Shown here in pieces: positions 1 to 64,000 of a DNA stretch of 64,000 nt. The stretch is taken from contig JANXEL010000069.1 in assembly GCA_025058535.1 (NCBI GenBank), positions 1-64,000 of the forward strand, written 5' to 3'. How positions within the stretch are numbered: position 1 is the first letter of the stretch; every line of letters begins with the position of its first letter. The translations under genes were made by a program, and so were the position numbers. The notes beneath the pieces were generated by a model that was not told the DNA's origin, did not search any database, and was given only the letters and a program-made list of their open reading frames with translations. The DNA comes from Ignisphaera sp. Its GTDB lineage: Archaea; Thermoproteota; Thermoprotei_A; Sulfolobales; Ignisphaeraceae.

Positions 1-546
1 AGGCCAACCAGGCTAGATAGGGCCAGGAGGCTTGGCTATAAGGCCAAGATAGGATTTGCAATAGTTAGGGTTAGGGTTAGGAAGGGTGGATTAAGGAAGC
101 CAAGACCATCATCGGGCAGAAGACCAAAGAGAATGGGTGTATATGGACACGCACCGCGAAAGAGTCTTAGACTCATTGCTGAAGAGAGAGCTGCTAGAAA
201 GTATAGAAATCTGGAAGTACTGAATAGCTACTATGTAGGTGAGGATGGTCTATACAAATACTACGAGGTTATAATGGTCGACCCTTCACATCCATCAATA
301 CTTAACGATCCCGATATAAGCTGGATCGCTAGCCCAAGTCAACACGGTAGAGTTTTCAGAGGAAAGACCAGTGTTGGTAGAAGGGCGAGAGGCCTACTTG
401 CAGCTAGAGGTCTGAGAGGGACGCATAGACATAAGTGGAGGAAAAAGATAAAAGAAAGGATATATAGAAAGAGACACGAGGCAAGTCGCGGCTCAAGACT
501 AATAGCACCAAAGGAGGTATATGAAGATTTAGGTAGAGAGGTTTAG
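1..546 (+). CDS. rpl15e: 50S ribosomal protein L15e, 5'-truncated by the window edge
   Basis: Protein of the large ribosomal subunit. The frame is open from base 1 and reads [16 protein letters not shown] before an internal Met at 133, so that Met is not the true start; roughly the first 45 residues lie upstream of the window. The basic stretch [19 protein letters not shown] and the C-terminal [20 protein letters not shown] are characteristic of L15e, which has no bacterial counterpart. It ends 12 bp from the convergent ATPase gene. Family identity is recognised from sequence; no alternative is likely. Confidence 0.95.
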
Positions 547-558
547 GAAGGGTAGAAG

Positions 559-1614
559 CTAATTCTCTAGCGGATCTATATAAATAAACACAGGATTTTC
601 ATAGGGATACACTCTAGCAACGCATTCACCCTGACCACTTAATTTAGCTGCTCTGTAAATTCCTCTTCTCGATAGATTTAGGTATCGCGCCATTCTATTC
701 CAGTACCCATGAGATTGGGAGGCCATAGCTAATAGAACGGCAGAGCTGTTGGTAACAGCATCAACATGCATACCAACATCATCTATACTCTGTGTAGCCA
801 TAAAAAAGGAAATGCCGCAGCCTCTTGAATAACGTGTTAAAATCTGGGTAAGCCCATCCATTATATGTGGAGCGGCATGCCACAGTTCATCTACTACTAT
901 AATCCTTTGAGGAATACCAGAGAACGACAAACCACAGTTTCTCAATATGCTATCCACTACGTAGTATATTACAAAACTGCTTAAGGTGGAGCTTTTAAGG
1001 AACACATCCTTCAATTCGATAATGGTATTAGCGTTCAATATGCTTTTCATAGGGTCCGAGTCTTTAGTGGGGTATATTTCGAAAATCTTTGCAATATCAT
1101 TTAATGCTTCAAGATTCTCAATAGTGTCGTATAGATGCTCAATCGATTCGCACTTACCACAGACATATTTCACACATTCATACAATGTTCTATACATTGT
1201 TGTAGAAATGCCGTACACTTTGGAAAAAACATTGAGAAACTCATTGACTTTCTGCTCAAATTCAGTCCTATTATCTTCACAAAAGCACAGAGGCAGTGGA
1301 GTCTTCAATGGATTGAATACATTTAAGTTCATACCATTAACTTTAAATAGATGATAGTACTCAGTTTTTACATCGAAAACTGTAATCTTTGATTTAAACT
1401 TCCTAACCATTCTATATGATAGGGTTGACAGTGCTACACTCTTTCCAGATCCACTCGGGCCAACAACAAATACATGCGATGTTATTGCAGAGCTGGGATC
1501 CCAATACACTTTAGAGCCGAAGTCCAAATCCATTCCTATATACACACCATCCACATTCTGAGCCCATGTGAATAGGTACAGTGCTGGATTCACGTACACT
1601 AGCGAATCTACCAA
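559..1614 (-). CDS. VirB4/HerA-type ATPase, C-terminal ATPase half of a split gene
   Basis: AAA+/RecA-fold ATPase of the HerA-FtsK-VirB4 superfamily, which pumps DNA or protein through membranes. Visible motifs: a lead-in resembling conjugative VirB4 and archaeal CedB (IGMDLDFGSKVYWDP, residues 26-40), Walker A GPSGSGKS (52-59), D-x-K-x-E-Y (81-85), Walker B IIVVDEL (238-244), an ATQS motif (273-276) and a possible arginine finger near R264. The ORF has only a weak TTG start; its frame stays open 12 codons further back, with the preceding stop TAA at 1654-1656, and overlaps the end of the upstream 196-codon ORF. Removing one T from the T5 run near 1645-1649 would fuse the two ORFs into a protein of about 560 residues, close to the size of CedB/VirB4-like proteins. 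ATPase family certain; role in DNA transfer inferred. Confidence 0.75.
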   Translation of the reverse strand: MVDSLVYVNPALYLFTWAQNVDGVYIGMDLDFGSKVYWDPSSAITSHVFVVGPSGSGKSVALSTLSYRMVRKFKSKITVFDVKTEYYHLFKVNGMNLNVFNPLKTPLPLCFCEDNRTEFEQKVNEFLNVFSKVYGISTTMYRTLYECVKYVCGKCESIEHLYDTIENLEALNDIAKIFEIYPTKDSDPMKSILNANTIIELKDVFLKSSTLSSFVIYYVVDSILRNCGLSFSGIPQRIIVVDELWHAAPHIMDGLTQILTRYSRGCGISFFMATQSIDDVGMHVDAVTNSSAVLLAMASQSHGYWNRMARYLNLSRRGIYRAAKLSGQGECVARVYPYENPVFIYIDPLEN

Positions 1615-1642
1615 AAACTTGCTGCTTCTAGGTCTAGCTGCA

Positions 1643-2233
1643 TCAAAAATTGATTATTTGACGAGCTTTCATGGGATCCGTTACTGGTGTTAGCACCACA
1701 TTCATCGAATTCTTAGCGCTGTATTCAATGTTGGTGAGCCTCTCTACATTAAATGAATCATCGCTACATATAAATGCAATGATGTTAGATACGTCTATAG
1801 GGATCATACCCTTTAGAATTCTACGTCTTATACCAATTAATTTTTCCACATAACCGCGTAACTTCGTATTAGATTTGTCTAGATCTAGCTCTACAAGCTT
1901 CATCTGTAGTTTACGATTAATCTCTGAAATATAGCTGTCTATGTTCACTGGCTGTAGAGAGAAGTAGGTGATGGTCCTGCACCCGGGTACTGAAAATAGG
2001 TTTAGGAAACGCTTCATATGATATACAGCATCTGTGTACTCTAGATCATTAACTGGGATACTACCGCCTGAGATTGTGTAGAGTGCAACAATGTTATCCA
2101 CACTACCAACTCTGCATCTAAATATTCCAGGCTTTATAGCACTACACTTATTATCTGCAGCAGGGTTTCTCACTACATAATTTAACACGGTATACTTAAG
2201 CCGATGAAGACCCATAGCCATACTTCTGAGCAC
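1643..2233 (-). CDS. N-terminal half of the split VirB4/CedB-like ATPase
   Basis: 196 codons from GTG; in-frame ATGs at 2221 and 2215 are the more likely starts. The stretch from about residue 95 to 160 (a helix with paired Leu/Arg, IGIRRRILKGMIPIDVSN, then a beta strand IIAFICSDD) resembles the region before Walker A in VirB4-like proteins. The ORF ends in IINF and TGA exactly where the downstream ATPase frame opens (a +1 shift in a T5 run). It overlaps the upstream 815-codon gene by 38 bp, so the three are translated as one operon. It could be a true frameshift (pseudogene), a programmed shift, two separate subunits, or an assembly error. Assignment as N-domain is inference from position and weak similarity. 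Confidence 0.55.
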   Translation of the reverse strand: MLRSMAMGLHRLKYTVLNYVVRNPAADNKCSAIKPGIFRCRVGSVDNIVALYTISGGSIPVNDLEYTDAVYHMKRFLNLFSVPGCRTITYFSLQPVNIDSYISEINRKLQMKLVELDLDKSNTKLRGYVEKLIGIRRRILKGMIPIDVSNIIAFICSDDSFNVERLTNIEYSAKNSMNVVLTPVTDPMKARQIINF

Positions 2234-4643
2234 TGCTTCTAATCCCCAGAAGTGTAGCTACTTTTAAAGCGATACGATGTGAATAAGCGATTACGTTCTT
2301 TAGTGGAACATTAATATACACAAACTTTATGCCGCTAGGTTCAATAACTATAAAGTTTGTGCATCCTTTAACAATATCATCTAAACTAAAAGGTAGTGTG
2401 AGTTTGAATGTTTTAGCAGGTTCTATACTATGAGGGGAGCTTGGTAAAATGAGGTACACAGGTAGATCAATGCATCTGTTAACAATTTTCACGCTCATCT
2501 TCAAACTATCATCGTAGTACAGATGCGCATCATTAAAATGTGCACATCTACTTGGAATCCTTACTTTAGGATAGAGTACTTTGCTAAAGTGCGCATCGAT
2601 TCCCTCCACGAACTCGATTGAGAACTTTTTATCATATTGAATCGGTATAGTAGTGACAGCCTCTTTTGATGAACCTAGAACAACCTCCACCAGGATTACA
2701 AGGATGTCCTTACATGCGCTAATGTCCACGCAGCCCTCGTTAGATCTAATCACTCTATCGCTACATACAACCTCAATGTTAGAGATCCTTACACTATTTC
2801 TTAAGGAGTGTGCATCCATACATACTTTCACACCATCACTCTCGAGGCTGCTAATTATCTTAACAATACTATCCAAATTGATTGAATCTATAGATAATGG
2901 TCTTATTGTCCATCCAATAATCACGTCGTGGAATCTCTCAACGATATATATCGAATCGTTTACTGATATCTTAATGTCTTTATCAAATTTAATAATACCA
3001 TCTCTGATGGTACCTTTGATTAACTCACCATCCTTAATCAGCAGCACCAGCCTTCCTTCCAGATCTGGAGATATATTTGGAATTAGAATTCTGCTGAAGG
3101 GTGTATTGATGACGTACACTTCAGGTAGGAGGATCTTGGAAGGTTTTCCACTATGAATTCTAATACCATTACTAGAATCAATGAAAACTCTGTGTTCCTT
3201 CAACAAACCTTGAATACATAGTGAAAATGTGGGTTTGTTGCTGTTAAACCTGCTATCCGCAGCAATACTGATAATGCTCTTTGATGAATCAACTCTGTAG
3301 ATATTGTAGGGGAGCTCTCTATAACCCTCAAATTTCAGCAGGTTGTAGGGAGCAGAATCTGTGATGGAAATACTGATAGTTGTAGGATCGTCACGTAGTA
3401 AGCGTGGGTGTTGGTTAATATAGAGATCAATGTATTTTAAATTTATGAAGACTAGCCTGCCAGCTCTATCTATGCAGGCTATAACGCCTTTCCCAATAGA
3501 CGAGCATCTGACTATGTATGAACGACTAGAAAGTGTTCTCTCTACATGGATACCGTTACCAGATTCGATAAAGAAGATATCTATGGTACCCCCTCTTAGT
3601 AGCACTATATAGTTATCCGATACATACCCTAAGGCTCTCTTTCTAGATGGTATTGATATAAGGGATAGTTCATTTAAGTCAAGAAGATAGAGATTTTCAG
3701 CGGTAGACAGCAGTACAAAATTTCTATAGGGATCCACTGATATGTTGTAGATGTCTTCCGGTCTAATGCATGCTAGGTAGCGTTCTTTCCCCTCATCTAC
3801 TGAGTAGAGAGCTAAGTAATTTCCCATGAATCCAAGCATGCTATTACTAGACAGCAGTGCTAGTGGTCTGAAACTACCATTTAATTCCATAGATTTGCAG
3901 AAACCACTGTCACAGTAGGCTACTATACCAATATTTGATAATTTTATGTAGGCAATATTTAAGTACAGATAGAAGACGGTTTCAAATGGTTCTAGGGCAT
4001 TTACATTCAATTTTACTGGGAACTCGATGCCATACACTCCATCAGATATCGTAATATAGGTGTCTGCATCGCTGAGGCATAGTAGGGCTTTATAGTGGCT
4101 GTGCTTAAGAGATAGTAAGGATTTGCATCGACCATACTCTAAAAAATCCGCATCACCATTTCTCATCACAGTCTTGTATATTACACGATCATTATTTAGA
4201 AATATCACACGATTATCAAATCCAACAGGGTATACATCTATTGGTGTGCTTGCTCTATCTACAGATCTCAATTCAAGACCTCTATCTATACAGCTTGAAA
4301 CTACGCCTAGAGGGATATTCATCGAGCTGATAATAATAGATGAAAAGGTATTGAGTGGATATGCCATGCAATCAATGCAGCCAAGTCTCAGAGGATCTAA
4401 CATATATTGATCCATAATCGTATTATAGGCATGCACCAACTCCTTGTATTTATAGATAAAAGGAGCTGAAGAAACAAATGGAAAACCATTGTAGCTGTAT
4501 ATAATTAATGGGTGTGAGAGTAGGTGTGCGCTCCTTAACCTTAAGAAAGCGGCTTTATGTGTTAAGTAACTGTATATGTATGTGTTGTAGGGATCTATAA
4601 CACCTTTTTTCAGCTCTAAAAACCGTATAGAATTTCCAGCCAT
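2196..4643 (-). CDS. Large uncharacterised protein with beta-propeller-like repeats, partner of the split ATPase
   Basis: 815 residues, not a family I recognise. Residues about 150-450 consist of short repeated beta-strand units of the type 'V-L-L-S-x(6)-L-Y-L-L-D-L' and 'G-V-I-A-C-I-D-R-A-G-R-L-V-F-I', typical of a beta-propeller. The rest is beta-rich. It has many cysteines (about 2.5%) and no signal peptide or clear transmembrane segment. First gene of the operon: its 3' end overlaps the ATPase N-half by 38 bp, which implies translational coupling and joint function. The divergent winged-helix gene starts about 100 bp upstream. A scaffold or sensor for a VirB4/HerA-type motor is an inference only. 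Confidence 0.6.
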   Translation of the reverse strand: MAGNSIRFLELKKGVIDPYNTYIYSYLTHKAAFLRLRSAHLLSHPLIIYSYNGFPFVSSAPFIYKYKELVHAYNTIMDQYMLDPLRLGCIDCMAYPLNTFSSIIISSMNIPLGVVSSCIDRGLELRSVDRASTPIDVYPVGFDNRVIFLNNDRVIYKTVMRNGDADFLEYGRCKSLLSLKHSHYKALLCLSDADTYITISDGVYGIEFPVKLNVNALEPFETVFYLYLNIAYIKLSNIGIVAYCDSGFCKSMELNGSFRPLALLSSNSMLGFMGNYLALYSVDEGKERYLACIRPEDIYNISVDPYRNFVLLSTAENLYLLDLNELSLISIPSRKRALGYVSDNYIVLLRGGTIDIFFIESGNGIHVERTLSSRSYIVRCSSIGKGVIACIDRAGRLVFINLKYIDLYINQHPRLLRDDPTTISISITDSAPYNLLKFEGYRELPYNIYRVDSSKSIISIAADSRFNSNKPTFSLCIQGLLKEHRVFIDSSNGIRIHSGKPSKILLPEVYVINTPFSRILIPNISPDLEGRLVLLIKDGELIKGTIRDGIIKFDKDIKISVNDSIYIVERFHDVIIGWTIRPLSIDSINLDSIVKIISSLESDGVKVCMDAHSLRNSVRISNIEVVCSDRVIRSNEGCVDISACKDILVILVEVVLGSSKEAVTTIPIQYDKKFSIEFVEGIDAHFSKVLYPKVRIPSRCAHFNDAHLYYDDSLKMSVKIVNRCIDLPVYLILPSSPHSIEPAKTFKLTLPFSLDDIVKGCTNFIVIEPSGIKFVYINVPLKNVIAYSHRIALKVATLLGIRSSAQKYGYGSSSA

Positions 4644-4718
4644 CTCATCCCTAGTAATTTGACCGAATATAAAGTGTATCTGCAGCCTATGAGACTAGCT
4701 ACTTATATCATTTCCAGC

Positions 4719-4739
4719 CACCTAATTCTAATTTAGGTG
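4719..4739. promoter_or_regulatory. Inverted repeat overlapping the ribosome-binding site of the winged-helix gene
   Basis: Seven-base arms CACCTAA and TTAGGTG, perfectly complementary, separated by 7 bases. It lies between a TATA-like element (around 4702-4709) and the TTG start at 4748. The right arm contains the likely Shine-Dalgarno GGTG. As DNA it could be an operator for the winged-helix protein itself; as RNA the hairpin would mask the ribosome-binding site. Confidence 0.35.
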
Positions 4740-4747
4740 CACATGGA

Positions 4748-5068
4748 TTGACTCCTAGGGAAAAACTATCTATAATTTTGTCAGCATTAAAAGATAGAAT
4801 TGCATCACCTAGTGATATAATAGCCTCTACAGGCCTTCCAAGATATGAAGTGCTCGCTGCCTTTCATATACTAGAGGCTTTGAATATAATTACTGTTGTT
4901 TATGTGCGGGGCAACTACAAACTGTATAGACTTTCGGATCTGGGGGTAGAGCTACTCAACGCTTTAAGCAATAATAGGAATTTTGAAATAGTTCTACAGT
5001 ATATTGGAGGGGACAACCCCACAAATGCTAGTTCCAATGAAGCTCAAGTTTTGGTTTCAACAGCATAA
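4748..5068 (+). CDS. Winged-helix DNA-binding protein
   Basis: 106 residues with a helix-turn-helix reading 'SPSDIIASTGLPRYEVLAAF' (about 20-40), followed by a wing strand pair 'ITVVYVRGNYKLYRLSDLG', a MarR/ArsR-like fold. The acidic, polar C-terminal tail is not conserved in any family I know. The start is TTG at 4748; an upstream ATG (4743) is out of frame, and GGTG at 4736-4739 gives a suitable ribosome-binding site. It is followed after 26 bp by the Trm10 gene on the same strand and is divergent from the propeller/ATPase operon, which makes it a candidate local regulator. Target unknown. Confidence 0.65.
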   Translation: MTPREKLSIILSALKDRIASPSDIIASTGLPRYEVLAAFHILEALNIITVVYVRGNYKLYRLSDLGVELLNALSNNRNFEIVLQYIGGDNPTNASSNEAQVLVSTA

Positions 5069-5094
5069 AAGTTTAGGACGTAAAAGATAAATTT

Positions 5095-6156
5095 GTGATA
5101 AAAATCGCTCAAATCTTATTTAAAAACGAATATGTAGCATCAATTTTTGCGGACGCGCTAAGAATCCTAGGAGTGAGCAGAGTAGTCATTAGCCGTAGAG
5201 TTGTAAAAAAGTATCTATCTCCGAGTAGAAAAAGCTCTATAGAAATGCTAAACACCATTGTTAACAACATGCTGCTTGGGAAGATAAGAATATGTAGGGA
5301 GGAGGCATATGGTACCCCCATCGGTTTCTATAAAAACATACTGCTTCTTTACGACGTGAAGAAGCATACAGAGGCAGAATTTCGCCTCACAGATGTACGT
5401 GAAGAATGCCCTACTGAGATAACTGGGGAGGCTATTTCACTTTTTCTAAGCATCTACCCAAGAACTCCGGTGGTGTTACTTGATGCTACCCTATGGGATC
5501 TTCATCACGAGGAAGAGAGGAAAAAGGCTGTAAAGCAATTCATGATTTTAATCAACACCTTAAGAAAGAGATTAACGGAACTTAATGTTATACTCGTCTC
5601 ACCACCAATAGAGCTTGTTGATCTTATAAAAAAGATGGACAGTATTATAGAAATTAATGATGGCTCTATATACACTAGTGTAGATCCATCAAAAGTTGTA
5701 TTATTAGACCCATATGCACACGAGGAACTGAGTGTGCAGGACGTGCTCGAGAATCAATACTTTATCATCGGACTTCTGGTAGATGATAAATTTCCTAGAC
5801 CCTACGCTACATACATGTTAAAACTTTTACATGGAATCGACTGTAAGAGAAGAGCAATAAAATTATACAAGTCTGTAATTGGGGTACCTAAAGAGATAAA
5901 TAAGATCATTGATATACTTCTTGATATTAGGTTAAATGGTTTATCGTTAGAAAATGCGATAATAAGTAATATGAGTATTGATGATAAAATTAGAAAGGTA
6001 GTGCATGATATTAGAAAGCATGCACTTGAAGGCAAGATCGTCGATGAACAATATGTCAGAAAGTTGTGCATGGTATATGATGTTAACGAGGTTCAGTTTG
6101 AAAAGATATGTAAGAGAATTAAGAGAATTAGAAGGCTATCTGTCACTGCTAGGTAA
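5095..6156 (+). CDS. trm10: Trm10-family tRNA m1G9/m1A9 methyltransferase
   Basis: 353 residues from GTG. SPOUT-class methyltransferases of the Trm10 family methylate N1 of the purine at position 9 of tRNA using SAM. Family marks visible: strand VVLLDATLWDLHHEEERKKAV (about 124-144; compare Trm10 'iDl...ht..E'), a strand ending ILVSPP, 'VVLLDPYAHEEL', and the knot-region 'YFIIGLLVDDKFPRPYATY' (compare Trm10 'iiGGivD'). The second Gly of the usual I-G-G is Leu here. The helical C-terminal domain (about 250-353) is basic and fits tRNA binding. Its end overlaps the convergent GTPase gene by 21 bp. Family likely; which purine it modifies cannot be told. Confidence 0.7.
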   Translation: MIKIAQILFKNEYVASIFADALRILGVSRVVISRRVVKKYLSPSRKSSIEMLNTIVNNMLLGKIRICREEAYGTPIGFYKNILLLYDVKKHTEAEFRLTDVREECPTEITGEAISLFLSIYPRTPVVLLDATLWDLHHEEERKKAVKQFMILINTLRKRLTELNVILVSPPIELVDLIKKMDSIIEINDGSIYTSVDPSKVVLLDPYAHEELSVQDVLENQYFIIGLLVDDKFPRPYATYMLKLLHGIDCKRRAIKLYKSVIGVPKEINKIIDILLDIRLNGLSLENAIISNMSIDDKIRKVVHDIRKHALEGKIVDEQYVRKLCMVYDVNEVQFEKICKRIKRIRRLSVTAR

Positions 6157-6966
6157 AATGTAGTAGGTAAGCTTTCCCCTCAAGTAATCTCTTATGATGG
6201 CTCTAGCGGCTTCATCTATATTTGCCTCCTTGCTTCGTTTACTTACCCATCCTCTCTTAATAGCCAACTCCTCTAGTACCTCTAGAGGCTCCGTTGATCG
6301 AATATGATAAACATGGTTAATTATATTGCTATCGAACTTCTGCACAATTTCAATAATTCTCTGAGCTATTCTAACAGGATTCTGGATTTTTTCAACAGGA
6401 GCCCTTCTGATAATCATTTCTATGTCGCTGCCTTCCGGCGGTATAATACCTGGTGTATCAATCATGTAGATTCCGGGTAAGATCTTGTAAAGCGTAGAGC
6501 TCTTTGTATAGCCCGGAGAGCCCGGATACGGGCTAGTAGAGGCTGATTTAGAACCCTTTAATGCATTGATTAAGGAGGACTTTCCAACCTTAGGGTAGCC
6601 CACCAGAAGTATGGTAGCTGGTCTAAGCACTACGGTTTCATCTAAATACTGCTTGAGTTTTCTAATACCGGTTAGCGTTAAAGATGATACGTAAAATGCT
6701 TTAATATTTTGGGCTTCAAAATGACGTTGCCACTCCTTACACACATGTAGGGGAATCAGGTCACACTTATTGATAATGATTATAAGGATCTTACCGAGCT
6801 CCTCTACAAGTTTTTCAACCTTAGCACTCCTAGTTACAGGAGGATTTCTAGCCTCTATAACCTCCAAAACCACATCAGCTCTGCCAATAAGCCTCTTTAA
6901 ATTACTCCATGATAATAGCATCATTCTGATTCCCCTAATCAATGCCGAGACATACTGCTTAATCAC
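6136..6966 (-). CDS. Circularly permuted GTPase (YlqF/RbgA/MTG1-like), probable ribosome-assembly factor
   Basis: 276 residues from GTG. GTPase motifs occur in permuted order: G4 'NKCDLIP' (about 66-72) precedes G1 'GYPKVGKSS' (about 124-132) and G3 'DTPGI' (about 168-172), which defines the YlqF/YawG class. These enzymes act in assembly of the large ribosomal subunit. The C-terminal helical domain (180-276) is of the kind that binds rRNA. Archaea usually have one or two such proteins. Convergent with Trm10. Confident in class; the exact assembly step is unknown. Confidence 0.88.
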   Translation of the reverse strand: MIKQYVSALIRGIRMMLLSWSNLKRLIGRADVVLEVIEARNPPVTRSAKVEKLVEELGKILIIIINKCDLIPLHVCKEWQRHFEAQNIKAFYVSSLTLTGIRKLKQYLDETVVLRPATILLVGYPKVGKSSLINALKGSKSASTSPYPGSPGYTKSSTLYKILPGIYMIDTPGIIPPEGSDIEMIIRRAPVEKIQNPVRIAQRIIEIVQKFDSNIINHVYHIRSTEPLEVLEELAIKRGWVSKRSKEANIDEAARAIIRDYLRGKLTYYILPSSDR

Positions 6967-7023
6967 TTAGGTTAATATAACACACTAAAACACCTTTTAT
7001 ACTTGAAAAGAGCAACTATCTTT

Positions 7024-7092
7024 AGAAGATGATGAACTCGGCGATATTGAGTAGAACGAGAAAGTCTATGATAGAGGTCTTGAGTGCTGATT
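7024..7092 (+). ncRNA. Candidate C/D box sRNA
   Basis: Box C ATGATGA (7029-7035), 11-nt spacer, D' box TTGA (7047-7050), C'-like ATGATAG (7068-7074), a 12-nt guide (7075-7086) and box D CTGA (7087-7090). A TATA box TTTTATAC at 6995-7002 lies about 27 bp before the expected 5' end and serves no other gene on this strand. The D'-C' spacer of 17 nt is long and C' is imperfect. The D guide would pair with a target CACTCAAGACCT and direct 2'-O-methylation five bases from box D; the target was not identified. Confidence 0.45.
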
Positions 7093-7228
7093 AATTGGTG
7101 AATTGTAGTTAGTATTAGTATTCAGTATCTAATAATAACTAATAATAGTTTCACACCTTAAAGTATGAAGCATATAAAGTTTTATCCCAGGTGGAGATAC
7201 TATTCATAGATCCAGAACTCCGTAGAGA

Positions 7229-7588
7229 ATGGGGCTGGGAGAGACGAAGTTTTGTCCACGCTGTGGAATGGTTATGGGCTTCAGGTATGAAGATGGAGCG
7301 CAAATCCTAGTGTGCCCTAGGTGTGGCTACAAATCAACAGCGACTTTCATAGAAATGTGCTCATTTAAGAAGAGTTTAACGCTACATAAAATAGTTGAAA
7401 GGAAGGAGCTCGCAGCATTCGATATACCCCCAACAGCTATATACGCAAACAACTTAGTGTGTCCAAAATGCAACTCAAAGAGTATATATTATTGGAGGAA
7501 ATACGTTTCAGCTGCGGAAAGCTCTGATACTATCGAAAAGACATTTAAATGTGCTAACTGTGGTCATATGTGGACTGAAATAGAGTAG
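7229..7588 (+). CDS. tfs: TFS-type transcription factor (TFIIS/RPB9-like) without the catalytic Asp-Glu pair
   Basis: 119 residues, the usual TFS length. An N-terminal zinc ribbon (C9, C12, C29, C32) and a C-terminal zinc ribbon (C78, C81, C108, C111) flank a short linker. TFS1 stimulates transcript cleavage in stalled RNA polymerase through an Asp-Glu hairpin tip (R-S-A-D-E). Here the equivalent loop reads S-A-A-E-S-S-D-T-I-E, with no adjacent D-E and about three extra residues. It may therefore be a non-cleaving paralogue, as described for Sulfolobus TFS4, or use displaced acidic residues. TATA box CATATAAAG at about 7169-7177 and start ATG at 7229. Confidence 0.85.
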   Translation: MGLGETKFCPRCGMVMGFRYEDGAQILVCPRCGYKSTATFIEMCSFKKSLTLHKIVERKELAAFDIPPTAIYANNLVCPKCNSKSIYYWRKYVSAAESSDTIEKTFKCANCGHMWTEIE

Positions 7589-7670
7589 AAAATGTTTAAT
7601 TGTAGTTCAACGATCAAGTGCTTTCTATTCTTTGAATCTAAAATGTAAATACTATCTCGTTAACCCACTA

Positions 7671-7826
7671 TTAATTTTGAAAAATTGTATAGAAGCTTGA
7701 TACCTTATACGAACATACCATCTCAAATGTAAAATACACTTTCGGAACTCTATCAACTACCTCTAATACGATAAATTGTGCTGAAGGTCCATCCTTAGCA
7801 TAGTCGCTATTTTTAGAAATTTCCAT
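7671..7826 (-). CDS. Possible 51-residue protein or gene remnant
   Basis: ATG at 7826 to TAA at 7671-7673; the same frame is open upstream to about 7890, giving roughly 73 sense codons. A TATA-like GGTATAGTG lies about 25 bp before the ATG on the minus strand, as for leaderless transcripts. The peptide has an ordinary mix of charged and hydrophobic residues (D-G-P-S-A-Q-F-I-V-L-E-V-V-D-R-V-P-K-V-Y). Beyond one in-frame TGA, the frame continues with a protein-like stretch (E-Y-G-K-L-W-I-F-G-A-P-H-R), so this may be the tail of a decayed gene. No family recognised; an open frame of this length by chance is not excluded. Confidence 0.25.
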   Translation of the reverse strand: MEISKNSDYAKDGPSAQFIVLEVVDRVPKVYFTFEMVCSYKVSSFYTIFQN

Positions 7827-8127
7827 CACTAACACCCATACTCTCCTTTCACTATACCCTCTGCAGATCTCAACTCGATTAAGATACTTTAGTCAAGTTA
7901 GTGCACATCTATGTGGAGCACCGAATATCCAAAGCTTGCCATATTCATTTAAAATTCATGGTTGACCGAAAATTGAATAGAGAAGCCTATTCTAGATCGG
8001 CATGATGTTCCGGCTTCCATGGATAAGCTGGCCTTTAAGGTCGTTGGGGAAGAGACGCATTCTGGGGGATGTTCATAAAAATTTATTTATTAGACCCCAT
8101 GCTTTCCCCTAATAAGAATAAACCAAC
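7827..8127. other. Gene-free stretch with a GC-rich segment
   Basis: No intact gene. The minus strand between about 7840 and 7990 has short protein-like stretches broken by stops (see 7671-7826). A locally GC-rich segment at about 7997-8070 contrasts with the AT-rich surroundings, but I could not fit it to a known RNA fold. A TATA-like run (AAATTTATTTATTAG, about 8079-8093) is the likely promoter of the membrane protein gene starting at 8128 or 8149. Confidence 0.35.
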
Positions 8128-9597
8128 GTGTTACTACCTAGTATACGGATGATAATATTGCAGGCACTGTATCACAGCGGCAACATTGTAATGTTTACCC
8201 ATAAACAGCGTAGAGCTCTATTAATACTGTCAATTGTGATGATTATAGCCTCTCTAAATGTAGGGATGAACTACTACGACATGATGTGGTGGATATCATG
8301 GTTCAAGATAGTGCAAGAGAACGGAATCTCATCATTGATATCGATATATGCATTGTGTTCAACGCCAGGGTGTAAGGTTCCCTACCTACCCTTTGCTGTG
8401 CTAATATTTATAGCTGGTTACGCTTTCGTTACAGCAGTTCCTTATGCAATTAGGTATGTGGTGCTAAAGCTGATATTGGTTATGATTCCTTCCATAATTA
8501 TCTTCCACATTCTTAAAAAATATCGTGGACTTGACGTAGCCATACTATGGTTACTGAGCCTACCATTCCTTCAAATACTTATTGTGCTTCAATTTGATGT
8601 TTTAATAGCAATGTTTATAATGCTATCCACTTTATATTTTCTTCTTAACAAAAGCCACTATACAGCCTTCTTCACCGCTCTAGCGACATTGATAAAACCA
8701 GTAGCGGCAGTTACAATACCACTTCACATATTTCTGATGGTTATCAGAAAGGAGTATAAGCAATGCTTCAGATACCTAGCCTTACTAGCACTAACGCTAG
8801 CAGTATTCATACTACCATTCTTTATAGCTTCACCCAATAAATTCATAGAAAATACTGTTCTGTTTCACAGCTCCCGAGCTCCGCAAGACCTCTCCCTCTG
8901 GGCGGTGATAACAGTTTTTGAAGAAAGTAGAATTGTTGAGGAATTAAATTTTATAGATAATCTATGGTTAGTACCCTTCCTTGCATGCTATTCATTGCTA
9001 TTTATGATACTATATAAAACATCTAGAATACAGGACGCTGGTTCATATGTATATCAACCTGCGCTACACAGTGTCGTTGTGTTTGTCCTTCCACTACTCT
9101 TTCTCATAATGTTTAATAAGGTTGGCAACTTTAACTATATTATATGGATTGTGCCAACCTCTTTACTAGTTCTCAATCCCATATATATTAAAAGATTCTA
9201 TATGCTGATGTCATTAGTAGTTTTATTAGGTTCTCTACCCTATGCCATCATGTTAATATTGTTACCGGCCTCAGCAGGCGCTCCAGTATTTATTGTAGAA
9301 GATCTAAGTTATTGGGATGCAAGAGCACTTATAATGCAATCCATAAACTACTACTTTATGTACATACTATCACTACTACAGGCATACATCACTATACCAC
9401 TCACAAACTTCCTAACACCAGCAGAAATGCTAAGGCTGCTCTCATACACTTTCTTAGAAATGAGTGGTCTAAGGAAGGTTCTGCTAATTATGATAATCAT
9501 TGTTTCGCAAACTCTTCTAACCATCACATCACTATTCTACTTAACCGCGATGTTTAGTCATAGGATGAAGGGTGTTAAGATACTTCCTAAGGGTTAG
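8128..9597 (+). CDS. Multi-pass membrane glycosyltransferase-like protein (GT-C/DUF2029-like)
   Basis: 489 residues with about 11-12 hydrophobic segments. Features resembling GT87/DUF2029 mannosyltransferases are a short extracytoplasmic loop with acidic residues after the first TM (Y-Y-D-M-M), a conserved 'LIKPVAAVTIPL' helix near residue 190, and 'NKVGNFNYIIWIVP' near 330, equivalent to the N-x-Y region late in these enzymes. Such proteins use polyprenyl-phosphate sugars to build glycans outside the membrane. Start GTG 8128 or ATG 8149; TATA at about 8080-8092. Stands alone. Topology is clear; sugar transfer is inference. Confidence 0.55.
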   Translation: MLLPSIRMIILQALYHSGNIVMFTHKQRRALLILSIVMIIASLNVGMNYYDMMWWISWFKIVQENGISSLISIYALCSTPGCKVPYLPFAVLIFIAGYAFVTAVPYAIRYVVLKLILVMIPSIIIFHILKKYRGLDVAILWLLSLPFLQILIVLQFDVLIAMFIMLSTLYFLLNKSHYTAFFTALATLIKPVAAVTIPLHIFLMVIRKEYKQCFRYLALLALTLAVFILPFFIASPNKFIENTVLFHSSRAPQDLSLWAVITVFEESRIVEELNFIDNLWLVPFLACYSLLFMILYKTSRIQDAGSYVYQPALHSVVVFVLPLLFLIMFNKVGNFNYIIWIVPTSLLVLNPIYIKRFYMLMSLVVLLGSLPYAIMLILLPASAGAPVFIVEDLSYWDARALIMQSINYYFMYILSLLQAYITIPLTNFLTPAEMLRLLSYTFLEMSGLRKVLLIMIIIVSQTLLTITSLFYLTAMFSHRMKGVKILPKG

Positions 9598-9598
9598 A

Positions 9599-9670
9599 TG
9601 TGGTAGACGTGAATGATCACCATAGTCTCATCCGCTGAAGCTCTAACTTCCCTACCCATGATCTACCACA
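9599..9670. repeat. Long inverted repeat just after the membrane protein gene
   Basis: Nine-base perfect arms TGTGGTAGA (9599-9607) and TCTACCACA (9662-9670) enclose 54 bases and begin two bases after the stop codon. As RNA it would be a stem capping a large loop; it may be a 3'-end processing signal or a separate small RNA. A CTGA and an ATGATCA lie in the loop but are not spaced as C/D boxes. The remaining gene-free sequence to 9871 holds nothing else I recognise. Confidence 0.35.
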
Positions 9671-9871
9671 GCATACAACATATGCATCTTTCTGTAAGTA
9701 GGATTGCAATCAAATCAATTCCTTAAGACTGCAGTTATGCTCCACTCTATTGAAGACTAGGTGGAATATCATTGATGATCAACTGTAAAACACTTTACTA
9801 ATAAAAATGCCCTAATGATTATTTTACTGAAATAATGTAGAGTATATCTATATACCCTGAAATCTCTAGGT

Positions 9872-10264
9872 TCAACATTTTAGAGTCCCGATGGCAATAT
9901 CTGTAAAGCTTTTTCTATGTTCATCACTAAGCTTTTTTAATTTTTGATAAAGCTCAGTATGCGCCTTTTCTTTTAATCTTACAAAATATGTTATGTGGTT
10001 GACCAAATGCCTAACATCGTTGAACGTTTTATTACATGCTGGACATCGCCAGCAGTTGTCTGTACGTTGTAGAGCTGTTTGCGCTGTAACCTTCTCCACC
10101 TTTTCCATTAATTCTCGAGGCTGTAGAAACGATGCAGCTATGCCATACCATAGTTTATAGGGATCTTCATTGCATAAAGCGGCAATAGATTTCACAATCT
10201 CTATAGTAAATGGAGTACCAGCTTGTTTAGCTAATTCCAAGTATCTCTCTGTACACTCCCTCAT
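9872..10264 (-). CDS. Small C2H2-like zinc-finger protein
   Basis: 130 residues from the ATG at 10264, preferred over TTG 10276 because GGAG sits six bases before it. An N-terminal helical domain (about 1-65) is followed by CWRCPACNKTFNDVRHLVNH, a C-x2-C-x9-H-x3-H finger, and a basic/acidic helical tail. Single C2H2 fingers of this kind occur in archaeal DNA- or RNA-binding proteins. No partner gene adjoins it. I do not recognise the full-length family; nucleic-acid binding is inferred from the finger alone. Confidence 0.65.
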   Translation of the reverse strand: MRECTERYLELAKQAGTPFTIEIVKSIAALCNEDPYKLWYGIAASFLQPRELMEKVEKVTAQTALQRTDNCWRCPACNKTFNDVRHLVNHITYFVRLKEKAHTELYQKLKKLSDEHRKSFTDIAIGTLKC

Positions 10265-10346
10265 AGAGATCTCCAACTGCGCTTTTAGTAGATCTAGTTA
10301 AAATTTTAGCTGTCTACTACATAAAATTCTGTAAAGCTCCAGGATG

Positions 10347-10410
10347 TGTGAGCCAGATGATGTGTGAAGAATTCTGAAACAGTGATGAAGCTTAGAAGGG
10401 CTGATGCTAC
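10347..10410 (+). ncRNA. C/D box sRNA, double guide
   Basis: Box C ATGATGT (10357-10363), 10-nt guide (10364-10373), D' CTGA (10374-10377), 4-nt spacer, C' GTGATGA (10382-10388), 12-nt guide (10389-10400) and D CTGA (10401-10404). D', C' and D match consensus exactly; box C differs only in its last base, which is not in the kink-turn core. A TATA-like TACATAAAATT at about 10315-10325 would start a transcript near 10347. Guides would pair with AATTCTTCAC and CCCTTCTAAGCT; I could not assign rRNA or tRNA targets. Apart from this RNA and the tRNA promoter (TTTATAAG near 10690), the gene-free interval 10265-10725 shows nothing I can support. Confidence 0.65.
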
Positions 10411-10725
10411 GGCGCTTCAAAACATAGATTTTCTTTACTAAACTTTACTAAGACATTAGCATGTAAACTCCTTTATTCCATAGGTGCACAGCCTCCTATA
10501 CTATTTACTATTGACTATAGATCCCTTAACACCTAGTGCAAAACTCATTTTTGTAATAACCCTTTGTTCGATCTATGCTCAGCAGCTATTATTTCCAATT
10601 ACCGCTACTCCAAATTCTTCATTTAGAGTAATACTCTCTAACATACAGTACAATAAACTCATAGTCTACGGAAACCTATTATATTAAGATTTATAAGCCT
10701 AGCGTCCATAATCTAGAACTGGGTT

Positions 10726-10818
10726 GCCGCCGTAGCTCAGCCTGGTGGAGCGCCGGACTCATAGACAAGGTGTGTTTGGGAGATCCGGTGGTCGCGGGTT
10801 CAAGTCCCGCCGGCGGCA
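10726..10818 (+). tRNA. tRNA-Met (CAU), elongator, with 19-nt intron
   Basis: Acceptor GCCGCCG/CGGCGGC, T-arm CGGGTTCAAGTCCCG-type, discriminator A, no encoded CCA. Anticodon CAU at 10760-10762; the stem CCGGA/TCCGG is completed only after removing an intron at 10764-10782 in the canonical 37/38 position, where a bulge-helix-bulge can form. It lacks the A1-U72 pair and three G-C anticodon-stem pairs of initiators, and crenarchaeal elongator tRNA-Met commonly carries such an intron. Intron ends could shift by a base. Confidence 0.92.
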
Positions 10819-10890
10819 TTCAATTACCTAATTAGATTTTTAGTTAAAATAAATTCACTGAGACAAAGTTAATCTACGGTGTATTTATTA

Positions 10891-11376
10891 ATGAATTCGA
10901 GAAACCTAAATGAACTGCTTGATGATATAATGATATGTGCCCTTTTAATGAGTGAGAGAGATAGTTACAAAGAATTTGTTGATTGTATACCTGAAGCGCT
11001 TCATTCAATATATGAACTATCACTGATACTGGGAGTTAAAGTGAGATACTCAACCATTAACACCATTCTCGGCTATGTAAGAGGATTTGATGAATTGGGA
11101 GAATTTGATGTGGATAGAATGATAGCTTTATTAAGACAGCTGGCAAGCAATAATGCAGAGAATCTAAGTAAAGTCTTACTACGGAGAGTATTAGAGATAG
11201 CTGTAGGTAAGGAAATAAATATCACTACACATTCAAGGGATGCGCTGGAATTATTATTATCGACTTTCTATGCGATGTTTCTCTTAACGCTATACAACTT
11301 TGAGAAAGATACACAAATACAGGATATACCAATAATCTCCATACCCCAGACCTCTGCAGAAACCATAACAGTTTAA
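10891..11376 (+). CDS. Uncharacterised helical protein
   Basis: 161 residues from ATG 10891 (GTG 10879 is four codons upstream). Predicted mostly alpha-helical: repeated Leu-rich amphipathic segments, a hydrophobic helix near the C-terminus (LLSTFYAMFLLTLYNF), and a short polar Ile/Pro/Ser/Thr tail. No catalytic or metal-binding motif is visible. It sits alone between two tRNA genes and may share a transcript with neither. I do not recognise the family; codon use looks like that of its neighbours, so a real gene is likely. Confidence 0.6.
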   Translation: MNSRNLNELLDDIMICALLMSERDSYKEFVDCIPEALHSIYELSLILGVKVRYSTINTILGYVRGFDELGEFDVDRMIALLRQLASNNAENLSKVLLRRVLEIAVGKEINITTHSRDALELLLSTFYAMFLLTLYNFEKDTQIQDIPIISIPQTSAETITV

Positions 11377-11434
11377 AGGGCAGAGTAGAAACAAATATCT
11401 GTGTTGGAACTATCTATGTTGGAACTCTTACAAT

Positions 11435-11511
11435 GGGGCCGTAGTTTAGCTTGGTAGAATGCGGGGCTTGGGCCCCCGTGGTCCGGGGTTCAAATCCCCG
11501 CGGCCCCACCA
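11435..11511 (+). tRNA. tRNA-Pro (UGG), intronless, CCA encoded
   Basis: Acceptor GGGGCCG/CGGCCCC (11435-11441 and 11501-11507), anticodon stem CGGGG/CCCCG with loop C-T-T-G-G-G-C giving anticodon UGG, T-loop TTCAAAT, discriminator A at 11508, then CCA at 11509-11511. No intron, in contrast to the tRNA-Pro(GGG) at 58870. Cloverleaf complete. Confidence 0.95.
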
Positions 11512-12029
11512 AACAATGGATCAACTGTACCAGTATACGAGTGTGTTAAACATGAGTATACCAAAACACTTTGTAGCAAAATAGATGTATTCAGCTACTT
11601 CGATATAGAAGTTTCACATTTGCTATAACTGCAGCTAGGCCCTTTGCTTACCTAAGGCTCCTAAATATCCTAACAGCATGTTCTGTAGATTTTTGCCATG
11701 ATTAATAATGACCGTCTTTCGACCTCTACTAGAATTACATATATTGTAGCTGCAGCCATGATCATTAAAATGTTCATGAATCTTCAGTAGTCTGCGGGAA
11801 ACAGACAACTAGTACAGATGTTCAAAATTCCTATGCTGCCATAGGACACTCACACTTTTCGTTAAATTACGGGTTTTCTCCATCATTATTTCTCTTTAAC
11901 TGCCCTATTCTAATATATTATATCGGAGGTTAAAATAATCTGCAGTAATTATATAACGCAAATCATAGCATTTTAGTGGTAATGGGTAGTATTAATACCA
12001 GCAGTCAATGTGATACCATGACATAAAAT
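11512..12029. other. 518-bp gene-free stretch
   Basis: AT-rich; no ORF of substance. A 30-codon ORF from ATG 11699 (M-I-N-N-D-R-L-S-T) has a hydrophobic end but no ribosome-binding site, and I do not call it. A weak hairpin with GTCTG/CAGAC arms lies near 11791-11808. Otherwise nothing recognisable. Confidence 0.4.
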
Positions 12030-12254
12030 TTAGGTAGCATAAAATCTTGCGTAGAGTGCCTCTACATCTCTTGGTATAATAACTATTGCTGCGGTAGGGC
12101 ATCTAACTATGCAAGCTCTACACCCAACGCATTTGTCAGTGTTTGCAGGGATGGATTTTTTATCGTCTATTACAAATACTTTATTTGGACATACAGCATA
12201 GCACTGTGCACATCCTATACACTTTACTTGATCTACATGCACTTTATAACCCAT
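12030..12254 (-). CDS. 2[4Fe-4S] ferredoxin
   Basis: 74 residues with two cluster-binding motifs, CIGCAQCYAVCP (about 12-23) and CVGCRACIVRCP (about 42-53), each with the fourth Cys donated to the other cluster in the usual ferredoxin fold. Its ATG lies 3 bp after the stop of the DUF362 gene, so the two are co-translated. In many archaea and bacteria DUF362 and a 4Fe-4S domain are fused in one polypeptide; here they are separate. Probable electron carrier for the DUF362 partner. Confidence 0.92.
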   Translation of the reverse strand: MGYKVHVDQVKCIGCAQCYAVCPNKVFVIDDKKSIPANTDKCVGCRACIVRCPTAAIVIIPRDVEALYARFYAT

Positions 12255-12257
12255 TTA

Positions 12258-13187
12258 CTAAACCCTTACAATTTTATATTCCATTCTTCCAAGACCCTTT
12301 CTGTATAAGGCTTCAACCTGTAGGTATGGATCCCTTCCATGAAGTATAAAGAATTTATTTTCACCCGGTTTCATACCTGCCTTTTCAGCAATTGAGTTCG
12401 GCATGATAGGGGCCTGGTTTATTAAATCTATAGCAGCCTTTTCTAGTGCAACGACATCATCGGAGGCCATTATACCTATATCTGGGACTATTGGTGTATC
12501 AGACCAGGGCGCACAATCACATGTAGGCGCAACATCCATAACATAGTTTATATGGAATACCTTGTCCTGCTTATTGAGAATGACAGCATGGAATGCATCA
12601 GCCAATCCCTCTTGAAAAGCTTTCCCCATAGGGTCATCCCTTTCAAGATTATGTATTGCTGAACGTGTATTTGGACCTACGCACCCCATGGATATATTCT
12701 TTATAGCTCCTCCGTATCCTGATGATGGATGGCCCTTACTGTGAGCAAAATTTATAAGAACATCAGCGTAGAACACGCTCGTCCCAACTTCAACTTCACT
12801 TATTCTAAGTGGATTGGGTACATGCACCTTAATAACGTCGGTCTCTTTTATACCCGACACAGGAACTACAGGAGCGCTAATAGCACCATAACCATACCCG
12901 TTTTCGATGCCAATTATTGAATGCCTTAGTCCCCAAGTATCTGTTAAGAAGGGTATTCCCCCAAGTTTTTTAACATAGTCGACAAGTATTTTAACAAATA
13001 TTGGTCTTATTACACGATATCCCCCGTGGTGCATATCTCCAAAATGGATCTTTATAGCTACTATATTACCCTCTGTAATAATGTTCTTCAAAGGACTAGT
13101 ATCTAATAGTTTGATGAATTTGTAGGGTAGGCTGTATTCTTTTTCAAGCCTCTCTAATTTTGCATCTGCAAACAATACTTTTGACAT
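12258..13187 (-). CDS. DUF362 family protein, linked to ferredoxin
   Basis: 309 residues covering the DUF362 domain: 'VAIKIHFGDMHHGGYRV' (about 43-59), 'INFAHSKGHPSSGYGGAIKN' (about 145-165, the family signature for a glycine-rich loop), 'CDCAPWSDTPIVPDIGIMAS' (about 228-247) and 'ALEKAAIDL'. The biochemical role of DUF362 is not established; association with iron-sulfur proteins suggests redox work. Followed after 3 bp by the ferredoxin gene. A normal family member with no missing blocks seen. Confidence 0.88.
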   Translation of the reverse strand: MSKVLFADAKLERLEKEYSLPYKFIKLLDTSPLKNIITEGNIVAIKIHFGDMHHGGYRVIRPIFVKILVDYVKKLGGIPFLTDTWGLRHSIIGIENGYGYGAISAPVVPVSGIKETDVIKVHVPNPLRISEVEVGTSVFYADVLINFAHSKGHPSSGYGGAIKNISMGCVGPNTRSAIHNLERDDPMGKAFQEGLADAFHAVILNKQDKVFHINYVMDVAPTCDCAPWSDTPIVPDIGIMASDDVVALEKAAIDLINQAPIMPNSIAEKAGMKPGENKFFILHGRDPYLQVEALYRKGLGRMEYKIVRV

Positions 13188-13339
13188 GATACCCGACCTG
13201 GATTAATTAGTATGATATACGAACCTACCTTCTAAATTTAATTTATAAATTTTTGCTTCATTACAAGCAGTTAAATGAGTTCTCTACCTATAAACTGCAA
13301 TAGGCTAACGTGTACTACTATTGCTGGTGTGTTAGTCTA

Positions 13340-15514
13340 TCACGTTTTATATGTTAATGATCTGGCCTCTTCAACTATTTTCTTCCCCCAGTTTTCGCCT
13401 AAAATCTTAATCACATCACCCTCCCTATCGACTATGTCTCTTATAGTTCTTATACCGTGGTTCAATAGCATACGTGCTCTAACCCTTCCAACGTATCTCA
13501 GCTTTACTAGATCAAGAGCATCTTCTCTAATTCCGTGCTTCAATCTTTCATTTAATAGCTTGAGGTATTCACTATGATTGTGCATATTAACGGTTCTAGC
13601 TATTATTGATGCTGCATATGTTAACCATTCTCCATTTTCCTTTACAACTCTTAAATCGCCTGCCTCAATACCATACCTCTGTAAAATCTCTCTCTCAGGA
13701 ACTTCGCTTATCCAGTCTCGTAGAATTGAGCCCACTATAAAGCCTCGAAGTCGATCAACCTTAGGATCGTTCATCTTGAATTCAAGATTTTCAGGAGGAA
13801 TTTCCTCATATGAATCATAACTGTCAATGAAATTGGAGTAGTATTCATACACACTCTTATTTATGCTTACCTCAGAAAAGTCAGGGGTCATGCCAACTAG
13901 TGTCAAGTAGTAGATCTCAGATATTCTTTTGGCATGTGTAAGACCGTCTACTATGATGTAGCTAGTTATAGGATCTACATAAAGCCTTGAAGTAACTATA
14001 CCGAGTTTTGATGGTATGAAAGTGAGCTTCTTTCCAACCCCTTCTGATGAAATCATAGTTAGCTCTTCGAGGAGTGTTAGTGTTCTCTCTATCTTTGATT
14101 CAATAACACTTCTACCTATCTTTAGTGAGGCAAATGAGTTGGAAAAGAATGATATTAGCTTATGCAGCGTATTTGCCTCACCAGAAGCTATTACAGCCAA
14201 CAGGTGGCGTCTTAAGGCTTCACCGTTCCATAAAACAGAATGAACCGGCTCTGGGTTGCCTTTCACGTAGTAGAGAGCTTCGTTCTGCGTTCTAGAATCT
14301 TTTGCAACAATCACTATCCCGTACGGATCGTATTGTGGTCTACCTGCCCTTCCAGCAAGTTGCTTGTATTCAAGAATGGGTATTCTTGTTACAGTTCTAC
14401 CGTTAAAAAACTTTGTATTTATGATAACTACCCTTGCAGGAAGATTTACACCCATGGCGAGCGTAGGTGTTGCAGCAACGTACTTTATTAGTCTCTCACG
14501 AAAAGCCTCTTCAACGAACTTTCTTGCTTCGGGGGTGAGGCCTGCATGGTGATACGCAGCACCACACTTAATTAGTGAAGACAACCCTTCATATTCAAAA
14601 TCATTAACACTTTCTCTGAGCTTTGTTACTAGAAGATTTAACTGTTCTCTATCATTACTAGATAAGTTTTCACATAATACATGCGAATACTTAGCAGCTA
14701 GCTCTTCAACAGCCTTTCTAGAATACTTAAACTCAAGTACATTAAATCCCTCTTTAGCTGCTCTTAAAATCCAGTACTCTGTTATATCACCGACCGTATT
14801 CGGGATATCCATTTCCATAAAGTCACTAGGTATGTGGATAACCCACCCTTTACTACTTCCTAGATAATAAGTTACGAATTCATATAATTTAACAGGCCTC
14901 CATTCAGATCTAACAAGTTTTGCTCCAAGCCATCTTGCTAACTCCTCAGAATTTCCGATGGTTGCTGAAAGACCCACAATTTGCACTCCCATCATCTTAG
15001 CTCTTATAGCAATCATCTCAACTATATGCCCTCGATTTTCATCACCAATCATGTGAAGTTCATCAATAACTAACGTGCCCACTTTTTTGAGCCACACCGG
15101 ATTTCTACGCATTATTGAATCTAGCCTCTCATAGGTTGATACGATGATATCATAATTCTCTAGCCTGGCTAACTCTTCGTCAGTAACCTCATAGTCTCCT
15201 GTAGAGATGGTTATCCTAATACCGTATTTTTCCCATGATTTAAACTCATTAAATTTTTCATATGCAAGTGCTTTCAATGGGCTAGTATAAATACCCTTGA
15301 AACCTTTTAGAACAGCATTTACAAGTGCCATCTCGCCAATCAAGGTCTTACCGCTGGCTGTCGGAGCCGAAACAACAATGCTATAACCATTCAAAAGACC
15401 ATTTTGTAAAGCCTCTAATTGAGGTGGCTTAAAATCTACTATACCTCTATCTCTAAGTCCTCTAGCCATGATCTGAGGCAATTCTATATCAGCATTGCTT
15501 ATCATGGTATACAC
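13340..15514 (-). CDS. hel308: ATP-dependent DNA helicase Hel308
   Basis: 724 residues, the normal length for Hel308/Hjm, a superfamily 2 3'-5' helicase that acts at stalled replication forks. Seen in order: Q-motif region 'FKPPQLEALQNG', Walker A 'APTASGKT' (about 50-57), DExH box 'DELH' (about 146-149), motif III 'LSATIGN', 'AAYHHAGL', motif VI 'QLAGRAGRPQYD' (about 386-397), then a winged helix, ratchet domain and a C-terminal helix-hairpin-helix 'LRYVGRVRARMLLNHGIRT' (about 665-684). Start GTG 15514, or ATG at 15505. Divergent from the permease gene across a palindrome-rich 0.5-kb region. Confidence 0.95.
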   Translation of the reverse strand: MYTMISNADIELPQIMARGLRDRGIVDFKPPQLEALQNGLLNGYSIVVSAPTASGKTLIGEMALVNAVLKGFKGIYTSPLKALAYEKFNEFKSWEKYGIRITISTGDYEVTDEELARLENYDIIVSTYERLDSIMRRNPVWLKKVGTLVIDELHMIGDENRGHIVEMIAIRAKMMGVQIVGLSATIGNSEELARWLGAKLVRSEWRPVKLYEFVTYYLGSSKGWVIHIPSDFMEMDIPNTVGDITEYWILRAAKEGFNVLEFKYSRKAVEELAAKYSHVLCENLSSNDREQLNLLVTKLRESVNDFEYEGLSSLIKCGAAYHHAGLTPEARKFVEEAFRERLIKYVAATPTLAMGVNLPARVVIINTKFFNGRTVTRIPILEYKQLAGRAGRPQYDPYGIVIVAKDSRTQNEALYYVKGNPEPVHSVLWNGEALRRHLLAVIASGEANTLHKLISFFSNSFASLKIGRSVIESKIERTLTLLEELTMISSEGVGKKLTFIPSKLGIVTSRLYVDPITSYIIVDGLTHAKRISEIYYLTLVGMTPDFSEVSINKSVYEYYSNFIDSYDSYEEIPPENLEFKMNDPKVDRLRGFIVGSILRDWISEVPEREILQRYGIEAGDLRVVKENGEWLTYAASIIARTVNMHNHSEYLKLLNERLKHGIREDALDLVKLRYVGRVRARMLLNHGIRTIRDIVDREGDVIKILGENWGKKIVEEARSLTYKT

Positions 15515-16021
15515 TTGTCACCTATCAACTTAATAGTAGTCGAGTTGGAAAGCTTAAGAGTAAGCTGATAAATATAGGGATATAATGAGTATAATTTTAT
15601 GCAAACTAATTGGTAATAGTAACACCTTTAAGCAATAATTCTCCTCAGGCTACAGCTTCAATATTTTTAGCTCAGCTAATAGTAGTACGGTGGAAATCAC
15701 CGTAATGATAATTATTAATTTAGTAAAGCTGCACTTCCATGCATGGAACACCTAAAGATGCTTAGAGGCCAGATGTCACTATGGTAACCTACAATCGGTA
15801 GTAAGTGGTGCGGAGAATTATCGGACAGCAATACTCCACATATTTTACCACTTGCTGCTTATTGAAAAAGCTATTACTCACACTAAATCTAAATATTTAG
15901 AGTTAACCTACTACAATTGTCAGTAGTGTTGTATGTTAATAACGTTAATGCTTATTAGCTTTACAATACCCCAAATCTCCTTCTATTTGAAGGCGATCAC
16001 TAACATAAAAGGAGATGAGTC
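15515..16021. promoter_or_regulatory. Divergent promoter region rich in palindromes
   Basis: No gene. Perfect palindromes are TACGGTG/CACCGTA around a GAAAT loop (15686-15704) and the 14-base TTCCATGCATGGAA (15735-15748). A larger nested fold has arms AAGTGGT (15803-15809)/ACCACTT (15847-15853) with GGAG/CTCC inside. These lie between the divergent starts of hel308 and the permease and could be operators or a structured RNA. The ribosome-binding site GGAGATGA at about 16011 precedes the GTG at 16022. I saw no match to the archaeal origin recognition box. Confidence 0.4.
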
Positions 16022-17551
16022 GTGTTAAGAAAGACATTAGTGATGTTGTTAACCCTATTTCTAGTAATATTCTCATCATCTTTTCTTATCATGAACTTCA
16101 TAAGGATAGGAAACGACGCATTAGGCTTAAGAATCATAGAGATATGGTTAGGTGAGAGAAGAGAAAGTTCAACTTCATCTAGTGCATTAGATATCAATTC
16201 TCTACAGTTAATAGTAGAGCAATCGCTATCACTAGCGTTATTTCTATTTGTTGTAGCGGTAATAATTATAAAAATTGAATGGAGAATAGCTGTAGCAGTA
16301 TTAGCTATATCAATTATAATATTCTCAGGGATAGTTCCACCCTATAACTTAATTCACAAATCGATAGAATGGGATTTGATCCTATTCTTAATAGGTTCAA
16401 TGATATTTGCAGGTCTTCTGAGAGAATTCGGCATATTTAAATACCTCGCAGTGAATATTATTAGAATCAGTAGAAATAATGCCTACACACTAATTGCTAT
16501 GATATCGCTTCTCGCATTTGTAACGGCTGCAGTGTTAGACGAAGTTACAAGCATTATATATATTGTTACGCTAATAATAGAGCTTCACTCTATACTTAAA
16601 ATAGATGCTGTCCCGCTAATCATAACAGCGGTGCTGGCTACAAATACAGGAAGTTCAGCGCTCCCTATAGGAAATCCGATAGGTGTTTACATACTCTTTT
16701 CAACTAATATGAGTGTGAATATGTTCGTTAGATATTCCCTTCCACTAGCGGTACTAAATATCGTGATACTAATATTAATGGTGTTCGTAGTATTCAAAAA
16801 ATATATAATTGAATTAAGAAATGTCCTCACGAAAAGGGAAGCGCGTTTACAGGTCTACATGACACACTACTATACTTCGCTTAATGGTGTAAAGAAATCC
16901 CATCTAAATTACGGCTTGTTAATGTTTGTTCTATTCACTATAACCATATTATTGAATGAACATATAGCGCATTTAATTTCAACAATTGCACGACAGAGTG
17001 TGGATTCTCATTCGCTGCTTGCATTCATACCATATATATTCATTGTCCTATGTTTTTCAAAGATTCCTCCTGAAGATTTATCGAAATACATTGAAAGAGC
17101 TGTAGAATGGCCTTCTTTACTCTTCTTTATATGCCTTTTCATACTCAGCTACTCCTTACAATACACAGGTGTAATGGCTAAATTAGTATACGTCCTATCC
17201 AAACTAGCTACATCAACAAACTTACTACTACCACTGCTACTAATATTTACAACAATTTTGAGTGCTGTACTGGACAACCTTTCTGTCGTTGTAACATTTA
17301 CTCCAATTACTATTCTTTTAAATAATTTAAATTTGGCATCATATTTAATCTACTTTGCTTTGCTGTACGGGGCTGTCTTTGGTGGTAATTATACTCCCAT
17401 AGGCTCCACTGCAAATATTATCGCAATTTCGCTTGCTGAAAGGAAAAGGATTAAGATTAATTGGAATACGTGGTTAAAATTAGCGTTTTTATCCACAACT
17501 GTGCAAGTTTTAGCTGCATTAGGATGGTTGTATCTACAGCTCTATAAATGA
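16022..17551 (+). CDS. Anion permease of the ArsB/NhaD (ion transporter) superfamily
   Basis: 509 residues, 11-12 TM helices in two halves. Half 1 has 'VLDEVTSIIYIV' and 'ATNTGSSALPIGNPIGVYIL', half 2 'AVLDNLSVVVTFTPI' and 'GAVFGGNYTPIGSTANIIAI': paired re-entrant loops with Asn/Gly/Pro-rich motifs that define the ArsB/NhaD/CitM transporters. Substrate may be arsenite, sodium/proton or a carboxylate; the sequence does not decide. An N-terminal TM is followed by a charged loop. GTG start with GGAGATGA eight bases upstream. No ars regulator or ATPase adjoins it, so an arsenite role is unsupported. Confidence 0.8.
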   Translation: MLRKTLVMLLTLFLVIFSSSFLIMNFIRIGNDALGLRIIEIWLGERRESSTSSSALDINSLQLIVEQSLSLALFLFVVAVIIIKIEWRIAVAVLAISIIIFSGIVPPYNLIHKSIEWDLILFLIGSMIFAGLLREFGIFKYLAVNIIRISRNNAYTLIAMISLLAFVTAAVLDEVTSIIYIVTLIIELHSILKIDAVPLIITAVLATNTGSSALPIGNPIGVYILFSTNMSVNMFVRYSLPLAVLNIVILILMVFVVFKKYIIELRNVLTKREARLQVYMTHYYTSLNGVKKSHLNYGLLMFVLFTITILLNEHIAHLISTIARQSVDSHSLLAFIPYIFIVLCFSKIPPEDLSKYIERAVEWPSLLFFICLFILSYSLQYTGVMAKLVYVLSKLATSTNLLLPLLLIFTTILSAVLDNLSVVVTFTPITILLNNLNLASYLIYFALLYGAVFGGNYTPIGSTANIIAISLAERKRIKINWNTWLKLAFLSTTVQVLAALGWLYLQLYK

Positions 17552-17747
17552 TAATTAAGCGCCTTTTTTCATGACAGGATGGCTGTACTGGAAACCGTGC
17601 TGGAGGGGAATTCCAAGTCCTCTTGACAAAAGGGCTATATAATTGGCAGTGTGTAGCTGTATATGGCAGTAATGAACGGGTAGGTCACTACACTCCTTTA
17701 AATTTCTCTCCACCAAGTCTTATATATTCATCTTGGTTAATAGGGTA

Positions 17748-17933
17748 ATGATGACGAGGCCTTTAATATCGATAGAGGCTGTGGGAGGTGTACAATCTAT
17801 TTTCACAACAAATCCGACTAGAAAAATATCCATCCTTCTTTTCAGGTTTACCAAATATTGTATTCATTTTATATTTAGTTGGTACACTGCTTCAAAATGG
17901 TATTTCTCAGCTCTGACGCTATATATTCTCTAA
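17748..17933 (+). CDS. Possible 61-residue leaderless small protein
   Basis: ATG-ATG at 17748/17751 lies 24-27 bp after a strong TATA box (TTATATAT, 17720-17727, with purine-rich BRE before it), the spacing of a leaderless transcript. The peptide is basic in the middle and ends with aromatic, hydrophobic residues (Y-C-I-H-F-I-F-S-W-Y). No homologue recognised. The ATGATGA at the start also resembles a box C, but no box D follows at the right distance. The rest of the gene-free interval 17552-17953 holds a second TATA-like CTATATAAT near 17634 and nothing else I can support. Confidence 0.3.
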   Translation: MMTRPLISIEAVGGVQSIFTTNPTRKISILLFRFTKYCIHFIFSWYTASKWYFSALTLYIL

Positions 17934-17953
17934 AACTCAAATTAGGCATAGAA

Positions 17954-18289
17954 CTACCTCTTAGAAACTAAAGACTTGTTGAATTCATTTATTGGTATAA
18001 ATGCAACTGCATGTACATCGTTGATAGGTGATACGACCTTAAACACTATCCCCCTGCCGGTAGATTCATTATTTATCAGATTTTCAATTGTATGATAATC
18101 TTTAATTTCCGTAAAATGGGGCTCAAATTCTGTGCATATTTCCTTTAATAGACTATACAGCTCTGTATCTGCAATTATTTTGCTACAATTTCCAATATAG
18201 TTAACTATCCTCTTCAGAATATCATTAACATTTTTACTATAGAGTATGTAGGCTTGAAACTTTGAAACAATCTTGTCTTCAAGCATCAT
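17954..18289 (-). CDS. Uncharacterised small protein
   Basis: About 111 residues from ATG 18289 (or 18286; TTG 18301 is four codons earlier). A TATA box TATAAAAA at about 18307-18314 on the minus strand lies 25 bp before these ATGs, which suggests a leaderless transcript and decides the start. Alpha/beta composition: helical N-half (V-S-K-F-Q-A-Y-I-L-Y), strands near the end (GRGIVFKVVSPINDVHAVAF). No motif recognised. Divergent from the gene at 18371, with which it shares a short AT-rich promoter region. Confidence 0.55.
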   Translation of the reverse strand: MMLEDKIVSKFQAYILYSKNVNDILKRIVNYIGNCSKIIADTELYSLLKEICTEFEPHFTEIKDYHTIENLINNESTGRGIVFKVVSPINDVHAVAFIPINEFNKSLVSKR

Positions 18290-18370
18290 TGTTACCAGCA
18301 AAGATATTTTTATACACCCTTATAATATTTACTTAAACTTATCAGAAGTGTAGCTACGGATCTTGGGAGC

Positions 18371-18688
18371 ATGATAGAGGAATATGAAAGCATACTTTTT
18401 AACATACCAAACGATTTGCTCAAAGATGTAGAAGAATATGAAGAGAAAGAATTCAATAAACAAGGTAAAAGTTTAAAGAGAAGATACCCGAGCAACCAAG
18501 ACATAGCAGAAGCTATTAAGGAAATCACAGGCGGATTTATAAACAGACATGTAATTGAAAATCTTTATGACACTACTAAAAGGTATTTAGAGGAGAAAGG
18601 ATTTGACATTTCAATTCTAAACGAAAATAGATTTTGGAGATTGGTAACGAACTTGGTAAGAAAAAAGTGTATACAATTGATAATTTAG
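18371..18688 (+). CDS. Uncharacterised small charged protein
   Basis: 105 residues from ATG. Very rich in Lys, Glu, Arg and Asn; predicted helical with the segment 'SNQDIAEAIKEITGGFINRH' in the middle, which could be a small DNA-binding helical bundle, and a basic end. No metal or catalytic motif. Divergent from 17954-18289 and not followed by another gene. I do not recognise a family; real-gene status rests on its length, ATG start and the promoter-like AT-rich region before it. Confidence 0.5.
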   Translation: MIEEYESILFNIPNDLLKDVEEYEEKEFNKQGKSLKRRYPSNQDIAEAIKEITGGFINRHVIENLYDTTKRYLEEKGFDISILNENRFWRLVTNLVRKKCIQLII

Positions 18689-18870
18689 CATTCACCATTC
18701 AGAATAAGTCGCATAGAGTATCATAAAATGCTGTGGAAGTGAATATCATAGGTAATGTATAAAAGCACCTTACAACTGTAGCATTTGAATTTGATTAGCA
18801 AAGTTCATAAAGAGTTGACCAAATATCGAGTGCTCTGGCTGATCCATTACACTATGTATTGGTGAGGTTA

Positions 18871-18928
18871 TCAGTGAGGATTCATGTCATCATGGTGCTG
18901 AAATCTCAGAGCCCACCACAATCATCAT
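18871..18928 (-). ncRNA. C/D box sRNA, double guide
   Basis: On the minus strand: box C ATGATGA (18922-18928), a 12-nt guide, D' CTGA (18906-18909), a 12-nt spacer, C' ATGATGA (18887-18893), a 12-nt guide, D CTGA (18871-18874). All four boxes match consensus and both guides are exactly 12 nt, the usual archaeal architecture. It lies about 38 bp after the stop of the Lrp gene on the same strand, so it may be processed from that transcript or start from its own promoter. Targets would be GCCCACCACAA-type and TGAGGATTCATG; not assigned. The rest of 18689-18965 is empty. Confidence 0.65.
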
Positions 18929-18965
18929 TAAACAATCAAATCTATAGGGTGTGTAGTTTGATCAG

Positions 18966-19424
18966 CTAAAAAACTTTGATGTTAATATCGTCTTTAACTG
19001 CTTTAAATACGACGCTTGTAGTGCTACTCTTAATATAGGGGTTTCTTAAAATTTTCTTTACAAACCTATCAAGCTCATCAACATTCTTGAATAACGCAAT
19101 CAAAGCCACATCAAACTCTCCAGTGATGTCATATACCGCCCTTACATTTGGTTCATACGAGAGTGTCTTTTCAACGTCCTCTATATGAGCACCATCAACC
19201 TTAAGTAGTATGAGGGCGAGTATGGAATAACCCATTGTTTTATAATCTAAAACCGCTTCACATTTAGTTATAATGCCGAAGTTCTTTAATCTCTGTAATC
19301 TTTTAGAGACTAACGTTGGTGATTTATCCAAAATTTTAGAAAGCTCCCTGATACTTCTATCACATCTCTCAATGACTAGATTGAGTATCTGTTTATCAAG
19401 TTCATCAAGTTCAAAATGAGACAT
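18966..19424 (-). CDS. Lrp/AsnC family transcription regulator
   Basis: 152 residues, standard length. N-terminal helix-turn-helix 'LDKQILNLVIERCDRSIREL' and 'KSPTLVSKRLQRLKNFGIIT' (about 9-55), then the RAM ligand-binding domain (about 65-145) with 'AVYDITGEFDVALIALF' carrying the Gly-x-x-Asp turn. Family members bind amino acids or small effectors and often repress their own gene. Minus-strand TATA-like TTTAATA at about 19460-19466 gives a start near 19436. A 22-bp palindrome lies just upstream (19487-19508). Not in an operon with an enzyme, so its regulon is unknown. Confidence 0.9.
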   Translation of the reverse strand: MSHFELDELDKQILNLVIERCDRSIRELSKILDKSPTLVSKRLQRLKNFGIITKCEAVLDYKTMGYSILALILLKVDGAHIEDVEKTLSYEPNVRAVYDITGEFDVALIALFKNVDELDRFVKKILRNPYIKSSTTSVVFKAVKDDINIKVF

Positions 19425-19486
19425 AGAAATGTACCAGAAAGATAGTTGTACCTGGAAGTATTAAATCTCTAGATGTCCGTTTAGAA

Positions 19487-19508
19487 TTTTAGGTGAATTT
19501 ACCTAAAA
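19487..19508. promoter_or_regulatory. Palindrome upstream of the Lrp gene, candidate operator
   Basis: Eight-base perfect arms TTTTAGGT (19487-19494) and ACCTAAAA (19501-19508) around GAATTT. It lies about 20-40 bp before the TATA-like element of the Lrp gene. Lrp/AsnC proteins bind AT-rich palindromes of about this size near their own promoters, so this is a candidate autoregulatory site. Inference from position and symmetry only. Confidence 0.4.
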
Positions 19509-19515
19509 CATTTGT

Positions 19516-19569
19516 AAGATGAATTGGATCTCCGATACTGAATATGATGATGAGGCCCCGCAGTAATGA
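19516..19569 (+). ncRNA. Weak candidate C/D box sRNA
   Basis: C-like AAGATGA (19516-19522), D' CTGA (19538-19541), C' ATGATGA (19547-19553), a GC-rich 12-nt guide GGCCCCGCAGTA (19554-19565) and a D-like ATGA (19566-19569). D', C' and the guide length fit well; the outer C and D boxes deviate. The GC-rich guide in AT-rich surroundings supports a functional RNA. The rest of the gene-free interval 19425-19923 holds the Lrp operator candidate and a hairpin with an AGGAGGT before a 16-codon ORF (19890-19965). Confidence 0.35.
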
Positions 19570-19923
19570 TTCTAAAATCAATTAAATTGAGGGAAGGATT
19601 AACGATAGCCTGTCCATGATATTGGTTACGCGTATCTTCATTCAGAAGTATTGAATTTGATGTTAGTGTTTTGTGGTGTATCATAACAATCATTAATAAG
19701 TGCAGATTCGAGGTCCACATAATTCTTATGTTCAATGGAATTAGAGGGCTTTGCGACTTTAATGTTAAAATGCAGAATCAGTTACGATGAATTCTATTAT
19801 CGTAGAAATACTCGAATTGCCAAAGGGTGGCAAAAAATCACAAGATTTTAATAGTTTTCTGCAATAGCTATTCATATTGAGAGTAGTTGTCCTAAAGGGA
19901 TTAGGAGGTAAGGTATGTACCAT

Positions 19924-20688
19924 TTATGTTATGTAGTACGGTCTTTTTTCTTTTTCTTCTTTTGAAGTTCCTCTTTGCGTATATTGTCTTAATAGATTCT
20001 CAATTTCATTCTCAATTGTTCTACCCCGCATTTCAAGTTCCTCAGTATCTACATTAAATCCCCACACCACATTCAGTAAATCGATTATTATTTTTGATGC
20101 TGTATAGTCTACATAGTTCATTTCAACAATACTTCTCCAAGTCTCACCTAGGATGCATGTACCATTTATGTCGTATGCTTTGGCCCATCCAATAATAATA
20201 CCATTCATACCGCTAATCACTCCCTCACTCAGTGGTGTTGCACCCTTTTCAATGTATTTTTGTATAACACTGTTATTATTTCCAACCACGAATACTCTTC
20301 TGGAGGGTACGACAACCTCCGAGACGAAGGCTGCTGTAGCTATCAATTCAATTACATTATGTTTTACTAGTTTTTTTGCAATAAATTTACTCAGCTCATG
20401 TTGATCGCTATCGCTTGTAGGTTGCGCATCACTCGTTATAATAAAGATGCTCATACCATCATTTTTTGCATGATATATGCTAACCTTATCTATATCGGCT
20501 AAACCATTTGAATTAACTAGTAGGTGTGCCGGAAATTTCGTACTGTAGATGCTTATAATGTGCTGTGCATCTAGGATATTAATAAGATGGGTTGCAACTG
20601 TTTTTCCTACTAACCCCATACCGGGAAAGCCTACTATGGCAACTGATTTCTCTGTGTCAACATTTTTATGTGTAATTATCTTCCACAT
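19924..20688 (-). CDS. PAC2 family protein, proteasome-assembly-chaperone-like
   Basis: 254 residues. N-terminal 'AIVGFPGMGLVGKTVATHLI' is the PAC2 signature (GFPGxGLVG), followed by 'FPAHLLV' and 'FIITSDAQP', and 'GVISGMNGIIIGWAKAYDINGTCILGET' later, as in archaeal PbaA/PAC2 proteins. PbaA in archaea is a homologue of the proteasome assembly chaperones and has a HbYX-like end that can bind the 20S core. This protein ends R-P-Y-Y-I-T, close to but not exactly that motif. A proteasome link is possible (psmA lies elsewhere in the window) but unproven. Monocistronic. Confidence 0.82.
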   Translation of the reverse strand: MWKIITHKNVDTEKSVAIVGFPGMGLVGKTVATHLINILDAQHIISIYSTKFPAHLLVNSNGLADIDKVSIYHAKNDGMSIFIITSDAQPTSDSDQHELSKFIAKKLVKHNVIELIATAAFVSEVVVPSRRVFVVGNNNSVIQKYIEKGATPLSEGVISGMNGIIIGWAKAYDINGTCILGETWRSIVEMNYVDYTASKIIIDLLNVVWGFNVDTEELEMRGRTIENEIENLLRQYTQRGTSKEEKEKRPYYIT

Positions 20689-20997
20689 GTTTCACACAAA
20701 TTACTAAAATTGTAAACCAAATTAATAAGGGTACTATACCTACGTAGCATCCTATATATCTTAGCATGCTTATGGAGAGCGAATGTGATATATTGATGCC
20801 TAAGGTGTAATGGAACATCTAGAGGTTGGGAGGGCTGCACGATTTACATCAATAATAGGGTTGAGAGGGGTGATTGTTTAGAATGAGAACGTATTTAGGT
20901 GGAAATTCGCAACAATAGTGTAATAGAAATAGATAGCACTTAAAGAGGTTAAATATGCGTAACACATAAATTCCCAGCACTCGTCTAGTGGTAATCA
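20689..20997. other. 309-bp gene-free stretch before a tRNA gene
   Basis: No ORF of substance. A TATA-like TTAAATATG near 20961-20969 is placed about 30 bp before the tRNA at 20998 and is its likely promoter. Nothing else recognised. Confidence 0.4.
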
Positions 20998-21071
<74 letters not shown>

Positions 21072-21108
21072 TTAAAATACTTCCACAGCTCAGTGTAGGT
21101 CAATTAAA

Positions 21109-21579
21109 TTGACTGAGAGTGGAGTGTTATTGAAATCTGGCTATACGATAGCATTGATAAGTTCCGCAGTTATCATATCGCTATACATAGTGGCGATGTT
21201 TTACGCATTTCCAATACACTTAGAAAGATTAATACCACTTACTTTTGTAAGAATCCTCTTTTACTCAATGCTATTCCTATTACTACTAAAGGAGATTCTC
21301 TCATCGCGTCATAAAGGGAAACGTTATATTGTTGTAGTGCTAGTACTTATATCCGCAGAGTACTCCCTTATCGCTGCCTTAAGAGAAGTTTCGCAGTTGG
21401 TTCCTGGGTATTTTGTAGTCATACCACCATCGTTTATATACAGCAGATGTGATGTAACCATAAATTGTAATGACTTTGCAACGCTCTCAATTAGCGTACC
21501 GTTAACAATAGCATCCATACTTTTTATATATAGTCTACATGGCATGTTCGTAACAAGTGCTACAAGGAGTTCCGAATAG
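21109..21579 (+). CDS. Four-TM membrane protein of unknown function
   Basis: 156 residues from TTG at 21109 (GTG 21124 is possible). TM helices at about 13-33, 42-61, 73-90 and 127-145; an extracellular-type loop (about 96-125) has two cysteines, C115 and C120. It starts 38 bp after the tRNA and its 3' end overlaps the convergent DUF434 gene by 45 bp, so one of the two stop regions is shared. No family recognised. A membrane gene is supported by the regular TM pattern, not by homology. Confidence 0.5.
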   Translation: MTESGVLLKSGYTIALISSAVIISLYIVAMFYAFPIHLERLIPLTFVRILFYSMLFLLLLKEILSSRHKGKRYIVVVLVLISAEYSLIAALREVSQLVPGYFVVIPPSFIYSRCDVTINCNDFATLSISVPLTIASILFIYSLHGMFVTSATRSSE

Positions 21580-22275
21580 ATCTGCAAAATTAATTGTGAA
21601 TTCTTTGTTCAATTGATTAGTTATTACTGTTGTTAGAGGGAACACTTTATAAGAATTTTCAACCACTACACTATCGGATGATGCAACAATTGCATGCTCG
21701 CTTCTTGAAATCTCTATGGAATCTCTGTCAGGTGTTGGGGATAATATGCTGTAGCCTGTAAGACCCCTCTCTACGATATACTTGTTGAACCGCTCTATCT
21801 GAATAGCACTATGGCTAAAATTCTTATCGGCTACAACAATTATTTTCAGCGGTTTTAATTGAGAGATCGCATTTAGAATTAGGTCGTACGCTTTTAATAG
21901 ATACGTATAGTCTTGAGATCTTGATTTGTAGCCTCTCAAATCTCTAACGATACAATCATCACATAAATACACATCACAGTTTTCCAACATACACAGTACA
22001 GTCAGTAAAATGTTGTAAAAATCGATAATAAGTGCGCCTTGTGGTTCAAGTGTACAGGCAATTTTTGGTATAACATTCACTATATACTGCATTGAGTGGA
22101 CACATCTGTAGAGCAACAACTTTTTTTCTCTATTTAGAGAATATCTCGAGGCCACCATATCCAGTGCATATCTTTGACCATAGCCTCTAGATAGGAGGAG
22201 TCTATAATCGTATGCAGCATCCACAATTCTAATGTTACTTTCATTTGTGTTGTTGAAATTTCTAATTACATTCAT
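21535..22275 (-). CDS. DUF434/DUF5616 protein
   Basis: 246 residues. N-terminal DUF434-like segment 'GYGQRYALDMVASRYSLNRE' (about 32-51) with 'KLLLYRC'; C-terminal half matches the DUF5616 pattern 'IIDFYNILLTVLCMLENCDVYLCDD' then 'RDLRGYKSRSQDYTYLLKAY', a NYN/PIN-like alpha/beta domain with several conserved Asp residues that could bind a metal. An RNA nuclease role is possible by fold only. ATG start at 22275. Convergent overlap of 45 bp with the membrane gene. Confidence 0.75.
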   Translation of the reverse strand: MNVIRNFNNTNESNIRIVDAAYDYRLLLSRGYGQRYALDMVASRYSLNREKKLLLYRCVHSMQYIVNVIPKIACTLEPQGALIIDFYNILLTVLCMLENCDVYLCDDCIVRDLRGYKSRSQDYTYLLKAYDLILNAISQLKPLKIIVVADKNFSHSAIQIERFNKYIVERGLTGYSILSPTPDRDSIEISRSEHAIVASSDSVVVENSYKVFPLTTVITNQLNKEFTINFADLFGTPCSTCYEHAM

Positions 22276-22494
22276 ATCTTACTTCCACAAAGATTCTACG
22301 AACTAATCAACTATATTAGGGGTACAGTTAATAAATTATTGATTTGTCTTGAGAATGGATAGTTATTCAAAAATGGTAAATAAAGTGATGCATTACACAT
22401 TCTAATTGAAATTAATGATTATAATTTTCGTATTGGTTTTAAACTGAATAACTCTAAATACAACTTCGCTTAGAGATTGGTCAGGCAGCACTGT

Positions 22495-23955
22495 ATGACC
22501 GATGAAAACAGTGTTTCAACAGCCAACAGTAGATACCTTAGTGAACTAGAGAAAGAGTTAGAGTTATTGTATGCTGAGAAAGGTAAGGATAGAGAAACAA
22601 AGGAGGGTAGAACTAGCAGAAAGGATTCGGGTATCGTTAGAGTGTCCACTGGAATTCCTGAACTCGATAAAGCGTTGGATGGTGGTATTCCGAAAGGTTC
22701 CTGGGTTGCTATAACGGGCGAACCTGGTACGGGTAAATCTATTCTTTGTATGCATTTTGCTTGGGCCGGACTAATTGCAGGTGACCCAGTTGTATATATA
22801 ACAACAGAGGCAGAGTTTAGGGATGTAGTTAGGCAAGCAAGGCAATTCAATGTAGATTTTGAAAGCTATAGAATATATGATATTTCAAGTCTTAAGGAGA
22901 TTAATGAAGTTCCGCAGATAGTGGTGGTGGACATTTTTGGCCTCTTAAAAATAGCCAAACAGATGAGCGAATCTGCATCTACAGACCTGGAAGGTATTAG
23001 AAGAAGAAGGTTTGCAGCGCTAGATATCCAAACACTTGTATCTGCAATTCACGAAGCGTATAAGATATTGGGAGTTCTAAGAGAGGGGGTAAAGGCTCCA
23101 TACAAGCACGTCAGATTAATTATAGATTCGTTAAGTGCTTTTTGGGCAGACAGACCTGCTATGGCCAGGAAATATAGCTATGATTTAAAAATATCCACAC
23201 ACAGAGAGAATGTAACAGCATATCTTGTGAGTCAGTATGCTATGACTACTAAAAGTGTGGATTACAGAACACCAATTGTAGTTAGATACGATGATACAAT
23301 AGAAGTTCGAGAAATAGGCAGTTTTGTGGATCAGTTCTTTAATGAAAGTGAGGAGGGGATTAGGCTTGTTAAAACCCCTATGTATACTCTTTCAGTAAAT
23401 CCAATAACTCTTAAAGTTGAATGGAAGCCTATAAAGGCTGTATCGAGGCATAGAGAGTCCAGAAATCTATTAAGAATAGAATTAGAGGGTGGTCGAAATG
23501 TTGCAGTCACCCAAGATCACAGTATCTATATTTTGAGCGAAGACGGTATCAAGCCAATTAAAGGAAGCAAAGTAAGAGAGGACTGTATTCCCGTATTGAT
23601 GCAGGAGAATATTGAGAAACTCAATGCTGATTTTAAACTCGGTTTTGCAAAAGTAAAAAGAATAGGGGTAGAGAGTCCTAGTGCGCCCTATGTATATGAC
23701 CTTTCTGTAGATTTATATGAGAATTTTATTGCTGGTATAGGCTGGATTCTAGTGCATAACAGCACTTTTGGATTTGGACTAGAACACATTGCAGATGGTG
23801 TGCTACATCTATGGATGGAAGAGGTGGAGAAAAGTAAGGAGATTAAAAGATATATGATTATAAAGAAGATGAGAATGACCAACCATGTTAGAACAGCTTT
23901 TAGAATAGAAATAGAGCCTAGTAGAGGTTTTGTACTATATCCATTAACTAGCTAG
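22495..23955 (+). CDS. RadA/KaiC-like RecA-family ATPase (aRadC type) with an in-frame mini-intein
   Basis: 486 residues from ATG 22495 (TTG 22477 would lie before the start predicted from TATA at 22452-22460). After intein removal the mature protein is 317 residues. 'VSTGIPELDKALDGGIPKGS' (about 50-69) and Walker A GEPGTGKS (75-82) place it in the RadA/KaiC group; Walker B is 'RLIIDSLSAFW'. The C-terminal RecA core resumes after the intein as STFGFGLEHIADGVL. Archaeal RadA paralogues modulate RadA recombinase. The intein splits the L2-like loop after Q-Y-A-M-T-T-K, so splicing is needed for activity. Not in an operon; its 3' end overlaps the next gene by 4 bp. Confidence 0.88.
   Translation: MTDENSVSTANSRYLSELEKELELLYAEKGKDRETKEGRTSRKDSGIVRVSTGIPELDKALDGGIPKGSWVAITGEPGTGKSILCMHFAWAGLIAGDPVVYITTEAEFRDVVRQARQFNVDFESYRIYDISSLKEINEVPQIVVVDIFGLLKIAKQMSESASTDLEGIRRRRFAALDIQTLVSAIHEAYKILGVLREGVKAPYKHVRLIIDSLSAFWADRPAMARKYSYDLKISTHRENVTAYLVSQYAMTTKSVDYRTPIVVRYDDTIEVREIGSFVDQFFNESEEGIRLVKTPMYTLSVNPITLKVEWKPIKAVSRHRESRNLLRIELEGGRNVAVTQDHSIYILSEDGIKPIKGSKVREDCIPVLMQENIEKLNADFKLGFAKVKRIGVESPSAPYVYDLSVDLYENFIAGIGWILVHNSTFGFGLEHIADGVLHLWMEEVEKSKEIKRYMIIKKMRMTNHVRTAFRIEIEPSRGFVLYPLTS
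23254..23760 (+). other. Mini-intein of 169 residues, Ser1 type, no homing endonuclease
   Basis: Residues S254-N422 of the host protein. Block A begins Ser-V-D-Y-R-T-P-I-V-V with Ser1 in place of the common Cys1. Block B is VAVTQDHSIYIL with the T-x-x-H motif. Block F is VYDLSVDLYENFIAG, where the usual His before N-F is Glu. Block G is GWILVHN with Ser as +1 residue. There is no room for LAGLIDADG blocks C-E. Removing it joins T-T-K to S-T-F-G-F-G, a continuous RecA-fold sequence, which fixes both borders. Confidence 0.9.
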
Positions 23956-24284
23956 GTAATAAACTGTTTTGGAAATTTCAATTCAATAATTTTTAATATC
24001 TTTTCGCCTAAACGTTTAACTAGATCATCAATACTGTCGGAGAATACGTACCACCCCATTGGCGAATATTTTATATAGTTGCATTGCCAATGTGAGGTTG
24101 AAACCAAGGTTGCTGGAATTATCTTCGCATAAAATGACGACGTTCCCTTAAAAACAGCTATAATAAACTCCCTATCTCTATAAATCCCCATGTAAATGGA
24201 ACAATTAGGCGCTTCTTCAATTAAATACGTTTTCTCAAAACCAACCTTAGTTAACATTCTCCGAAGTTCTTCAACTTTTATCAT
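23952..24284 (-). CDS. Uncharacterised small protein
   Basis: 110 residues from ATG 24284. Alpha/beta: a helical N-terminus (VEELRRMLTKVGFEKTY) followed by strands 'CSIYMGIYRDREFIIAVFKG' and a helical end. No motif recognised. Its stop overlaps the end of the RadA-like gene by 4 bp (convergent). Upstream lies an inverted repeat CCATCCC/GGGATGG (24296-24323) in its leader. A real gene is likely from its length and composition; function unknown. Confidence 0.55.
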   Translation of the reverse strand: MIKVEELRRMLTKVGFEKTYLIEEAPNCSIYMGIYRDREFIIAVFKGTSSFYAKIIPATLVSTSHWQCNYIKYSPMGWYVFSDSIDDLVKRLGEKILKIIELKFPKQFIT

Positions 24285-24751
24285 AAATTACAGCCCCATC
24301 CCATAGTAATATAGTCGGGATGGCTCACCCATCTTTGAATTGTTAGCAGTATACTCTCTAATACGGTTTCCAAGTTATATAAACTTTCTCCTAGGCAATG
24401 AAGATAATTAAGCATTAATACTTTTCCTTCTAACACGTTAACTTATCCTCGCTATAAAGTTCTAATCTCACTGTAAACTAGTTAAACTTCAATCCTATAT
24501 TTAAATGTGTATTTCACAAATTTAATTTTAGCTGTAGTATTATGGGTCTAGAAAACTTTTTGTTTATACTTCGTTACAAGTGCTAAATGCCGTTAGTATA
24601 AATTAATCGACTTATTTTTACAAAAGTTTTTATTTAGTAGCTTGCGAGGTATGAGTTCTGACAACATTTAATTCAAATTCAGAATTACCACCCAATTTGA
24701 AATAGATGGGGTTAGCGTACTCAACGTAATACAATATGGAGTGGTGGTCTC
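24285..24751. other. 467-bp gene-free stretch
   Basis: AT-rich, no ORF. Holds an inverted repeat with 7-base arms CCATCCC/GGGATGG (24296-24323), just upstream of the minus-strand gene, and several T-rich tracts. GGAGTGGTGGT before ATG 24752 is the ribosome-binding site of the next gene. No RNA gene recognised. Confidence 0.4.
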
Positions 24752-26473
24752 ATGCTTGACAGCATGGCATTAAAATACTATAGGTTTCTGCGCATACCTT
24801 CAAAGATAGCTAGGCATGTGTCCCTTCTGTACCCACTATACATCCTACTTATTGTCCTCATAGATTTACTATCGTGCTCCATTAAAAATCAGTGTGGTAC
24901 GCCCATATTTTTTGCTGCTGTGATAATCCATGTACTCCATTTTTCTGCTATACCACTGGTGATAAAGTTTCTAGTCCCATATATGAGGAGGAGACAGATA
25001 CTAAATATGGTAATATTTTCAACAGTGCCAGGAGTTTTATTGGAGTTCTTAGGTTCGCTTATCGGAGTATACGGTATGATATATACAGTTCTCCCCTTAA
25101 TCGGCTTGCTAATCCTACGAGGTTTAATAAACTCTAAAAAGAGGATTATAATAATGTTCTTCATATTTACATTACTAGAAGCTCTATTCATAGTTTTCGT
25201 TGATAGGTTTGGTGCAGCAAATATCTTTGTTCGAACATGTATGCTAATATTTGTGTCAGTATTGTCAATACATCTCAATAACATTCTTAGCTCGTACAAA
25301 TGGGAGGTTGATGTATTTGAGCTATCTAGTGCGTGGGCTAAATACATGTTCACTGGAATAGATGATGATATTGAGTTTCAAATAAGCAAACTTAAAGTGG
25401 AGAGAGACATTAAAGTGCACTCAATAATTTTTCGTAGAAGAGATGATACTATAGCAATGATAGTGCCGGGTGTGCACTTCGGGCCATTCAAAACATTAGG
25501 AAGCACTCTCCTTCCTCACTATCTCGATGAAATGCTAAATTCTAAGGGAATCAAAACATTTGTTTTACACGGCGCGGGTTCTCATGAATTGGATCTCATA
25601 AACAAAAATGAGGCAAAGAAACTTGCAGGTGAAATAGTTGACAAAATATTTAACAATTTCAGCTTAAGTGAAAAATACGAAGTTATATATGAACCTTTCA
25701 GAGTATACGACGAGTTTTATGAAGCATTCGTTATTCAGACTAGCAATTTAGCAATTATAGCTATATCATCGCCTATAATAGGCGGTGATGACATACCATA
25801 CGAAGTTCAGAAACACACTGAAGAAATTACACCTATTTATGGTTTCAAGCACGGTGTTATCATTGATTGTCATAACATTGAAGGATTGCGTGTAGCTGAT
25901 CCAAACAAATTTAACCCTATAGTTATGGCATCAATTTCAATTCGTAAAAAAGCTTGTAGTAGTTTTAAAACAGGTTACGGAGAATCTTCAGTGTATGGAA
26001 ACGTCAGAGGGCTTTGCATAAATAAAATAAAAGTTTTAACTATTGAGTGTGATGATGCAAAATATTCACTAATATATCTTTATGGAAACAATGCAAAGAT
26101 AGGTTTGAGGGATTTGTTGAGAAGAATTGCAATAAATAATGGAATAAGAGATGCGGAAGTAATAACTTTAGATGATCACAGCTGTGCTGGAACAGTATTT
26201 GATTCGCCTTACTATGCAGTCGAAGTTAATGAAAATATCGTAAGAGCGGTTGAAAGAGCCCTCAGGGCATCCATTACTGATCTTTCAGAAACTAAGGTAT
26301 CTCTGGTAACACACAATAGCAAAGTGAATGTGGTTGGTCTAAAAATATTTGAACTATTAGAGTTAGCAAAACAGGTAGGAGGCTTTCTAGCTAGATACCT
26401 TAAGTTGGTTTTAATTGTAATTCATATAGCACTTCTTGCTACGATATTATTATTAAATCTACTTTCAATTTAA
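24752..26473 (+). CDS. DUF2070 membrane protein
   Basis: 573 residues: five or six TM helices in the first 180 residues, a long soluble domain (about 190-540) and a TM helix at the very end (about 550-570). The soluble domain carries 'AMIVPGVHFGPFKTLGSTLL', the DUF2070 signature (V-P-G-V-H-x-G-P), with 'HGAGSHELDL' after it. The family is archaeal; function unknown. The His/Asp/Ser-rich core could bind a metal. It ends 96 bp before cdvA, which has its own TATA, so co-transcription is not required. Confidence 0.85.
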   Translation: MLDSMALKYYRFLRIPSKIARHVSLLYPLYILLIVLIDLLSCSIKNQCGTPIFFAAVIIHVLHFSAIPLVIKFLVPYMRRRQILNMVIFSTVPGVLLEFLGSLIGVYGMIYTVLPLIGLLILRGLINSKKRIIIMFFIFTLLEALFIVFVDRFGAANIFVRTCMLIFVSVLSIHLNNILSSYKWEVDVFELSSAWAKYMFTGIDDDIEFQISKLKVERDIKVHSIIFRRRDDTIAMIVPGVHFGPFKTLGSTLLPHYLDEMLNSKGIKTFVLHGAGSHELDLINKNEAKKLAGEIVDKIFNNFSLSEKYEVIYEPFRVYDEFYEAFVIQTSNLAIIAISSPIIGGDDIPYEVQKHTEEITPIYGFKHGVIIDCHNIEGLRVADPNKFNPIVMASISIRKKACSSFKTGYGESSVYGNVRGLCINKIKVLTIECDDAKYSLIYLYGNNAKIGLRDLLRRIAINNGIRDAEVITLDDHSCAGTVFDSPYYAVEVNENIVRAVERALRASITDLSETKVSLVTHNSKVNVVGLKIFELLELAKQVGGFLARYLKLVLIVIHIALLATILLLNLLSI

Positions 26474-26569
26474 ACAAATACTATAATATTTGACTACAAT
26501 TGATTGGGTAAAAATGTTACACCTTTTATAGATATCTGATACACAATCTAAAGAATAGGGCTGATAAAA

Positions 26570-27262
26570 ATGGATATAGCTATAGAGGGTGTAGCTCCGT
26601 ACCTCGGTCAGACAGTAGTTGATTTATATGGAAGGAAGGTAGGTATACTGGTAGGGATATATAGTGACGTCGATGGAAAGGTTTCGTCATTTGAAATAAT
26701 GACTAATGATGCTTCTTATGAAACCATTACAGCGGAGAGATTTGAGCGTGATGCCGATGGGTTTAAGCTTCTACCTGAATGGCTTGTTGAAGCTAAAAAA
26801 CTTGAGAGGAAGCTAGACATCCTAAGAAAGAGATTCAAGTCCATGGAGGAGCTATCCAAAAAGAACCAGATACCACAGCATGCATATAGAGAATTAAAGG
26901 AAAGGTACTCAAAGGATTTGGATAAGCTGAGGATTGAGATAAAGAATTTGAAAGATATTTTGAGGAAAAGAACATACGAGCTGGAAAACTTTGTGCTGCA
27001 TATTGAAAAGGCTTTTACACACCTTCTAATAAGTTATACATCAGGCGAGCTACCGGAGAACGGCTTTAAAGTATCTGCAGAGTGTATGAGATCAGCTAAG
27101 CAGGCTGCACTAGACGAGAAAAAGGATGTGGAAAAGCACATGGCCCTCATCGATAAGCTCGAACAGGAGTTAGCAGCAATAACGCAACCACAAGAAGAAA
27201 TACAAATCACCTCGCCAACAGCAGTGCAGCAGCCGATAGCAGTTAAAGTAGTTACAGGTTAG
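26570..27262 (+). CDS. cdvA: CdvA, membrane-binding cell-division protein
   Basis: 230 residues, first gene of the crenarchaeal cdv operon. An N-terminal PRC-barrel-like domain (about 8-70, 'LYGRKVGILVGIYSDVDGKV') is followed by a long coiled coil (about 75-205) and a Pro/Gln/Thr-rich tail ending in a short hydrophobic peptide (Q-P-I-A-V-K-V-V-T) suited to bind the CdvB winged helix. CdvA forms the initial ring at mid-cell and recruits CdvB. TATA box CTTTTATAG at 26523-26531. Length and domain order are normal for the family. Confidence 0.95.
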   Translation: MDIAIEGVAPYLGQTVVDLYGRKVGILVGIYSDVDGKVSSFEIMTNDASYETITAERFERDADGFKLLPEWLVEAKKLERKLDILRKRFKSMEELSKKNQIPQHAYRELKERYSKDLDKLRIEIKNLKDILRKRTYELENFVLHIEKAFTHLLISYTSGELPENGFKVSAECMRSAKQAALDEKKDVEKHMALIDKLEQELAAITQPQEEIQITSPTAVQQPIAVKVVTG

Positions 27263-27289
27263 CCTGAGTACTTCTGCAGGGGGTGATCC

Positions 27290-28186
27290 ATGTCTACCTC
27301 AGCAGGAATTTTTGATTCATTTATTAAAATTCTAAATATAACTTCTAGACGCGATCCACAGAAAAGTGCTTTAATCTACATATTTACCTCGTTAAATGAT
27401 TTAAAGGTAAAGTTGGAGGAGGTTAAAAATAGGTTAAAGAATAGAGATGAAGAGCTTCTCACTAATGCAGTCAAATCGCTAAGCTCTAATGAAAAGGAAA
27501 GAGCAACGATCTATGCAGCAGAGATTGCTGAAGTTAGGAAGCTCATGAAGTACGTACAAGTCGCTTTATTGGCTATCGAGAGACTCTTAGAGAGAACGAA
27601 AACTATGAATATAGTAGTAAGTGATGTAAGAGTTTTAACAACAGCCATAGGTATATTAAATGAATTAAAATCTATGTTTACGAATACCATGCCAGAACTA
27701 GCCATAACACTTGACAATATTGTTAATAATGTAAACTCCTTAATTACATCGACACAAGCTCCGGATGTATCTTTAAATGTAACGGGTAGGACAAAGGAAG
27801 TAGAAGATATATTGAAAGAAGTTGAGGCGCAGGCGGAGGAAAGGTTGAAAGCGTCTCTGTCTCCCATACCTGTCCAACTTGAAGATGTAGTAAATAATAA
27901 GTTTACCCCTCCATTAACACCACCTCCCTCTGCATTGTATGTGGATACCAGAAGCTCCGCTGGAACGGTTACTCCTACATCCTTTACACCACAGAAGTTT
28001 ATTGTGGTCCAACAACAGCCAAAATATGTTGATAGTGGCTTGGAACTCCAGGTATATAATTACATCGTTAGTAACAAAGGTATTATAAGAATAGAAGAAT
28101 GTTCTAAGAAATTTGGTGTGTCGAGCGATACAATCATTGCGATACTAAAACGGCTTGAGCAAAAGGGATTAATAAGATTAACTTAG
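27290..28186 (+). CDS. cdvB: CdvB, ESCRT-III-like division protein
   Basis: 298 residues. The ESCRT-III helical core spans about 10-180. A proline-rich segment 'FTPPLTPPPSALY' (about 206-218) is the MIM2-type site bound by the MIT domain of CdvC. The last 60 residues form the 'broken' winged helix (QVYNYIVSNKGIIRIEECSK and on) that docks on the CdvA tail. GGGGTG precedes the ATG. It lies 27 bp after cdvA and 39 bp before cdvC. It polymerises to constrict the membrane and is disassembled by CdvC. Confidence 0.95.
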   Translation: MSTSAGIFDSFIKILNITSRRDPQKSALIYIFTSLNDLKVKLEEVKNRLKNRDEELLTNAVKSLSSNEKERATIYAAEIAEVRKLMKYVQVALLAIERLLERTKTMNIVVSDVRVLTTAIGILNELKSMFTNTMPELAITLDNIVNNVNSLITSTQAPDVSLNVTGRTKEVEDILKEVEAQAEERLKASLSPIPVQLEDVVNNKFTPPLTPPPSALYVDTRSSAGTVTPTSFTPQKFIVVQQQPKYVDSGLELQVYNYIVSNKGIIRIEECSKKFGVSSDTIIAILKRLEQKGLIRLT

Positions 28187-28225
28187 GAAATTTTTACAAT
28201 CATATAAAGTTTCTAGGGATTCTCC

Positions 28226-29380
28226 TTGAGCGGAGGACGTGAATACCTGGAGGCATTGGCAAAAAAATATGTTAATGAAGCTATGATTAATGAAAGGATT
28301 GGAAATAAAATTGATGCTGCTAAAAATTATAGAAAGGCAGCTGAAATACTGTTCAAAATATTGAGTAATTATAGAAGCGATCCTATGATAAGTATCTATA
28401 AGTCTGTTGCGGAAGGGTACGTAAAGAAAGCAAAGGAACTTGAAGAGGAGTCTAAAATAAGTATATCCATCTTGGGAGGTGATAGCAAGGTTGTGCAAGG
28501 TGATAGTGAAAATATTGAGAAAGCATTGCAAGATTTCATAGTTGTCGAAAAGCCTTCAGTTCGTTTCGAAGACATAATAGGACTTGACGAAGCTAAACAA
28601 GCTATACTCGATTCAATTATATATCCAACCAAGAGACCAGACCTGTTTCCATTGGGATGGCCTAGAGGCATACTAATATACGGTCCTCCTGGTTGTGGTA
28701 AGACAATGATAGCGGCTGCAGCAGCTAATGAGATAGAGGGCATCTTCATGCAAATAGATGCTGCGAACATCATGTCAAAGTGGCTTGGTGAGGCAGAGAA
28801 AAAGGTTGCAGCAATATTTAACTATGCTAGAAACGTTGGCAGCTCAAAACCCGTCATAATATTCATTGACGAAGCAGATGCTCTGCTAGGAGTATATGAA
28901 AGTGAGATTGGTGGTGAAGCTAGGGTGCGTAATCAACTACTAAAAGAATTGGACGGATTAAATGAAAAGGGAAAGAAACACTTCATATACGTAATAGCTG
29001 CCACGAATAAGCCATGGAAGTTGGATGTAGGATTTCTGCGTAGATTCCAAAAAAGAATATATATTCCACCGCCAAATAGAGAAGCGCGTAAATCACTATT
29101 TGAATATTATCTAAGATTTTTAAAAGTGGCTGAGGACGTCAACATAGATCTTCTTGCTGAAAAAACTGAAGGGTACTCGGCCAGTGACATAAGAGATATT
29201 GTTCTAGAAGGGTACTTACGGACTGTTAGAGAATTGTTTAAATCGAATGCCCTGTCAGACAATCCGAGACCTGTAACAATGAGTGATTTCATAGAAGTAT
29301 TAAGCAAGAGGAAACCAACTATACCAAACTCCATGATTAAGCTCTATGATGAATGGAGCAAGAATTTCGGTTCCTTTTAA
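28226..29380 (+). CDS. cdvC: CdvC, Vps4-like AAA ATPase
   Basis: 384 residues from TTG at 28226. An N-terminal MIT domain (about 5-80, three helices) is joined by a linker to a type-I AAA module: Walker A GPPGCGKT (about 153-160), Walker B IIFIDEAD (about 211-218), sensor 1 'VIAATNKPW', arginine finger region 'FLRRFQKRIYIPPP'. The C-terminal helix is as in Vps4. It removes CdvB polymers to complete division. Third gene of the cdv operon; length typical. Confidence 0.96.
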   Translation: MSGGREYLEALAKKYVNEAMINERIGNKIDAAKNYRKAAEILFKILSNYRSDPMISIYKSVAEGYVKKAKELEEESKISISILGGDSKVVQGDSENIEKALQDFIVVEKPSVRFEDIIGLDEAKQAILDSIIYPTKRPDLFPLGWPRGILIYGPPGCGKTMIAAAAANEIEGIFMQIDAANIMSKWLGEAEKKVAAIFNYARNVGSSKPVIIFIDEADALLGVYESEIGGEARVRNQLLKELDGLNEKGKKHFIYVIAATNKPWKLDVGFLRRFQKRIYIPPPNREARKSLFEYYLRFLKVAEDVNIDLLAEKTEGYSASDIRDIVLEGYLRTVRELFKSNALSDNPRPVTMSDFIEVLSKRKPTIPNSMIKLYDEWSKNFGSF

Positions 29381-29418
29381 CTACTAGAATAATGAAAATT
29401 ATCAGAGCTGCTAAAAGT

Positions 29419-29838
29419 CTATTTTCTTATCTCTGCTATCTCTAGAAGCTCAGGTACAAATTTTAGTATATCATCTATTGTTACGATACCTATAGCTTTT
29501 CCAGATTTATTAACCACAGGTATATGACCGTGCCCCGTACCTATCATCAGATTAATAACGTCTTTCAATAGAGTATTGGGTTCAACAACGGTAACAGGTC
29601 TTGAGACTATGTCTATAATTCTTGTAGTCTTAGGATCTAAACCTTTCGCAAATACCCTCAGAATTAAATCCTTTGCTGTGACGACACCTAGCACTATATC
29701 ATTTTCATCGGTCACTATTAATGACGCTATATTATGTTTTTCCATGGTCTTAATCGCATCAAACACTGTGGTATTAGCCTTTACTTGTATGGGGTTGGGA
29801 ACCATTACGTCAAATGCTTTTAACATTTTTAACACCAA
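29419..29838 (-). CDS. Two-CBS-domain protein
   Basis: 139 residues consisting of a CBS pair (about 8-62 and 72-130): 'VFDAIKTMEKHNIASLIVTDE...VLGVVTAKDLILR' and 'LLKDVINLMIGTGHGHIPVV...AIGIVTIDDIL'. Such stand-alone CBS proteins bind adenine nucleotides, SAM or NADH and act as sensors. Its start is 9 bp from the stop of the upstream RqcH gene on the same strand, so they probably form a transcript. Partner and ligand unknown. Confidence 0.92.
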   Translation of the reverse strand: MVLKMLKAFDVMVPNPIQVKANTTVFDAIKTMEKHNIASLIVTDENDIVLGVVTAKDLILRVFAKGLDPKTTRIIDIVSRPVTVVEPNTLLKDVINLMIGTGHGHIPVVNKSGKAIGIVTIDDILKFVPELLEIAEIRK

Positions 29839-29846
29839 TGTATTAT

Positions 29847-31814
29847 TTAGCTAGGCATAACTAGTTTAATTATTTTACTTCGACCAGGGATTTTAAGTTC
29901 AATGTCTTTAACATCAACAGTTATGACGTAATTTTTAAGAACCCTCTTAAGGTTTTCTAAAAATGTTTTCGCTATGCTATAAGGATTCTCACTACCAGGC
30001 ACTAATACCATATATGCGTGCGCCCTCCTTTTAATAACTTCTTCAGGACCTGCAATGGCTCTCACAATTGCTTTATTACCATCTTCCGTATCTATCGATT
30101 CAACACCTACGGCAAGCATCAATTTCACGTTACTTATATAATTTTTCTTACCGTATACCATAAAAGCACCTTTAGGCAGATACTCCCCTGATGGTGGTTT
30201 TAATGAAATCTGTGAGCCGTAAACCCAGAAAACATCAATTGATGTTAAGCCTGCTTTCCACGCCTTACTATAGCTAGCTGCAAATTCAGCGGCCTCCTTT
30301 AGAGTTTTTTCATCAACATTTCTATCGCTAGTTTTTATAATCACGGTGCTAGCTCCATGCACATCAGCGTGTAGCACTATATCGTTGTCCTTTAGATATC
30401 TCTTTATCAGTTTATTATTTTGACTGGCATCTTTTCCACCAATTATTAGAAAACCCTCTGAGGATATCATCCAATGAAATTTCTCGTACCATTCAATTTT
30501 CTTGCTTAATTTCAGTTCAATTATCTTTGTTTCGTCTTTTATGATACTATTAAGTTCATTTATCTTTATTTCAATATTATTCCTTTCCTCTAGCGCTCTC
30601 TTAATAGATCTACTAATATCCGATAAGAATTTTAATAATGCAAAGTAGTTCTCTGCAAACGATTTTCTAACATCTACTTCTAGCTCGAGTCCGCTAATGC
30701 TGACCTTATATAACCCTTTATCAGGCTTTAGATCGGCAATGAAATTACTACAACTCTCAACATGTTTCCATGCAGAGCTTTTGACCATACTCCTTACGCA
30801 TTCGTGAATCCTCTCCAACTCGGCGTAAAATTCATTCACCATCTTCATTAGATTTTCAAAGTATTCCTTCCTACGTCTTAATTCAACTAAATTTTTGTCT
30901 ATTACTTCTAAGCTCTTCTTTAATCTCTCAAGCTCATTAGCGGTTGTTTCTATCTTTTTTGAAATCAGTAGTGATTTAAATGATTCACTAAAGTATTTCT
31001 CTACAGTATCATTAAACGATTGCATATACTCTACGCGGTACTCATCTCCATAAAATCGTGCTGGAATGAATGGATAGAAACCTACCATAGAGGAATTCTT
31101 ATATACAATACATGGTGTTGGTCTCTCCATCGTGGTTAGCAATAGTTCCCTTAGTTTAACAGCAATGCATTCATAATCCATTTCATTTAAGCTGGAAACC
31201 TCCTTGTTACCTAATTTACATAGGAGATTTATTGTGTCAGCTAATTCTGGTGGAATATCTAGACTCTTAATAAGGCTCAGCACCACGTTGTGACCATTTA
31301 ATACAATGTTCTTGAGGTTTTCAACGCTTACATTATAGTAATCCAAATTTCTACCCTTAGGTGGCAGCATGTATTTGGACTTCGGTATTAAGCTTCTATC
31401 CTTCATTTTCCTGTATGAACTCACCAACAGTATGGTATTGTCATCATCTAAAATAGCTACAACACCTCGAGGAAGAAGCTCAATCACAACCTTTCTAGTT
31501 TCTTCACGGCATTTTAAGTTAATAAATATTATTCTCTCGCAATCAGGCTGCTCGACATTAATAATACTACAATTTCTTAAACTACTCTTCCATACGCTAC
31601 TACTCTTTACATAGTCCTCCTTAAGTCGTAGCGCCAATTTAGCAATGCTTATTCTTCTTCCCGGCTCCGTTATAAGCAGAAATTCTTCAGAGTGTTTGAC
31701 GTTCTTAAGTTTAAATATTAGAAGCTTGTCTAATACGTAGATATCATCGATATATGAACCTACTAACTTCTCAGCTACTTCTCGCAGCCAGACTTTTATA
31801 TCGAGCCAGCTCAT
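29847..31814 (-). CDS. rqcH: NEMF/RqcH-family ribosome quality-control protein
   Basis: 655 residues from ATG 31814; the ORF extends 15 codons up to ATG 31859, but the family starts at 'MSWLDIKVWLREVAEKLVGS'. NFACT-N domain in the first 200 residues, HhH region, a coiled coil (about 270-345), and the NFACT-R (DUF814) domain 'DIVLHADVHGASTVIIK' with 'YSKAWKAGLTSIDVFWVYGSQ'. Relatives bind split large ribosomal subunits with peptidyl-tRNA and add C-terminal tails. The short start leaves a 23-bp gap to the divergent membrane gene, while the long one overlaps it. It is followed by the CBS gene. Confidence 0.92.
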   Translation of the reverse strand: MSWLDIKVWLREVAEKLVGSYIDDIYVLDKLLIFKLKNVKHSEEFLLITEPGRRISIAKLALRLKEDYVKSSSVWKSSLRNCSIINVEQPDCERIIFINLKCREETRKVVIELLPRGVVAILDDDNTILLVSSYRKMKDRSLIPKSKYMLPPKGRNLDYYNVSVENLKNIVLNGHNVVLSLIKSLDIPPELADTINLLCKLGNKEVSSLNEMDYECIAVKLRELLLTTMERPTPCIVYKNSSMVGFYPFIPARFYGDEYRVEYMQSFNDTVEKYFSESFKSLLISKKIETTANELERLKKSLEVIDKNLVELRRRKEYFENLMKMVNEFYAELERIHECVRSMVKSSAWKHVESCSNFIADLKPDKGLYKVSISGLELEVDVRKSFAENYFALLKFLSDISRSIKRALEERNNIEIKINELNSIIKDETKIIELKLSKKIEWYEKFHWMISSEGFLIIGGKDASQNNKLIKRYLKDNDIVLHADVHGASTVIIKTSDRNVDEKTLKEAAEFAASYSKAWKAGLTSIDVFWVYGSQISLKPPSGEYLPKGAFMVYGKKNYISNVKLMLAVGVESIDTEDGNKAIVRAIAGPEEVIKRRAHAYMVLVPGSENPYSIAKTFLENLKRVLKNYVITVDVKDIELKIPGRSKIIKLVMPS

Positions 31815-31837
31815 GGAATTTTTCTGGCGATAGTGCT

Positions 31838-32143
31838 GTGTCGAGTTCGAGGGATCCATTAACTATTCGCCTAATCCTTGTTTTTGCTAGAGGTGTTTAT
31901 GGAATTTTATGCAGCATAATTATCCATATAACCTCTCTACACGTGTTATTAAATATGATGCTAAAACAGTTGATCTATGACATATCTATATACTTAGTAT
32001 GGATAATTCTATTCATACTCTATATGCCAAGTATTTTAATAGCTAAATTTATTGGTGCGAAAACAAAGACAGATCTCTACTTACGTGGAATAACGGTGTA
32101 TTTCTCACTAGCAGTATTAACACACATCATGCTTACTAGTTAG
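31838..32143 (+). CDS. Small three-TM membrane protein
   Basis: 101 residues from GTG 31838; the frame extends up to ATG 31754, but that would overlap RqcH. Three hydrophobic helices at about 8-30, 36-58 and 75-98 with a short loop 'GAKTKTDLYLRG'. The layout (small, 3 TM, R-G-V-Y-G then L-Y-L-R-G-I) recalls archaeal EMC6-like proteins, but I cannot confirm the family. Divergent from rqcH; its end overlaps the SPOUT gene by 27 bp. Start uncertain. Confidence 0.5.
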   Translation: MSSSRDPLTIRLILVFARGVYGILCSIIIHITSLHVLLNMMLKQLIYDISIYLVWIILFILYMPSILIAKFIGAKTKTDLYLRGITVYFSLAVLTHIMLTS

Positions 32144-32755
32144 AAGAGCACTCTCGAACACTAGCGCATGCTCCAGAATGATATCTTGGTAATTTCTTGG
32201 AAGAACAACATTTCCCTGTTCATCTAATGGAAATGCGTATGGAAGCTCTACTTCAATTTCTATATCATTAGTTAACTTCTTCTTAATCTTGAGTCCAAAG
32301 ACGTATTTAACATCATCAACATTTCTACCTAACTCTACCTGCCTCAAAATGTATGCGGCTCCCGCTATGGTAAACTGCTTTTCGCCTATATTTTTTGGAA
32401 TAGCGTTTTTCAATCGTGAGGTAATTTGCAGTCTTGTTCTGCCTTTAGGTGGGTTGTCACCCATTATACCGCCAATCACTACATATCTAGCCATTCTCAT
32501 ATCGTTTACCTGCAACTTCTCTTTAGCACTCGGATCTAGAACAATTACATTTTTTTCATCTTGAAGTAGTTCCACCGCTGAGGTCTTATATATAATTCCC
32601 AAAGGCTCTAGTAGCGATCTATCATGATCCTTTGCTACATTAGTAAAGATAACTCTATTTTTAAAAACCTCTGACACAAATTCGTACTCTTTTAACAGCC
32701 ACTTACTTATACAAGGCTCTAGATGCTCTACTATCACAATCATGCTACCACTCAA
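32117..32755 (-). CDS. SPOUT methyltransferase of the SFM1/DUF431 family
   Basis: 212 residues. Family marks are 'VVIGGIMGDNPPKGRTRLQI' (about 91-110), the trefoil-knot SAM loop, and 'NIGEKQFTIAGAAYI' (about 121-135). This family (PF04252) includes yeast Sfm1, which methylates an arginine of ribosomal protein Rps3; archaeal members were first annotated as RNA methyltransferases. Substrate not decided by sequence. Start ATG near 32743 or GTG 32755. Convergent with the small membrane gene. Confidence 0.85.
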   Translation of the reverse strand: MSGSMIVIVEHLEPCISKWLLKEYEFVSEVFKNRVIFTNVAKDHDRSLLEPLGIIYKTSAVELLQDEKNVIVLDPSAKEKLQVNDMRMARYVVIGGIMGDNPPKGRTRLQITSRLKNAIPKNIGEKQFTIAGAAYILRQVELGRNVDDVKYVFGLKIKKKLTNDIEIEVELPYAFPLDEQGNVVLPRNYQDIILEHALVFESALLTSKHDVC

Positions 32756-32826
32756 ATGTAAGTGTAACTTGTCCCAAAAACCTTATTAATGCTTCTCTTT
32801 AAAGCTTAAAATAGGGTTTAAAGTAT

Positions 32827-33114
32827 ATGGCATCGCAACAAACGCACAAACCAAATATAACGCCAATGCGCATGCTAAGGAGCTCACTGAATAAGACAAT
32901 AATGGTTAAAGTTAAAGAGGGTGCGGAGTTTATCGGTAAGCTTGTAATGACAGATCCTACAATGAATGTAGTTCTTGAGGATGCTACAGAGTATGGAGAT
33001 GGAGGTAGGGAGGCTATAGCAAAGTATGGAAGGATATTCATAAGGGGCAGTCAGATACTATATGTATGTGTTGACTATACTGAAACAAGGCTAAGACAAA
33101 CAACAGTAATGTGA
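32827..33114 (+). CDS. Sm-like archaeal RNA-binding protein (SmAP)
   Basis: 95 residues. Sm1 motif 'KTIMVKVKEGAEFIGKLVMTD' through 'MNVVLEDATEY' (about 23-54) and Sm2 motif 'GRIFIRGSQILYV' (about 68-80) with the conserved I-R-G. Forms a ring that binds U-rich RNA. The N-terminal extension of about 18 residues is longer than in minimal SmAPs. Start ATG; followed after 7 bp by a small zinc-binding ORF, presumably co-transcribed. Divergent from the SPOUT methyltransferase gene. Confidence 0.93.
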   Translation: MASQQTHKPNITPMRMLRSSLNKTIMVKVKEGAEFIGKLVMTDPTMNVVLEDATEYGDGGREAIAKYGRIFIRGSQILYVCVDYTETRLRQTTVM

Positions 33115-33121
33115 ATGCATA

Positions 33122-33316
33122 ATGCGTAGTGAAGGACTTAACAAGAGGAGTAGAAGGAGTACGAACAGAGATAAAAAGAGTAGAACAATTGTACCACTGC
33201 TCTGTCCAATAAACTTCGACTTTTCGTCAACGCGTATAGAATGTAAGACTTGTAAACACTTTAATGGATGTTTAAGAATTTATATTAAAGCAGAAAAGTT
33301 AGCTAAGGAGATATGA
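33122..33316 (+). CDS. Small basic protein with a Cys4 zinc site
   Basis: 64 residues. The N-terminal 22 residues are almost all Arg, Lys, Ser and Asn (RNA-binding character). Then C-x12-C-x2-C-x5-C (C28, C41, C44, C50) is likely to hold zinc. It starts 7 bp after the SmAP gene, with which it is likely translated. Family not recognised; RNA binding next to SmAP is inferred from composition and context. Confidence 0.65.
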   Translation: MRSEGLNKRSRRSTNRDKKSRTIVPLLCPINFDFSSTRIECKTCKHFNGCLRIYIKAEKLAKEI

Positions 33317-33439
33317 TTCTTTAGCGGGTAATAATCGTATGATTAGTTGAGTTATTGATTTAAGAATTTCATAAAAACTATTAAGTACGGGACGACGGAA
33401 CTCTATAAAGATTGTAGAATCACCATAATCAAAGAGTTA

Positions 33440-34675
33440 GTGTACAAATGGGTGAAGAAATTGAGAAATATAGTAATAAGTGAATATCGTTGGCAAGGTA
33501 TTGAAAATATTAATGTAGAAATTGTTGAGCGAAAAGGTGTTGGGCACCCTGATTACATAGCAGACGGTATTGCAGAAGCTGTAAGCAGGGAACTCAGCAA
33601 ATACTATTTAAAACACCATAATTTAATACTCCACCATAATGTAGATAAGGTTCTGGTGGTTGGAGGTCAGTCTAAACCAATATTCGGGGGAGGTGAGGTT
33701 ATACATCCAATATATATTATCGTCTCAGGTAGGGCCACAGCTTATGTAAGGACCTCTGAAGGTCTAGATTTCATACCAATAGGTACCATCACTCTTAAAG
33801 CAGCAAGAGAATGGATTAGAGAGCACTTTAGGTATCTCAGTCCTGATGAACATACAATCATTGACTATAAGATAGGGCAAGGGAGTGCAGATCTAGTTGC
33901 ACTATTTAAATTAGGTTTGAAGAGTGTTCCCTTAGCTAATGATACTAGCTTCGGTGTCGGATTTGCACCGCTATCCAATTTAGAGAATCTAGTATTGAAA
34001 GTGGAAAGGTTCTTGAATTCGAAGGACTTCAAAGCAAGGATGCCAGCAGTGGGAGAGGACATAAAGGTGATGGGATTAAGAGTTAATAATAAAATAAAAT
34101 TGACCGTAGCTTCTGCAATAGTATCTAGACATGTTAGAGATAGCAGCGAGTATCTGAGTGTAAAGGAAGAAATTAAGAAAGCGGTTCTTGATCTGGCGGT
34201 AAAAATTGTTCCAAATTATGATGTAGAAGTCTATGTCAACGTTGCTGATAAACCCTCTGAAGGTATATACTATTTAACTGTAACGGGTACTTCAGCTGAG
34301 CATGGGGATGACGGTGCTACCGGTAGAGGTAATAGAGTTAACGGATTAATAACCCCTATGCGCTTAATGAGCTTAGAAGCCACGGCTGGTAAGAACCCCG
34401 TTAGCCACGTTGGTAAAATATATAATGTAATGGCCAATCTCATAGCCGAGAAAAGCTATAGAGAGGTGAAGGGTATAAGGGAGATATATGTATCTATTTT
34501 GAGCCAGATAGGTAGACCGCTAAACGACCCCTTTGTAGTAGATATAAAGATTGTGCCCGAGGAGAAACTTACTCAGGATATGCACAGTGAAGTATATGGC
34601 ATTGCAAATGAAATGTTTAACAGTGTAAGCAAGATAACAGATATGATTATATGTAGAAATGTAACATTGTTTTAG
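33440..34675 (+). CDS. mat: Archaeal S-adenosylmethionine synthetase
   Basis: 411 residues, normal for the archaeal MAT family, which is distant from bacterial MetK. It makes SAM from methionine and ATP. Motifs: '[20 protein letters not shown]' (about 30-49), '[20 protein letters not shown]' (about 65-84), '[16 protein letters not shown]'-like block (seen as [15 protein letters not shown] near 290-304). GTG start at 33440; no better start nearby. It supplies the methyl donor for the Trm10 and SPOUT methyltransferases nearby in the window. Monocistronic. Confidence 0.96.
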
Positions 34676-34885
34676 ATGGTATATTAGTACAAGATGTTTT
34701 CAGAGATATATTTTTAATTCAGCTTTTGGTAGACTGTCATAAAAAGGATGTTAGCATGATTGTCAGGCTGATTATATTCTCAACACTACACAATCTTCTA
34801 TTCATCTATTTATTATAGATTACTGGGGTTTGAACTAGGTATCAACTGAATTTTGGTGTCTAGGAATGGTACAATCCATAGTCTT

Positions 34886-36889
34886 CTAAGTATTCCATAC
34901 ATTTTTCCTGTATTCATTTATGATATCTAGTAGTTTTGCGGAATCTATATAGTTTTTATTTTCTTTACTTTTTCTATGAAATTCCACCTCTTTCAGAGCA
35001 TTCTCAAGGGCATTCTCAAATTCTTTGGTACTAACTATTGCTATGTCTTCATACACAGCTTGTATAGGCAAATTGCATACTACTGGTATACCTATATCGA
35101 GAAGCAGCTGCTTAATCTCATTGATGCAAGCATTGAAAATTAGGGCTGTGCCAGATTCTTTAATTGCATTCAATGCATTAGCATCCAAGTTATAGGATTC
35201 AATTAAAACCGCCCTTGGCAAGGCAGCCATTGCATTGATTTCACGTACATCTCCAATAGTTAACGATCTTATTTTAGGAATAGCTAAGTACTCATCCAGC
35301 ATAAATCCTCTTAGAATTCCATAGAATGCTTTAGATTTTGTTTTTTCCTGTTCAAGTTCCGATGCAAGGTAAGCAATTTTATTTTGCATATTTCTTAAAC
35401 TCTCTCTTAGTTCATTTATTATTCTATCTCTAATAATCTCTCTATCCACACTATTCTCCTTATTATTGAATTTTAGTTCAAATTCTAACTCCCCTATCCT
35501 TGTTTCTAATTCATTTATGCGAGCCCTCAATATTTCACGTTCCTTTATCAATTCTCTAATTCTATCCTCTAGGTTTCTTAGCTTTTCATTACACGAATTA
35601 ACACTTATGTGAGTTGGAATTGACAGTATTTGCATGTTCTCCAAATGATATACCTCATTTTCTAGATGCTCTTCAATTGCATATTCTATTACATCATTGA
35701 TTGTTCTGCCCTTTAGTAAGAGTAATTTAAGCTCATCTATATCAACCTCTAGTCCCAGCTCATCAACTCTTCTTTCTAATTCAATAAATTTTCTTTCAAA
35801 TGATTTATAGAACTTTATTGCAGCTGCAAGTGCATCACGTTCATGCGAGGTCCTTAAATTTATTTCAATTCCTTTCTTTTTTAACCATTCGATTAAACGC
35901 TCCTTTTCTTCATTGGTGAGTGATTGCGGTGGTTCATAGAGTGGAATACCGAGTAGGGATGATATCTTCTTCACAGTATCTGGGGCTGGACTTTTATCGG
36001 TTGATACGATGATTGGTGTACCAATACTGTAGACTTTGTTTATTACACTAATTTTATCTAAATCACGGGATGAGAATAGAAATACATTTTTAAGTGAGAG
36101 ATCGAGTATAGCAACACCAGTTTCGATACCGGGGTCTATACCTACTATAACATGTTTTCTATTTAATTCCTTCTCGAAAAACTCTACCGTCGAGTACTCT
36201 GACTTTATGGTAACTTTGATGTCTCTACCATTGAATGGTTTGATAATCTTCTTAACAACATCGCTGCCAGTATACGCTATAAAGACAGCACTATCAAGAC
36301 CACCACTTCCTCTTCTAAAGACAATATCGTAAGGTACTGCTGCTTCATCTAGAAGTTTCTTTATCTCTCTAACTGCGCAGAGAATTGCTGTTCTCATTCC
36401 TCTGGCAAATTTATTGGCACTGCTACCACCAGGACCTACGGATCTATTACGTGAAACCACTATCTTTGTTCTTCGCTCAACACCTTTTATCGGTGTTCCA
36501 ACATCATTCAAGGCAAGTAACGCACATACATATGCTGTTTGCAAGGGTTTGGGTTTCGAGCTAAGTTCTATTCCTATTTTCATTGCCTGTTTATATATAT
36601 TCACAAACTTATTCTCTTCCAGGGTAACTTGGTATATGCTTACACCGCTAGGTAAAAGAAGCATTATTTTGGCTACATCCCGCTTAGTTGAAGCTAACTC
36701 ATAAACATTATCGATGCCAATTTTGAAAACCTCATATTCCCATACAAGTCTTACTACAGTTTTAAGAGGAGACTCCACAGATTCATATAGTATCCTTCCC
36801 CTATCATCTATTATTACAACTGAATAGAATGGTGGATTTGTTTTTGAAAGTGGGCTACCCTTAACTATATCAATTCCCATAACCTTCAT
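34886..36889 (-). CDS. DUF460 protein (RNase H-like fold with coiled coil)
   Basis: 667 residues. An N-terminal domain 'MKVMGIDIVKG' and a second 'VIVGIDPGIETGVAILDL' (about 243-260) both carry the D-containing first strand of RNase H/RuvC-like folds; 'SSANKFARGMRTAI' and 'TSHERDALAAAIKF' follow. A long coiled coil spans about 430-530, and a helical domain ends the protein. DUF460 (COG2433) is archaeal and of unknown function; a nuclease-type active site (D248, E252, D358 region) is plausible from fold only. Upstream of it in the same direction lies Rio2. Confidence 0.88.
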   Translation of the reverse strand: MKVMGIDIVKGSPLSKTNPPFYSVVIIDDRGRILYESVESPLKTVVRLVWEYEVFKIGIDNVYELASTKRDVAKIMLLLPSGVSIYQVTLEENKFVNIYKQAMKIGIELSSKPKPLQTAYVCALLALNDVGTPIKGVERRTKIVVSRNRSVGPGGSSANKFARGMRTAILCAVREIKKLLDEAAVPYDIVFRRGSGGLDSAVFIAYTGSDVVKKIIKPFNGRDIKVTIKSEYSTVEFFEKELNRKHVIVGIDPGIETGVAILDLSLKNVFLFSSRDLDKISVINKVYSIGTPIIVSTDKSPAPDTVKKISSLLGIPLYEPPQSLTNEEKERLIEWLKKKGIEINLRTSHERDALAAAIKFYKSFERKFIELERRVDELGLEVDIDELKLLLLKGRTINDVIEYAIEEHLENEVYHLENMQILSIPTHISVNSCNEKLRNLEDRIRELIKEREILRARINELETRIGELEFELKFNNKENSVDREIIRDRIINELRESLRNMQNKIAYLASELEQEKTKSKAFYGILRGFMLDEYLAIPKIRSLTIGDVREINAMAALPRAVLIESYNLDANALNAIKESGTALIFNACINEIKQLLLDIGIPVVCNLPIQAVYEDIAIVSTKEFENALENALKEVEFHRKSKENKNYIDSAKLLDIINEYRKNVWNT

Positions 36890-36972
36890 AATCTTAAACC
36901 AGCTCTAAGATCCTCTACAACTAAGTTTTATATCTAGTATATCCAGACTATATAACATTTCATGATGCCATA

Positions 36973-37884
36973 TTAAGTAGAATTTGATGTAGTGATATGC
37001 TTAATAATTCCATCAGGATCGATACCTACTCTAAACCTTCTATTAAAGAATTTGGTTAACTGTATAACGTCTCTTTTTAACACATCTAATGCTCGCGGTT
37101 CATCAGCTAGCACATATTGGGGCCAATCAATTACATAAGGTTTTAGATCATTACTATACTGTATCATTATATTATACTCGCTTAGATCACCATGAACTAT
37201 TCCGGCATATCTATAGGAGTTTTTGATGATATTTATGATCTGTCTAAATATTTCCAATGGGTTGTCAATTCTATTTACTTTATATAAGTTAACTCCATCT
37301 ATGAATTCTATAACGATTGTGTGAAGGGCGTGCCCGTATAGCCTTGGCACGCCTGGGATACCATGTCTATTCAATATTGTTAGGGCTTCCTTTTCACGCT
37401 CGCCAGTAACAATGCTTCTAATTAACCAGGAGCTATCCTCATTTGTAACATATAGTCTTACCTTAGTTATGTGTCTAAAACTTCTCCTACCTATTCTATA
37501 AAATTTTATTGCCACAATATCGCCGTTGGATGCTAAGCCTTTAAAGATTATACTCTCTTTGCCTACTCCAATAGAATCACCTAAAGCCTTAATAACATTA
37601 CTACTTACAAGTCTATGAATAGCAATGCAATCAAGTCCAACAATCTTCAGCCTATATGCATCCATGGACTCATGCTTCTTTACTATACCTAGTTCATTCA
37701 ATTTGTTAATTCTTGCGATAACCTCCTTTTGGCTCCACAGTCTCCTAAACTTCTTCATAAAATTTTCAACTGGTATGTACTCATATTTTCTAATGTTACT
37801 GACCATGTACTCTAAAATTAGCATATCTGAATCTGTTAACCTTCTATACAACTCCCCTAATTTAGCCACAAAATCACCATTCAC
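36973..37884 (-). CDS. rio2: RIO2-type serine kinase/ATPase
   Basis: 303 residues. N-terminal winged helix (about 10-85) typical of Rio2, then the RIO kinase core: 'GVGKESIIFKG' (flexible loop replacing the P-loop), 'VAIKFYRIGRRSFRHI' with catalytic Lys, hinge 'IVIEFIDGVNL', catalytic loop 'VHGDLSEYNIM' and metal-binding 'VIDWPQ'. Rio2 acts in late maturation of the small ribosomal subunit. ATG start near 37884. 83 bp upstream of the DUF460 gene; may share a transcript. Confidence 0.95.
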   Translation of the reverse strand: MNGDFVAKLGELYRRLTDSDMLILEYMVSNIRKYEYIPVENFMKKFRRLWSQKEVIARINKLNELGIVKKHESMDAYRLKIVGLDCIAIHRLVSSNVIKALGDSIGVGKESIIFKGLASNGDIVAIKFYRIGRRSFRHITKVRLYVTNEDSSWLIRSIVTGEREKEALTILNRHGIPGVPRLYGHALHTIVIEFIDGVNLYKVNRIDNPLEIFRQIINIIKNSYRYAGIVHGDLSEYNIMIQYSNDLKPYVIDWPQYVLADEPRALDVLKRDVIQLTKFFNRRFRVGIDPDGIIKHITTSNST

Positions 37885-38478
37885 ATACTGATTATAGTAT
37901 TTAAAAGTTAGGCTTCATTGCATTATCCATTCAGTGGTTTATAGTATTTACAGCACTACTGCTGACTGCAGTATATTCCGTGGCGGCCGCGATTCTCTTC
38001 ATCCTTCAACGTCTAGAGCGCGGGATTCTTCATCTATAATTTTTACTTTTATCTGACTACTTATAAGCTTTGCATTGTCCAAGTATCATTGAACATATCA
38101 TCAGCAGGCTGAATTAAGTGAGTGAAGATGTATTAACACTTCTATATGTACATTGGAATTACTTAAGTATGTTTGAGTAGATGGTAGGTAATCAATTTGT
38201 TATGCTAGTGCATATTGTATTATTCGAATAATCTCATTTCAGTGTATAGTTTTAAGCCCAGCAGGAGGATTTCTAATATTTCCTACTGGTTAATAGTATA
38301 GATATTGTTATAGAAGGTTAGAGGATGTAATCCCAGGAGTATTTATATAGAATCTGAATTTTTAACCTCAAAAACAACGTTCTCCTAATTAGAATTTCAT
38401 TTCCTACAGCAATCTATATAATGATAGAAAATTATTTTAGCTTGTGTGGATTGCAAATAAATATGGAGATACGTAGTG
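37885..38478. other. 594-bp gene-free stretch with a GC-rich island
   Basis: No ORF. An island at about 37977-38035 is strikingly GC-rich (GGCGGCCGCG and GCGCGGGATTC) in an AT-rich region. On the minus strand it shows two ATGAAGA boxes each followed by a GC-rich run, reminiscent of but not matching a C/D sRNA (no CTGA at proper spacing). Near 38261-38291 GGAGGATTT/CCTACTGG arms are imperfect. Possible uncharacterised RNA gene; otherwise empty. Confidence 0.3.
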
Positions 38479-39126
38479 ATGTTAGCCAATGAATTGTTAG
38501 AAAGCATAGCAGCACCACGTAGAGGGGTAAAGCCCTCATTTGAGCCTTATCACGTATTAAAAGCTTTAATGATTTTAAAGGAAAGAGAGCCACTGGGTAG
38601 GCATATTCTATCAAAACAACTCTCGTTAGGAATTTCGTCTACTAGAACGCTGATGAGAAGACTGAAATTGCATGGCTTAATTAAAATAGACCCAATCGGA
38701 GGTTGCATACTTACATCAAAGGGAAAGTTGCTGGCAGATAATATAGCTAGTATCATCAAAAGAATACACAACATTTCAAATCTTGTTGAAGGATCACTCA
38801 AACTCGCTAAATATGCATATGCGGCTTTGCTAAGCAATTACAAGGATGGCATAATTTCTATGGGTATATCAAATGTTCGAGATATTCTGATATCTAATGG
38901 AGCAAAAGCAGCTTTAATCATATTTATAGATGAGCACCATGTATTCTTACCACCGGATGATAAATTAAATGAGAAGGCATATCCAATACTGGCAACTATA
39001 GCCAGTTATATGAGAGCATCATACAGCGATGTCATCCTGATTTCATATTCAGATAACGTTGTAGTTGCTGAGTCCTCACTTTATAGTGGACTAATCAGTA
39101 TAGTTTTACAGAATATTACTATTTAA
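38479..39126 (+). CDS. DUF4443 winged-helix protein
   Basis: 215 residues from ATG 38479 (GTG 38476 adjoins it). N-terminal winged helix 'LGRHILSKQLSLGISSTRTL' and 'MRRLKLHGLIKID' (about 40-75), then the DUF4443 domain with 'GAKAALIIFIDEHHVFLPPDD' (about 140-160). A crenarchaeal regulator family of unknown target. It precedes HMG-CoA reductase by 58 bp on the same strand, so it might control isoprenoid lipid synthesis, but it is not shown to. Confidence 0.8.
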   Translation: MLANELLESIAAPRRGVKPSFEPYHVLKALMILKEREPLGRHILSKQLSLGISSTRTLMRRLKLHGLIKIDPIGGCILTSKGKLLADNIASIIKRIHNISNLVEGSLKLAKYAYAALLSNYKDGIISMGISNVRDILISNGAKAALIIFIDEHHVFLPPDDKLNEKAYPILATIASYMRASYSDVILISYSDNVVVAESSLYSGLISIVLQNITI

Positions 39127-39184
39127 AGAGTGCTGTCCACAACTCTTATAAAACCCAAAGATCGTCATTTAGAAATGATGCACT

Positions 39185-40477
39185 ATGAGTGTAGACAGCT
39201 TAGGAAGTAGATGTTCTAGGATAACGGGATTTTATAATATACCGCTCGAAGAACGTTTAAAAATTGTTAAAGAATGGGCACAGCTCTCAGATGACGAGGT
39301 TGCTACACTGTTAAATTTTGGTAATTTAGGTAGAAAGACCGCTGAAACCATGATTGAAAATGTTATAGGAGCCATGTCATATCCTTTTGCTATAGCTGTT
39401 AATTTTAGGATTAACAGTAGAGATTACCTGGTTCCTATGGTTTTGGAGGAGCCGAGTGTAGTAGCAGCAGCAAGTAATGCGGCGAGAATGCTTAGGGAGA
39501 ATGGTGGTATAGAGGCAGAGGCTGCTAGACAAATTATGATAGGACAAGTTTATATGATGAAGGTGCCATCACCACATTATGCATCAATGAAGATTCTAAG
39601 ACACAAATATGAATTGCTTGATATTGCGAATTCAACCAACAAAACCCTTGTGAGTATGGGGGGTGGTGCAAAGGATGTTGAGGTAAGGGTGATTGAGACG
39701 AGACGCGGACCTGCCCTTGCTATAAATCTGATGGTTGATGTTGTTGACGCTATGGGCGCCAATACCGTGAACACTATGGCTGAAGCCATAGCACCCTACC
39801 TCGAAAAACTGGTCGGTGGTGAAGCCAGATTGCGTATAGTCTCTAACTACGCTATATATAGAGTTGCACGGGCATGGGTGAGAATATCCCCCGAAAGCAT
39901 TGGAGGAAGAGATGTTGCCGAAAAAATCGTTGATGCAAGTGCAATTGCTGAAGCGGATCCATTTAGAGCTGTGACACATAATAAAGGAGTACTAAATGGT
40001 ATAATAGCAATAGCTCTAGCGACCGCTCAAGACCATCGGGCTATAGAAGCAGGGGCGCATGCGTATGCGTCGCGTGATGGTATATATAAACCCCTTAGTA
40101 GGTGGGATCTAGATTCAGAGGGTTATTTGGTAGGATTTCTAGAAATACCGCTACAAGTTGGTGTTGTAGGAGGGTCGGTTAAGACGCACCCGGTAGCACA
40201 AATAGCACTGAAAATCATGGGTGTAAAAACAGCTAGAGAGTTGGCGGAGATTATGGCAGCTGTAGGATTGGCGCAGAACTTTGCTGCACTACGAGCTTTG
40301 GTCACTACAGGAATACAGAGTGGGCATATGAAGCTCCATGCAAGAAACCTGGCTATCCTTGCAGGAGCGAAGGGTGAACTGGTAGACATCATTACAGAGC
40401 AAATGATTAAGAATGGAAAAATAAGCTTCGATTACGCCGTGCAACTCCTAAAAAACTACGAGAGGACTTCCACATGA
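39185..40477 (+). CDS. hmgA: HMG-CoA reductase, class I
   Basis: 430 residues. It reduces HMG-CoA to mevalonate with NADPH for archaeal lipid synthesis. Visible: 'MIENVIGAMSYPFAIAVNFRI' (about 55-75; substrate-binding E-N-V-I-G), 'VDVVDAMGANTVNTMAEAIAP' (cofactor 'DAMGAN' block), 'ALATAQDHRAIEAG' (catalytic Asp block), and 'TGIQSGHMKLHARN' near the C-terminus with the catalytic His. Length fits archaeal class I enzymes. ATG start; no membrane segment. Confidence 0.95.
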   Translation: MSVDSLGSRCSRITGFYNIPLEERLKIVKEWAQLSDDEVATLLNFGNLGRKTAETMIENVIGAMSYPFAIAVNFRINSRDYLVPMVLEEPSVVAAASNAARMLRENGGIEAEAARQIMIGQVYMMKVPSPHYASMKILRHKYELLDIANSTNKTLVSMGGGAKDVEVRVIETRRGPALAINLMVDVVDAMGANTVNTMAEAIAPYLEKLVGGEARLRIVSNYAIYRVARAWVRISPESIGGRDVAEKIVDASAIAEADPFRAVTHNKGVLNGIIAIALATAQDHRAIEAGAHAYASRDGIYKPLSRWDLDSEGYLVGFLEIPLQVGVVGGSVKTHPVAQIALKIMGVKTARELAEIMAAVGLAQNFAALRALVTTGIQSGHMKLHARNLAILAGAKGELVDIITEQMIKNGKISFDYAVQLLKNYERTST

Positions 40478-40642
40478 TATTTTCATTTTAATACGTACAT
40501 TAGATTTTAAAACACAATCGCTGTGTCGTGAAGATGTCCGTATTATAATGATAACTAGTCCATCAGGATAGGCTGTTCTAACGGCCAAAATATTCAGTTA
40601 ATTAGTATAGCTAAGAGAAATGCATCTAAAGATTGATCACAC

Positions 40643-40996
40643 CTATAATAATTCCATCATCAAGAATTGAAATAGTAATACCAAAGATAGCATAGCCAAG
40701 ATTTTCTCAACTAATGTACGCAAGGCTGTGTTTCTAATCTTTAATGTCACTATGCTGAAGCCTGTGAAGAAGTGGAGCAGGGTAAGTGTTATCAATAACC
40801 ATCTCAATTCGACTGAGGAATGTAGTAGCAAACAACTCTTATACTTAAGTAAACCAAAGGTTAATAAACTTACAATCTTTTCGTTAATTATACAGTATCC
40901 TGTTAAAATGTAGATGTACCATAGTATTGCTAGGGGTACTGAAGTTACTTCTAGCACCGCTCTATAATATCTATACCTCTTCTTCATTAATATCAC
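40643..40996 (-). CDS. Small three-TM membrane protein, possible heme-binding
   Basis: 117 residues. Three hydrophobic helices (about 14-33, 36-57, 66-86) and a fourth at the C-terminus (95-115). His residues in the second and third segments ('LLHSSVELRW', 'LLHFFTGF') are placed as in cytochrome-b-like membrane anchors, but spacing is not diagnostic. It lies 9 bp downstream of the tRNA-Lys gene on the same strand and may be expressed from it. Family not recognised. Confidence 0.5.
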   Translation of the reverse strand: MILMKKRYRYYRAVLEVTSVPLAILWYIYILTGYCIINEKIVSLLTFGLLKYKSCLLLHSSVELRWLLITLTLLHFFTGFSIVTLKIRNTALRTLVEKILAMLSLVLLFQFLMMELL

Positions 40997-41005
40997 TTAG
41001 GGGTG

Positions 41006-41101
41006 TGGCGGGCCCGCCGGGATTTGAACCCGGGACCTCCGCCCAGCGTTTTGGTCTACGGGTTAAAAGCCCGCCGCTCTACCGGGCTGAGCTACGGGCC
41101 C
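41006..41101 (-). tRNA. tRNA-Lys (UUU) with a non-canonical variable-loop intron
   Basis: Acceptor GGGCCCG/CGGGCCC (5' end 41101), discriminator G, CCA encoded (41006-41008). Anticodon loop C-T-T-T-T-A-A is closed by an intact stem GCGGG/CCCGT, so no 37/38 intron exists. The variable region is 24 nt rather than 5; removing 19 nt (41037-41055) restores A-G-G-T-C and the normal T-arm CCGGG/CCCGG. The insertion fits position 45/46, a known non-canonical site in crenarchaea. Exact borders may slide by a few bases because A-G is repeated. Confidence 0.9.
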
Positions 41102-41293
41102 ACATTGTAGTGCATTCCTTATTTGTTAATCTAATCTTAGTCAACAATATAAGCTTTTGATCTGATATTCTGGAAAATTGATTATTTGGTCACCTAACAC
41201 ATTTTAGGTAGAACGGTAAACAAATTCACTAGCATTGAGTATGACAACGTTATTACTGAACTGAATTCCATTAAGTGTAATTTAAATGTTTGC

Positions 41294-43510
41294 TTATGGC
41301 GATAAAAAGTCTTCAACTCTTGGTAGTTCTGACTTTACTCCCTTTCTCTGCCTCAATTTTCTGACGATGTCTACCAATAGCGAATCTGGCACTACTGCCC
41401 ATCTACTAAATTCAGTACCCCAAAATGCCTTTCCCGCACTAGCACTCCTTAGCTCATTTGCTAAATCTAGCGATTCAGCTACCGGTACCTCCGCCAGCAT
41501 TTTGACGAGATTACCAATCATATGCACAACATTTATTATTCTGCCCCTTCTCTTAGTTATTATAGCCGAAATAGGTCCTAGGTAATCTATTGGAAACTTT
41601 ATTTCTAACTTCTGTATCGGTTCGAGTAGTGTCGGTCTTGAAGATAATATAGCAGCATATATTGGATTTCTAACTGCCGGATATATTTGTGCAGGACCTC
41701 TATGTGCAGGATCCTCATGAATTACTGCGTCGTGCAGTACTACTTTTAGACCCCTAACAGGTTCTAGAGCCAGGGGACCTTCTCTCATAGCGAGCCTAAA
41801 TCCCTGTACTATAGTATCCCTAACTTCTCTTAGGTACTGAATGCCGGAGGTTCTATCAATTAGAACATTTATATTTTCATCTATTGCCCATATCCTTCTA
41901 GCCTCATCGTGGTCCCAAGCAGCCTCATCTCTAAGTATTTTAGCCCGCTTATGTGCATCCATATCTTCTGTTATAATACCCTGTTGAATTAGCTTGATTG
42001 TTTCCTCGTTAAGAGGCTCGACACTTATATAGAATCTATTGTGTCTGTTAGGCGACTTTCCTTCGAATACCGTACTTTTATCTCTTACGGTTTCTCTATA
42101 AACAACTGTTGGTTGAGTAGTCTCAACGTCTAAACCAAATCTCTCTCTAAGTAGTGTGAGTACGATCTCTAGGTGTAAATGCCCCATGCCAGACACTAAA
42201 TACTCTCCGGTTTCCTCATTTATTTTTACAATGAGGTTGGGATCTTCAATGCTCATCTTCTTGAGAGCATCCATCAATTTTGTTAAATCAGTAGTCTTTT
42301 TGGGCTCTATTGCCATTGTTACTACGGGTTCCGAAACGTATCTCAACCTCTCAAAGGGCACCATAACATCCCTTATCTTAGTATCTACAATGGTTTCTCC
42401 TGCTCTAGCTAGATCAGGACCCAGTAATGCTGCTACATTACCAGCGGGTATTCTATCAACCACTTCTCGATACGGACCCATATATAGTCCTACTTGCAAC
42501 ACTTTCTGAATGGATTTAGCATTCATTAAATAGATCTCTTGTCCACTATATACACTGCCTGAAAATAATCTTCCTGTTGCGACGAAACCTGCGTGGGGAT
42601 CCCAACGCATATCGCATACAAAGAATATTAGTGGACCGTCTGGGTTGGCCTCCATCATTGCTTTACCTATGTCCGTATTTATTTCCCCTCTCCATAACTT
42701 AGGAATCCTGTAATACTGCGCCTCTTTAGGATTTGGAACAAATTTTACAACCATATCTAGTAACGCTTCATGTAATGGTATTTTTTTCTTCAGATCTTCA
42801 ATAACATCCTTATTACCTCTAGAATAAGCCTCAATAAGATCGTCTATTTTAACACCCTTTCTACGACTCATAGGTACTGTTAGTCCTATAGCATCTCTAG
42901 CGCTACCAAACGCTACCATACCCTGCGCTGGATCCAGTATCCACTTCTTTTTGAATTCAGGCTCTGCGTATGTTTCAATTAAATTATTTATTTCCCTTAT
43001 TATTTCTATAAATCTCTGCTTTATCTCATCAGAACCCATCCGCAGTTCCTTAATCAGTCTATCCACTTTATTTATGAATAGTAATGGTCTAATTCTCTCT
43101 TCTAAAGCTTGTCTCAATACGGTCTCTGTCTGTGTCATAACTCCCTCTACTGCATCAACAACGACTATAGCGCCATCAATCATTCTAAGACTTCTTGTGA
43201 CTTTACCTGTGAAGTCTACATGGCCTGGAGTATCTACCAGGTTTATTACATATGGTCTTCCCTCGTATTCGTGGTATAGGCTGATATTGGCAGCCTTTAC
43301 GGTCATCTGCCGCCTTTGCTCTACATCTAGAAAATCCATAGCAAGCACTTGTCCTGCTAGTCTTGGGGAAATGATACCAGCAGCAGCTAGTAGACTGTCT
43401 GTGGTGGTAGTTTTTCCATGATCGACATGGGCAATAATTCCAACATTTCTAATCTGCTCTATGCTGTTCATGATCTTCAATACTTGATCTACAGTTTTTA
43501 CATACCTCAT
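41294..43510 (-). CDS. fusA: Translation elongation factor EF-2
   Basis: 738 residues, normal for archaeal EF-2, the translocase of the ribosome. G1 '[14 protein letters not shown]' (about 29-42), G3 'VDTPGHVDF', G4 'NKVDRL' and domains II-V are all present. The tip of domain IV reads '[14 protein letters not shown]', with the His that becomes diphthamide. Start ATG at 43510. It heads a minus-strand series with XPF 47 bp upstream. Nothing unusual. Confidence 0.97.
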
Positions 43511-43557
43511 CCTTCACAAACCTTGGTAGAACTACTGTAACTTGCTAGCTTATTAAT

Positions 43558-44292
43558 TTATTGGGTGATGTTATCCTCACTCTTCTCCTCCTTTTTTATA
43601 TAATCTATTATATGCTTATTCCTATTGATTTCGTAGAATTTAGTAGTAGGCGAATTCATAATTTGGTATATCTCAGCAGCCTTCTTCTCGCTAAGCCCTT
43701 CAATTCTAGATAGCTCTGATATGGAGGCATTGCAGAAATTTCGAAGGGTCTGAAATTTTTCAGCAATTCTACGAGCTATCTTAGGACCTATGTGAGGAAA
43801 GCATTGAAGGATAAATAATTGCCATTCACGGACATCATCTTTAGCATCTTTTAAAGCGGGTCTTGATGGTGTGAATGATTTCTCACGTACTTTTTGCTGA
43901 TACAGAGCAATTCTTTTTATTATTTCGGCTGTCTCCTCCTCATCCTTAGAGTGAACGAATATTATATTCATTCCAATACCTAGAGATACGTAGGCACCAA
44001 GTACAGAGTTTCTATGCACTCTGGTAAACTTTTGCACATCTTCAAATCTTCCTTCTATTATCATTACTGGTTTTTCAAATGCTTCAGCAATCCTTCTAGC
44101 TTGATCAAATAGCCTTCCATCAACCAACGATTTTGAAAAATCAGCTACGGTTTTTCGCTCTATGCCTATTGTATTAGAAATTACATAGTCACCTACACTA
44201 AGCTGCTTGAAAAGCACAGTAACACCTTTTGATTTAAGAAACCCGGGTACGCGCGATTTCTTTTCACGTTCATCAACATAAACTACAACCAT
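43558..44292 (-). CDS. xpf: XPF/Mus81-type 3'-flap endonuclease
   Basis: 244 residues from ATG 44292, chosen over an upstream Met at 44328 because GGGGTGA precedes it and the longer form overlaps the previous gene. The nuclease domain (1-140) has 'VVYVDEREKKSRVP' and 'IERKTVADFSKSLVDGRL' with the active E-R-K-x(3)-D. Tandem helix-hairpin-helix 'CFPHIGPKIARRIAEKFQTL' and 'ELSRIEGLSEKKAAEI' end the protein. This is the short crenarchaeal form without the helicase part of euryarchaeal Hef. No clear PCNA-binding box at the C-terminus. It acts on branched DNA in repair; Hel308 is a functional neighbour. Confidence 0.94.
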   Translation of the reverse strand: MVVVYVDEREKKSRVPGFLKSKGVTVLFKQLSVGDYVISNTIGIERKTVADFSKSLVDGRLFDQARRIAEAFEKPVMIIEGRFEDVQKFTRVHRNSVLGAYVSLGIGMNIIFVHSKDEEETAEIIKRIALYQQKVREKSFTPSRPALKDAKDDVREWQLFILQCFPHIGPKIARRIAEKFQTLRNFCNASISELSRIEGLSEKKAAEIYQIMNSPTTKFYEINRNKHIIDYIKKEEKSEDNITQ

Positions 44293-44299
44293 GGTAGAT

Positions 44300-45403
44300 T
44301 CACCCCACTCTATTCTCCACGAATTCAACGAGATTATTGCCCGATATTCTGTTCAAAATTTTTATAATTTCAGCAATGACAGTTTCTACATTAAACGTTC
44401 TCAAGACCGCACCTCCCGCTCCTTTATGACCTCCTCCTCCACCTCCAAACAAATCAGTCAATTTTTTAATAATATTTTCATAGACATCTAGTTTCACATC
44501 TTCTATGAGATTTTCGCGAGCTCTATAGATTATTCTTAATATCTTCAATGATTCATCCGTATTAATTATAAATGCAATATCATAGCCAATTGTAATTAGT
44601 GTACTAGCGCAGTCCGATTCATAGGCCCCTACTTCAGAAATTGCAATATAAATCTCCTTATTATTAATGGTGGCCTTAAATCCTCTATGTCTAAGCAAGC
44701 ACTTAATTCTAGCTATTCTACTATATACGGGTTTTACATTCTCTACAAGTTTAATTGTTTCAGCATATTGCACCCCTCTTTCGATCATCTCATTAACATA
44801 CTTAAATGTATTCGATGATATTCTTTGAAATCTCTTAGTATCCCATATAATTCCTGCTAAAAGAATTTTGAGAAAATCAGATTCGACTTTAACATTGAAT
44901 TCATTTATAAATCTATACACTATTTCAGCCGTGGAAGAAGCTGCTGGATCCACGAGGTAAATCACCTCACTATTGGTAAACAAATCTGTTTCATAATTAT
45001 GGATACTGTGATGGTCGAGTATGGCAATCGTTTTACAAGTTTTGAGTATTTGTTTTGCGTATCTCAGATGCTCAGTGGAAGCTACATCAACCAATATGCA
45101 CAGATCTTCTATTCTTGTTTCTACTTGTTGGAATCTTTTTACAGCTTCTATTCTTATATTCATCTCAATGCAGAGACGAGCTAGATCTTTACATTCACCA
45201 CCTATACCATCAGATACCACAATTCTCACATTCGCTACAGGGTTGATCTTGTTTACGAGATATGCTAAAACACATGCAGAACCCAGAGCATCTGGATCAG
45301 CATTGCTATGCGGTAAAATGGTCACATTCTTAGATGTGAGGATTGCTCTCCTCACTCTTTCTTGCAAATTGTTTAAGGTATACCCTCGCTCTACTGAATG
45401 CAT
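44300..45403 (-). CDS. DHH-family phosphoesterase (RecJ/NrnA-like)
   Basis: 367 residues. DHH motifs: 'ILPHSNADPDALGSA' (about 29-43), 'CILVDVAS' and 'AILDHHS' (about 131-137), and 'DPAASSTAEIV'. The C-terminal DHHA1 block reads 'DLFGGGGGGHKGAGGAV' (about 318-334). These are Mn-dependent phosphodiesterases: nanoRNase, pAp phosphatase or single-strand exonuclease. Its first 25 codons overlap the end of the DUF3194 gene by 74 bp; no shorter start avoids overlap completely. Placed between XPF and the prefoldin cluster. Confidence 0.87.
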   Translation of the reverse strand: MHSVERGYTLNNLQERVRRAILTSKNVTILPHSNADPDALGSACVLAYLVNKINPVANVRIVVSDGIGGECKDLARLCIEMNIRIEAVKRFQQVETRIEDLCILVDVASTEHLRYAKQILKTCKTIAILDHHSIHNYETDLFTNSEVIYLVDPAASSTAEIVYRFINEFNVKVESDFLKILLAGIIWDTKRFQRISSNTFKYVNEMIERGVQYAETIKLVENVKPVYSRIARIKCLLRHRGFKATINNKEIYIAISEVGAYESDCASTLITIGYDIAFIINTDESLKILRIIYRARENLIEDVKLDVYENIIKKLTDLFGGGGGGHKGAGGAVLRTFNVETVIAEIIKILNRISGNNLVEFVENRVG

Positions 45404-45671
45404 GATCTATCACTTTGTCAACGATATTGCACAGATTTATTTTTCTATGCAAGTGCGCCTTTACATCTAAATCTATTGTTATTCGAACTTCTCTATCTAC
45501 TTCGATGCCTATCGTAATAATATACTCATCGGTTCTGAGTCCGAGTATTTCATCAAGTTCATTCCTTATGCTCTCCTCAACAATTCTTATAAGTTCAGTG
45601 ATGCTTTCTTCATTGCTAAAAAACTCTAGATTCAGACCCATTAGCTTTCCAGATCTCCTTATTCTATCCAT
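45330..45671 (-). CDS. DUF3194-like protein linked to prefoldin
   Basis: 113 residues. Helical start, then two beta strands 'YIITIGIEVDREVRITIDLDV' and a final basic helix, the shape of the archaeal DUF3194 family, whose genes typically follow prefoldin beta, as here (30 bp downstream of pfdB). Function unknown. The C-terminal 24 codons overlap the DHH gene. Assignment rests more on gene order than on strong motifs. Confidence 0.6.
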   Translation of the reverse strand: MDRIRRSGKLMGLNLEFFSNEESITELIRIVEESIRNELDEILGLRTDEYIITIGIEVDREVRITIDLDVKAHLHRKINLCNIVDKVIDHAFSRARVYLKQFARKSEESNPHI

Positions 45672-45701
45672 CTAAAACACTGTAATTAAATGAGTGTTTA
45701 G

Positions 45702-46061
45702 CTATGTCTTTTTGTACACCGATGACATGTATTGACTGAGTTTCGATTGGACATCAGATAGTTGCTGCCTAATTAGTGACTCTTGCCTACCCAGTGTTTT
45801 TAATCTAAGTTCAAGGAGTTCTTTACGTTCGGACAGCTCTCTTTCAGCATCATTTTTATTCACCTTAATTAGCAGGTGGCCAGCGCTTCTGTATAAGTCT
45901 ATATCATTTGGCACATTCTTTAGTATTTCTAATGCTCTATTAATTTCCCGAAGCTCTTGTTCGATAACGCTTCTTTCAGCTAAAACTTGATTGAGTTGAG
46001 CTTGTAATTGTTGGTATTTAATTACCTGTTGTTGGAGTTCGGGAGGTAAGGACTCAGCCAT
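45702..46061 (-). CDS. pfdB: Prefoldin beta subunit
   Basis: 119 residues: two long coiled-coil helices (about 5-50 and 75-115) joined by a beta hairpin region 'YRSAGHLLIKVNKND' (about 57-71). Two alpha and four beta subunits form the jellyfish-like holdase that delivers unfolded proteins to the thermosome. It lies between pcc1 (44 bp upstream) and DUF3194, the usual archaeal order. Confidence 0.93.
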   Translation of the reverse strand: MAESLPPELQQQVIKYQQLQAQLNQVLAERSVIEQELREINRALEILKNVPNDIDLYRSAGHLLIKVNKNDAERELSERKELLELRLKTLGRQESLIRQQLSDVQSKLSQYMSSVYKKT

Positions 46062-46105
46062 ATTTACACCACAGTTCTGAATTTAGGTGACGATGTTATT
46101 AAGTC

Positions 46106-46390
46106 TCAATGCTGCTTAATTCTATTAACTGTGTCGATAGTCCTTTCAATTGAGTTTATCAAGTATAAATACGAGTTCACTATAGCTCTGATACGACTTA
46201 GGCTATCGGTATTTACGTACATTTTTAGACATCTCTTATCATCAATCAATTCAATTTTTGCTTCGATAGAACTTTCTACAGGGTTTGCAACCTCAGCTGC
46301 AATGCTCCTTTCAATAATATTTAATAGGAGTTTTTCGTATACTGTTTCATGACACAGTGTTATTTCTGCGTGATAGTTTTTGTCGGGCAA
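46106..46390 (-). CDS. pcc1: KEOPS complex subunit Pcc1
   Basis: 94 residues of the CTAG/Pcc1 family: strand-rich core, 'SIAAEVANPVESSIEAKIEL' in the middle, and a long C-terminal helix 'SLSRIRAIVNSYLYLINSIERT' (about 66-87) that mediates dimerisation. KEOPS makes t6A37 on ANN-decoding tRNAs; Pcc1 dimerises and helps tRNA binding. It overlaps the end of the Brix gene by 31 bp. Context Brix-Pcc1-prefoldin is conserved in archaea. Confidence 0.87.
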   Translation of the reverse strand: MPDKNYHAEITLCHETVYEKLLLNIIERSIAAEVANPVESSIEAKIELIDDKRCLKMYVNTDSLSRIRAIVNSYLYLINSIERTIDTVNRIKQH

Positions 46391-47010
46391 ATTTTAAGCA
46401 CCAAACCTTTAGGTTCTCCTTTACAGTTGCTAAAGGATAGTTCATATGCATTGTTTAGCATCTTTATATGGGCTTCTAATATACTTCTGCTTCGGCACAA
46501 ACTCATAGATGAAACTATATTAATATTGAAGCATCTAAGTATGCATGCAAGGAAATGTTCGTCAATACTGATTTCAATTAACTTACCTCCTATAAATATT
46601 ATTTCGTCATACGTTAGATCACGCTCATAATTTTCAATTATTTTGTATCCACAGACTTTAATGGTGCAAATCTTGTTTAATTTAAGGGCAGCGTCATCAA
46701 TCGAGTACAAATCTATATAGCCCGGATTACCACTTCTATTCCTAATGATGATAATATTTTTCACATCTAGATCTACAGCTTGGAGCAGCAAAGCATTCAT
46801 TGTATACTTGCCTCTGGTCACTCTTATAGAGTCAGGTACTATTTGAGAAAGCATTTTTACGAATCTCCTTGTGGACCTGGTAGGTCTATGAGAGGTTGTT
46901 ATGAGTGTTTTTAACAATTTTAGAACCAACCCGTTGAATGTAAATAAATAGTTATGCAATCGGTTAAATATAAATCGCGCAGCTAAGCGTATTCGCGCAC
47001 CATCATTCAC
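46360..47010 (-). CDS. Brix-domain ribosome biogenesis protein (Imp4-like)
   Basis: 216 residues from GTG overlapping the L37Ae stop (GTGA). The Brix core begins at about residue 36 with 'ITTSHRPTRSTRRFVKML', then 'DSIRVTRGKYTMNAL' and 'KNIIIIRNRSGNPGYIDLY' (compare Imp4/Mil proteins). The 35 residues before it are extra, so an internal start is possible. Archaeal Brix proteins relate to Imp4/Rpf1 and act in rRNA processing. An rpoP gene often found between L37Ae and Brix is absent here. Confidence 0.84.
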   Translation of the reverse strand: MNDGARIRLAARFIFNRLHNYLFTFNGLVLKLLKTLITTSHRPTRSTRRFVKMLSQIVPDSIRVTRGKYTMNALLLQAVDLDVKNIIIIRNRSGNPGYIDLYSIDDAALKLNKICTIKVCGYKIIENYERDLTYDEIIFIGGKLIEISIDEHFLACILRCFNINIVSSMSLCRSRSILEAHIKMLNNAYELSFSNCKGEPKGLVLKICPTKTITQK

Positions 47011-47237
47011 TTTTCAATGGTCCACGGGGTGTAGGCAGCACCAGCCCATTTAGAGTTGCATTTTGGGCATTTCCATATTCCAAATGCTATTCTATACATT
47101 TTAGTGACACTTCCACAATAGGGGCACTGGTATTCGGCGTACCTTCTCTCCATAACCTCCTTCCACTTCTTTCTGATACTAGCACCATATCTAGCTCTGA
47201 ATCTACCGGCTATACCTACAACTCTAGTTCTGCCCAT
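47007..47237 (-). CDS. rpl37ae: 50S ribosomal protein L37Ae
   Basis: 76 residues. Basic N-terminus 'RVVGIAGRFRARYGASIRKK', then a C4 zinc ribbon 'CPYCGS' and 'CPKCNSKWAGAAYTPW' (C39, C42, C57, C60), the classic L37Ae/L43e signature. Overlaps the Brix gene start by 4 bp. Upstream lies rrp42 after 70 bp. Confidence 0.97.
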   Translation of the reverse strand: MGRTRVVGIAGRFRARYGASIRKKWKEVMERRYAEYQCPYCGSVTKMYRIAFGIWKCPKCNSKWAGAAYTPWTIEK

Positions 47238-47307
47238 TGACGTTCACCAAGCGATGTTAGTCTTCAGTTTCCTAATAAATAGATGATGTTTCTTAAAAGC
47301 TTTATTC

Positions 47308-48144
47308 TTATTTAGTGGCTTCTACTAGTTTCTTGAGCAATTCTATTATTTCTTTACCTTTATTTAGTGCAACTTCCAATGCTTTTTCAATTTCATCTAC
47401 GCTAAAGACTCCCATCCCTCTCTTCTGGATACCCACCACATGATTGTCTTCACTTATAGAGAATGTTATACTACCGGATGCTATAGCTTCCTCTTCACCT
47501 GTTGGATCGATCACCATATAATCACCTACTTTGTTTATGGTGACCGCAACAACATATCTGTTAATTGTCAAGGGTGCAAGCTTCTTACTCCTGTCAACCT
47601 TTATGATACCGGTTGCCTGGTCAACCTCGTAATGTGGTATGTAAGTTGTTGCAAGGGCTGCCATTGAGGCCAACATAGATGCGTCGATAAGATTTCCATC
47701 GTAGTCTAGCACATATACGTCTAGCCATAAGGACCACACTTTTTTACCGGGCAGTATAACTAGCTTATCTAGGGCTATAGCCTTAGACTCTCGAAGAGAT
47801 CTATCTATAATTCTTGCCAACTCTATAGCATTTTCATCAGGTGGACCAGGTTCGTATACAGGGGATGCTGCAGGTATGTATTCAGCATTTACTATCAGTA
47901 CCCCTTCATCGGGATTGTCTGGGAACGGTTGACCAATTTCTAGCTTTATACCGGCTAAGATTTGAGTGTTTCCTAGTTTTAATAGTACAGAGGCGTCAGC
48001 ATTTGGAGCAACATTATGAACTATGTTTATCTGTCTGTATTCCATTATAGGTCTTCTATCTACGTGAAAGCCTTTAGATACAACGTTTAGAATAGCACTA
48101 TATTTTATTTTTGGTACTAGAAATGTTTCAGGTGTTGATGACAT
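47308..48144 (-). CDS. rrp42: Exosome subunit Rrp42 (non-catalytic RNase PH-like)
   Basis: 278 residues, normal length. RNase PH fold: 'RPIMEYRQINIVHNVAPNAD' (about 33-52), 'VLLKLGNTQILAGIKLEIG', 'DENAIELARIIDRSLRESKA' and 'YDGNLIDASMLASMAAL'. It pairs with Rrp41 to form the hexameric ring of the archaeal exosome; Rrp42 lacks the phosphate-binding site but is needed for RNA degradation. 15 bp after rrp41. Confidence 0.96.
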   Translation of the reverse strand: MSSTPETFLVPKIKYSAILNVVSKGFHVDRRPIMEYRQINIVHNVAPNADASVLLKLGNTQILAGIKLEIGQPFPDNPDEGVLIVNAEYIPAASPVYEPGPPDENAIELARIIDRSLRESKAIALDKLVILPGKKVWSLWLDVYVLDYDGNLIDASMLASMAALATTYIPHYEVDQATGIIKVDRSKKLAPLTINRYVVAVTINKVGDYMVIDPTGEEEAIASGSITFSISEDNHVVGIQKRGMGVFSVDEIEKALEVALNKGKEIIELLKKLVEATK

Positions 48145-48159
48145 CTACATTCACCGCGA

Positions 48160-48888
48160 TTACTCTTCAACTGTAAGATACCTTTTTCTGAGAGCTTCTT
48201 TCTGTAGTTCATATATTTTACTTATACTGTTTATAGCTAGTGATAAGGCCTTCTTAAAATCCTCGGGTGTCAGTACTCCATTCAATTGCAACATTGTTAC
48301 TTTTCCTAGAGATGGCATTATAGCTATTGGCATATCTGCTTCACCATTCATATCTTCTATTCCATTTAAATCGACCACCAGCATCCCATCTAATTTCCCA
48401 ATAGCAACCGCCGCAACAAGATCCAACATAGGAATCCCGGCGTCTGCTAATGCTACCGCAGCAGCCGTTATACCTGCAGTTCTTGTTCCACCATCTGCGT
48501 TAATCACCTCTATGAACATATCTATAGCAGTGCGTGGGTATTGATTGCTTAGGATTGCAGGTTCAAGCGCTTCACGTATAACTTTAGAAAGCTCTATTTC
48601 ACGCCGACTTGGTGCAGGGCTTTTTCTTTCACTTGATGTCGAGAATGACAGCATTCTGTATCTACATCTAATAATAGCTCTATCAGCTAGCTCTTCATGC
48701 CTTGGTACAACCTCTCGAGGGCCATATACAGCAGCTAGCACCCTTGTATTACCATACTCAACTATTGCCGAGCCATCAGCATTTTTAAGCACTCCTATAT
48801 CAATTTTTATTGGTCTCAGCTCTTCTGGTAGTCTTCCATCAATTCTTCTTCCATCTTCAGATATAAGCCTAACTTTATTTGATTTCAT
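48160..48888 (-). CDS. rrp41: Exosome catalytic subunit Rrp41
   Basis: 242 residues. RNase PH fold with '[20 protein letters not shown]' (about 14-33), '[19 protein letters not shown]', '[20 protein letters not shown]' and '[23 protein letters not shown]' (phosphate-binding and catalytic region). Degrades RNA 3'-5' with phosphate. It overlaps rrp4 by 14 bp and lies in the order rrp4-rrp41-rrp42, as in most archaea. Confidence 0.97.
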
Positions 48889-49624
48889 ATCTTATTAAAC
48901 CCCGTTTTACCTTCTCTTCAACAATAAAATCTTTAATTCTTTCGGTAAGCCCTGTTGTGTGCGCCTCACTATCAATTTTTTTAATTGCTAGGATAGCTAT
49001 ATACTCTAATTCAAGATTTGGACATCTGAGTAGTATTCTGCCATTATTACCAACAAATATTTCACATTTCGTCTGGTCTATTAGCATGTTCAGCATAGAT
49101 TTCTTTTTACCTATAACTCTAGCAACTTTACACGGCTCAATTTCTATTAATGAACCATTAGTTATCTTTCCAAGGCCTTTATCTTGAATAGTTAACACTA
49201 CCCCCCTAGATCTTTCAAATTGTGCTACTTTAGCGAGAACGGCATCCCCTATGTCAAGGTATTTCCTTATATTTTCAATTGTAGGATTAAAGTTTTTTCC
49301 AATATAATCATACGCATATAGCATAGCAGAATACGGAGAGTTTATATCTATAGTCCATGAAGAGAGTGAAACGTCGGTTACTATTCCAATGACATTATCC
49401 CCCTCTTTCGGTATGTATCTTCCCTTAAGCGGTATCATTTTCAATTTTTTCTTGTTATCTACAACTTCAACATCAATTAGTGCTGTGATGGTGGAAGTAT
49501 AGGTGTTCTCGCTCTTTTTGTATAGATAGGCTGAGCCCTCTATTACAGTGTTCTGATCTAATGTGATGGAATCGCCTGGAATCACTAGAATTCTTCTTTC
49601 TTTTAACTCAGAGATCTCATACAA
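48875..49624 (-). CDS. rrp4: Exosome RNA-binding cap subunit Rrp4
   Basis: 249 residues: N-terminal domain, S1 domain '[20 protein letters not shown]' (about 73-92), and a KH domain from about 150 ('[20 protein letters not shown]' with the G-K-K-K loop). Three copies cap the exosome ring and confer poly(A) preference. Overlaps the SBDS gene end by 8 bp and rrp41 start by 14 bp, so translation is coupled. Confidence 0.96.
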
Positions 49625-50315
49625 TGTTCAACACCTTTACGTTTGCCTTTCCCTTTGTTAACGTGTTTATTCGTTCAATCAATTCGTTTTGTAAACCTGC
49701 AGGTATTTCGAGTTCAACGAGAAGTGAGCCGTCCGCGAGCCACACGTTCTTCCTGACTTCACCTAACCTTAGTATCTGACCAGCTACCTTATGCCCAAAC
49801 TCAGGAGGTATTATTACCTGCATCAAGGCTTTAGCAATTTTGATGGGTAGCACCCTTGATATTGCTTTAACGATACTGGGCACTTGTTCTTCAACTGATT
49901 TATAGAGATCTATACCCACTCTAACCTCATCTATAGCCTTTTCAATACGCGTGGGAGGTATGGGAGTCCTAGTTTTAGGGTCTACTGCAGATCTTGAGAT
50001 GTAGTATATTATTTGCTTTTTCTTCATTTCAAGAAGTTCTCTTCTCTGATCGGCAGTTAACTGAAGTTCACCATTCTTAATTATCTCAATTGCAATTTTA
50101 TACATATCGTCAGTTCTAAAAGTATCAATAAGTTCGTTGGGCGATGCTTTCAATCCCTTTTTAATATCTTTGTATATGTAGTCGCTGACAATTATATCCT
50201 CTACTTGTAGGGCTTCCCCTTCTCTGAATCTATAAGCCCTCTCGGGTTCTACGAGAATCTCAAACTTCTTCCCCTTGACAATCATTCTAGCAATAACGTA
50301 CTCCTTTTTACTCAC
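49617..50315 (-). CDS. sbds: SBDS-family ribosome maturation protein
   Basis: 232 residues in three domains: the FYSH domain (1-90, '[20 protein letters not shown]'), a helical domain and a ferredoxin-like end. '[20 protein letters not shown]' and '[17 protein letters not shown]' are typical. SBDS with EF-2 family GTPases releases anti-association factor IF6 from the large subunit. Overlaps psmA by 4 bp and rrp4 by 8 bp. Confidence 0.96.
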
Positions 50316-51043
50316 GTGGTGACACCTGCCTTCTCTAGGAAAGTTAGCACCTCTTCAGCTAACGCCTTCCTAAATACTTTCGTACTTACATCTATGAGGC
50401 CTATTTCTACTCTTTCAGGTTTCAATGGTTCTTCTAATGCAGCTCTAAGAGCTCTCAATCCCAGTACTATCAATTCTTCCACCGTCAAATTGCTGCTATA
50501 GTGTTTCTCAAGATAGCTTAAAACAGCTTGCTCACCAGCTCCGGCAGCTACGCCATTATATCTGAAGTACAGCCCGCTTGGCTCGGTTTTTACAAGTTCT
50601 ATGCCTTTCTTATCTATACCTCCGAATATTAGTGAAACACCAAATGGTCTTACACCTCCCTGTTGAGTGTATGCCTGCTTTATGTCACATATAGTTCTAG
50701 CTAGAAATTCGATATCTATTGGTTCATCGAATGTTAATTTATGTCTTACAGCTATCAATCTTGCGTAGTCTATGAGCACCCTACCATCATGGCCGAGACC
50801 TGAAAAGGTTGCTCCGATATGGGAGTCGACTATAAATACCTTCTCTAGATTGGAGACATCATGCAATGGTGCAACCTTCCTTCTTTCAGCAATGAGCACA
50901 ATACCGTGTTCTGACCTTAGTCCTAACGACGTCCATCCTCTCCTAACAGCCTCTGCAGCGTACTCTACTTGATACAATTTTCCATCAGGTGAAAATATTG
51001 TTAATGCTCTATCATAGCCCATTGCAGCAGGCATGAACGACAT
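50312..51043 (-). CDS. psmA: Proteasome subunit alpha
   Basis: 243 residues. N-terminal signature '[20 protein letters not shown]' (about 9-28) followed by '[11 protein letters not shown]'. Forms the outer heptameric rings of the 20S core and gates entry. First gene of the psmA-SBDS-exosome operon; ATG at 51043. Upstream is the gene-free orc1/cdc6 region. Nothing unusual. Confidence 0.97.
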
Positions 51044-51655
51044 AGTTTAACCACCTATCTACATTAAGTAGAGTGCAGAATCGCATTAAAAAGCAGTTTT
51101 CAAAATAGTAACTCGCCATGCCACAGCTCAGCGGGTAGTCCACATTTAATCATCAGATGCACCTTCTTCATACTTAGCCGAGGGAATCATCATCCACTGT
51201 TACAGCGTCCAATCGGTTTCAATTACCCCTATCTAATATTTATTTTATTTCTATCTACTTTCCAACTTAACCATGTTGTAATTGACTAGACACTCAAAAT
51301 GACTATTAGGGGGCACATATAGTCTACTCCTCGTAATAGAGATCTGGCTATGATTTTGCATCGAGCTTGATATATTTATTGACCAACTCCTGGCGCTACA
51401 CACTTTACCCTTTAGATTTTCCAAAACCGCATCACCTAGGCTTAAAACATTATAGAAATACTTTGAGAACCAGGGCTCAACTCTATCGTAATATGTATTA
51501 CGAATGTGGTACTAATCAAATTTGATGTTATGAATGTAAAGAAGAGAATTGTCGTCGTTTTAAGATACTAGATGACTACTAGAAATTGGATAGGTTCGTA
51601 GTATACCGAACACGAAGTTTAATTACCCTTCTAACATGAAGTATGTTTAGGTTGG
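51044..51655. other. 612-bp gene-free region between psmA and orc1/cdc6, candidate replication origin
   Basis: Divergent promoter region with AT-rich tracts (for example TATTTATTTTATTTC near 51238-51252). Archaeal origins usually lie beside the orc1/cdc6 gene, so this is the best candidate in the window. I did not see a clear origin recognition box (TTCCA-GTGGAAAC dyad); GGTTTCAATTACCCC at 51217-51231 is only weakly like its reverse. A minus-strand ATGATGA/CTGA pair at 51153-51193 is too short for a C/D sRNA. A tract TTTAATTACC near 51617-51626 precedes the GTG start of orc1. Confidence 0.35.
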
Positions 51656-52906
51656 GTGAATATAATCGTGAGCGTCCGTGACGTCCTTGAAAGTGTTATT
51701 AAGCGCATAACTGTATTTAAGAATAAAGATGCTCTGTATCCCGAATTTATACCACCTATTCTTCCTCATAGAGAGACACATATTAAGCAATTAGCTGAAA
51801 TCTTTAAGTCACTGATTACATATCCAGGTTCTGCGTCACTAAGAGCGATGCTTGTTGGAGGTGTTGGTGTAGGGAAAACCGTTACTGCAAGAGTTTTTGG
51901 CAATGAAATTAAACATTTAGCAAAAGAGCAGAGCATTGATTTAAGATATGTGCACGTTAATTGTCACAGGGACAGAACTTTATACGAGGTAATCTCTGAG
52001 ATCATTAGGCAGCTGGCTATACCAATACCATTGAGAGGGCTGTCACCTCGGGAAATGATGATCGCATTGCTAAGCTATATAGAAAAACACAACATATATA
52101 CCCTTATTACACTTGACGAGTTTGACTACTTCATTCATACAGCTGGAAACGATTCTGTCTACTTCTTGGTGCGACTATATGATGAATATCCTGATGTTAA
52201 AAAAAGATTGAACTTCATATTTATAGCGAGAGACATTACAGCACTAAGTACACTAGACCCTACAACAGAGAGCTACATTCTTAAACATCTGATTAAATTT
52301 GAACAATATAAAGCTAGGGAGCTATACGACATCCTCATTCAGAGGAGAGACCTAGCATTCTATGAAGGTACAGTAGATGATGAAGTGATAAGGTTCATAG
52401 CAGGTAATGAAGGTGTCGATAAGGGGGGTGAAGGAAATGCTAGATCTGCTATCGAGGTACTGCTACTTGCGGGAGAAGCAGCAGAGCACGAGGGTTCACA
52501 TAAAGTTTCATTAGAGCATGTGAGAAAAGCGCTAAGTGTAACACACCCAGATATAATAAAGGTGTCTGATGAGCTCAACTTTCTACAGATTCACGAGCTC
52601 TTATTAATAAAAGCATTGATTAGAACTCTTAGGGCCAGAGCGGCTCCCTTTGTAAGAATAGGTGATGTGGAGGAAGAGTACAGATACATATGTCAATTAC
52701 ACAACATTAAACCTAGGAAACATACGCAGATATATGAGTATGTTAATAATCTTAAACACATGAACATAGTAAACGCTAAACTTTCTGGAAAAGGCCTGAG
52801 AGGACGTACTACACTACTTTCAATAGTTGCACCTCTAGATGCTCTTGAGAAACGTATAGATGAGTTGATCAATAAAAAATTAAATACTAATAGAGACACC
52901 CTTTAA
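51656..52906 (+). CDS. cdc6: Orc1/Cdc6 replication initiator
   Basis: 416 residues from GTG 51656. AAA+ ATPase: 'PHRETHIKQLAEIF' (initiator-type box II), Walker A GGVGVGKT (68-75), Walker B LITLDEFD (about 148-155), sensor 1 region 'LNFIFIARDIT' (A-R-D replaces the common S-N-D), sensor 2 'GNARSAIEVLLLAGEAAE' (about 265-282), then a C-terminal winged helix (about 320-410). Archaeal Orc1/Cdc6 binds the origin and loads MCM. Genes for a winged-helix partner, RFC, GINS23 and MCM follow within 6 kb. Which paralogue (Orc1-1, -2, -3) cannot be said. Confidence 0.93.
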   Translation: MNIIVSVRDVLESVIKRITVFKNKDALYPEFIPPILPHRETHIKQLAEIFKSLITYPGSASLRAMLVGGVGVGKTVTARVFGNEIKHLAKEQSIDLRYVHVNCHRDRTLYEVISEIIRQLAIPIPLRGLSPREMMIALLSYIEKHNIYTLITLDEFDYFIHTAGNDSVYFLVRLYDEYPDVKKRLNFIFIARDITALSTLDPTTESYILKHLIKFEQYKARELYDILIQRRDLAFYEGTVDDEVIRFIAGNEGVDKGGEGNARSAIEVLLLAGEAAEHEGSHKVSLEHVRKALSVTHPDIIKVSDELNFLQIHELLLIKALIRTLRARAAPFVRIGDVEEEYRYICQLHNIKPRKHTQIYEYVNNLKHMNIVNAKLSGKGLRGRTTLLSIVAPLDALEKRIDELINKKLNTNRDTL

Positions 52907-52931
52907 ATGGTATAATAACAGGGAGTGGTTT

Positions 52932-53261
52932 TTGTACAGCTATATTAGTGAGCTTCAAGATCTCTATGTAGCTAACAAATTAATGAAAATAAAGAGTAGA
53001 GCATATATTATCGGAAAACCATGCGTGTGGGCCATAGTAGCACTACTCAGCTCAACAAAAGATAAAACTCTCAATATAACCTCGATAGTATCTAATTTAA
53101 ACAGCAATTATTCAACTATAACACGGTGCATTGAGTATATGAGGATATTTGATATAGTTCATGAGGTAAGACTCGGAAGACTTAGATTGATACAGCTCAA
53201 TTGTAATAATGAAGTCGTCAAAGCTATGCTAGATATACTGAATAATGTCACCACGCTCTAG
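52932..53261 (+). CDS. Small winged-helix protein adjoining orc1/cdc6
   Basis: 109 residues from TTG, with GGGAGTGG just before it. A helix-turn-helix is formed by 'ITSIVSNLNSNYSTITRCIE' (about 47-66), then a wing 'VHEVRLGRLRLIQLN' (about 77-91). It follows orc1/cdc6 by 25 bp, so the two are likely co-transcribed. The location recalls Sulfolobus WhiP, a winged-helix initiator near an origin, but this protein is much smaller and I see no specific similarity. Its end lies 2 bp from the convergent RFC-L gene. Confidence 0.65.
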   Translation: MYSYISELQDLYVANKLMKIKSRAYIIGKPCVWAIVALLSSTKDKTLNITSIVSNLNSNYSTITRCIEYMRIFDIVHEVRLGRLRLIQLNCNNEVVKAMLDILNNVTTL

Positions 53262-53263
53262 CA

Positions 53264-54679
53264 CTATCTCTTCTTCGAGAATGCAAGTAAATCCCTTTCT
53301 TTTTTGGAATCCTTATTTAAATTGTCTACCTCTTTTTTGTGCATTTCATTATTTTCTACTGGTTTAGAGTGTTTGGATTGATAATATAATAGCATGTTCT
53401 TCTTCAACTCTCTATAGTATTCCAAAATGGTACTTTTATTGGTGCCTGCAAGATATTCTATCATTCTTTCGGTGAACCCCAGGCCTAGAGCAATCTTTGC
53501 TGCTTTTAAAGGATTCGTAGAGAAGATTGTTTTCAGAAGGGGTATGATTTCGCTTTTAGCTATAGATGTAGATACATGAAGGTGTTGGGCCAGCGTTTGT
53601 GCAAGATCATCTCTAATACTTCTTACTTCTTTTAATCCACTTGCTTTCAAAATTCTTTGAGGGAAGTTGTATTTGACCCACCTATACTTATCTTTACTAT
53701 TGTTTTTTGCTGATAGTGCTACACCCGCAGTCATTAGGTCTATTGCATATGAGAGTAAGTCCCAGTCGCCAGTTTTTACTATTCTTCCCATATACAGGTC
53801 TGCTCTACTTAGAGAATCAAAGGCTCTGGCTAAATCTTCAAGGTCGGTGTACTGTAGTGGTATATTTTCTTCTAACCACATTTTTAGTTGCTCGTAATCT
53901 AGCTGTGTCTGATTAGTAACAGCCTTGGCCTGCCATGCGTAGTTTGCCGAGAATATGCTTCGTAACGTTTCAAAAGGATCTTTCTCCTTGTCACGAGGTC
54001 TTAGAAGTAGCTTGGTCCGTTCCAACGTCACCTCCGATGATCCTTCACCAACTGACTGTAAATCGTTTATGGCAGCCCTTAGATCTCCCTCAGATCGTTC
54101 TATTATATAGTTTATTGCATCCTCGCTACATACTATTTTCTCAGCCTTACATATCTTCATAAGCAAACCTCTCATATCTGTTTTTGTTAGTTTTCTAAAC
54201 TGAACAAACTCTGCCAGATTCCTTAGAATTCTCAGGTTTTGATCCCATGGATTATTAGCTGTCATGATGACTGGTATATTGGTTTTTTCTATTAATTCTT
54301 GAATGGCCTCCAAAGCCCCCTCATCTTCCCTTACTGAAATACCATCGATTTCATCAAGTAATACTATCTTCTTACTAAATCCAAAGAGGCTGTGTGATGT
54401 AGATGCCTTTAATGCTATTCTTTCAATATCTGTTTTTCTCCTGAAATCGCTTGCATTCATTTCTATAAGTTCGTAGACATACTCATTAGCTATGGCTTCC
54501 ACAAGCGATGTTTTTCCACAGCCAGGTGGTCCGTATAGCAAAAGAGCTTTCTTTGACACGTTAGGCCATTTACTAAGCCATTCAACTATTTTAGCTTTAG
54601 CCTCTTCCTGATTCACTACCTCCATTAAATTTTTAGGCCTGTACTTCACAGTCCACGGGATCCTCCGTTCATAATTCAA
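53264..54679 (-). CDS. rfcL: Replication factor C large subunit
   Basis: 471 residues, clamp loader AAA+ protein. 'PWTVKYRPKNLMEVVNQEEA' at the start, Walker A GPPGCGKTS (about 50-58), Walker B 'IVLLDEIDG' (about 105-113), sensor 'IPVIMTANNPWD'. The C-terminal domain follows and the tail is Lys-rich ('KKERDLLAFSKKR', a degenerate PCNA-box). With four RFC-S it loads PCNA. 29 bp after rfcS. Confidence 0.96.
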   Translation of the reverse strand: MNYERRIPWTVKYRPKNLMEVVNQEEAKAKIVEWLSKWPNVSKKALLLYGPPGCGKTSLVEAIANEYVYELIEMNASDFRRKTDIERIALKASTSHSLFGFSKKIVLLDEIDGISVREDEGALEAIQELIEKTNIPVIMTANNPWDQNLRILRNLAEFVQFRKLTKTDMRGLLMKICKAEKIVCSEDAINYIIERSEGDLRAAINDLQSVGEGSSEVTLERTKLLLRPRDKEKDPFETLRSIFSANYAWQAKAVTNQTQLDYEQLKMWLEENIPLQYTDLEDLARAFDSLSRADLYMGRIVKTGDWDLLSYAIDLMTAGVALSAKNNSKDKYRWVKYNFPQRILKASGLKEVRSIRDDLAQTLAQHLHVSTSIAKSEIIPLLKTIFSTNPLKAAKIALGLGFTERMIEYLAGTNKSTILEYYRELKKNMLLYYQSKHSKPVENNEMHKKEVDNLNKDSKKERDLLAFSKKR

Positions 54680-54708
54680 TACCTAACACCTCATTGTTGA
54701 TGAATATC

Positions 54709-55686
54709 TTAACCCACCTTTCTGCCGAGTATTGCAATTCTAGCTAGTAAAGCTGTAAGCTGGATCTCATCATCAGCGCCTTCTATCATCCTAAAGTGGA
54801 TTTCCCCAATGTATTCAGCCAGTATTACTCTAGTTTCTTCCGGAAGCTTTATGTCAGCTGAGAATATCTCACGATGCATTTGCTTAACAACGTCTACACC
54901 ACTTAGACCATATACAATCATTAAATTCATCAACTTATCCCTGGCTTCAATAAATTTGCCTGACAAAGCAAGATTTAGTACCTCTCTGATCTCTCTTGGA
55001 TGAGCTAGGCCTATAACCTTATACACATTGGCAACACTTACCTCTCCCAATGCTGAAGTTGATTGAAGGATATTTATTGCCTTCCTCATATCACCCCCGC
55101 TAATCTCATATATTACTTCTAAGCTATCATCTAAGCATTTAATATTCTCCTGGCTGCAGATCCAGTGCAGTCTTCCCACAACTTCATCTTTTTTCAATGG
55201 AGTGAATCTAAATGAGGCGCACCTGGATTGTATGGGGTCTATGATTTTACTTGGATAATTTGCAATCAGTATAAACCTAGTAGTTTCAACGTAAATTTCC
55301 ATTATTCTTCTCAGTGCTTGTTGAGCATCAGCGGTCATGTTATCTGCCTCATCCAATATTATTATCTTAAATGGTATATCCCCGGGCAGCTTACTTCGTG
55401 CAAACTCCTTAACTTTATTTCTTATTACGGTGATACCCCTCTCGTCGCTAGCGTTAAGTTCTAGTACGTATCTCCTCCATTCATTGCCATAAAGATCGTA
55501 GGCTAAGGCTAGAGCTGCAGTAGTTTTCCCAGTACCCGGGGGTCCAGCAAAGAGAAGGTGGGGCATGCTCTTTTCTTCTACGAATTTTAACAACCTTCTA
55601 ACAATCTCCTCCTGATTCACTATATCTTTTAATGATCTCGGCCTGTACTTCTCAGCCCATAGTAGCTCTATAAATTTCTCACTCAA
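54709..55686 (-). CDS. rfcS: Replication factor C small subunit
   Basis: 325 residues from TTG (AGGTGG precedes). 'LWAEKYRPRSLKDIVNQEEI' at the start, Walker A GPPGTGKTT (about 49-57), Walker B 'IILDEADN' (about 109-116), SRC motif 'IQSRCASFRF' (about 151-160), and the C-terminal collar domain. Forms the clamp loader with RfcL. Direct repeats ACCTAATT (twice, 55691-55718 region) precede the gene, the second next to a TATA-like TTTTATATAAG. rfcS-rfcL are an operon. Confidence 0.97.
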   Translation of the reverse strand: MSEKFIELLWAEKYRPRSLKDIVNQEEIVRRLLKFVEEKSMPHLLFAGPPGTGKTTAALALAYDLYGNEWRRYVLELNASDERGITVIRNKVKEFARSKLPGDIPFKIIILDEADNMTADAQQALRRIMEIYVETTRFILIANYPSKIIDPIQSRCASFRFTPLKKDEVVGRLHWICSQENIKCLDDSLEVIYEISGGDMRKAINILQSTSALGEVSVANVYKVIGLAHPREIREVLNLALSGKFIEARDKLMNLMIVYGLSGVDVVKQMHREIFSADIKLPEETRVILAEYIGEIHFRMIEGADDEIQLTALLARIAILGRKVG

Positions 55687-55828
55687 GGTACCACCTAATT
55701 TCCTATCTTTACCTAATTTTTATATAAGACTAAGAGCCTTTCGCTTGCACTTTTATCAACCAAATCCAATTTATAGTAGGCCTTAGGCTGTAACTATTTT
55801 AAACTTCTATCTAAAAATACTATAACTG

Positions 55829-55841
55829 TAACACAGTGTTA
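55829..55841. promoter_or_regulatory. Perfect palindrome at the gins23-mcm promoter
   Basis: TAACACAGTGTTA, six-base arms about a central A, lies just downstream of a TATA-like region (AAAAATACTATAA, 55813-55825) and 13 bp before the gins23 start. Bound protein here would block transcription start. Candidate operator; symmetry and position only. Confidence 0.35.
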
Positions 55842-55854
55842 ATCAGGTGGGTGC

Positions 55855-56391
55855 ATGTCGCTTATTGATATAGAATTGCTTGAACTCCTATACACTCTAA
55901 TACCTGTAAGAACTATGGTATTGAAACCTATAGGAGAGATGCCCTTACTTACCTCTTCAATTTATAAAGGTTCCGAGGTTATGATCTCTAGATGGTTAGC
56001 TGAAATTCTTGAAGAAGAGAATTATGTTGAGATTTTAGATAACACTCTCACATCTCAGGATTTAGCTAAGTTACGTTTTATGCATACCCAACAGAGAGGT
56101 CGTCTGCTAAAACTCGATGAATATTTCTTTACTAAGGCGAGGATAGCTATAGAAGCGTTAGAATCAGAGGCGAAAAAGGTTAGCGATATAGTTCTGCTAA
56201 AGTCTGTGGAGAGGATGAAGGAAGACTTCACTGAAATTGCTAATATAAGGCTGTCTGCAATTTTAAAAGCCATACAGTTGAAAGGTGTTGACACAGTAGA
56301 AAAAGAATTGTCAATCGAGGAGAGAGTTCTTATAAACAGATTTAGAAAGATATTATTCTGCTGGCTACAAAAATTTGTTGAGTTAAGGTAA
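55855..56391 (+). CDS. gins23: GINS complex subunit Gins23
   Basis: 178 residues. A small beta-rich B domain comes first ('TMVLKPIGEMPLLTSSIYKG' and 'VMISRWLAEILEEENYVEI', about 20-60), followed by the helical A domain, the order found in Gins23 rather than Gins51. Binds MCM and Cdc45/GAN in the replisome. Six bp before mcm, an operon shared with Sulfolobus. CAGGTGG precedes the ATG. Confidence 0.87.
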   Translation: MSLIDIELLELLYTLIPVRTMVLKPIGEMPLLTSSIYKGSEVMISRWLAEILEEENYVEILDNTLTSQDLAKLRFMHTQQRGRLLKLDEYFFTKARIAIEALESEAKKVSDIVLLKSVERMKEDFTEIANIRLSAILKAIQLKGVDTVEKELSIEERVLINRFRKILFCWLQKFVELR

Positions 56392-56397
56392 AACTGA

Positions 56398-58464
56398 ATG
56401 TCCAGCGGTACCACTGATGCAGTATTGCTGCACGACTATCTTACTGAGATAGAAGATTTTCTATCAAACTATAGAGATGGTTCTGGAAGGCAGAAGTATA
56501 GGGAACTAGTAAGGAGGATGATACTGGAGGATAGATATGATATTGAAATTAGTTTCATAGATATTGTTAATTATAATCCAAAATTAGCTGAAGAGTACAT
56601 AGTTAAGGATCCCGAAGCAGCTATAGCAAAATTTGCGGAAGCAGTAAGACACATAATAGAAATAGAGTACCCTGAGCACCTGGATAGAATTCCCAGAATA
56701 GTACCACGTTTTAGAGACATACCTCTACTTTATAAAATTAGAGACATAAGAAGTTCATTGATTAGTAGGTTAATAGCGGTTGAAGGTATAGTAGTAAGGG
56801 CTACCCCACCAAAGCAAAAAATGACTGAAGCTTTATTTATGCATGAGTGTGGAGGAGAAGCGTATGTACCTGTAGCTGGTGACATTATAGATAAACCTAT
56901 GATGTGCCCCATATGCCAGAGATCCGGTGGTAGTTGGAGACTTATTGAAGAAAGGTCTAGGTACAGAGATTTTCAGAGAATTGTTATCCAGGAGAAGCCT
57001 GAGGAGATGCCTGCAGGTAGAATGCCCAGATCACTAGAGGTTGACGTTTACGATGTTCTCGTTGATGCTGCAAGGCCTGGAGATAGGGTTATTGTAGTTG
57101 GTATACTGAAATTAAGGGGTGGTGGTGCCAAAAGAGTTAAAAGTTTGTACGATGTTTTTCTTGAGGCAAACAATGTTGTTGTATCTCAGCGTTTGCTAGA
57201 AGAGATAGACATCACTAAGGAGGATGAGGAAAGGATTAGGGAGCTCGCCAAGGATCCCTTAATAAGGAGAAAGATTATAGCCTCTATAGCACCTGCCATA
57301 CATGGTTTATGGGATTTAAAGGAGGCTATTGCACTACTCCTATTCGGAGGTAATCAAAAGGTGTTACAGGATGGTACTAAAGTACGTGGGGATATACATG
57401 TTCTTGTCATAGGCGATCCAGGTACAGCAAAATCACAACTCCTACAATACGTTTCACGTATAGCACCTAGGGCTATTTATACGACTGGCAAAGGCGCTAC
57501 TGCAGCTGGGTTAACAGCTGCAGTGATAAGGGAAAAGCAGTCCGGAGAGTACTATCTTGAGGCTGGGGCACTCGTACTAGCTGATGGTGGAATTGCATGT
57601 ATCGATGAGATTGACAAGATGAGAGATGAGGATAGAGTTGCCATACACGAGGCTATGGAGCAGCAGACTATATCCATAGCTAAAGCAGGAATTGTTGCGA
57701 GATTGAATGCCAGGACATCAGTTTTAGCCGCTGGTAATCCAAGATACGGAAGATATCTTCCAAGCAGATCCATAACAGAAAACGTGAATCTGCCACCCAC
57801 AATACTATCGAGATTTGATTTAATATTTGTAATAAAGGATGTTCCAAATCCAGAGAGAGACGCCAGATTAGCACGCCACATTTCAACAGTTCATAGCCTT
57901 AGTGAAGCAATCAAACCGTTCATAGATATCGAGACACTACGAAAATACATTGCATTTGCGAGAAAGTATGTCAAACCGACATTGACTGATGAAGCGAGGA
58001 GAATGCTGGAGAACTTCTTTATTGAGATGAGGAAGAAAAGTCTTGAAACACCAGAATCCCCAATTACTATAACAGCACGACAGTATGAGGCGCTAATACG
58101 TCTTGCTGAAGCCCATAGTAAAATGGCCCTCAAAAATGAGGTGACAGAAGAAGATGCAGCTGAAGCTATAAGGTTGATGAAGAGCATGCTTGAAAGCGTT
58201 GGTATAGATGTTGAAAGCGGTGAAATTGATATAGACACCATTATGACAGGGAAACCCAAATCGCAGCGTGAAAAAATGCTTATAATAGAGGAGATAGTAC
58301 GAAACCTCTCAGCAGCAGAGGGATGCGCTAAGATAAAAAACATTATAGGTAAGACTCGTGAACAGAATATCGATGACAAGTTTGTTGAAGAAGCTTTAAA
58401 TAAAATGAGAAGAGAGGGCTTAATTTACCAAGTTAAGGAGGGGTGTTTTGCTCCAGTAGCGTGA
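56398..58464 (+). CDS. mcm: Replicative helicase MCM
   Basis: 688 residues, the standard archaeal length. N-terminal domain with zinc site 'HECGG' and 'CPICQ' (about 150-180), AAA+ core: Walker A GDPGTAKS (339-346), Walker B 'ACIDEIDKM' (about 400-408), arginine finger 'LPPTILSRFDLIF' (about 462-474), and a C-terminal winged helix (from about 615). It is the replicative helicase, acting with Gins23 encoded just upstream. No intein or insertion. Confidence 0.98.
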   Translation: MSSGTTDAVLLHDYLTEIEDFLSNYRDGSGRQKYRELVRRMILEDRYDIEISFIDIVNYNPKLAEEYIVKDPEAAIAKFAEAVRHIIEIEYPEHLDRIPRIVPRFRDIPLLYKIRDIRSSLISRLIAVEGIVVRATPPKQKMTEALFMHECGGEAYVPVAGDIIDKPMMCPICQRSGGSWRLIEERSRYRDFQRIVIQEKPEEMPAGRMPRSLEVDVYDVLVDAARPGDRVIVVGILKLRGGGAKRVKSLYDVFLEANNVVVSQRLLEEIDITKEDEERIRELAKDPLIRRKIIASIAPAIHGLWDLKEAIALLLFGGNQKVLQDGTKVRGDIHVLVIGDPGTAKSQLLQYVSRIAPRAIYTTGKGATAAGLTAAVIREKQSGEYYLEAGALVLADGGIACIDEIDKMRDEDRVAIHEAMEQQTISIAKAGIVARLNARTSVLAAGNPRYGRYLPSRSITENVNLPPTILSRFDLIFVIKDVPNPERDARLARHISTVHSLSEAIKPFIDIETLRKYIAFARKYVKPTLTDEARRMLENFFIEMRKKSLETPESPITITARQYEALIRLAEAHSKMALKNEVTEEDAAEAIRLMKSMLESVGIDVESGEIDIDTIMTGKPKSQREKMLIIEEIVRNLSAAEGCAKIKNIIGKTREQNIDDKFVEEALNKMRREGLIYQVKEGCFAPVA

Positions 58465-58550
58465 AATATTAAACGATAATAGTTTTATACCTCTAGATAA
58501 AGTAAAATTCACTTTAGTAATTAGAATATTAGATAGGAGTGGAGTTAAGG

Positions 58551-58817
58551 ATGTCAATATGTTACAAGTACGTAATAAAGGTGGGTGACAAGGAAATAGA
58601 AATAGATGATAGAATTGTAAAAATATTGAATATATATGCAAAAACAGAAATGAGTTTAGAGAAGATAGCAGAAGAACTTAAACTCAGCGATTGGATGGAG
58701 GCGTATGAATTTGTGAAAAAAGTGCCAGCCTGGATCATGTGGACGCCTTCACTAATTTGGAGAAGAGAAATGGAACAGTGCATTACAGCTAAAGAGGTAA
58801 AAATAATCAAGATATAA
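58551..58817 (+). CDS. Small conserved-looking protein downstream of mcm
   Basis: 88 residues from ATG 58551 (ORF extends 4 codons further). 'ICYKYVIKVGDKEIEIDD' forms a beta hairpin, then a helical segment 'LNIYAKTEMSLEKIAEELKL' resembling a helix-turn-helix, and a Trp-rich stretch 'VPAWIMWTPSLIWRR' (about 61-75) that is unusual for so small a protein. TATA-like GTTTTATACC at about 58480-58490. Follows mcm by 86 bp. Function not known; possibly a replication accessory factor by location. Confidence 0.62.
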   Translation: MSICYKYVIKVGDKEIEIDDRIVKILNIYAKTEMSLEKIAEELKLSDWMEAYEFVKKVPAWIMWTPSLIWRREMEQCITAKEVKIIKI

Positions 58818-58869
58818 TCAGCAGTTTGCAAACCTCCTGTGAATGTAATTGTGAATTAAATAGTTGAAT

Positions 58870-58960
<91 letters not shown>

Positions 58961-59066
58961 CTAATTAATTCCACATTCTGTATTTATAATAAGAATGATA
59001 ATCAGTAGCTCTAATTGGCGTGCTTTACGAATACTTTATAAGATTTTTGTAAGGTAATACCAAAAT

Positions 59067-59082
59067 AGGTTTATATAAACCT
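59067..59082. promoter_or_regulatory. 16-bp perfect palindrome containing a TATA element
   Basis: AGGTTTATATAAACCT is self-complementary, with TTTATATAAA, a strong archaeal TATA box, at its centre. A half-site TATAAACCTA follows at 59095-59104. It lies in the gene-free interval between tRNA-Pro and the zinc-ribbon gene, about 120 bp before its start. It may act as a two-way promoter or a repressor site at the TATA box. Confidence 0.4.
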
Positions 59083-59202
59083 TTTCGCTTCTAGTATAAA
59101 CCTACTTCTATTAGACAATATATAGTGTTATGCAAAGTGTTACCTATTGGATAACTCTTCTAGCAGGGGCTAAAATAATACTTTCGTCAGAGTGTGCCCC
59201 AA

Positions 59203-59394
59203 ATGCCCATAATCTATAAGTGCAGTAAATGTAACAGTATAGTCTATGCATTCATTAGAGCTGGTCAAGACTACTACGGAGTCCCATCACCTTCAGAATT
59301 AATAGTTAGAGTTGGAGGTATTTGTCCAAATTGTGGTAGAAATATTGAATCAAAGATAGATTTAAATAGTATCATTATTGCTCTATTCAAATAG
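59203..59394 (+). CDS. Small zinc-ribbon protein
   Basis: 63 residues from ATG 59203 (GTG 59194 is three codons upstream). 'CSKCNSIVY' (C7, C10 from the ATG) and 'CPNCGRN' (C41, C44) form a zinc ribbon; the middle segment has a Tyr/Gly/Pro-rich loop. Ends with hydrophobic 'SIIIALFK'. Convergent with the CCA-enzyme gene, overlapping by 12 bp. Nucleic-acid or protein binding is likely; no family assigned. Confidence 0.68.
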   Translation: MPIIYKCSKCNSIVYAFIRAGQDYYGVPSPSELIVRVGGICPNCGRNIESKIDLNSIIIALFK

Positions 59395-60795
59395 CTCAAT
59401 AATGTTACTAAATATTTTTCTATCGAGAAACTGCTTAATCCATCCTCTAAACTCCGTATCGTAGAGAGGTAGATCATTTATTGATTCTATGCATTTTACA
59501 AACCTCAGTGAAGATAAATTAAGACTTCTTACTGCTGAAACGATCACCTCCGATGGTTTATACCTTCGCTTCCTAATGCAGTACAGCACCCCATCTTCTC
59601 CAATCCAAGGTCCTACAAGTGCATCCCTATTTTTAATAATAAAGTTAGCTGCTTCACTGACAATATAGCCAGGAGGACCCTTTCTGACTTCGTAATCAAT
59701 ATTACAATTGAGTATCTCGATCAATACTATTGCTTTTTTTAATTCTTTGTTGACCCAAGTACCTATGTAAGTAACTCTACTTTCACGCAGTCTAAGAGCA
59801 TTCTTAATTATACGCTCTACTCTATTTAATTGACCCCAGATAATATCAGGCACTGGTTTAAGAACTTCAAACTCTATTCCAATCAAACAACTATTGATAG
59901 ATTCCATTCTCTTCTTTATATGGTTGCTGAGGCTGTCTTCGTCTAAGAATGGCTCCTGCTCCCTACTTAGGAATTTATATGATGGTTTCTCAAGAAAAAG
60001 CTTAGCTAACAGTTTAAAGAGTGAGAAAGTCTTTAGAGACACAGCTGCGGCAGCATTCCTGCGAGGATCAACAGGGTCTACGACTATCATCACATCATTT
60101 CTAAACGCCTTTACACACTCCCTCTCGTTCCTATAATAATTTTCAATATCTATACAAGTTTCATATGCTTGCCAACTCTGAGACCCCCTCAGAAGATTTA
60201 AGAACGTACCATATGTTAGTATAAGAAGTTCTGTTAGGTAACCGGAGAAACCTTTAACACTTATTTCAGCACCATATAGATTCCATGTCAATAAGAAATG
60301 CTTTAGAATTCTAATTTCATTTTTTAAGCTATCATTCAATTTTGAAATAATGTACATGGTATGAAAAGGTGTTCTATCAACAGCTGATATAATCTTAGTT
60401 GGCGAAGCTACATTATAAGCAGGGACGATATTGACCTCAACATCACCTACATACGCTGTTACATATGGGTGAGAAGCATACTTAGTAATTAATCTGTACT
60501 TGTTTTGAAGGCATCCCAGAACCAGTGGTATAAATACTCCGTCAATCCATTCATTGTTCACTTCAAGTGGTTGAAATAATACAAAAATATCTATATCAAC
60601 ATGTCCCTTAATAAAGGTATCCTTTGCTAGAGAACCTTGTAATGTTATATTAAAACTCTTGTTAACGGTTGATAGACAAATTTCAAGATCTTTTTTAATT
60701 GTACTAAATAATTCATATAGGTACTTCCGTTCACTTTCCTCAGGTTTTATCTTTTGAAGAACATCCTTGAGTATATCCTTTATCTCTATCGTCAT
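59383..60795 (-). CDS. cca: CCA-adding enzyme (archaeal class I tRNA nucleotidyltransferase)
   Basis: 470 residues. Nucleotidyltransferase signature 'ITLQGSLAKDTFIKGHVDID' (about 47-66; G-S then D-x-D catalytic carboxylates), followed by 'KYASHPYVTAYVGDVEVNIVPAY' and 'FKLLAKLFLEKPSYKF'. Adds or repairs CCA on tRNA 3' ends; three of the five tRNA genes in this window lack an encoded CCA. ATG start. ThpR lies 40 bp upstream, so both may be in one RNA-processing operon. Confidence 0.95.
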   Translation of the reverse strand: MTIEIKDILKDVLQKIKPEESERKYLYELFSTIKKDLEICLSTVNKSFNITLQGSLAKDTFIKGHVDIDIFVLFQPLEVNNEWIDGVFIPLVLGCLQNKYRLITKYASHPYVTAYVGDVEVNIVPAYNVASPTKIISAVDRTPFHTMYIISKLNDSLKNEIRILKHFLLTWNLYGAEISVKGFSGYLTELLILTYGTFLNLLRGSQSWQAYETCIDIENYYRNERECVKAFRNDVMIVVDPVDPRRNAAAAVSLKTFSLFKLLAKLFLEKPSYKFLSREQEPFLDEDSLSNHIKKRMESINSCLIGIEFEVLKPVPDIIWGQLNRVERIIKNALRLRESRVTYIGTWVNKELKKAIVLIEILNCNIDYEVRKGPPGYIVSEAANFIIKNRDALVGPWIGEDGVLYCIRKRRYKPSEVIVSAVRSLNLSSLRFVKCIESINDLPLYDTEFRGWIKQFLDRKIFSNIIELFE

Positions 60796-60834
60796 TATTC
60801 TAACCTCAAGTAATGAAGCTGAATATAGCCCACG

Positions 60835-61416
60835 TCATATTTTTACTGAGAATATGTCTCTATATATTGGTCCTCGTGGTGTTAGTATACTTTGCTTAAG
60901 TTTGATTATAGATATTGGTGATACTCCGAATAAGTAATCTTGATACTCAGTATAGAGTTTTTGAAACCTTTCAACATTTTTTAAGCTTCTTACACGTGCT
61001 AATGTAATATGTGGTGAAAAACCGTGCTGATCTTTATGAACATCACTCAGTCTCATCTTTACTAGTTCTCTATCTATGAACTCTCTTATTAATGTTAGTT
61101 TATCTGCTCCATCTGTTATACCAGCCCATATTACCCTGGGTCTCATCACATTAGGAAATGCACCAATACCTTTTATTGTCACTGAAAAGCTCTTCATAAT
61201 TGAAGGAATGGATATCAATAGCTTTTTAATTTCTTCTATTGTGTGAGCAGAAATTTCTCCTAAAAATCTCATAGTAATGTGAAGATTCTCGTCTTCAACA
61301 GGCTTTATATCCAATCCCAGATTTGCTAAAACGTCCCTAACCTTTATGATATTGATTAACGTATCTCTGTCTTCTATTTCTATTGCAATAAATGCTCGTA
61401 CACTCATAGGTCTCAC
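60835..61416 (-). CDS. thpR: RNA 2',3'-cyclic phosphodiesterase ThpR (LigT)
   Basis: 193 residues of the 2H phosphoesterase superfamily: first H-x-T as 'LHITMRFLGEI' (about 46-56), second as 'PHITLARVRSLKNVERFQKL' (about 131-150). Opens 2',3'-cyclic phosphates, a product of tRNA splicing endonuclease; the intron-bearing tRNAs here suggest substrates. 40 bp upstream of cca on the same strand. Start ATG; an alternative GTG lies 4 codons later. Confidence 0.94.
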   Translation of the reverse strand: MRPMSVRAFIAIEIEDRDTLINIIKVRDVLANLGLDIKPVEDENLHITMRFLGEISAHTIEEIKKLLISIPSIMKSFSVTIKGIGAFPNVMRPRVIWAGITDGADKLTLIREFIDRELVKMRLSDVHKDQHGFSPHITLARVRSLKNVERFQKLYTEYQDYLFGVSPISIIKLKQSILTPRGPIYRDIFSVKI

Positions 61417-61704
61417 TCCCTACTCTATAGATTAGTCTGTCGGAAATTTTTCACTCCTGTGATTAAAAAATAAATGTAACGCTAAAGTCTGCTTATCTTT
61501 GGCAAATATTAAGGGATTGTACAAATAAAGTGAAATAGTGTAGTCTGACTTTGAAACAGCCGTTAAACTAGCGCTTAATTATCGTACATGATTAGAATCA
61601 TTAGACAAATTAATATATCTGTCGATAGAATGACATAATATGTTTGTGAACCAGCTAGCAGCCGGAGTACCTACCTTAATAATGCACACTGTGATTGAAT
61701 AATT

Positions 61705-62124
61705 TTAAAGATTATCTTCAGTTATTTCCTCCGGGGGTAGAGGAGCTTCTTTCATACGCTCCTCTACCTCTTCAGCTAAAGCTGATAGAAGTATTCTTAT
61801 CTCTTTGATGGTAGGTTTCGTTATTTTCTTCACTCCACGTTGACCGGGTAAATAGACAGGTCTGACTATATTAGCCTCTTCAAGACGTTTTACATGCGTA
61901 CTTATATTTGCCTTGCTTTGATTTAATCTAGAGGCGAGATCCTCTATACCCATATCCTCCTTTAATGCCAATCCTAGAACTCTTAAACGTGTTATGGATG
62001 CCAATGCACTTGCAACTCTTTCTATGAATTCTTCGCCAGCTACATACATTGTATCACCTTCTATCCAGATGCCTCTTCTTAACTTGGTCGGTAAAGATTC
62101 GTCTTTTTCGCTCCTAAACGTCAT
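61705..62124 (-). CDS. ArsR-like winged-helix regulator
   Basis: 139 residues from ATG 62124 (GTG 62130 two codons earlier). 'IERVASALASITRLRVLGLA' and 'GIEDLASRLNQSKANISTHV' with 'KRLEEANIVRPVYLPGQRGV' form the helix-turn-helix and wing (about 34-95). C-terminal helix is acidic. No metal-binding Cys or His cluster, so not a metal sensor of the usual ArsR type. It lies 60 bp downstream of the membrane operon on the same strand and may control it. The gene-free interval 61417-61704 holds an ATGATT/AATCAT palindrome near 61588-61601 and nothing else. Confidence 0.82.
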   Translation of the reverse strand: MTFRSEKDESLPTKLRRGIWIEGDTMYVAGEEFIERVASALASITRLRVLGLALKEDMGIEDLASRLNQSKANISTHVKRLEEANIVRPVYLPGQRGVKKITKPTIKEIRILLSALAEEVEERMKEAPLPPEEITEDNL

Positions 62125-62190
62125 AATCACTCCCTACATACTATTACTTGATTATAGATACTAATAAGTATTTTGGTGGCGATTGCACAA

Positions 62191-63393
62191 TTAATGTGCG
62201 ACGGATAATGCCTGCAGTATGTATTTTCTCAATTCTTTATCGCTGTCAATTATGTACTTCAATTCTCTCACACACATACCTTTTTTAAATTTGCTAGATA
62301 AACATCTGCATACAGTTTCATACTCTTTATTCCATTTGAATTCTTTTAGAATATCGCATAAAGCATTAATTGTATCACTTAAACTTTTTCCAATAGCATC
62401 TCCATGCACATTCTCTTTCAATTTTAATTGAGTATAAGGTTTATTCTTTTCTTTAAACAACAATTCATTAGCTAATACAATAATTAGGATAAAAGTAGGT
62501 GGTATTAGATACAGGGCAGGATTCTCATTAATAAATTCATTAATATATAATAGGAAAGCGAAAAAGTATCTAGTTGGAATGATTAATATTCTGAGAACTT
62601 CCTCAGGTTCATAACCCTGTTCTACCAGCTCACTGATCGTGGCTAACCTTACCTTGTATTTTGAGGAATCGACAAATATAATAACATTATCGTTGGAATT
62701 ACACACTGATGATATAATATACTTTGAGAGGGTAGTGTATGGATTCAAAATCGATTCGTATTCTATTACAGAATTAGTTACTATGGAACCGTCACCTATT
62801 ACTAGGAATCTTCTATTATATTTAATACACATACCACCAACTACCGTATTGTTAATGAAGGCTATAGGTTTACAGATATTTTCATCATAGATATTTATTG
62901 GTGAAACATATGCAAAATAGAGTTGAATTGGTATGTTACCTAGTAATACTTTACCTTGGACAATAGGGTTACCATTAGCATCTCTAATATAGTTATAATT
63001 CTTAATAGATATGGGGACATTTAAGTATGATAATAATTCATTAGAATGCGGACCTTCGTCAAGTATAACAACATTATAACCTTTACCATATACTAACTCA
63101 TGAACAATAAGTTTCTCAATTTGAGTATACCTCTTTTCTGGAGATACTATTAGCAGAACATTGCAAGAGTTCTCATCATATTTTCCCGTCATATATAATG
63201 AAAGCCAGCTATCAATGATTTTGGTATTTCCATAAAAACTGTTATACATTCTTACCAATAATGAAGTACCATCCCAATCGCTATTGTAAGGAGAAGCCCC
63301 AACATGCTTAATGCCACAACATTGCTTTTCAATTGCTTGAAATAAAATCATGCTAATAATTAATAGAAGGATAAAGCTCTCAGCTTTTCTCAT
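62191..63393 (-). CDS. DUF4350-like membrane-anchored protein
   Basis: 400 residues. An N-terminal signal/TM (about 5-20), an extracytoplasmic domain in which 'YNSDWDGTSLLVRMYNSFYG' and 'NVLLIVSPEKRYTQIEK' resemble DUF4350 (Y-N-x-W-D-G-x-S, then E-K-x-Y-T-x-x-E), a second TM (about 290-310), and a cytoplasmic helical tail ending in cysteine-containing 'VCRCLSSKFKKGMCV'. DUF4350 proteins usually sit in MoxR-DUF58 operons of unknown role. The ATG overlaps the stop of the 56-residue ORF upstream. Confidence 0.65.
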   Translation of the reverse strand: MRKAESFILLLIISMILFQAIEKQCCGIKHVGASPYNSDWDGTSLLVRMYNSFYGNTKIIDSWLSLYMTGKYDENSCNVLLIVSPEKRYTQIEKLIVHELVYGKGYNVVILDEGPHSNELLSYLNVPISIKNYNYIRDANGNPIVQGKVLLGNIPIQLYFAYVSPINIYDENICKPIAFINNTVVGGMCIKYNRRFLVIGDGSIVTNSVIEYESILNPYTTLSKYIISSVCNSNDNVIIFVDSSKYKVRLATISELVEQGYEPEEVLRILIIPTRYFFAFLLYINEFINENPALYLIPPTFILIIVLANELLFKEKNKPYTQLKLKENVHGDAIGKSLSDTINALCDILKEFKWNKEYETVCRCLSSKFKKGMCVRELKYIIDSDKELRKYILQALSVAH

Positions 63394-63560
63394 TTTTCTT
63401 CACTACGCACTTCACTCACAAATGACATCAATATGATGCCAGAAATTAGTGCAAAAATAGCAGCCACGTATCTTTGTAGGGCAGCCAGTATGATCGAACT
63501 AACAAATAGAGATATTGTAACCATGATTAGCATATTAAAGGTCTTTTCATCCAATTCCAT
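63390..63560 (-). CDS. 56-residue membrane protein, overlapping both neighbours
   Basis: ATG 63560 to TGA 63390-63392. Two hydrophobic helices (about 9-28 and 31-48) flanked by acidic ends (M-E-L-D-E-K and S-E-V-R-S-E-E-K). Its start overlaps the stop of the upstream membrane gene by 14 bp, and its TGA overlaps the ATG of the DUF4350-like gene by 4 bp (ATGA). Such overlaps on both sides indicate a translated gene inside the operon, despite its small size. No family recognised. Confidence 0.7.
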   Translation of the reverse strand: MELDEKTFNMLIMVTISLFVSSIILAALQRYVAAIFALISGIILMSFVSEVRSEEK

Positions 63561-64000
63561 ACAAGATATCCTCTATAAACCTAAAGTATTCATTTAACCT
63601 ATTAAATGTGTTGAAATTAATATATCCTGAAAAGTGAAAGATCGTTAGCATGCTTAACAATGTTATAGATCTATATATTCTCTTTATTGGAAGGTGCAGT
63701 GAAGCCTTATACACTATGAAAAGTAGTAGAATTAGTAGCAGGTATTGCCATAGTGTGATATTTAGGGTCTCTGCTATAGTGGTAAATAGCATTCCTAGTA
63801 CAGAAAATTCGATTACCTGCATCCAAAAACCGGTATTGATTTTAATCTTGATTTTTAACATAGATTGCTCTACTACTTGTAAATTCAATGGAATGTTAAG
63901 TCTAATGCTAAACCATACAGAGATTATCATACATAATGATATGAACCAAATCGTGTACAGAATTGCTAATTCAATTGGTTCTCTGTGTAAAACAAATGCT
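63547..64000 (-). CDS. Membrane protein, 5' part beyond the window
   Basis: The frame is open from the window's end to TGA at 63547-63549; the first Met in the window (63930) is preceded in frame by 23 sense codons (ending L-Y-T-I-W-F-I-S-L-C), so it is not the start. TM helices near the edge, around residues 45-65 and 70-85 of the visible part, and a C-terminal 'EYFRFIEDILYGIG'. In one operon with the 56-residue ORF and the DUF4350-like gene. Family not recognised; it may be part of a MoxR/DUF58-type membrane cluster. Confidence 0.6.
   Translation of the reverse strand, partial: AFVLHREPIELAILYTIWFISLCMIISVWFSIRLNIPLNLQVVEQSMLKIKIKINTGFWMQVIEFSVLGMLFTTIAETLNITLWQYLLLILLLFIVYKASLHLPIKRIYRSITLLSMLTIFHFSGYINFNTFNRLNEYFRFIEDILYGIG

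Follow-up and report, generated by a model that had tools for sequence, protein, structure and literature searches.

The cedB-like gene of Ignisphaera sp. analyzed in this study is divided between two ORFs, and comparative sequence evidence indicates that these very probably form one gene, which is read through by programmed +1 ribosomal frameshifting. The two ORFs lie adjacent to each other in different frames on the minus strand at 559-2233 of the window, a stretch of 64,000 nt that forms the start of contig 73 in a draft genome of 1.72 Mb and 103 contigs. The same break was found at the same slippery codon in all close relatives examined; therefore, the motor protein is probably made by a slip of the ribosome.

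The upstream, 0-frame ORF (2233-1643, minus strand) encodes 196 aa from a GTG at 2233, with an ATG at 2221 as the other possible start, and profile and structure matches identified it as the N-domain of a CedB-like motor with the VirB4 N-domain fold. It terminates with ..CAA ATA ATC AAT TTT TGA, in which the UGA directly follows the putative slip site. The downstream ORF (1614-559, minus strand; 351 aa from a TTG) encodes the ATPase and is in the +1 frame of the N-domain ORF. A sequence-only reading of this DNA had described a split ATPase whose frame runs back into the tail of the upstream ORF, and both points proved correct: the frame is open from 1653, begins TCA ATT TTT GAT GCA.. just ahead of the 0-frame stop and shares only 11 nt (TCAATTTTTGA) with the upstream frame. 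It was also confirmed on the window sequence that omission of one T joins ..IINF to DAARPR. The candidate slip site, 5'-AAU UUU UGA U-3' in 0-frame codons, occupies 1642-1651 on the minus strand, with the P-site UUU at 1648-1646, the A-site UGA at 1645-1643 and the next +1 codon, GAU, at 1644-1642. Counted from the slip, the +1-frame ATPase ORF (559-1644, minus strand) comprises 361 aa with a stop at 561-559, and its P-loop, GPSGSGKS, lies 61 codons past the slip.

Homologues were searched in 60 relatives, 214 genomes of the order and 229 genomes of the class. In these sets, f1 is the window's own family, f4 a second family with a split gene and f2 a third family with the gene in frame; f11 is taken here to be the Sulfolobaceae, and G055 to be S. 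acidocaldarius. The cedB-like gene was present in 17 of the 18 f1 genomes and split in 17/17, with one locus (L072 of G013) partial at a contig end and no cedB match in G015. In f4, the gene was present in 4/6 genomes and split in 4/4; the other two, G057 and G060 (76% and 63% complete), yielded paralogues only. In all 21 f1/f4 homologues, including that of the finished Ignisphaera aggregans chromosome (G009, locus L004), the ATPase was in the +1 frame, and the two frames overlapped by 11-92 nt. The other families with a full-length match among the order and class genomes had a continuous frame of approximately 530-640 aa; the matches in G165 and G162 were fragments, and the short-frame f9 and f7 matches were weaker. 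A 413-aa frame in G214 was rejected as another split because it runs off a contig end, and the 391-aa f9 paralogues (L069) were rejected as CedB since, judged by eye, they look like a different HerA-like gene. An internal TAG was flagged in one f2 cedB match (G153:C5:69548-70672, minus strand), yet its longest ORF is 570 aa.

These comparisons bear directly on the possibility that the window holds a pseudogene or an assembly error, which might be suspected from the draft state of the genome (103 contigs) and from the T5 homopolymer. That explanation is extremely unlikely, given that 20 other genomes share the arrangement, finished I. aggregans included, and that the window and G008 both carry UUU_UGA although their proteins differ by 30%. 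A sequencing error, considered in the sequence-only reading, is refuted because 21 genomes share this +1 relation, among them finished I. aggregans, which was polished using Illumina reads and for which an error rate below 1 in 100,000 is given (PMC3035270). In the gene tree, f1, f4 and f2 were grouped together (support 91/93). The split genes fell into two clades (f1; f4 plus G012) with f2 placed between them without resolution, and a single change accounted for the split state in 12% of bootstraps. Within the 58-60 codons that follow the site, variation in the +1 frame was greatest at its third codon positions in 8/8 pairs compared, and this frame is constrained right up to the putative slip site.

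A site of the form [AAT or TTT]-TTT-YGN was present in the overlap of all 21 split loci, as UUU_CGN in 17 and as UUU_UGN in 4, and each overlap contained exactly one 0-frame TTT followed by YG. TTT-Y-G was the search criterion, and the conservation of those letters is therefore partly by construction; independent of it are the occurrence of one site in each overlap and the preceding codon, which was always AAT (16 loci) or TTT (5 loci). At a frequency of approximately 5e-4 per codon, the chance of TTT-YG in an overlap is 0.0015-0.015 per locus, uncorrected for kinship. The A-site codons were CGT (7), CGG (4), CGC (3), CGA (3), TGT (2) and TGA (2), and UUU was followed by C or U in 21/21 loci, so that the P-site codon is able to re-pair one base forward. 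The exact UUU_CGN found in 17/21 loci is absent from the window, where UUU_UGA stands as in G008. The T5 run had been read from the window as containing one extra T; the run is indeed there, but it represents the conserved AATTTTYG with C changed to T, and no T is extra relative to the close relatives. Slippage during transcription of the T run, which would give mixed mRNAs with the ATPase in frame in some, is very unlikely as the source of the motor: a T6 run is found in f4, G012 and the in-frame f2 genes, but the run is merely T4 in 12/21 split loci (AATTTTCG), and the CG or TG that follows would not be required.

No start codon of the downstream ORF is conserved, and its possible start positions vary among the 21 loci. 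In L004 of I. aggregans, the P-loop lies 64 codons past the site, and the +1 frame contains no ATG, GTG or TTG in that interval. Each of the remaining 20 loci has its first candidate start 0 to 44 codons past the site (66 in L049), four of these loci (L009, L014, L027 and L049) also have a start codon in the open +1 frame ahead of the site, and a Shine-Dalgarno-like match was seen at candidate ATPase starts in few loci only. The possible in-frame starts near the site in some split loci, such as the GTG at codon 0 in L023 and the ATG at codon 7 in L010, count against a slip. Together with the starts ahead of the site and the short overlap in 21/21 loci, they would fit two separate proteins from overlapping genes, with the ATPase translated either through termination-reinitiation or from an internal start that may be an unusual one, and the two parts assembled later. 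This alternative is nonetheless improbable: the L004 gene has no start before its P-loop, the start positions are not conserved, and the constancy of TTT-YG and its retention in in-frame genes would be left unexplained. The conserved +1-frame AUU was ruled out as a shared unusual start because 5/21 loci have TTT TTT there. The sequence-only reading had set separate intact genes in relatives against a split gene, and in form the relatives do encode two ORFs; however, their downstream ORFs have no conserved start and the slip site is shared. The programmed +1 shift, which was among its proposals, is thus the reading that the sites conserved in 21/21 loci support.

For programmed frameshifting, the following mechanism is proposed. 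Ribosomes would read the N-domain as far as AAU UUU, with tRNA-Phe in the P site, and would encounter a slow A-site codon, which is a rare CGN or UGY codon in the relatives and the stop UGA in the window. The anticodon of tRNA-Phe is GAA, with which UUC pairs better than UUU. During the pause, tRNA-Phe would re-pair one base forward, from UUU to UUC (UUU in the window), and the ATPase would then be translated in the +1 frame. The two predicted products would share an N-terminus, one being a VirB4-like N-domain of approximately 200 aa and the other a full-length CedB of approximately 540-575 aa. We infer such a slip, as well as how efficiently it would occur and what the short protein might do; perhaps this protein sets how many motor subunits are made per non-motor subunit.

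Codon rarity was used as a stand-in for slowness at the A site. Among the 43 window ORFs (15,747 codons), CGC, CGG, CGA, CGT and TGT were among the eight rarest sense codons, with CGN at 9.9 per 1000 vs AGR at 48.4 per 1000; in I. aggregans, CGN occurred at 5.1 per 1000. A result against the slip is that TTT CGN was not depleted in I. aggregans (16 seen vs 14.2 expected in 303 ORFs of 400 kb); either the dicodon by itself is probably not very prone to shifting, or the wider context matters. TTT TGY was seen 13 times in the same 400 kb vs 23.8 expected. Pseudoknot-free folds of the 111 nt downstream of the site in 14 of the 21 loci were not unusual (z -2.3 to +1.1), which is a further point against the slip. 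ORF pairs joined at TTT-YG are rare, with one further candidate in 400 kb of G009 plus the window. In that candidate (L117, near 8230 on the minus strand in I. aggregans), TTT CGT precedes the 0-frame stop by 11 codons and the +1 ORF has 161 codons; a start codon lies 4 codons after the site, and the pair is therefore perhaps an ordinary overlap.

The sequence-only reading had assigned the two halves to the VirB4/CedB family as N-domain and ATPase, and this assignment was sustained. The ATPase half of the window matched DUF87/HerA in Pfam, and its best NCBIfam match was CedB (NF041017; 128.7 bits, positions 251-588 of 590). The upstream half had no family match in Pfam or NCBIfam. The alignment with intact CedB proteins that had been suggested as a check was carried out: a 15-row profile of the N-domain half matched the N-halves of six in-frame CedB of Sulfolobaceae with a probability of 98.3 and those of six in-frame f2 CedB with a probability of 99.5, the latter match reaching the Phe at the junction. 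Moreover, an AlphaFold model of the N-domain half (27 rows; pLDDT 88.1) was compared with the PDB by Foldseek, and the top 8 matches were all VirB4 (TrwK, R388) with a probability of 1.00, the best E being a modest 1.4e-3 (TMq 0.56). VIA-align of the model with VirB4 gave a Z of 8.3 over 149 residues at 4.2 A, which barely exceeds the unrelated rows at Z 6-7 that span approximately 50 residues. The frame-joined homologue of G005 (L006) consisted of a VirB4-like N-domain followed by the P-loop ATPase, and it was collinear with the CedB profile over positions 122-587 of 590 at 160 bits. From the profile matches, the VirB4 fold and the CedB match, it follows that the two halves are one VirB4-type motor cut at the border between N-domain and ATPase. 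The curated NCBIfam cut-off for CedB is 700 bits, and it was reached by neither the window ATPase half nor joined L006; the gene is therefore called CedB-like. The Sulfolobaceae gene L021 scored 822.7 bits against the same profile.

The CedB-like motor would presumably serve DNA transfer with CedA and CedA1. As in the CedB of the crenarchaeal Ced DNA-import system, an N-domain is combined with a HerA/VirB4 ATPase, collinear once joined, and CedA and CedA1-like genes are present in the same genome as the split cedB; unlike here, known CedB is one continuous ORF, and joined L006 scored well short of the CedB cut-off. In this genome (G000), a CedA-like ORF lies on contig 36 (5633-6441, minus strand). 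At 486 aa it exceeds the 259 positions of the CedA model, and it matched at 120.5 bits, below the curated cut-off of 330; it is adjoined by a small CedA1-like ORF (99 aa frame), on a contig other than that of cedB. Of the 17 f1 genomes with a split gene, 16 have a CedA homologue (E <= 0.001, below the curated cut-off), mostly with an adjoining CedA1-like ORF; the exception is G012. Such retention makes a dead CedB unlikely. The disabled motor that the sequence-only reading had entertained is disfavored by this pair, by the intact catalytic motifs of the ATPase half and by the constraint on the +1 frame.

The site is also retained in relatives whose gene is in frame. Phe-Phe-Arg was found at the junction in 14 of 21 readable f2 genes (8 genera), coded TTT TTT CGN in 14/14; the seven genes without it belonged to g59 (six) and g64 (one). 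In the pooled usage of f2 genes, TTT accounted for 44% and CGN for 26%, and TTT TTT CGN is therefore expected in approximately 5% per gene. The other invariant f2 Phe column was TTC in 11/14, the other invariant Arg columns were mostly AGR, and a second Phe-Phe-Arg elsewhere in L060 was coded TTC TTC AGA. Among the Sulfolobaceae, the site was present in 6/30 loci, coded TTT TTT CGN in 6/6 (L057, L134, L143, L144, L147 and L148), and absent from 24/30; it was also absent from f9 (0/14), f3 (0/3), f10 (0/2), f13 (0/3) and f14 (0/1). The loci of f2 (7/21) and of the Sulfolobaceae that lack the site count against the proposal. In the in-frame genes, a +1 slip would terminate 1-15 codons further on and, on the predicted reading, would give an N-domain-only protein. 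It is conceivable, at somewhat less than even chances, that an ancient +1 site at the junction of the CedB N-domain and ATPase was kept because two products, the N-domain alone and the full motor, are needed by the cell, and that the ATPase frame was swapped while the site stayed. The shift would then give the motor in f1 and f4, whereas the motor of f2 and of some Sulfolobaceae would come from the 0 frame and the shift would give a short form, as in PA-X. At approximately 65 codons before the P-loop, the in-frame junction of two f11 loci reads TTT TTC GAA / TTT TTC GAC (L142 of G196 and L146 of G200), and related f11 loci read TTT TTT CGT (L143, L144 and L147) or TTT TTT CAT (L145). The L142/L146 junction looks as though the shifted reading had become the in-frame one, with a compensating change close by.

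In bacterial prfB and eukaryotic antizyme, a +1 shift takes place at a UGA stop. The UUU_UGA of the window and G008 resembles them as a putative slip at a stop codon that is read slowly, but neither a pseudoknot nor a Shine-Dalgarno element upstream was noticed here, and the gene and its regulation are unrelated. UUU_CGN is a +1 motif demonstrated for influenza PA-X and suggested for plant amalgaviruses, its CGN being described as a rare Arg codon; sites of the PA-X type are weak (approximately 1-2% in reticulocyte lysate) (PMC5052127). This weakness counts against the proposal. Influenza A PA-X, the plant amalgaviruses and the archaeal site share a P-site UUU, a rare A-site CGN and the +1 direction, and no RNA stimulator is obvious, for the archaeal site as judged from the downstream folds of 14 loci. 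The former are systems of eukaryotic viruses, whereas the present genes are archaeal cellular genes, and the PA-X shift leads to a short product, whereas that in f1/f4 cedB would lead to a long one.

In archaea, one programmed frameshift has been proven, namely a -1 shift at A_AAA_AAT in fucA1 of Saccharolobus solfataricus, in two strains of one species; suggested cases include haloarchaeal viruses (one +1) and a Mg-chelatase gene (PMC8211752). Like fucA1, cedB is an archaeal cellular gene in two ORFs within the Sulfolobales, but the fucA1 shift is -1 in one species, whereas the cedB site is +1 and conserved across two families. An archaeal +1 shift has merely been suggested, for a haloarchaeal virus (PMC8211752, PMC5009743). 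The GeneTack survey predicted 7,390 frame transitions in Crenarchaeota, and its relevant passages name neither Ignisphaera nor HerA. In the open-licence literature searched on CedB, DNA import and archaeal or Thermoproteota programmed frameshifting, no report of a cedB frameshift was found, and a term search of two CedB papers found neither 'frameshift' nor 'Ignisphaera'. Within the literature searched, a programmed +1 slip thus probably has no precedent among archaeal cellular genes. If true, the conservation of a +1 site in two families of archaea would make cedB the first deep case among their cellular genes, the same UUU_CGN solution would have been reached by eukaryotic viruses and archaea, and archaeal +1 recoding would be testable in cultured Sulfolobales. 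A further prediction is that a type IV secretion-like motor has a hidden subunit consisting of the N-domain alone, and annotation would miss such split genes or turn them into pseudogenes.

Upstream of the N-domain ORF in the window lies an 815-aa ORF (2196-4643, minus strand) that overlaps its start by approximately 38 nt; it had no Pfam or NCBIfam match, and its homologues upstream of cedB make it a conserved neighbor in the genus. A homologue precedes cedB in 8 of the 13 loci searched, all in f1, at 59% in G008 and approximately 24% in I. aggregans. In the same 8 loci, rpl15e is convergent on the other side of cedB.

Follow-up and report, generated by a model that had tools for sequence, protein, structure and literature searches.

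A Ser1 mini-intein at a recurrently invaded site of a RadA-paralogue ATPase gene in Ignisphaera sp.

Results

An ATPase gene interrupted in frame

The window, which is the whole stretch of 64,000 nucleotides from the hot-spring archaeon Ignisphaera sp. analyzed here, carries an open reading frame of 486 residues at positions 22495-23955 of the forward strand, the strand on which all parts of this gene described below lie. The frame ends with the host stop codon at 23953-23955, and its start is more likely the ATG at 22495 than the alternative TTG at 22477. The N-extein (22495..23253) encodes a RecA-fold ATPase of the KaiC_arch_4 type (TIGR03881; PF06745, E = 3e-40) with the Walker A sequence GEPGTGKS, reaches the junction with SQYAMTTK, and is 68-79% identical to the orthologues of the genus. 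The C-extein, beginning with STFGFGLEHIADG and located at 23761..23952, is 69-82% identical to the intein-free orthologues of the genus. Counted from the ATG, the flanks joined without the intervening segment comprise 317 residues, in agreement with the spliced length given in an earlier, sequence-only reading of this DNA.

The same reading had called the host "RadA/KaiC-like", of which the assignment to the RadA paralogues was upheld and the family could be sharpened, as the joined flanks matched the NCBIfam model TIGR03881 KaiC_arch_4 with 304.6 bits against a curated cut-off of 247.8. The closest solved relative is the RadA paralogue SSO2452, to the structure of which (PDB 2W0M) an intein-free orthologue was matched with E = 6.8e-54. 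For SSO2452, which comes from Sulfolobus, ssDNA binding and inhibition of D-loop formation were reported (PMC8708640). The group containing the window's ATPase is about 40% identical to the SSO2452-like group, and its kinship with this type of anti-recombinase is to be read as homology only. Near the ATPase gene, the window also contains a gene for a DUF2070 membrane protein (24752-26473) and, downstream, a CdvA-like gene (archaeal cell division) at 26570-27262.

Motifs and predicted fold of the insert

The segment at 23254..23760 encodes 169 residues running from Ser1 to His168-Asn169 (SVDYRTPIVV...ENFIAGIGWILVHN), flanked by SQYAMTTK and STFGFGLEHIADG. It was recognized by intein profiles (PF14890, TIGR01445, TIGR01443), with a Pfam Intein_splicing match of E = 7e-14, above the curated cut-off, and NCBIfam scores of 43.7 bits for intein_Nterm (cut-off 24.5) and 27.3 bits for intein_Cterm (cut-off 15.6). 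The first nucleophile of block A, Ser1 (23254..23256), is invariant in 14 of 14 copies. Block B reads T-Q-D-H at residues 86-89 (TxxH; 23509..23520), with D88 and H89 invariant in 12 of 12 mini-inteins, and block F contains V-Y-D at residues 147-149 (23692..23700), including the catalytic Asp149, which is likewise invariant in all 12. The usual position of the block F His is occupied by Glu156 (23719..23721); 11 of the 12 copies have Glu there, and the remaining one has Gln. Block G, His168-Asn169 (23755..23760), is invariant, and the second nucleophile, Ser+1 (23761..23763), is a native host residue found in all intein-bearing alleles; the intein-free alleles of the genus have it as well.

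Ser1, the TxxH motif, the block F Asp, and a terminal HN followed by Ser+1 constitute class 1 features, and this set fits the published class 1 motifs (PMC7664689, PMC10663303); the block F His, a feature common among inteins but not universal, was not taken as required. Class 3, defined by the WCT motif, was rejected since Ser1 is present and block F contains no Cys. A Pfam profile search of the 169 residues produced no LAGLIDADG match. Thus, Ser1, the Glu at the block F position, and the absence of an endonuclease are as claimed earlier, whereas the description of the two residues as oddities was not sustained, since Ser1 is found in every copy, Glu156 in nearly all mini-inteins, and Glu also in both TFIIB inteins discussed below.

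AlphaFold2 modeling with 12 homologues predicted a HINT fold (pLDDT 95). The top Foldseek match of this model was the Mvu TFIIB intein (E = 5e-14, TM 0.85 by query length); the Mja TFIIB intein had a TM of 0.68 (query length), and PhoRadA was among the further intein matches. Profiles, AlphaFold with Foldseek, and comparative genomics concurred, confirming the intein identity.

The only Cys of the intein, residue 112, lies outside the motifs, is not conserved, and is missing even from a copy with 72% identity. The whole precursor contains just two Cys residues, at positions 85 and 364 when counted from the ATG, and both are non-catalytic. Redox-controlled splicing, which had been raised in the sequence-only reading and is known for inteins with Cys nucleophiles, is consequently very unlikely, since both nucleophiles (Ser1 and Ser+1) are serines. 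A redox switch acting through a catalytic Cys was rejected on the same grounds.

The insertion site

In the host, the intein separates the SQ motif from the FGxGxEHxADG motif and splits a motif that is conserved across the whole host family. The interrupted stretch aligns with TAERTEEYG-PIARYGVEE of KaiC CI, and by the RecA fold we take it to be the L2-equivalent region. Accordingly, the earlier label "L2-like loop" is reasonable as a description drawn from the sequence alignment with KaiC CI. The AlphaFold2 model of the whole precursor had a pLDDT of 81 with values below 50 at both junctions, which is too weak to tell where the intein lies with respect to the ATP site.

Distribution and conservation of the intein

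The sequence-only reading had proposed a check for intein-free relatives, and an empty allele, in which TTK/R is followed by STFGFG at the exact codon, was found in 9 of the 11 genus genomes. The gene is interrupted only in the window's genome and in G008, the intein of which is 72% identical to that of the window. The insertion between TTK and STFGFG of a 169-residue intein is therefore borne out by the reading frame, the intein profiles, the predicted fold, and the empty alleles. Across the class, a Ser1 intein occupies the identical codon in 10 of the 40 genomes with an orthologue; in G160, counted separately, an intein begins at the same codon and the contig ends inside it. Parsimony on the host tree required at least five changes of intein gain or loss.

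Nine positions are invariant across the 12 mini-inteins (S1, D88, H89, V147, Y148, D149, N157, H168, and N169), and these include the catalytic set even though identity to the window's intein is no more than 25-37% in most of the sequences. The comparison of the window with G008 gave a pN/pS of 0.27 in the intein, as against 0.16 in the extein (Nei-Gojobori, with synonymous sites near saturation), indicating purifying selection on the intein, as expected if splicing is obligatory.

Self-excision is read here from sequence and predicted fold, and the insert could instead be a non-splicing structural domain or a dead HINT domain. We consider this very improbable, because all catalytic residues are invariant despite great divergence, and because the insert is precise, in frame, missing from most orthologues, and splits a family-conserved motif. 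Its structural-domain form was ruled out by the empty alleles together with the invariant catalytic residues.

The G181 intein is 52% identical to that of the window and 43% identical to that of G180, the sister of G181 by host gene, while the respective host proteins are 64% and 86% identical. The intein tree was poorly resolved, and the AU test did not reject host-linked inheritance of the intein within one clade (p = 0.27-0.35); therefore, the conflict of G181 with the host tree is not claimed as proof of transfer, and horizontal movement is no more than suggested. Beyond the window's genome, the intein is a recurrent invader of this host site across Thermoproteota.

Intein profile models detected no other intein in the window's genome. 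A second intein-like N-terminus (37% identity) was seen in the sister genome G008 (C1:232185-232526) within a 1014-aa frame, five viral contigs (L150-L154) encode distant intein relatives only (24-63% identity over parts), and a stop-masked hmmscan of L041 produced no match.

Endonuclease-bearing relatives

In G041, which belongs to another family of the same order, an SSO2452-like gene is interrupted at the same codon by an intein of 468 aa (L116:1531-2934). This intein matched LAGLIDADG_3 with E = 8e-6, and its motif acids are altered to read SAG and GGG, indicating a degenerate endonuclease. An SSO2452-like gene of G517, from the same phylum, contains a 565-aa intein (L147:1618-3312) positioned one codon upstream (TT|S...HN|SEAFGWG), with a LAGLIDADG_3 match of E = 1e-11, intact SEG and GDG motifs, and hence an apparently intact endonuclease, as well as a winged-helix segment scoring below its Pfam cut-off. 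Mini-inteins occupy this neighboring site in G318 and G363. Taken with the empty alleles, these copies show one position around which uninterrupted genes occur alongside mini-inteins and inteins whose endonuclease is degenerate or apparently active, although the G517 intein, being one codon away, may represent a separate invasion.

Discussion

Proposed splicing and its closest known counterparts

We propose, with a probability of about 95%, that the insert is a class 1 mini-intein in a KaiC_arch_4 ATPase (an SSO2452-like RadA paralogue), that it descends from a homing intein, and that it splices to yield the 317-residue protein. Ser1 would attack the Lys-Ser bond in an N to O shift aided by TQDH and Asp149, after which the host Ser+1 would receive the N-extein by transesterification. 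Cyclization of Asn169 would be aided by His168 and by Glu156, which stands where a His is usual. An O to N shift would then produce a seamless ATPase. The ancestor would have been an endonuclease-bearing intein that homed into the host site, with the endonuclease subsequently lost in the window's copy; under this proposal, the splicing domain persists because its removal is needed for a working host protein. Actual splicing, inactivity of the precursor, and past homing are what we infer from these data.

The nearest solved inteins, by both sequence and fold, are the Mja and Mvu TFIIB inteins (PDB 5O9J and 5O9I; E = 1.4e-19 and 6.7e-17), which share the VDY block A, the TxxH motif, the block F Glu, and the HN end, but reside in TFIIB and are about 30% identical to the window's intein. 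In these two, the endonuclease domain was reported to be needed for efficient splicing, with its deletion resulting in poor splicing (PMC6801210), so that slow splicing would be conceivable for a mini-intein related to them. The RadA inteins of Pyrococcus horikoshii and Thermococcus sibiricus are likewise class 1 mini-inteins in a RecA-fold recombination ATPase of hyperthermophiles. However, they interrupt the P-loop of RadA proper, have Cys nucleophiles and a block F His, and are 15-16% identical over the fold. Further counterparts, which came to light in this analysis, are the KaiC_arch_4-site inteins of G008, G016, G181, G177, G175, G180, G163, G171, G172, and G041, which share the codon, Ser1, HN, and Ser+1 and are 25-72% identical to that of the window, although G041 retains its degenerate endonuclease.

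By analogy with PhoRadA, which in its native exteins requires about 75°C or ssDNA for splicing (PMC5790916), the intein might act as a conditional switch, with the native exteins keeping the ATPase unspliced and inactive until heat or ssDNA frees splicing; temperature-conditional splicing had also been raised in the sequence-only reading. The host is a RadA paralogue in a hyperthermophile lineage, ssDNA binding was reported for SSO2452 (PMC8708640), the site lies within a functional loop, and the intein is under purifying selection, all of which would agree with such a role. Nevertheless, we consider it clearly unlikely: most relatives lack the intein, so that the host can function without a switch; any intein obliged to splice should show purifying selection; and the site is distinct from that of the known RadA intein in the P-loop (PMC5790916), a point on which the sequence-only reading is supported.

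While the intein type is well known, the host protein and the insertion site appear undescribed in the open literature searched, in which no prior link of inteins to KaiC was found and the single paper mentioning both appears to concern Y-family DNA polymerases (InBase and subscription papers lay outside the scope of the search). The locus adds an apparently new RecA-superfamily host and insertion site to the inteins of recombination ATPases. The alleles form a natural series, from empty through mini-inteins to inteins with a degenerate endonuclease and inteins that bear one, and should help in examining the homing cycle and in asking if a RadA paralogue is gated by splicing. Glu as a stable alternative at the block F His position bears on how Asn cyclization is assisted.

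Host alleles at the +1 position

Within the intein-rich clade, to which 7 of the 10 interrupted genes belong, none of the six intein-free orthologues has the +1 Ser: five carry Ala (G018, L110; G038, L112; G179, L111; G178, L115; G047, L016) and one carries Gly (G176, L109). Outside this clade, the +1 Ser was kept in all 23 intein-free genes. The contrast (6/6 versus 0/23; Fisher p = 2e-6, ignoring kinship) amounts to about three independent changes and was spotted post hoc. Since splicing needs Ser, Cys, or Thr at +1, the Ala and Gly alleles could not host the intein, and by their sequence they fit the expectation for intein-resistant alleles, for which they are candidates. A recurrently targeted codon and hosts made immune by +1 Ser replacement, combined with a heat- or ssDNA-gated release of an anti-recombinase, would amount to an arms race between host and intein at a single codon, a tentative idea that we regard as unlikely.

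The interrupted gene of G181 (L033) differs from its intein-free sisters (L110-L112) by 0.53-0.73 differences per codon within 15 codons of the site, as compared with 0.15-0.28 at more than 60 codons upstream; this pattern was also seen post hoc, and values of about 0.6 recur at the far C-terminus. The peak near the site could reflect co-conversion.
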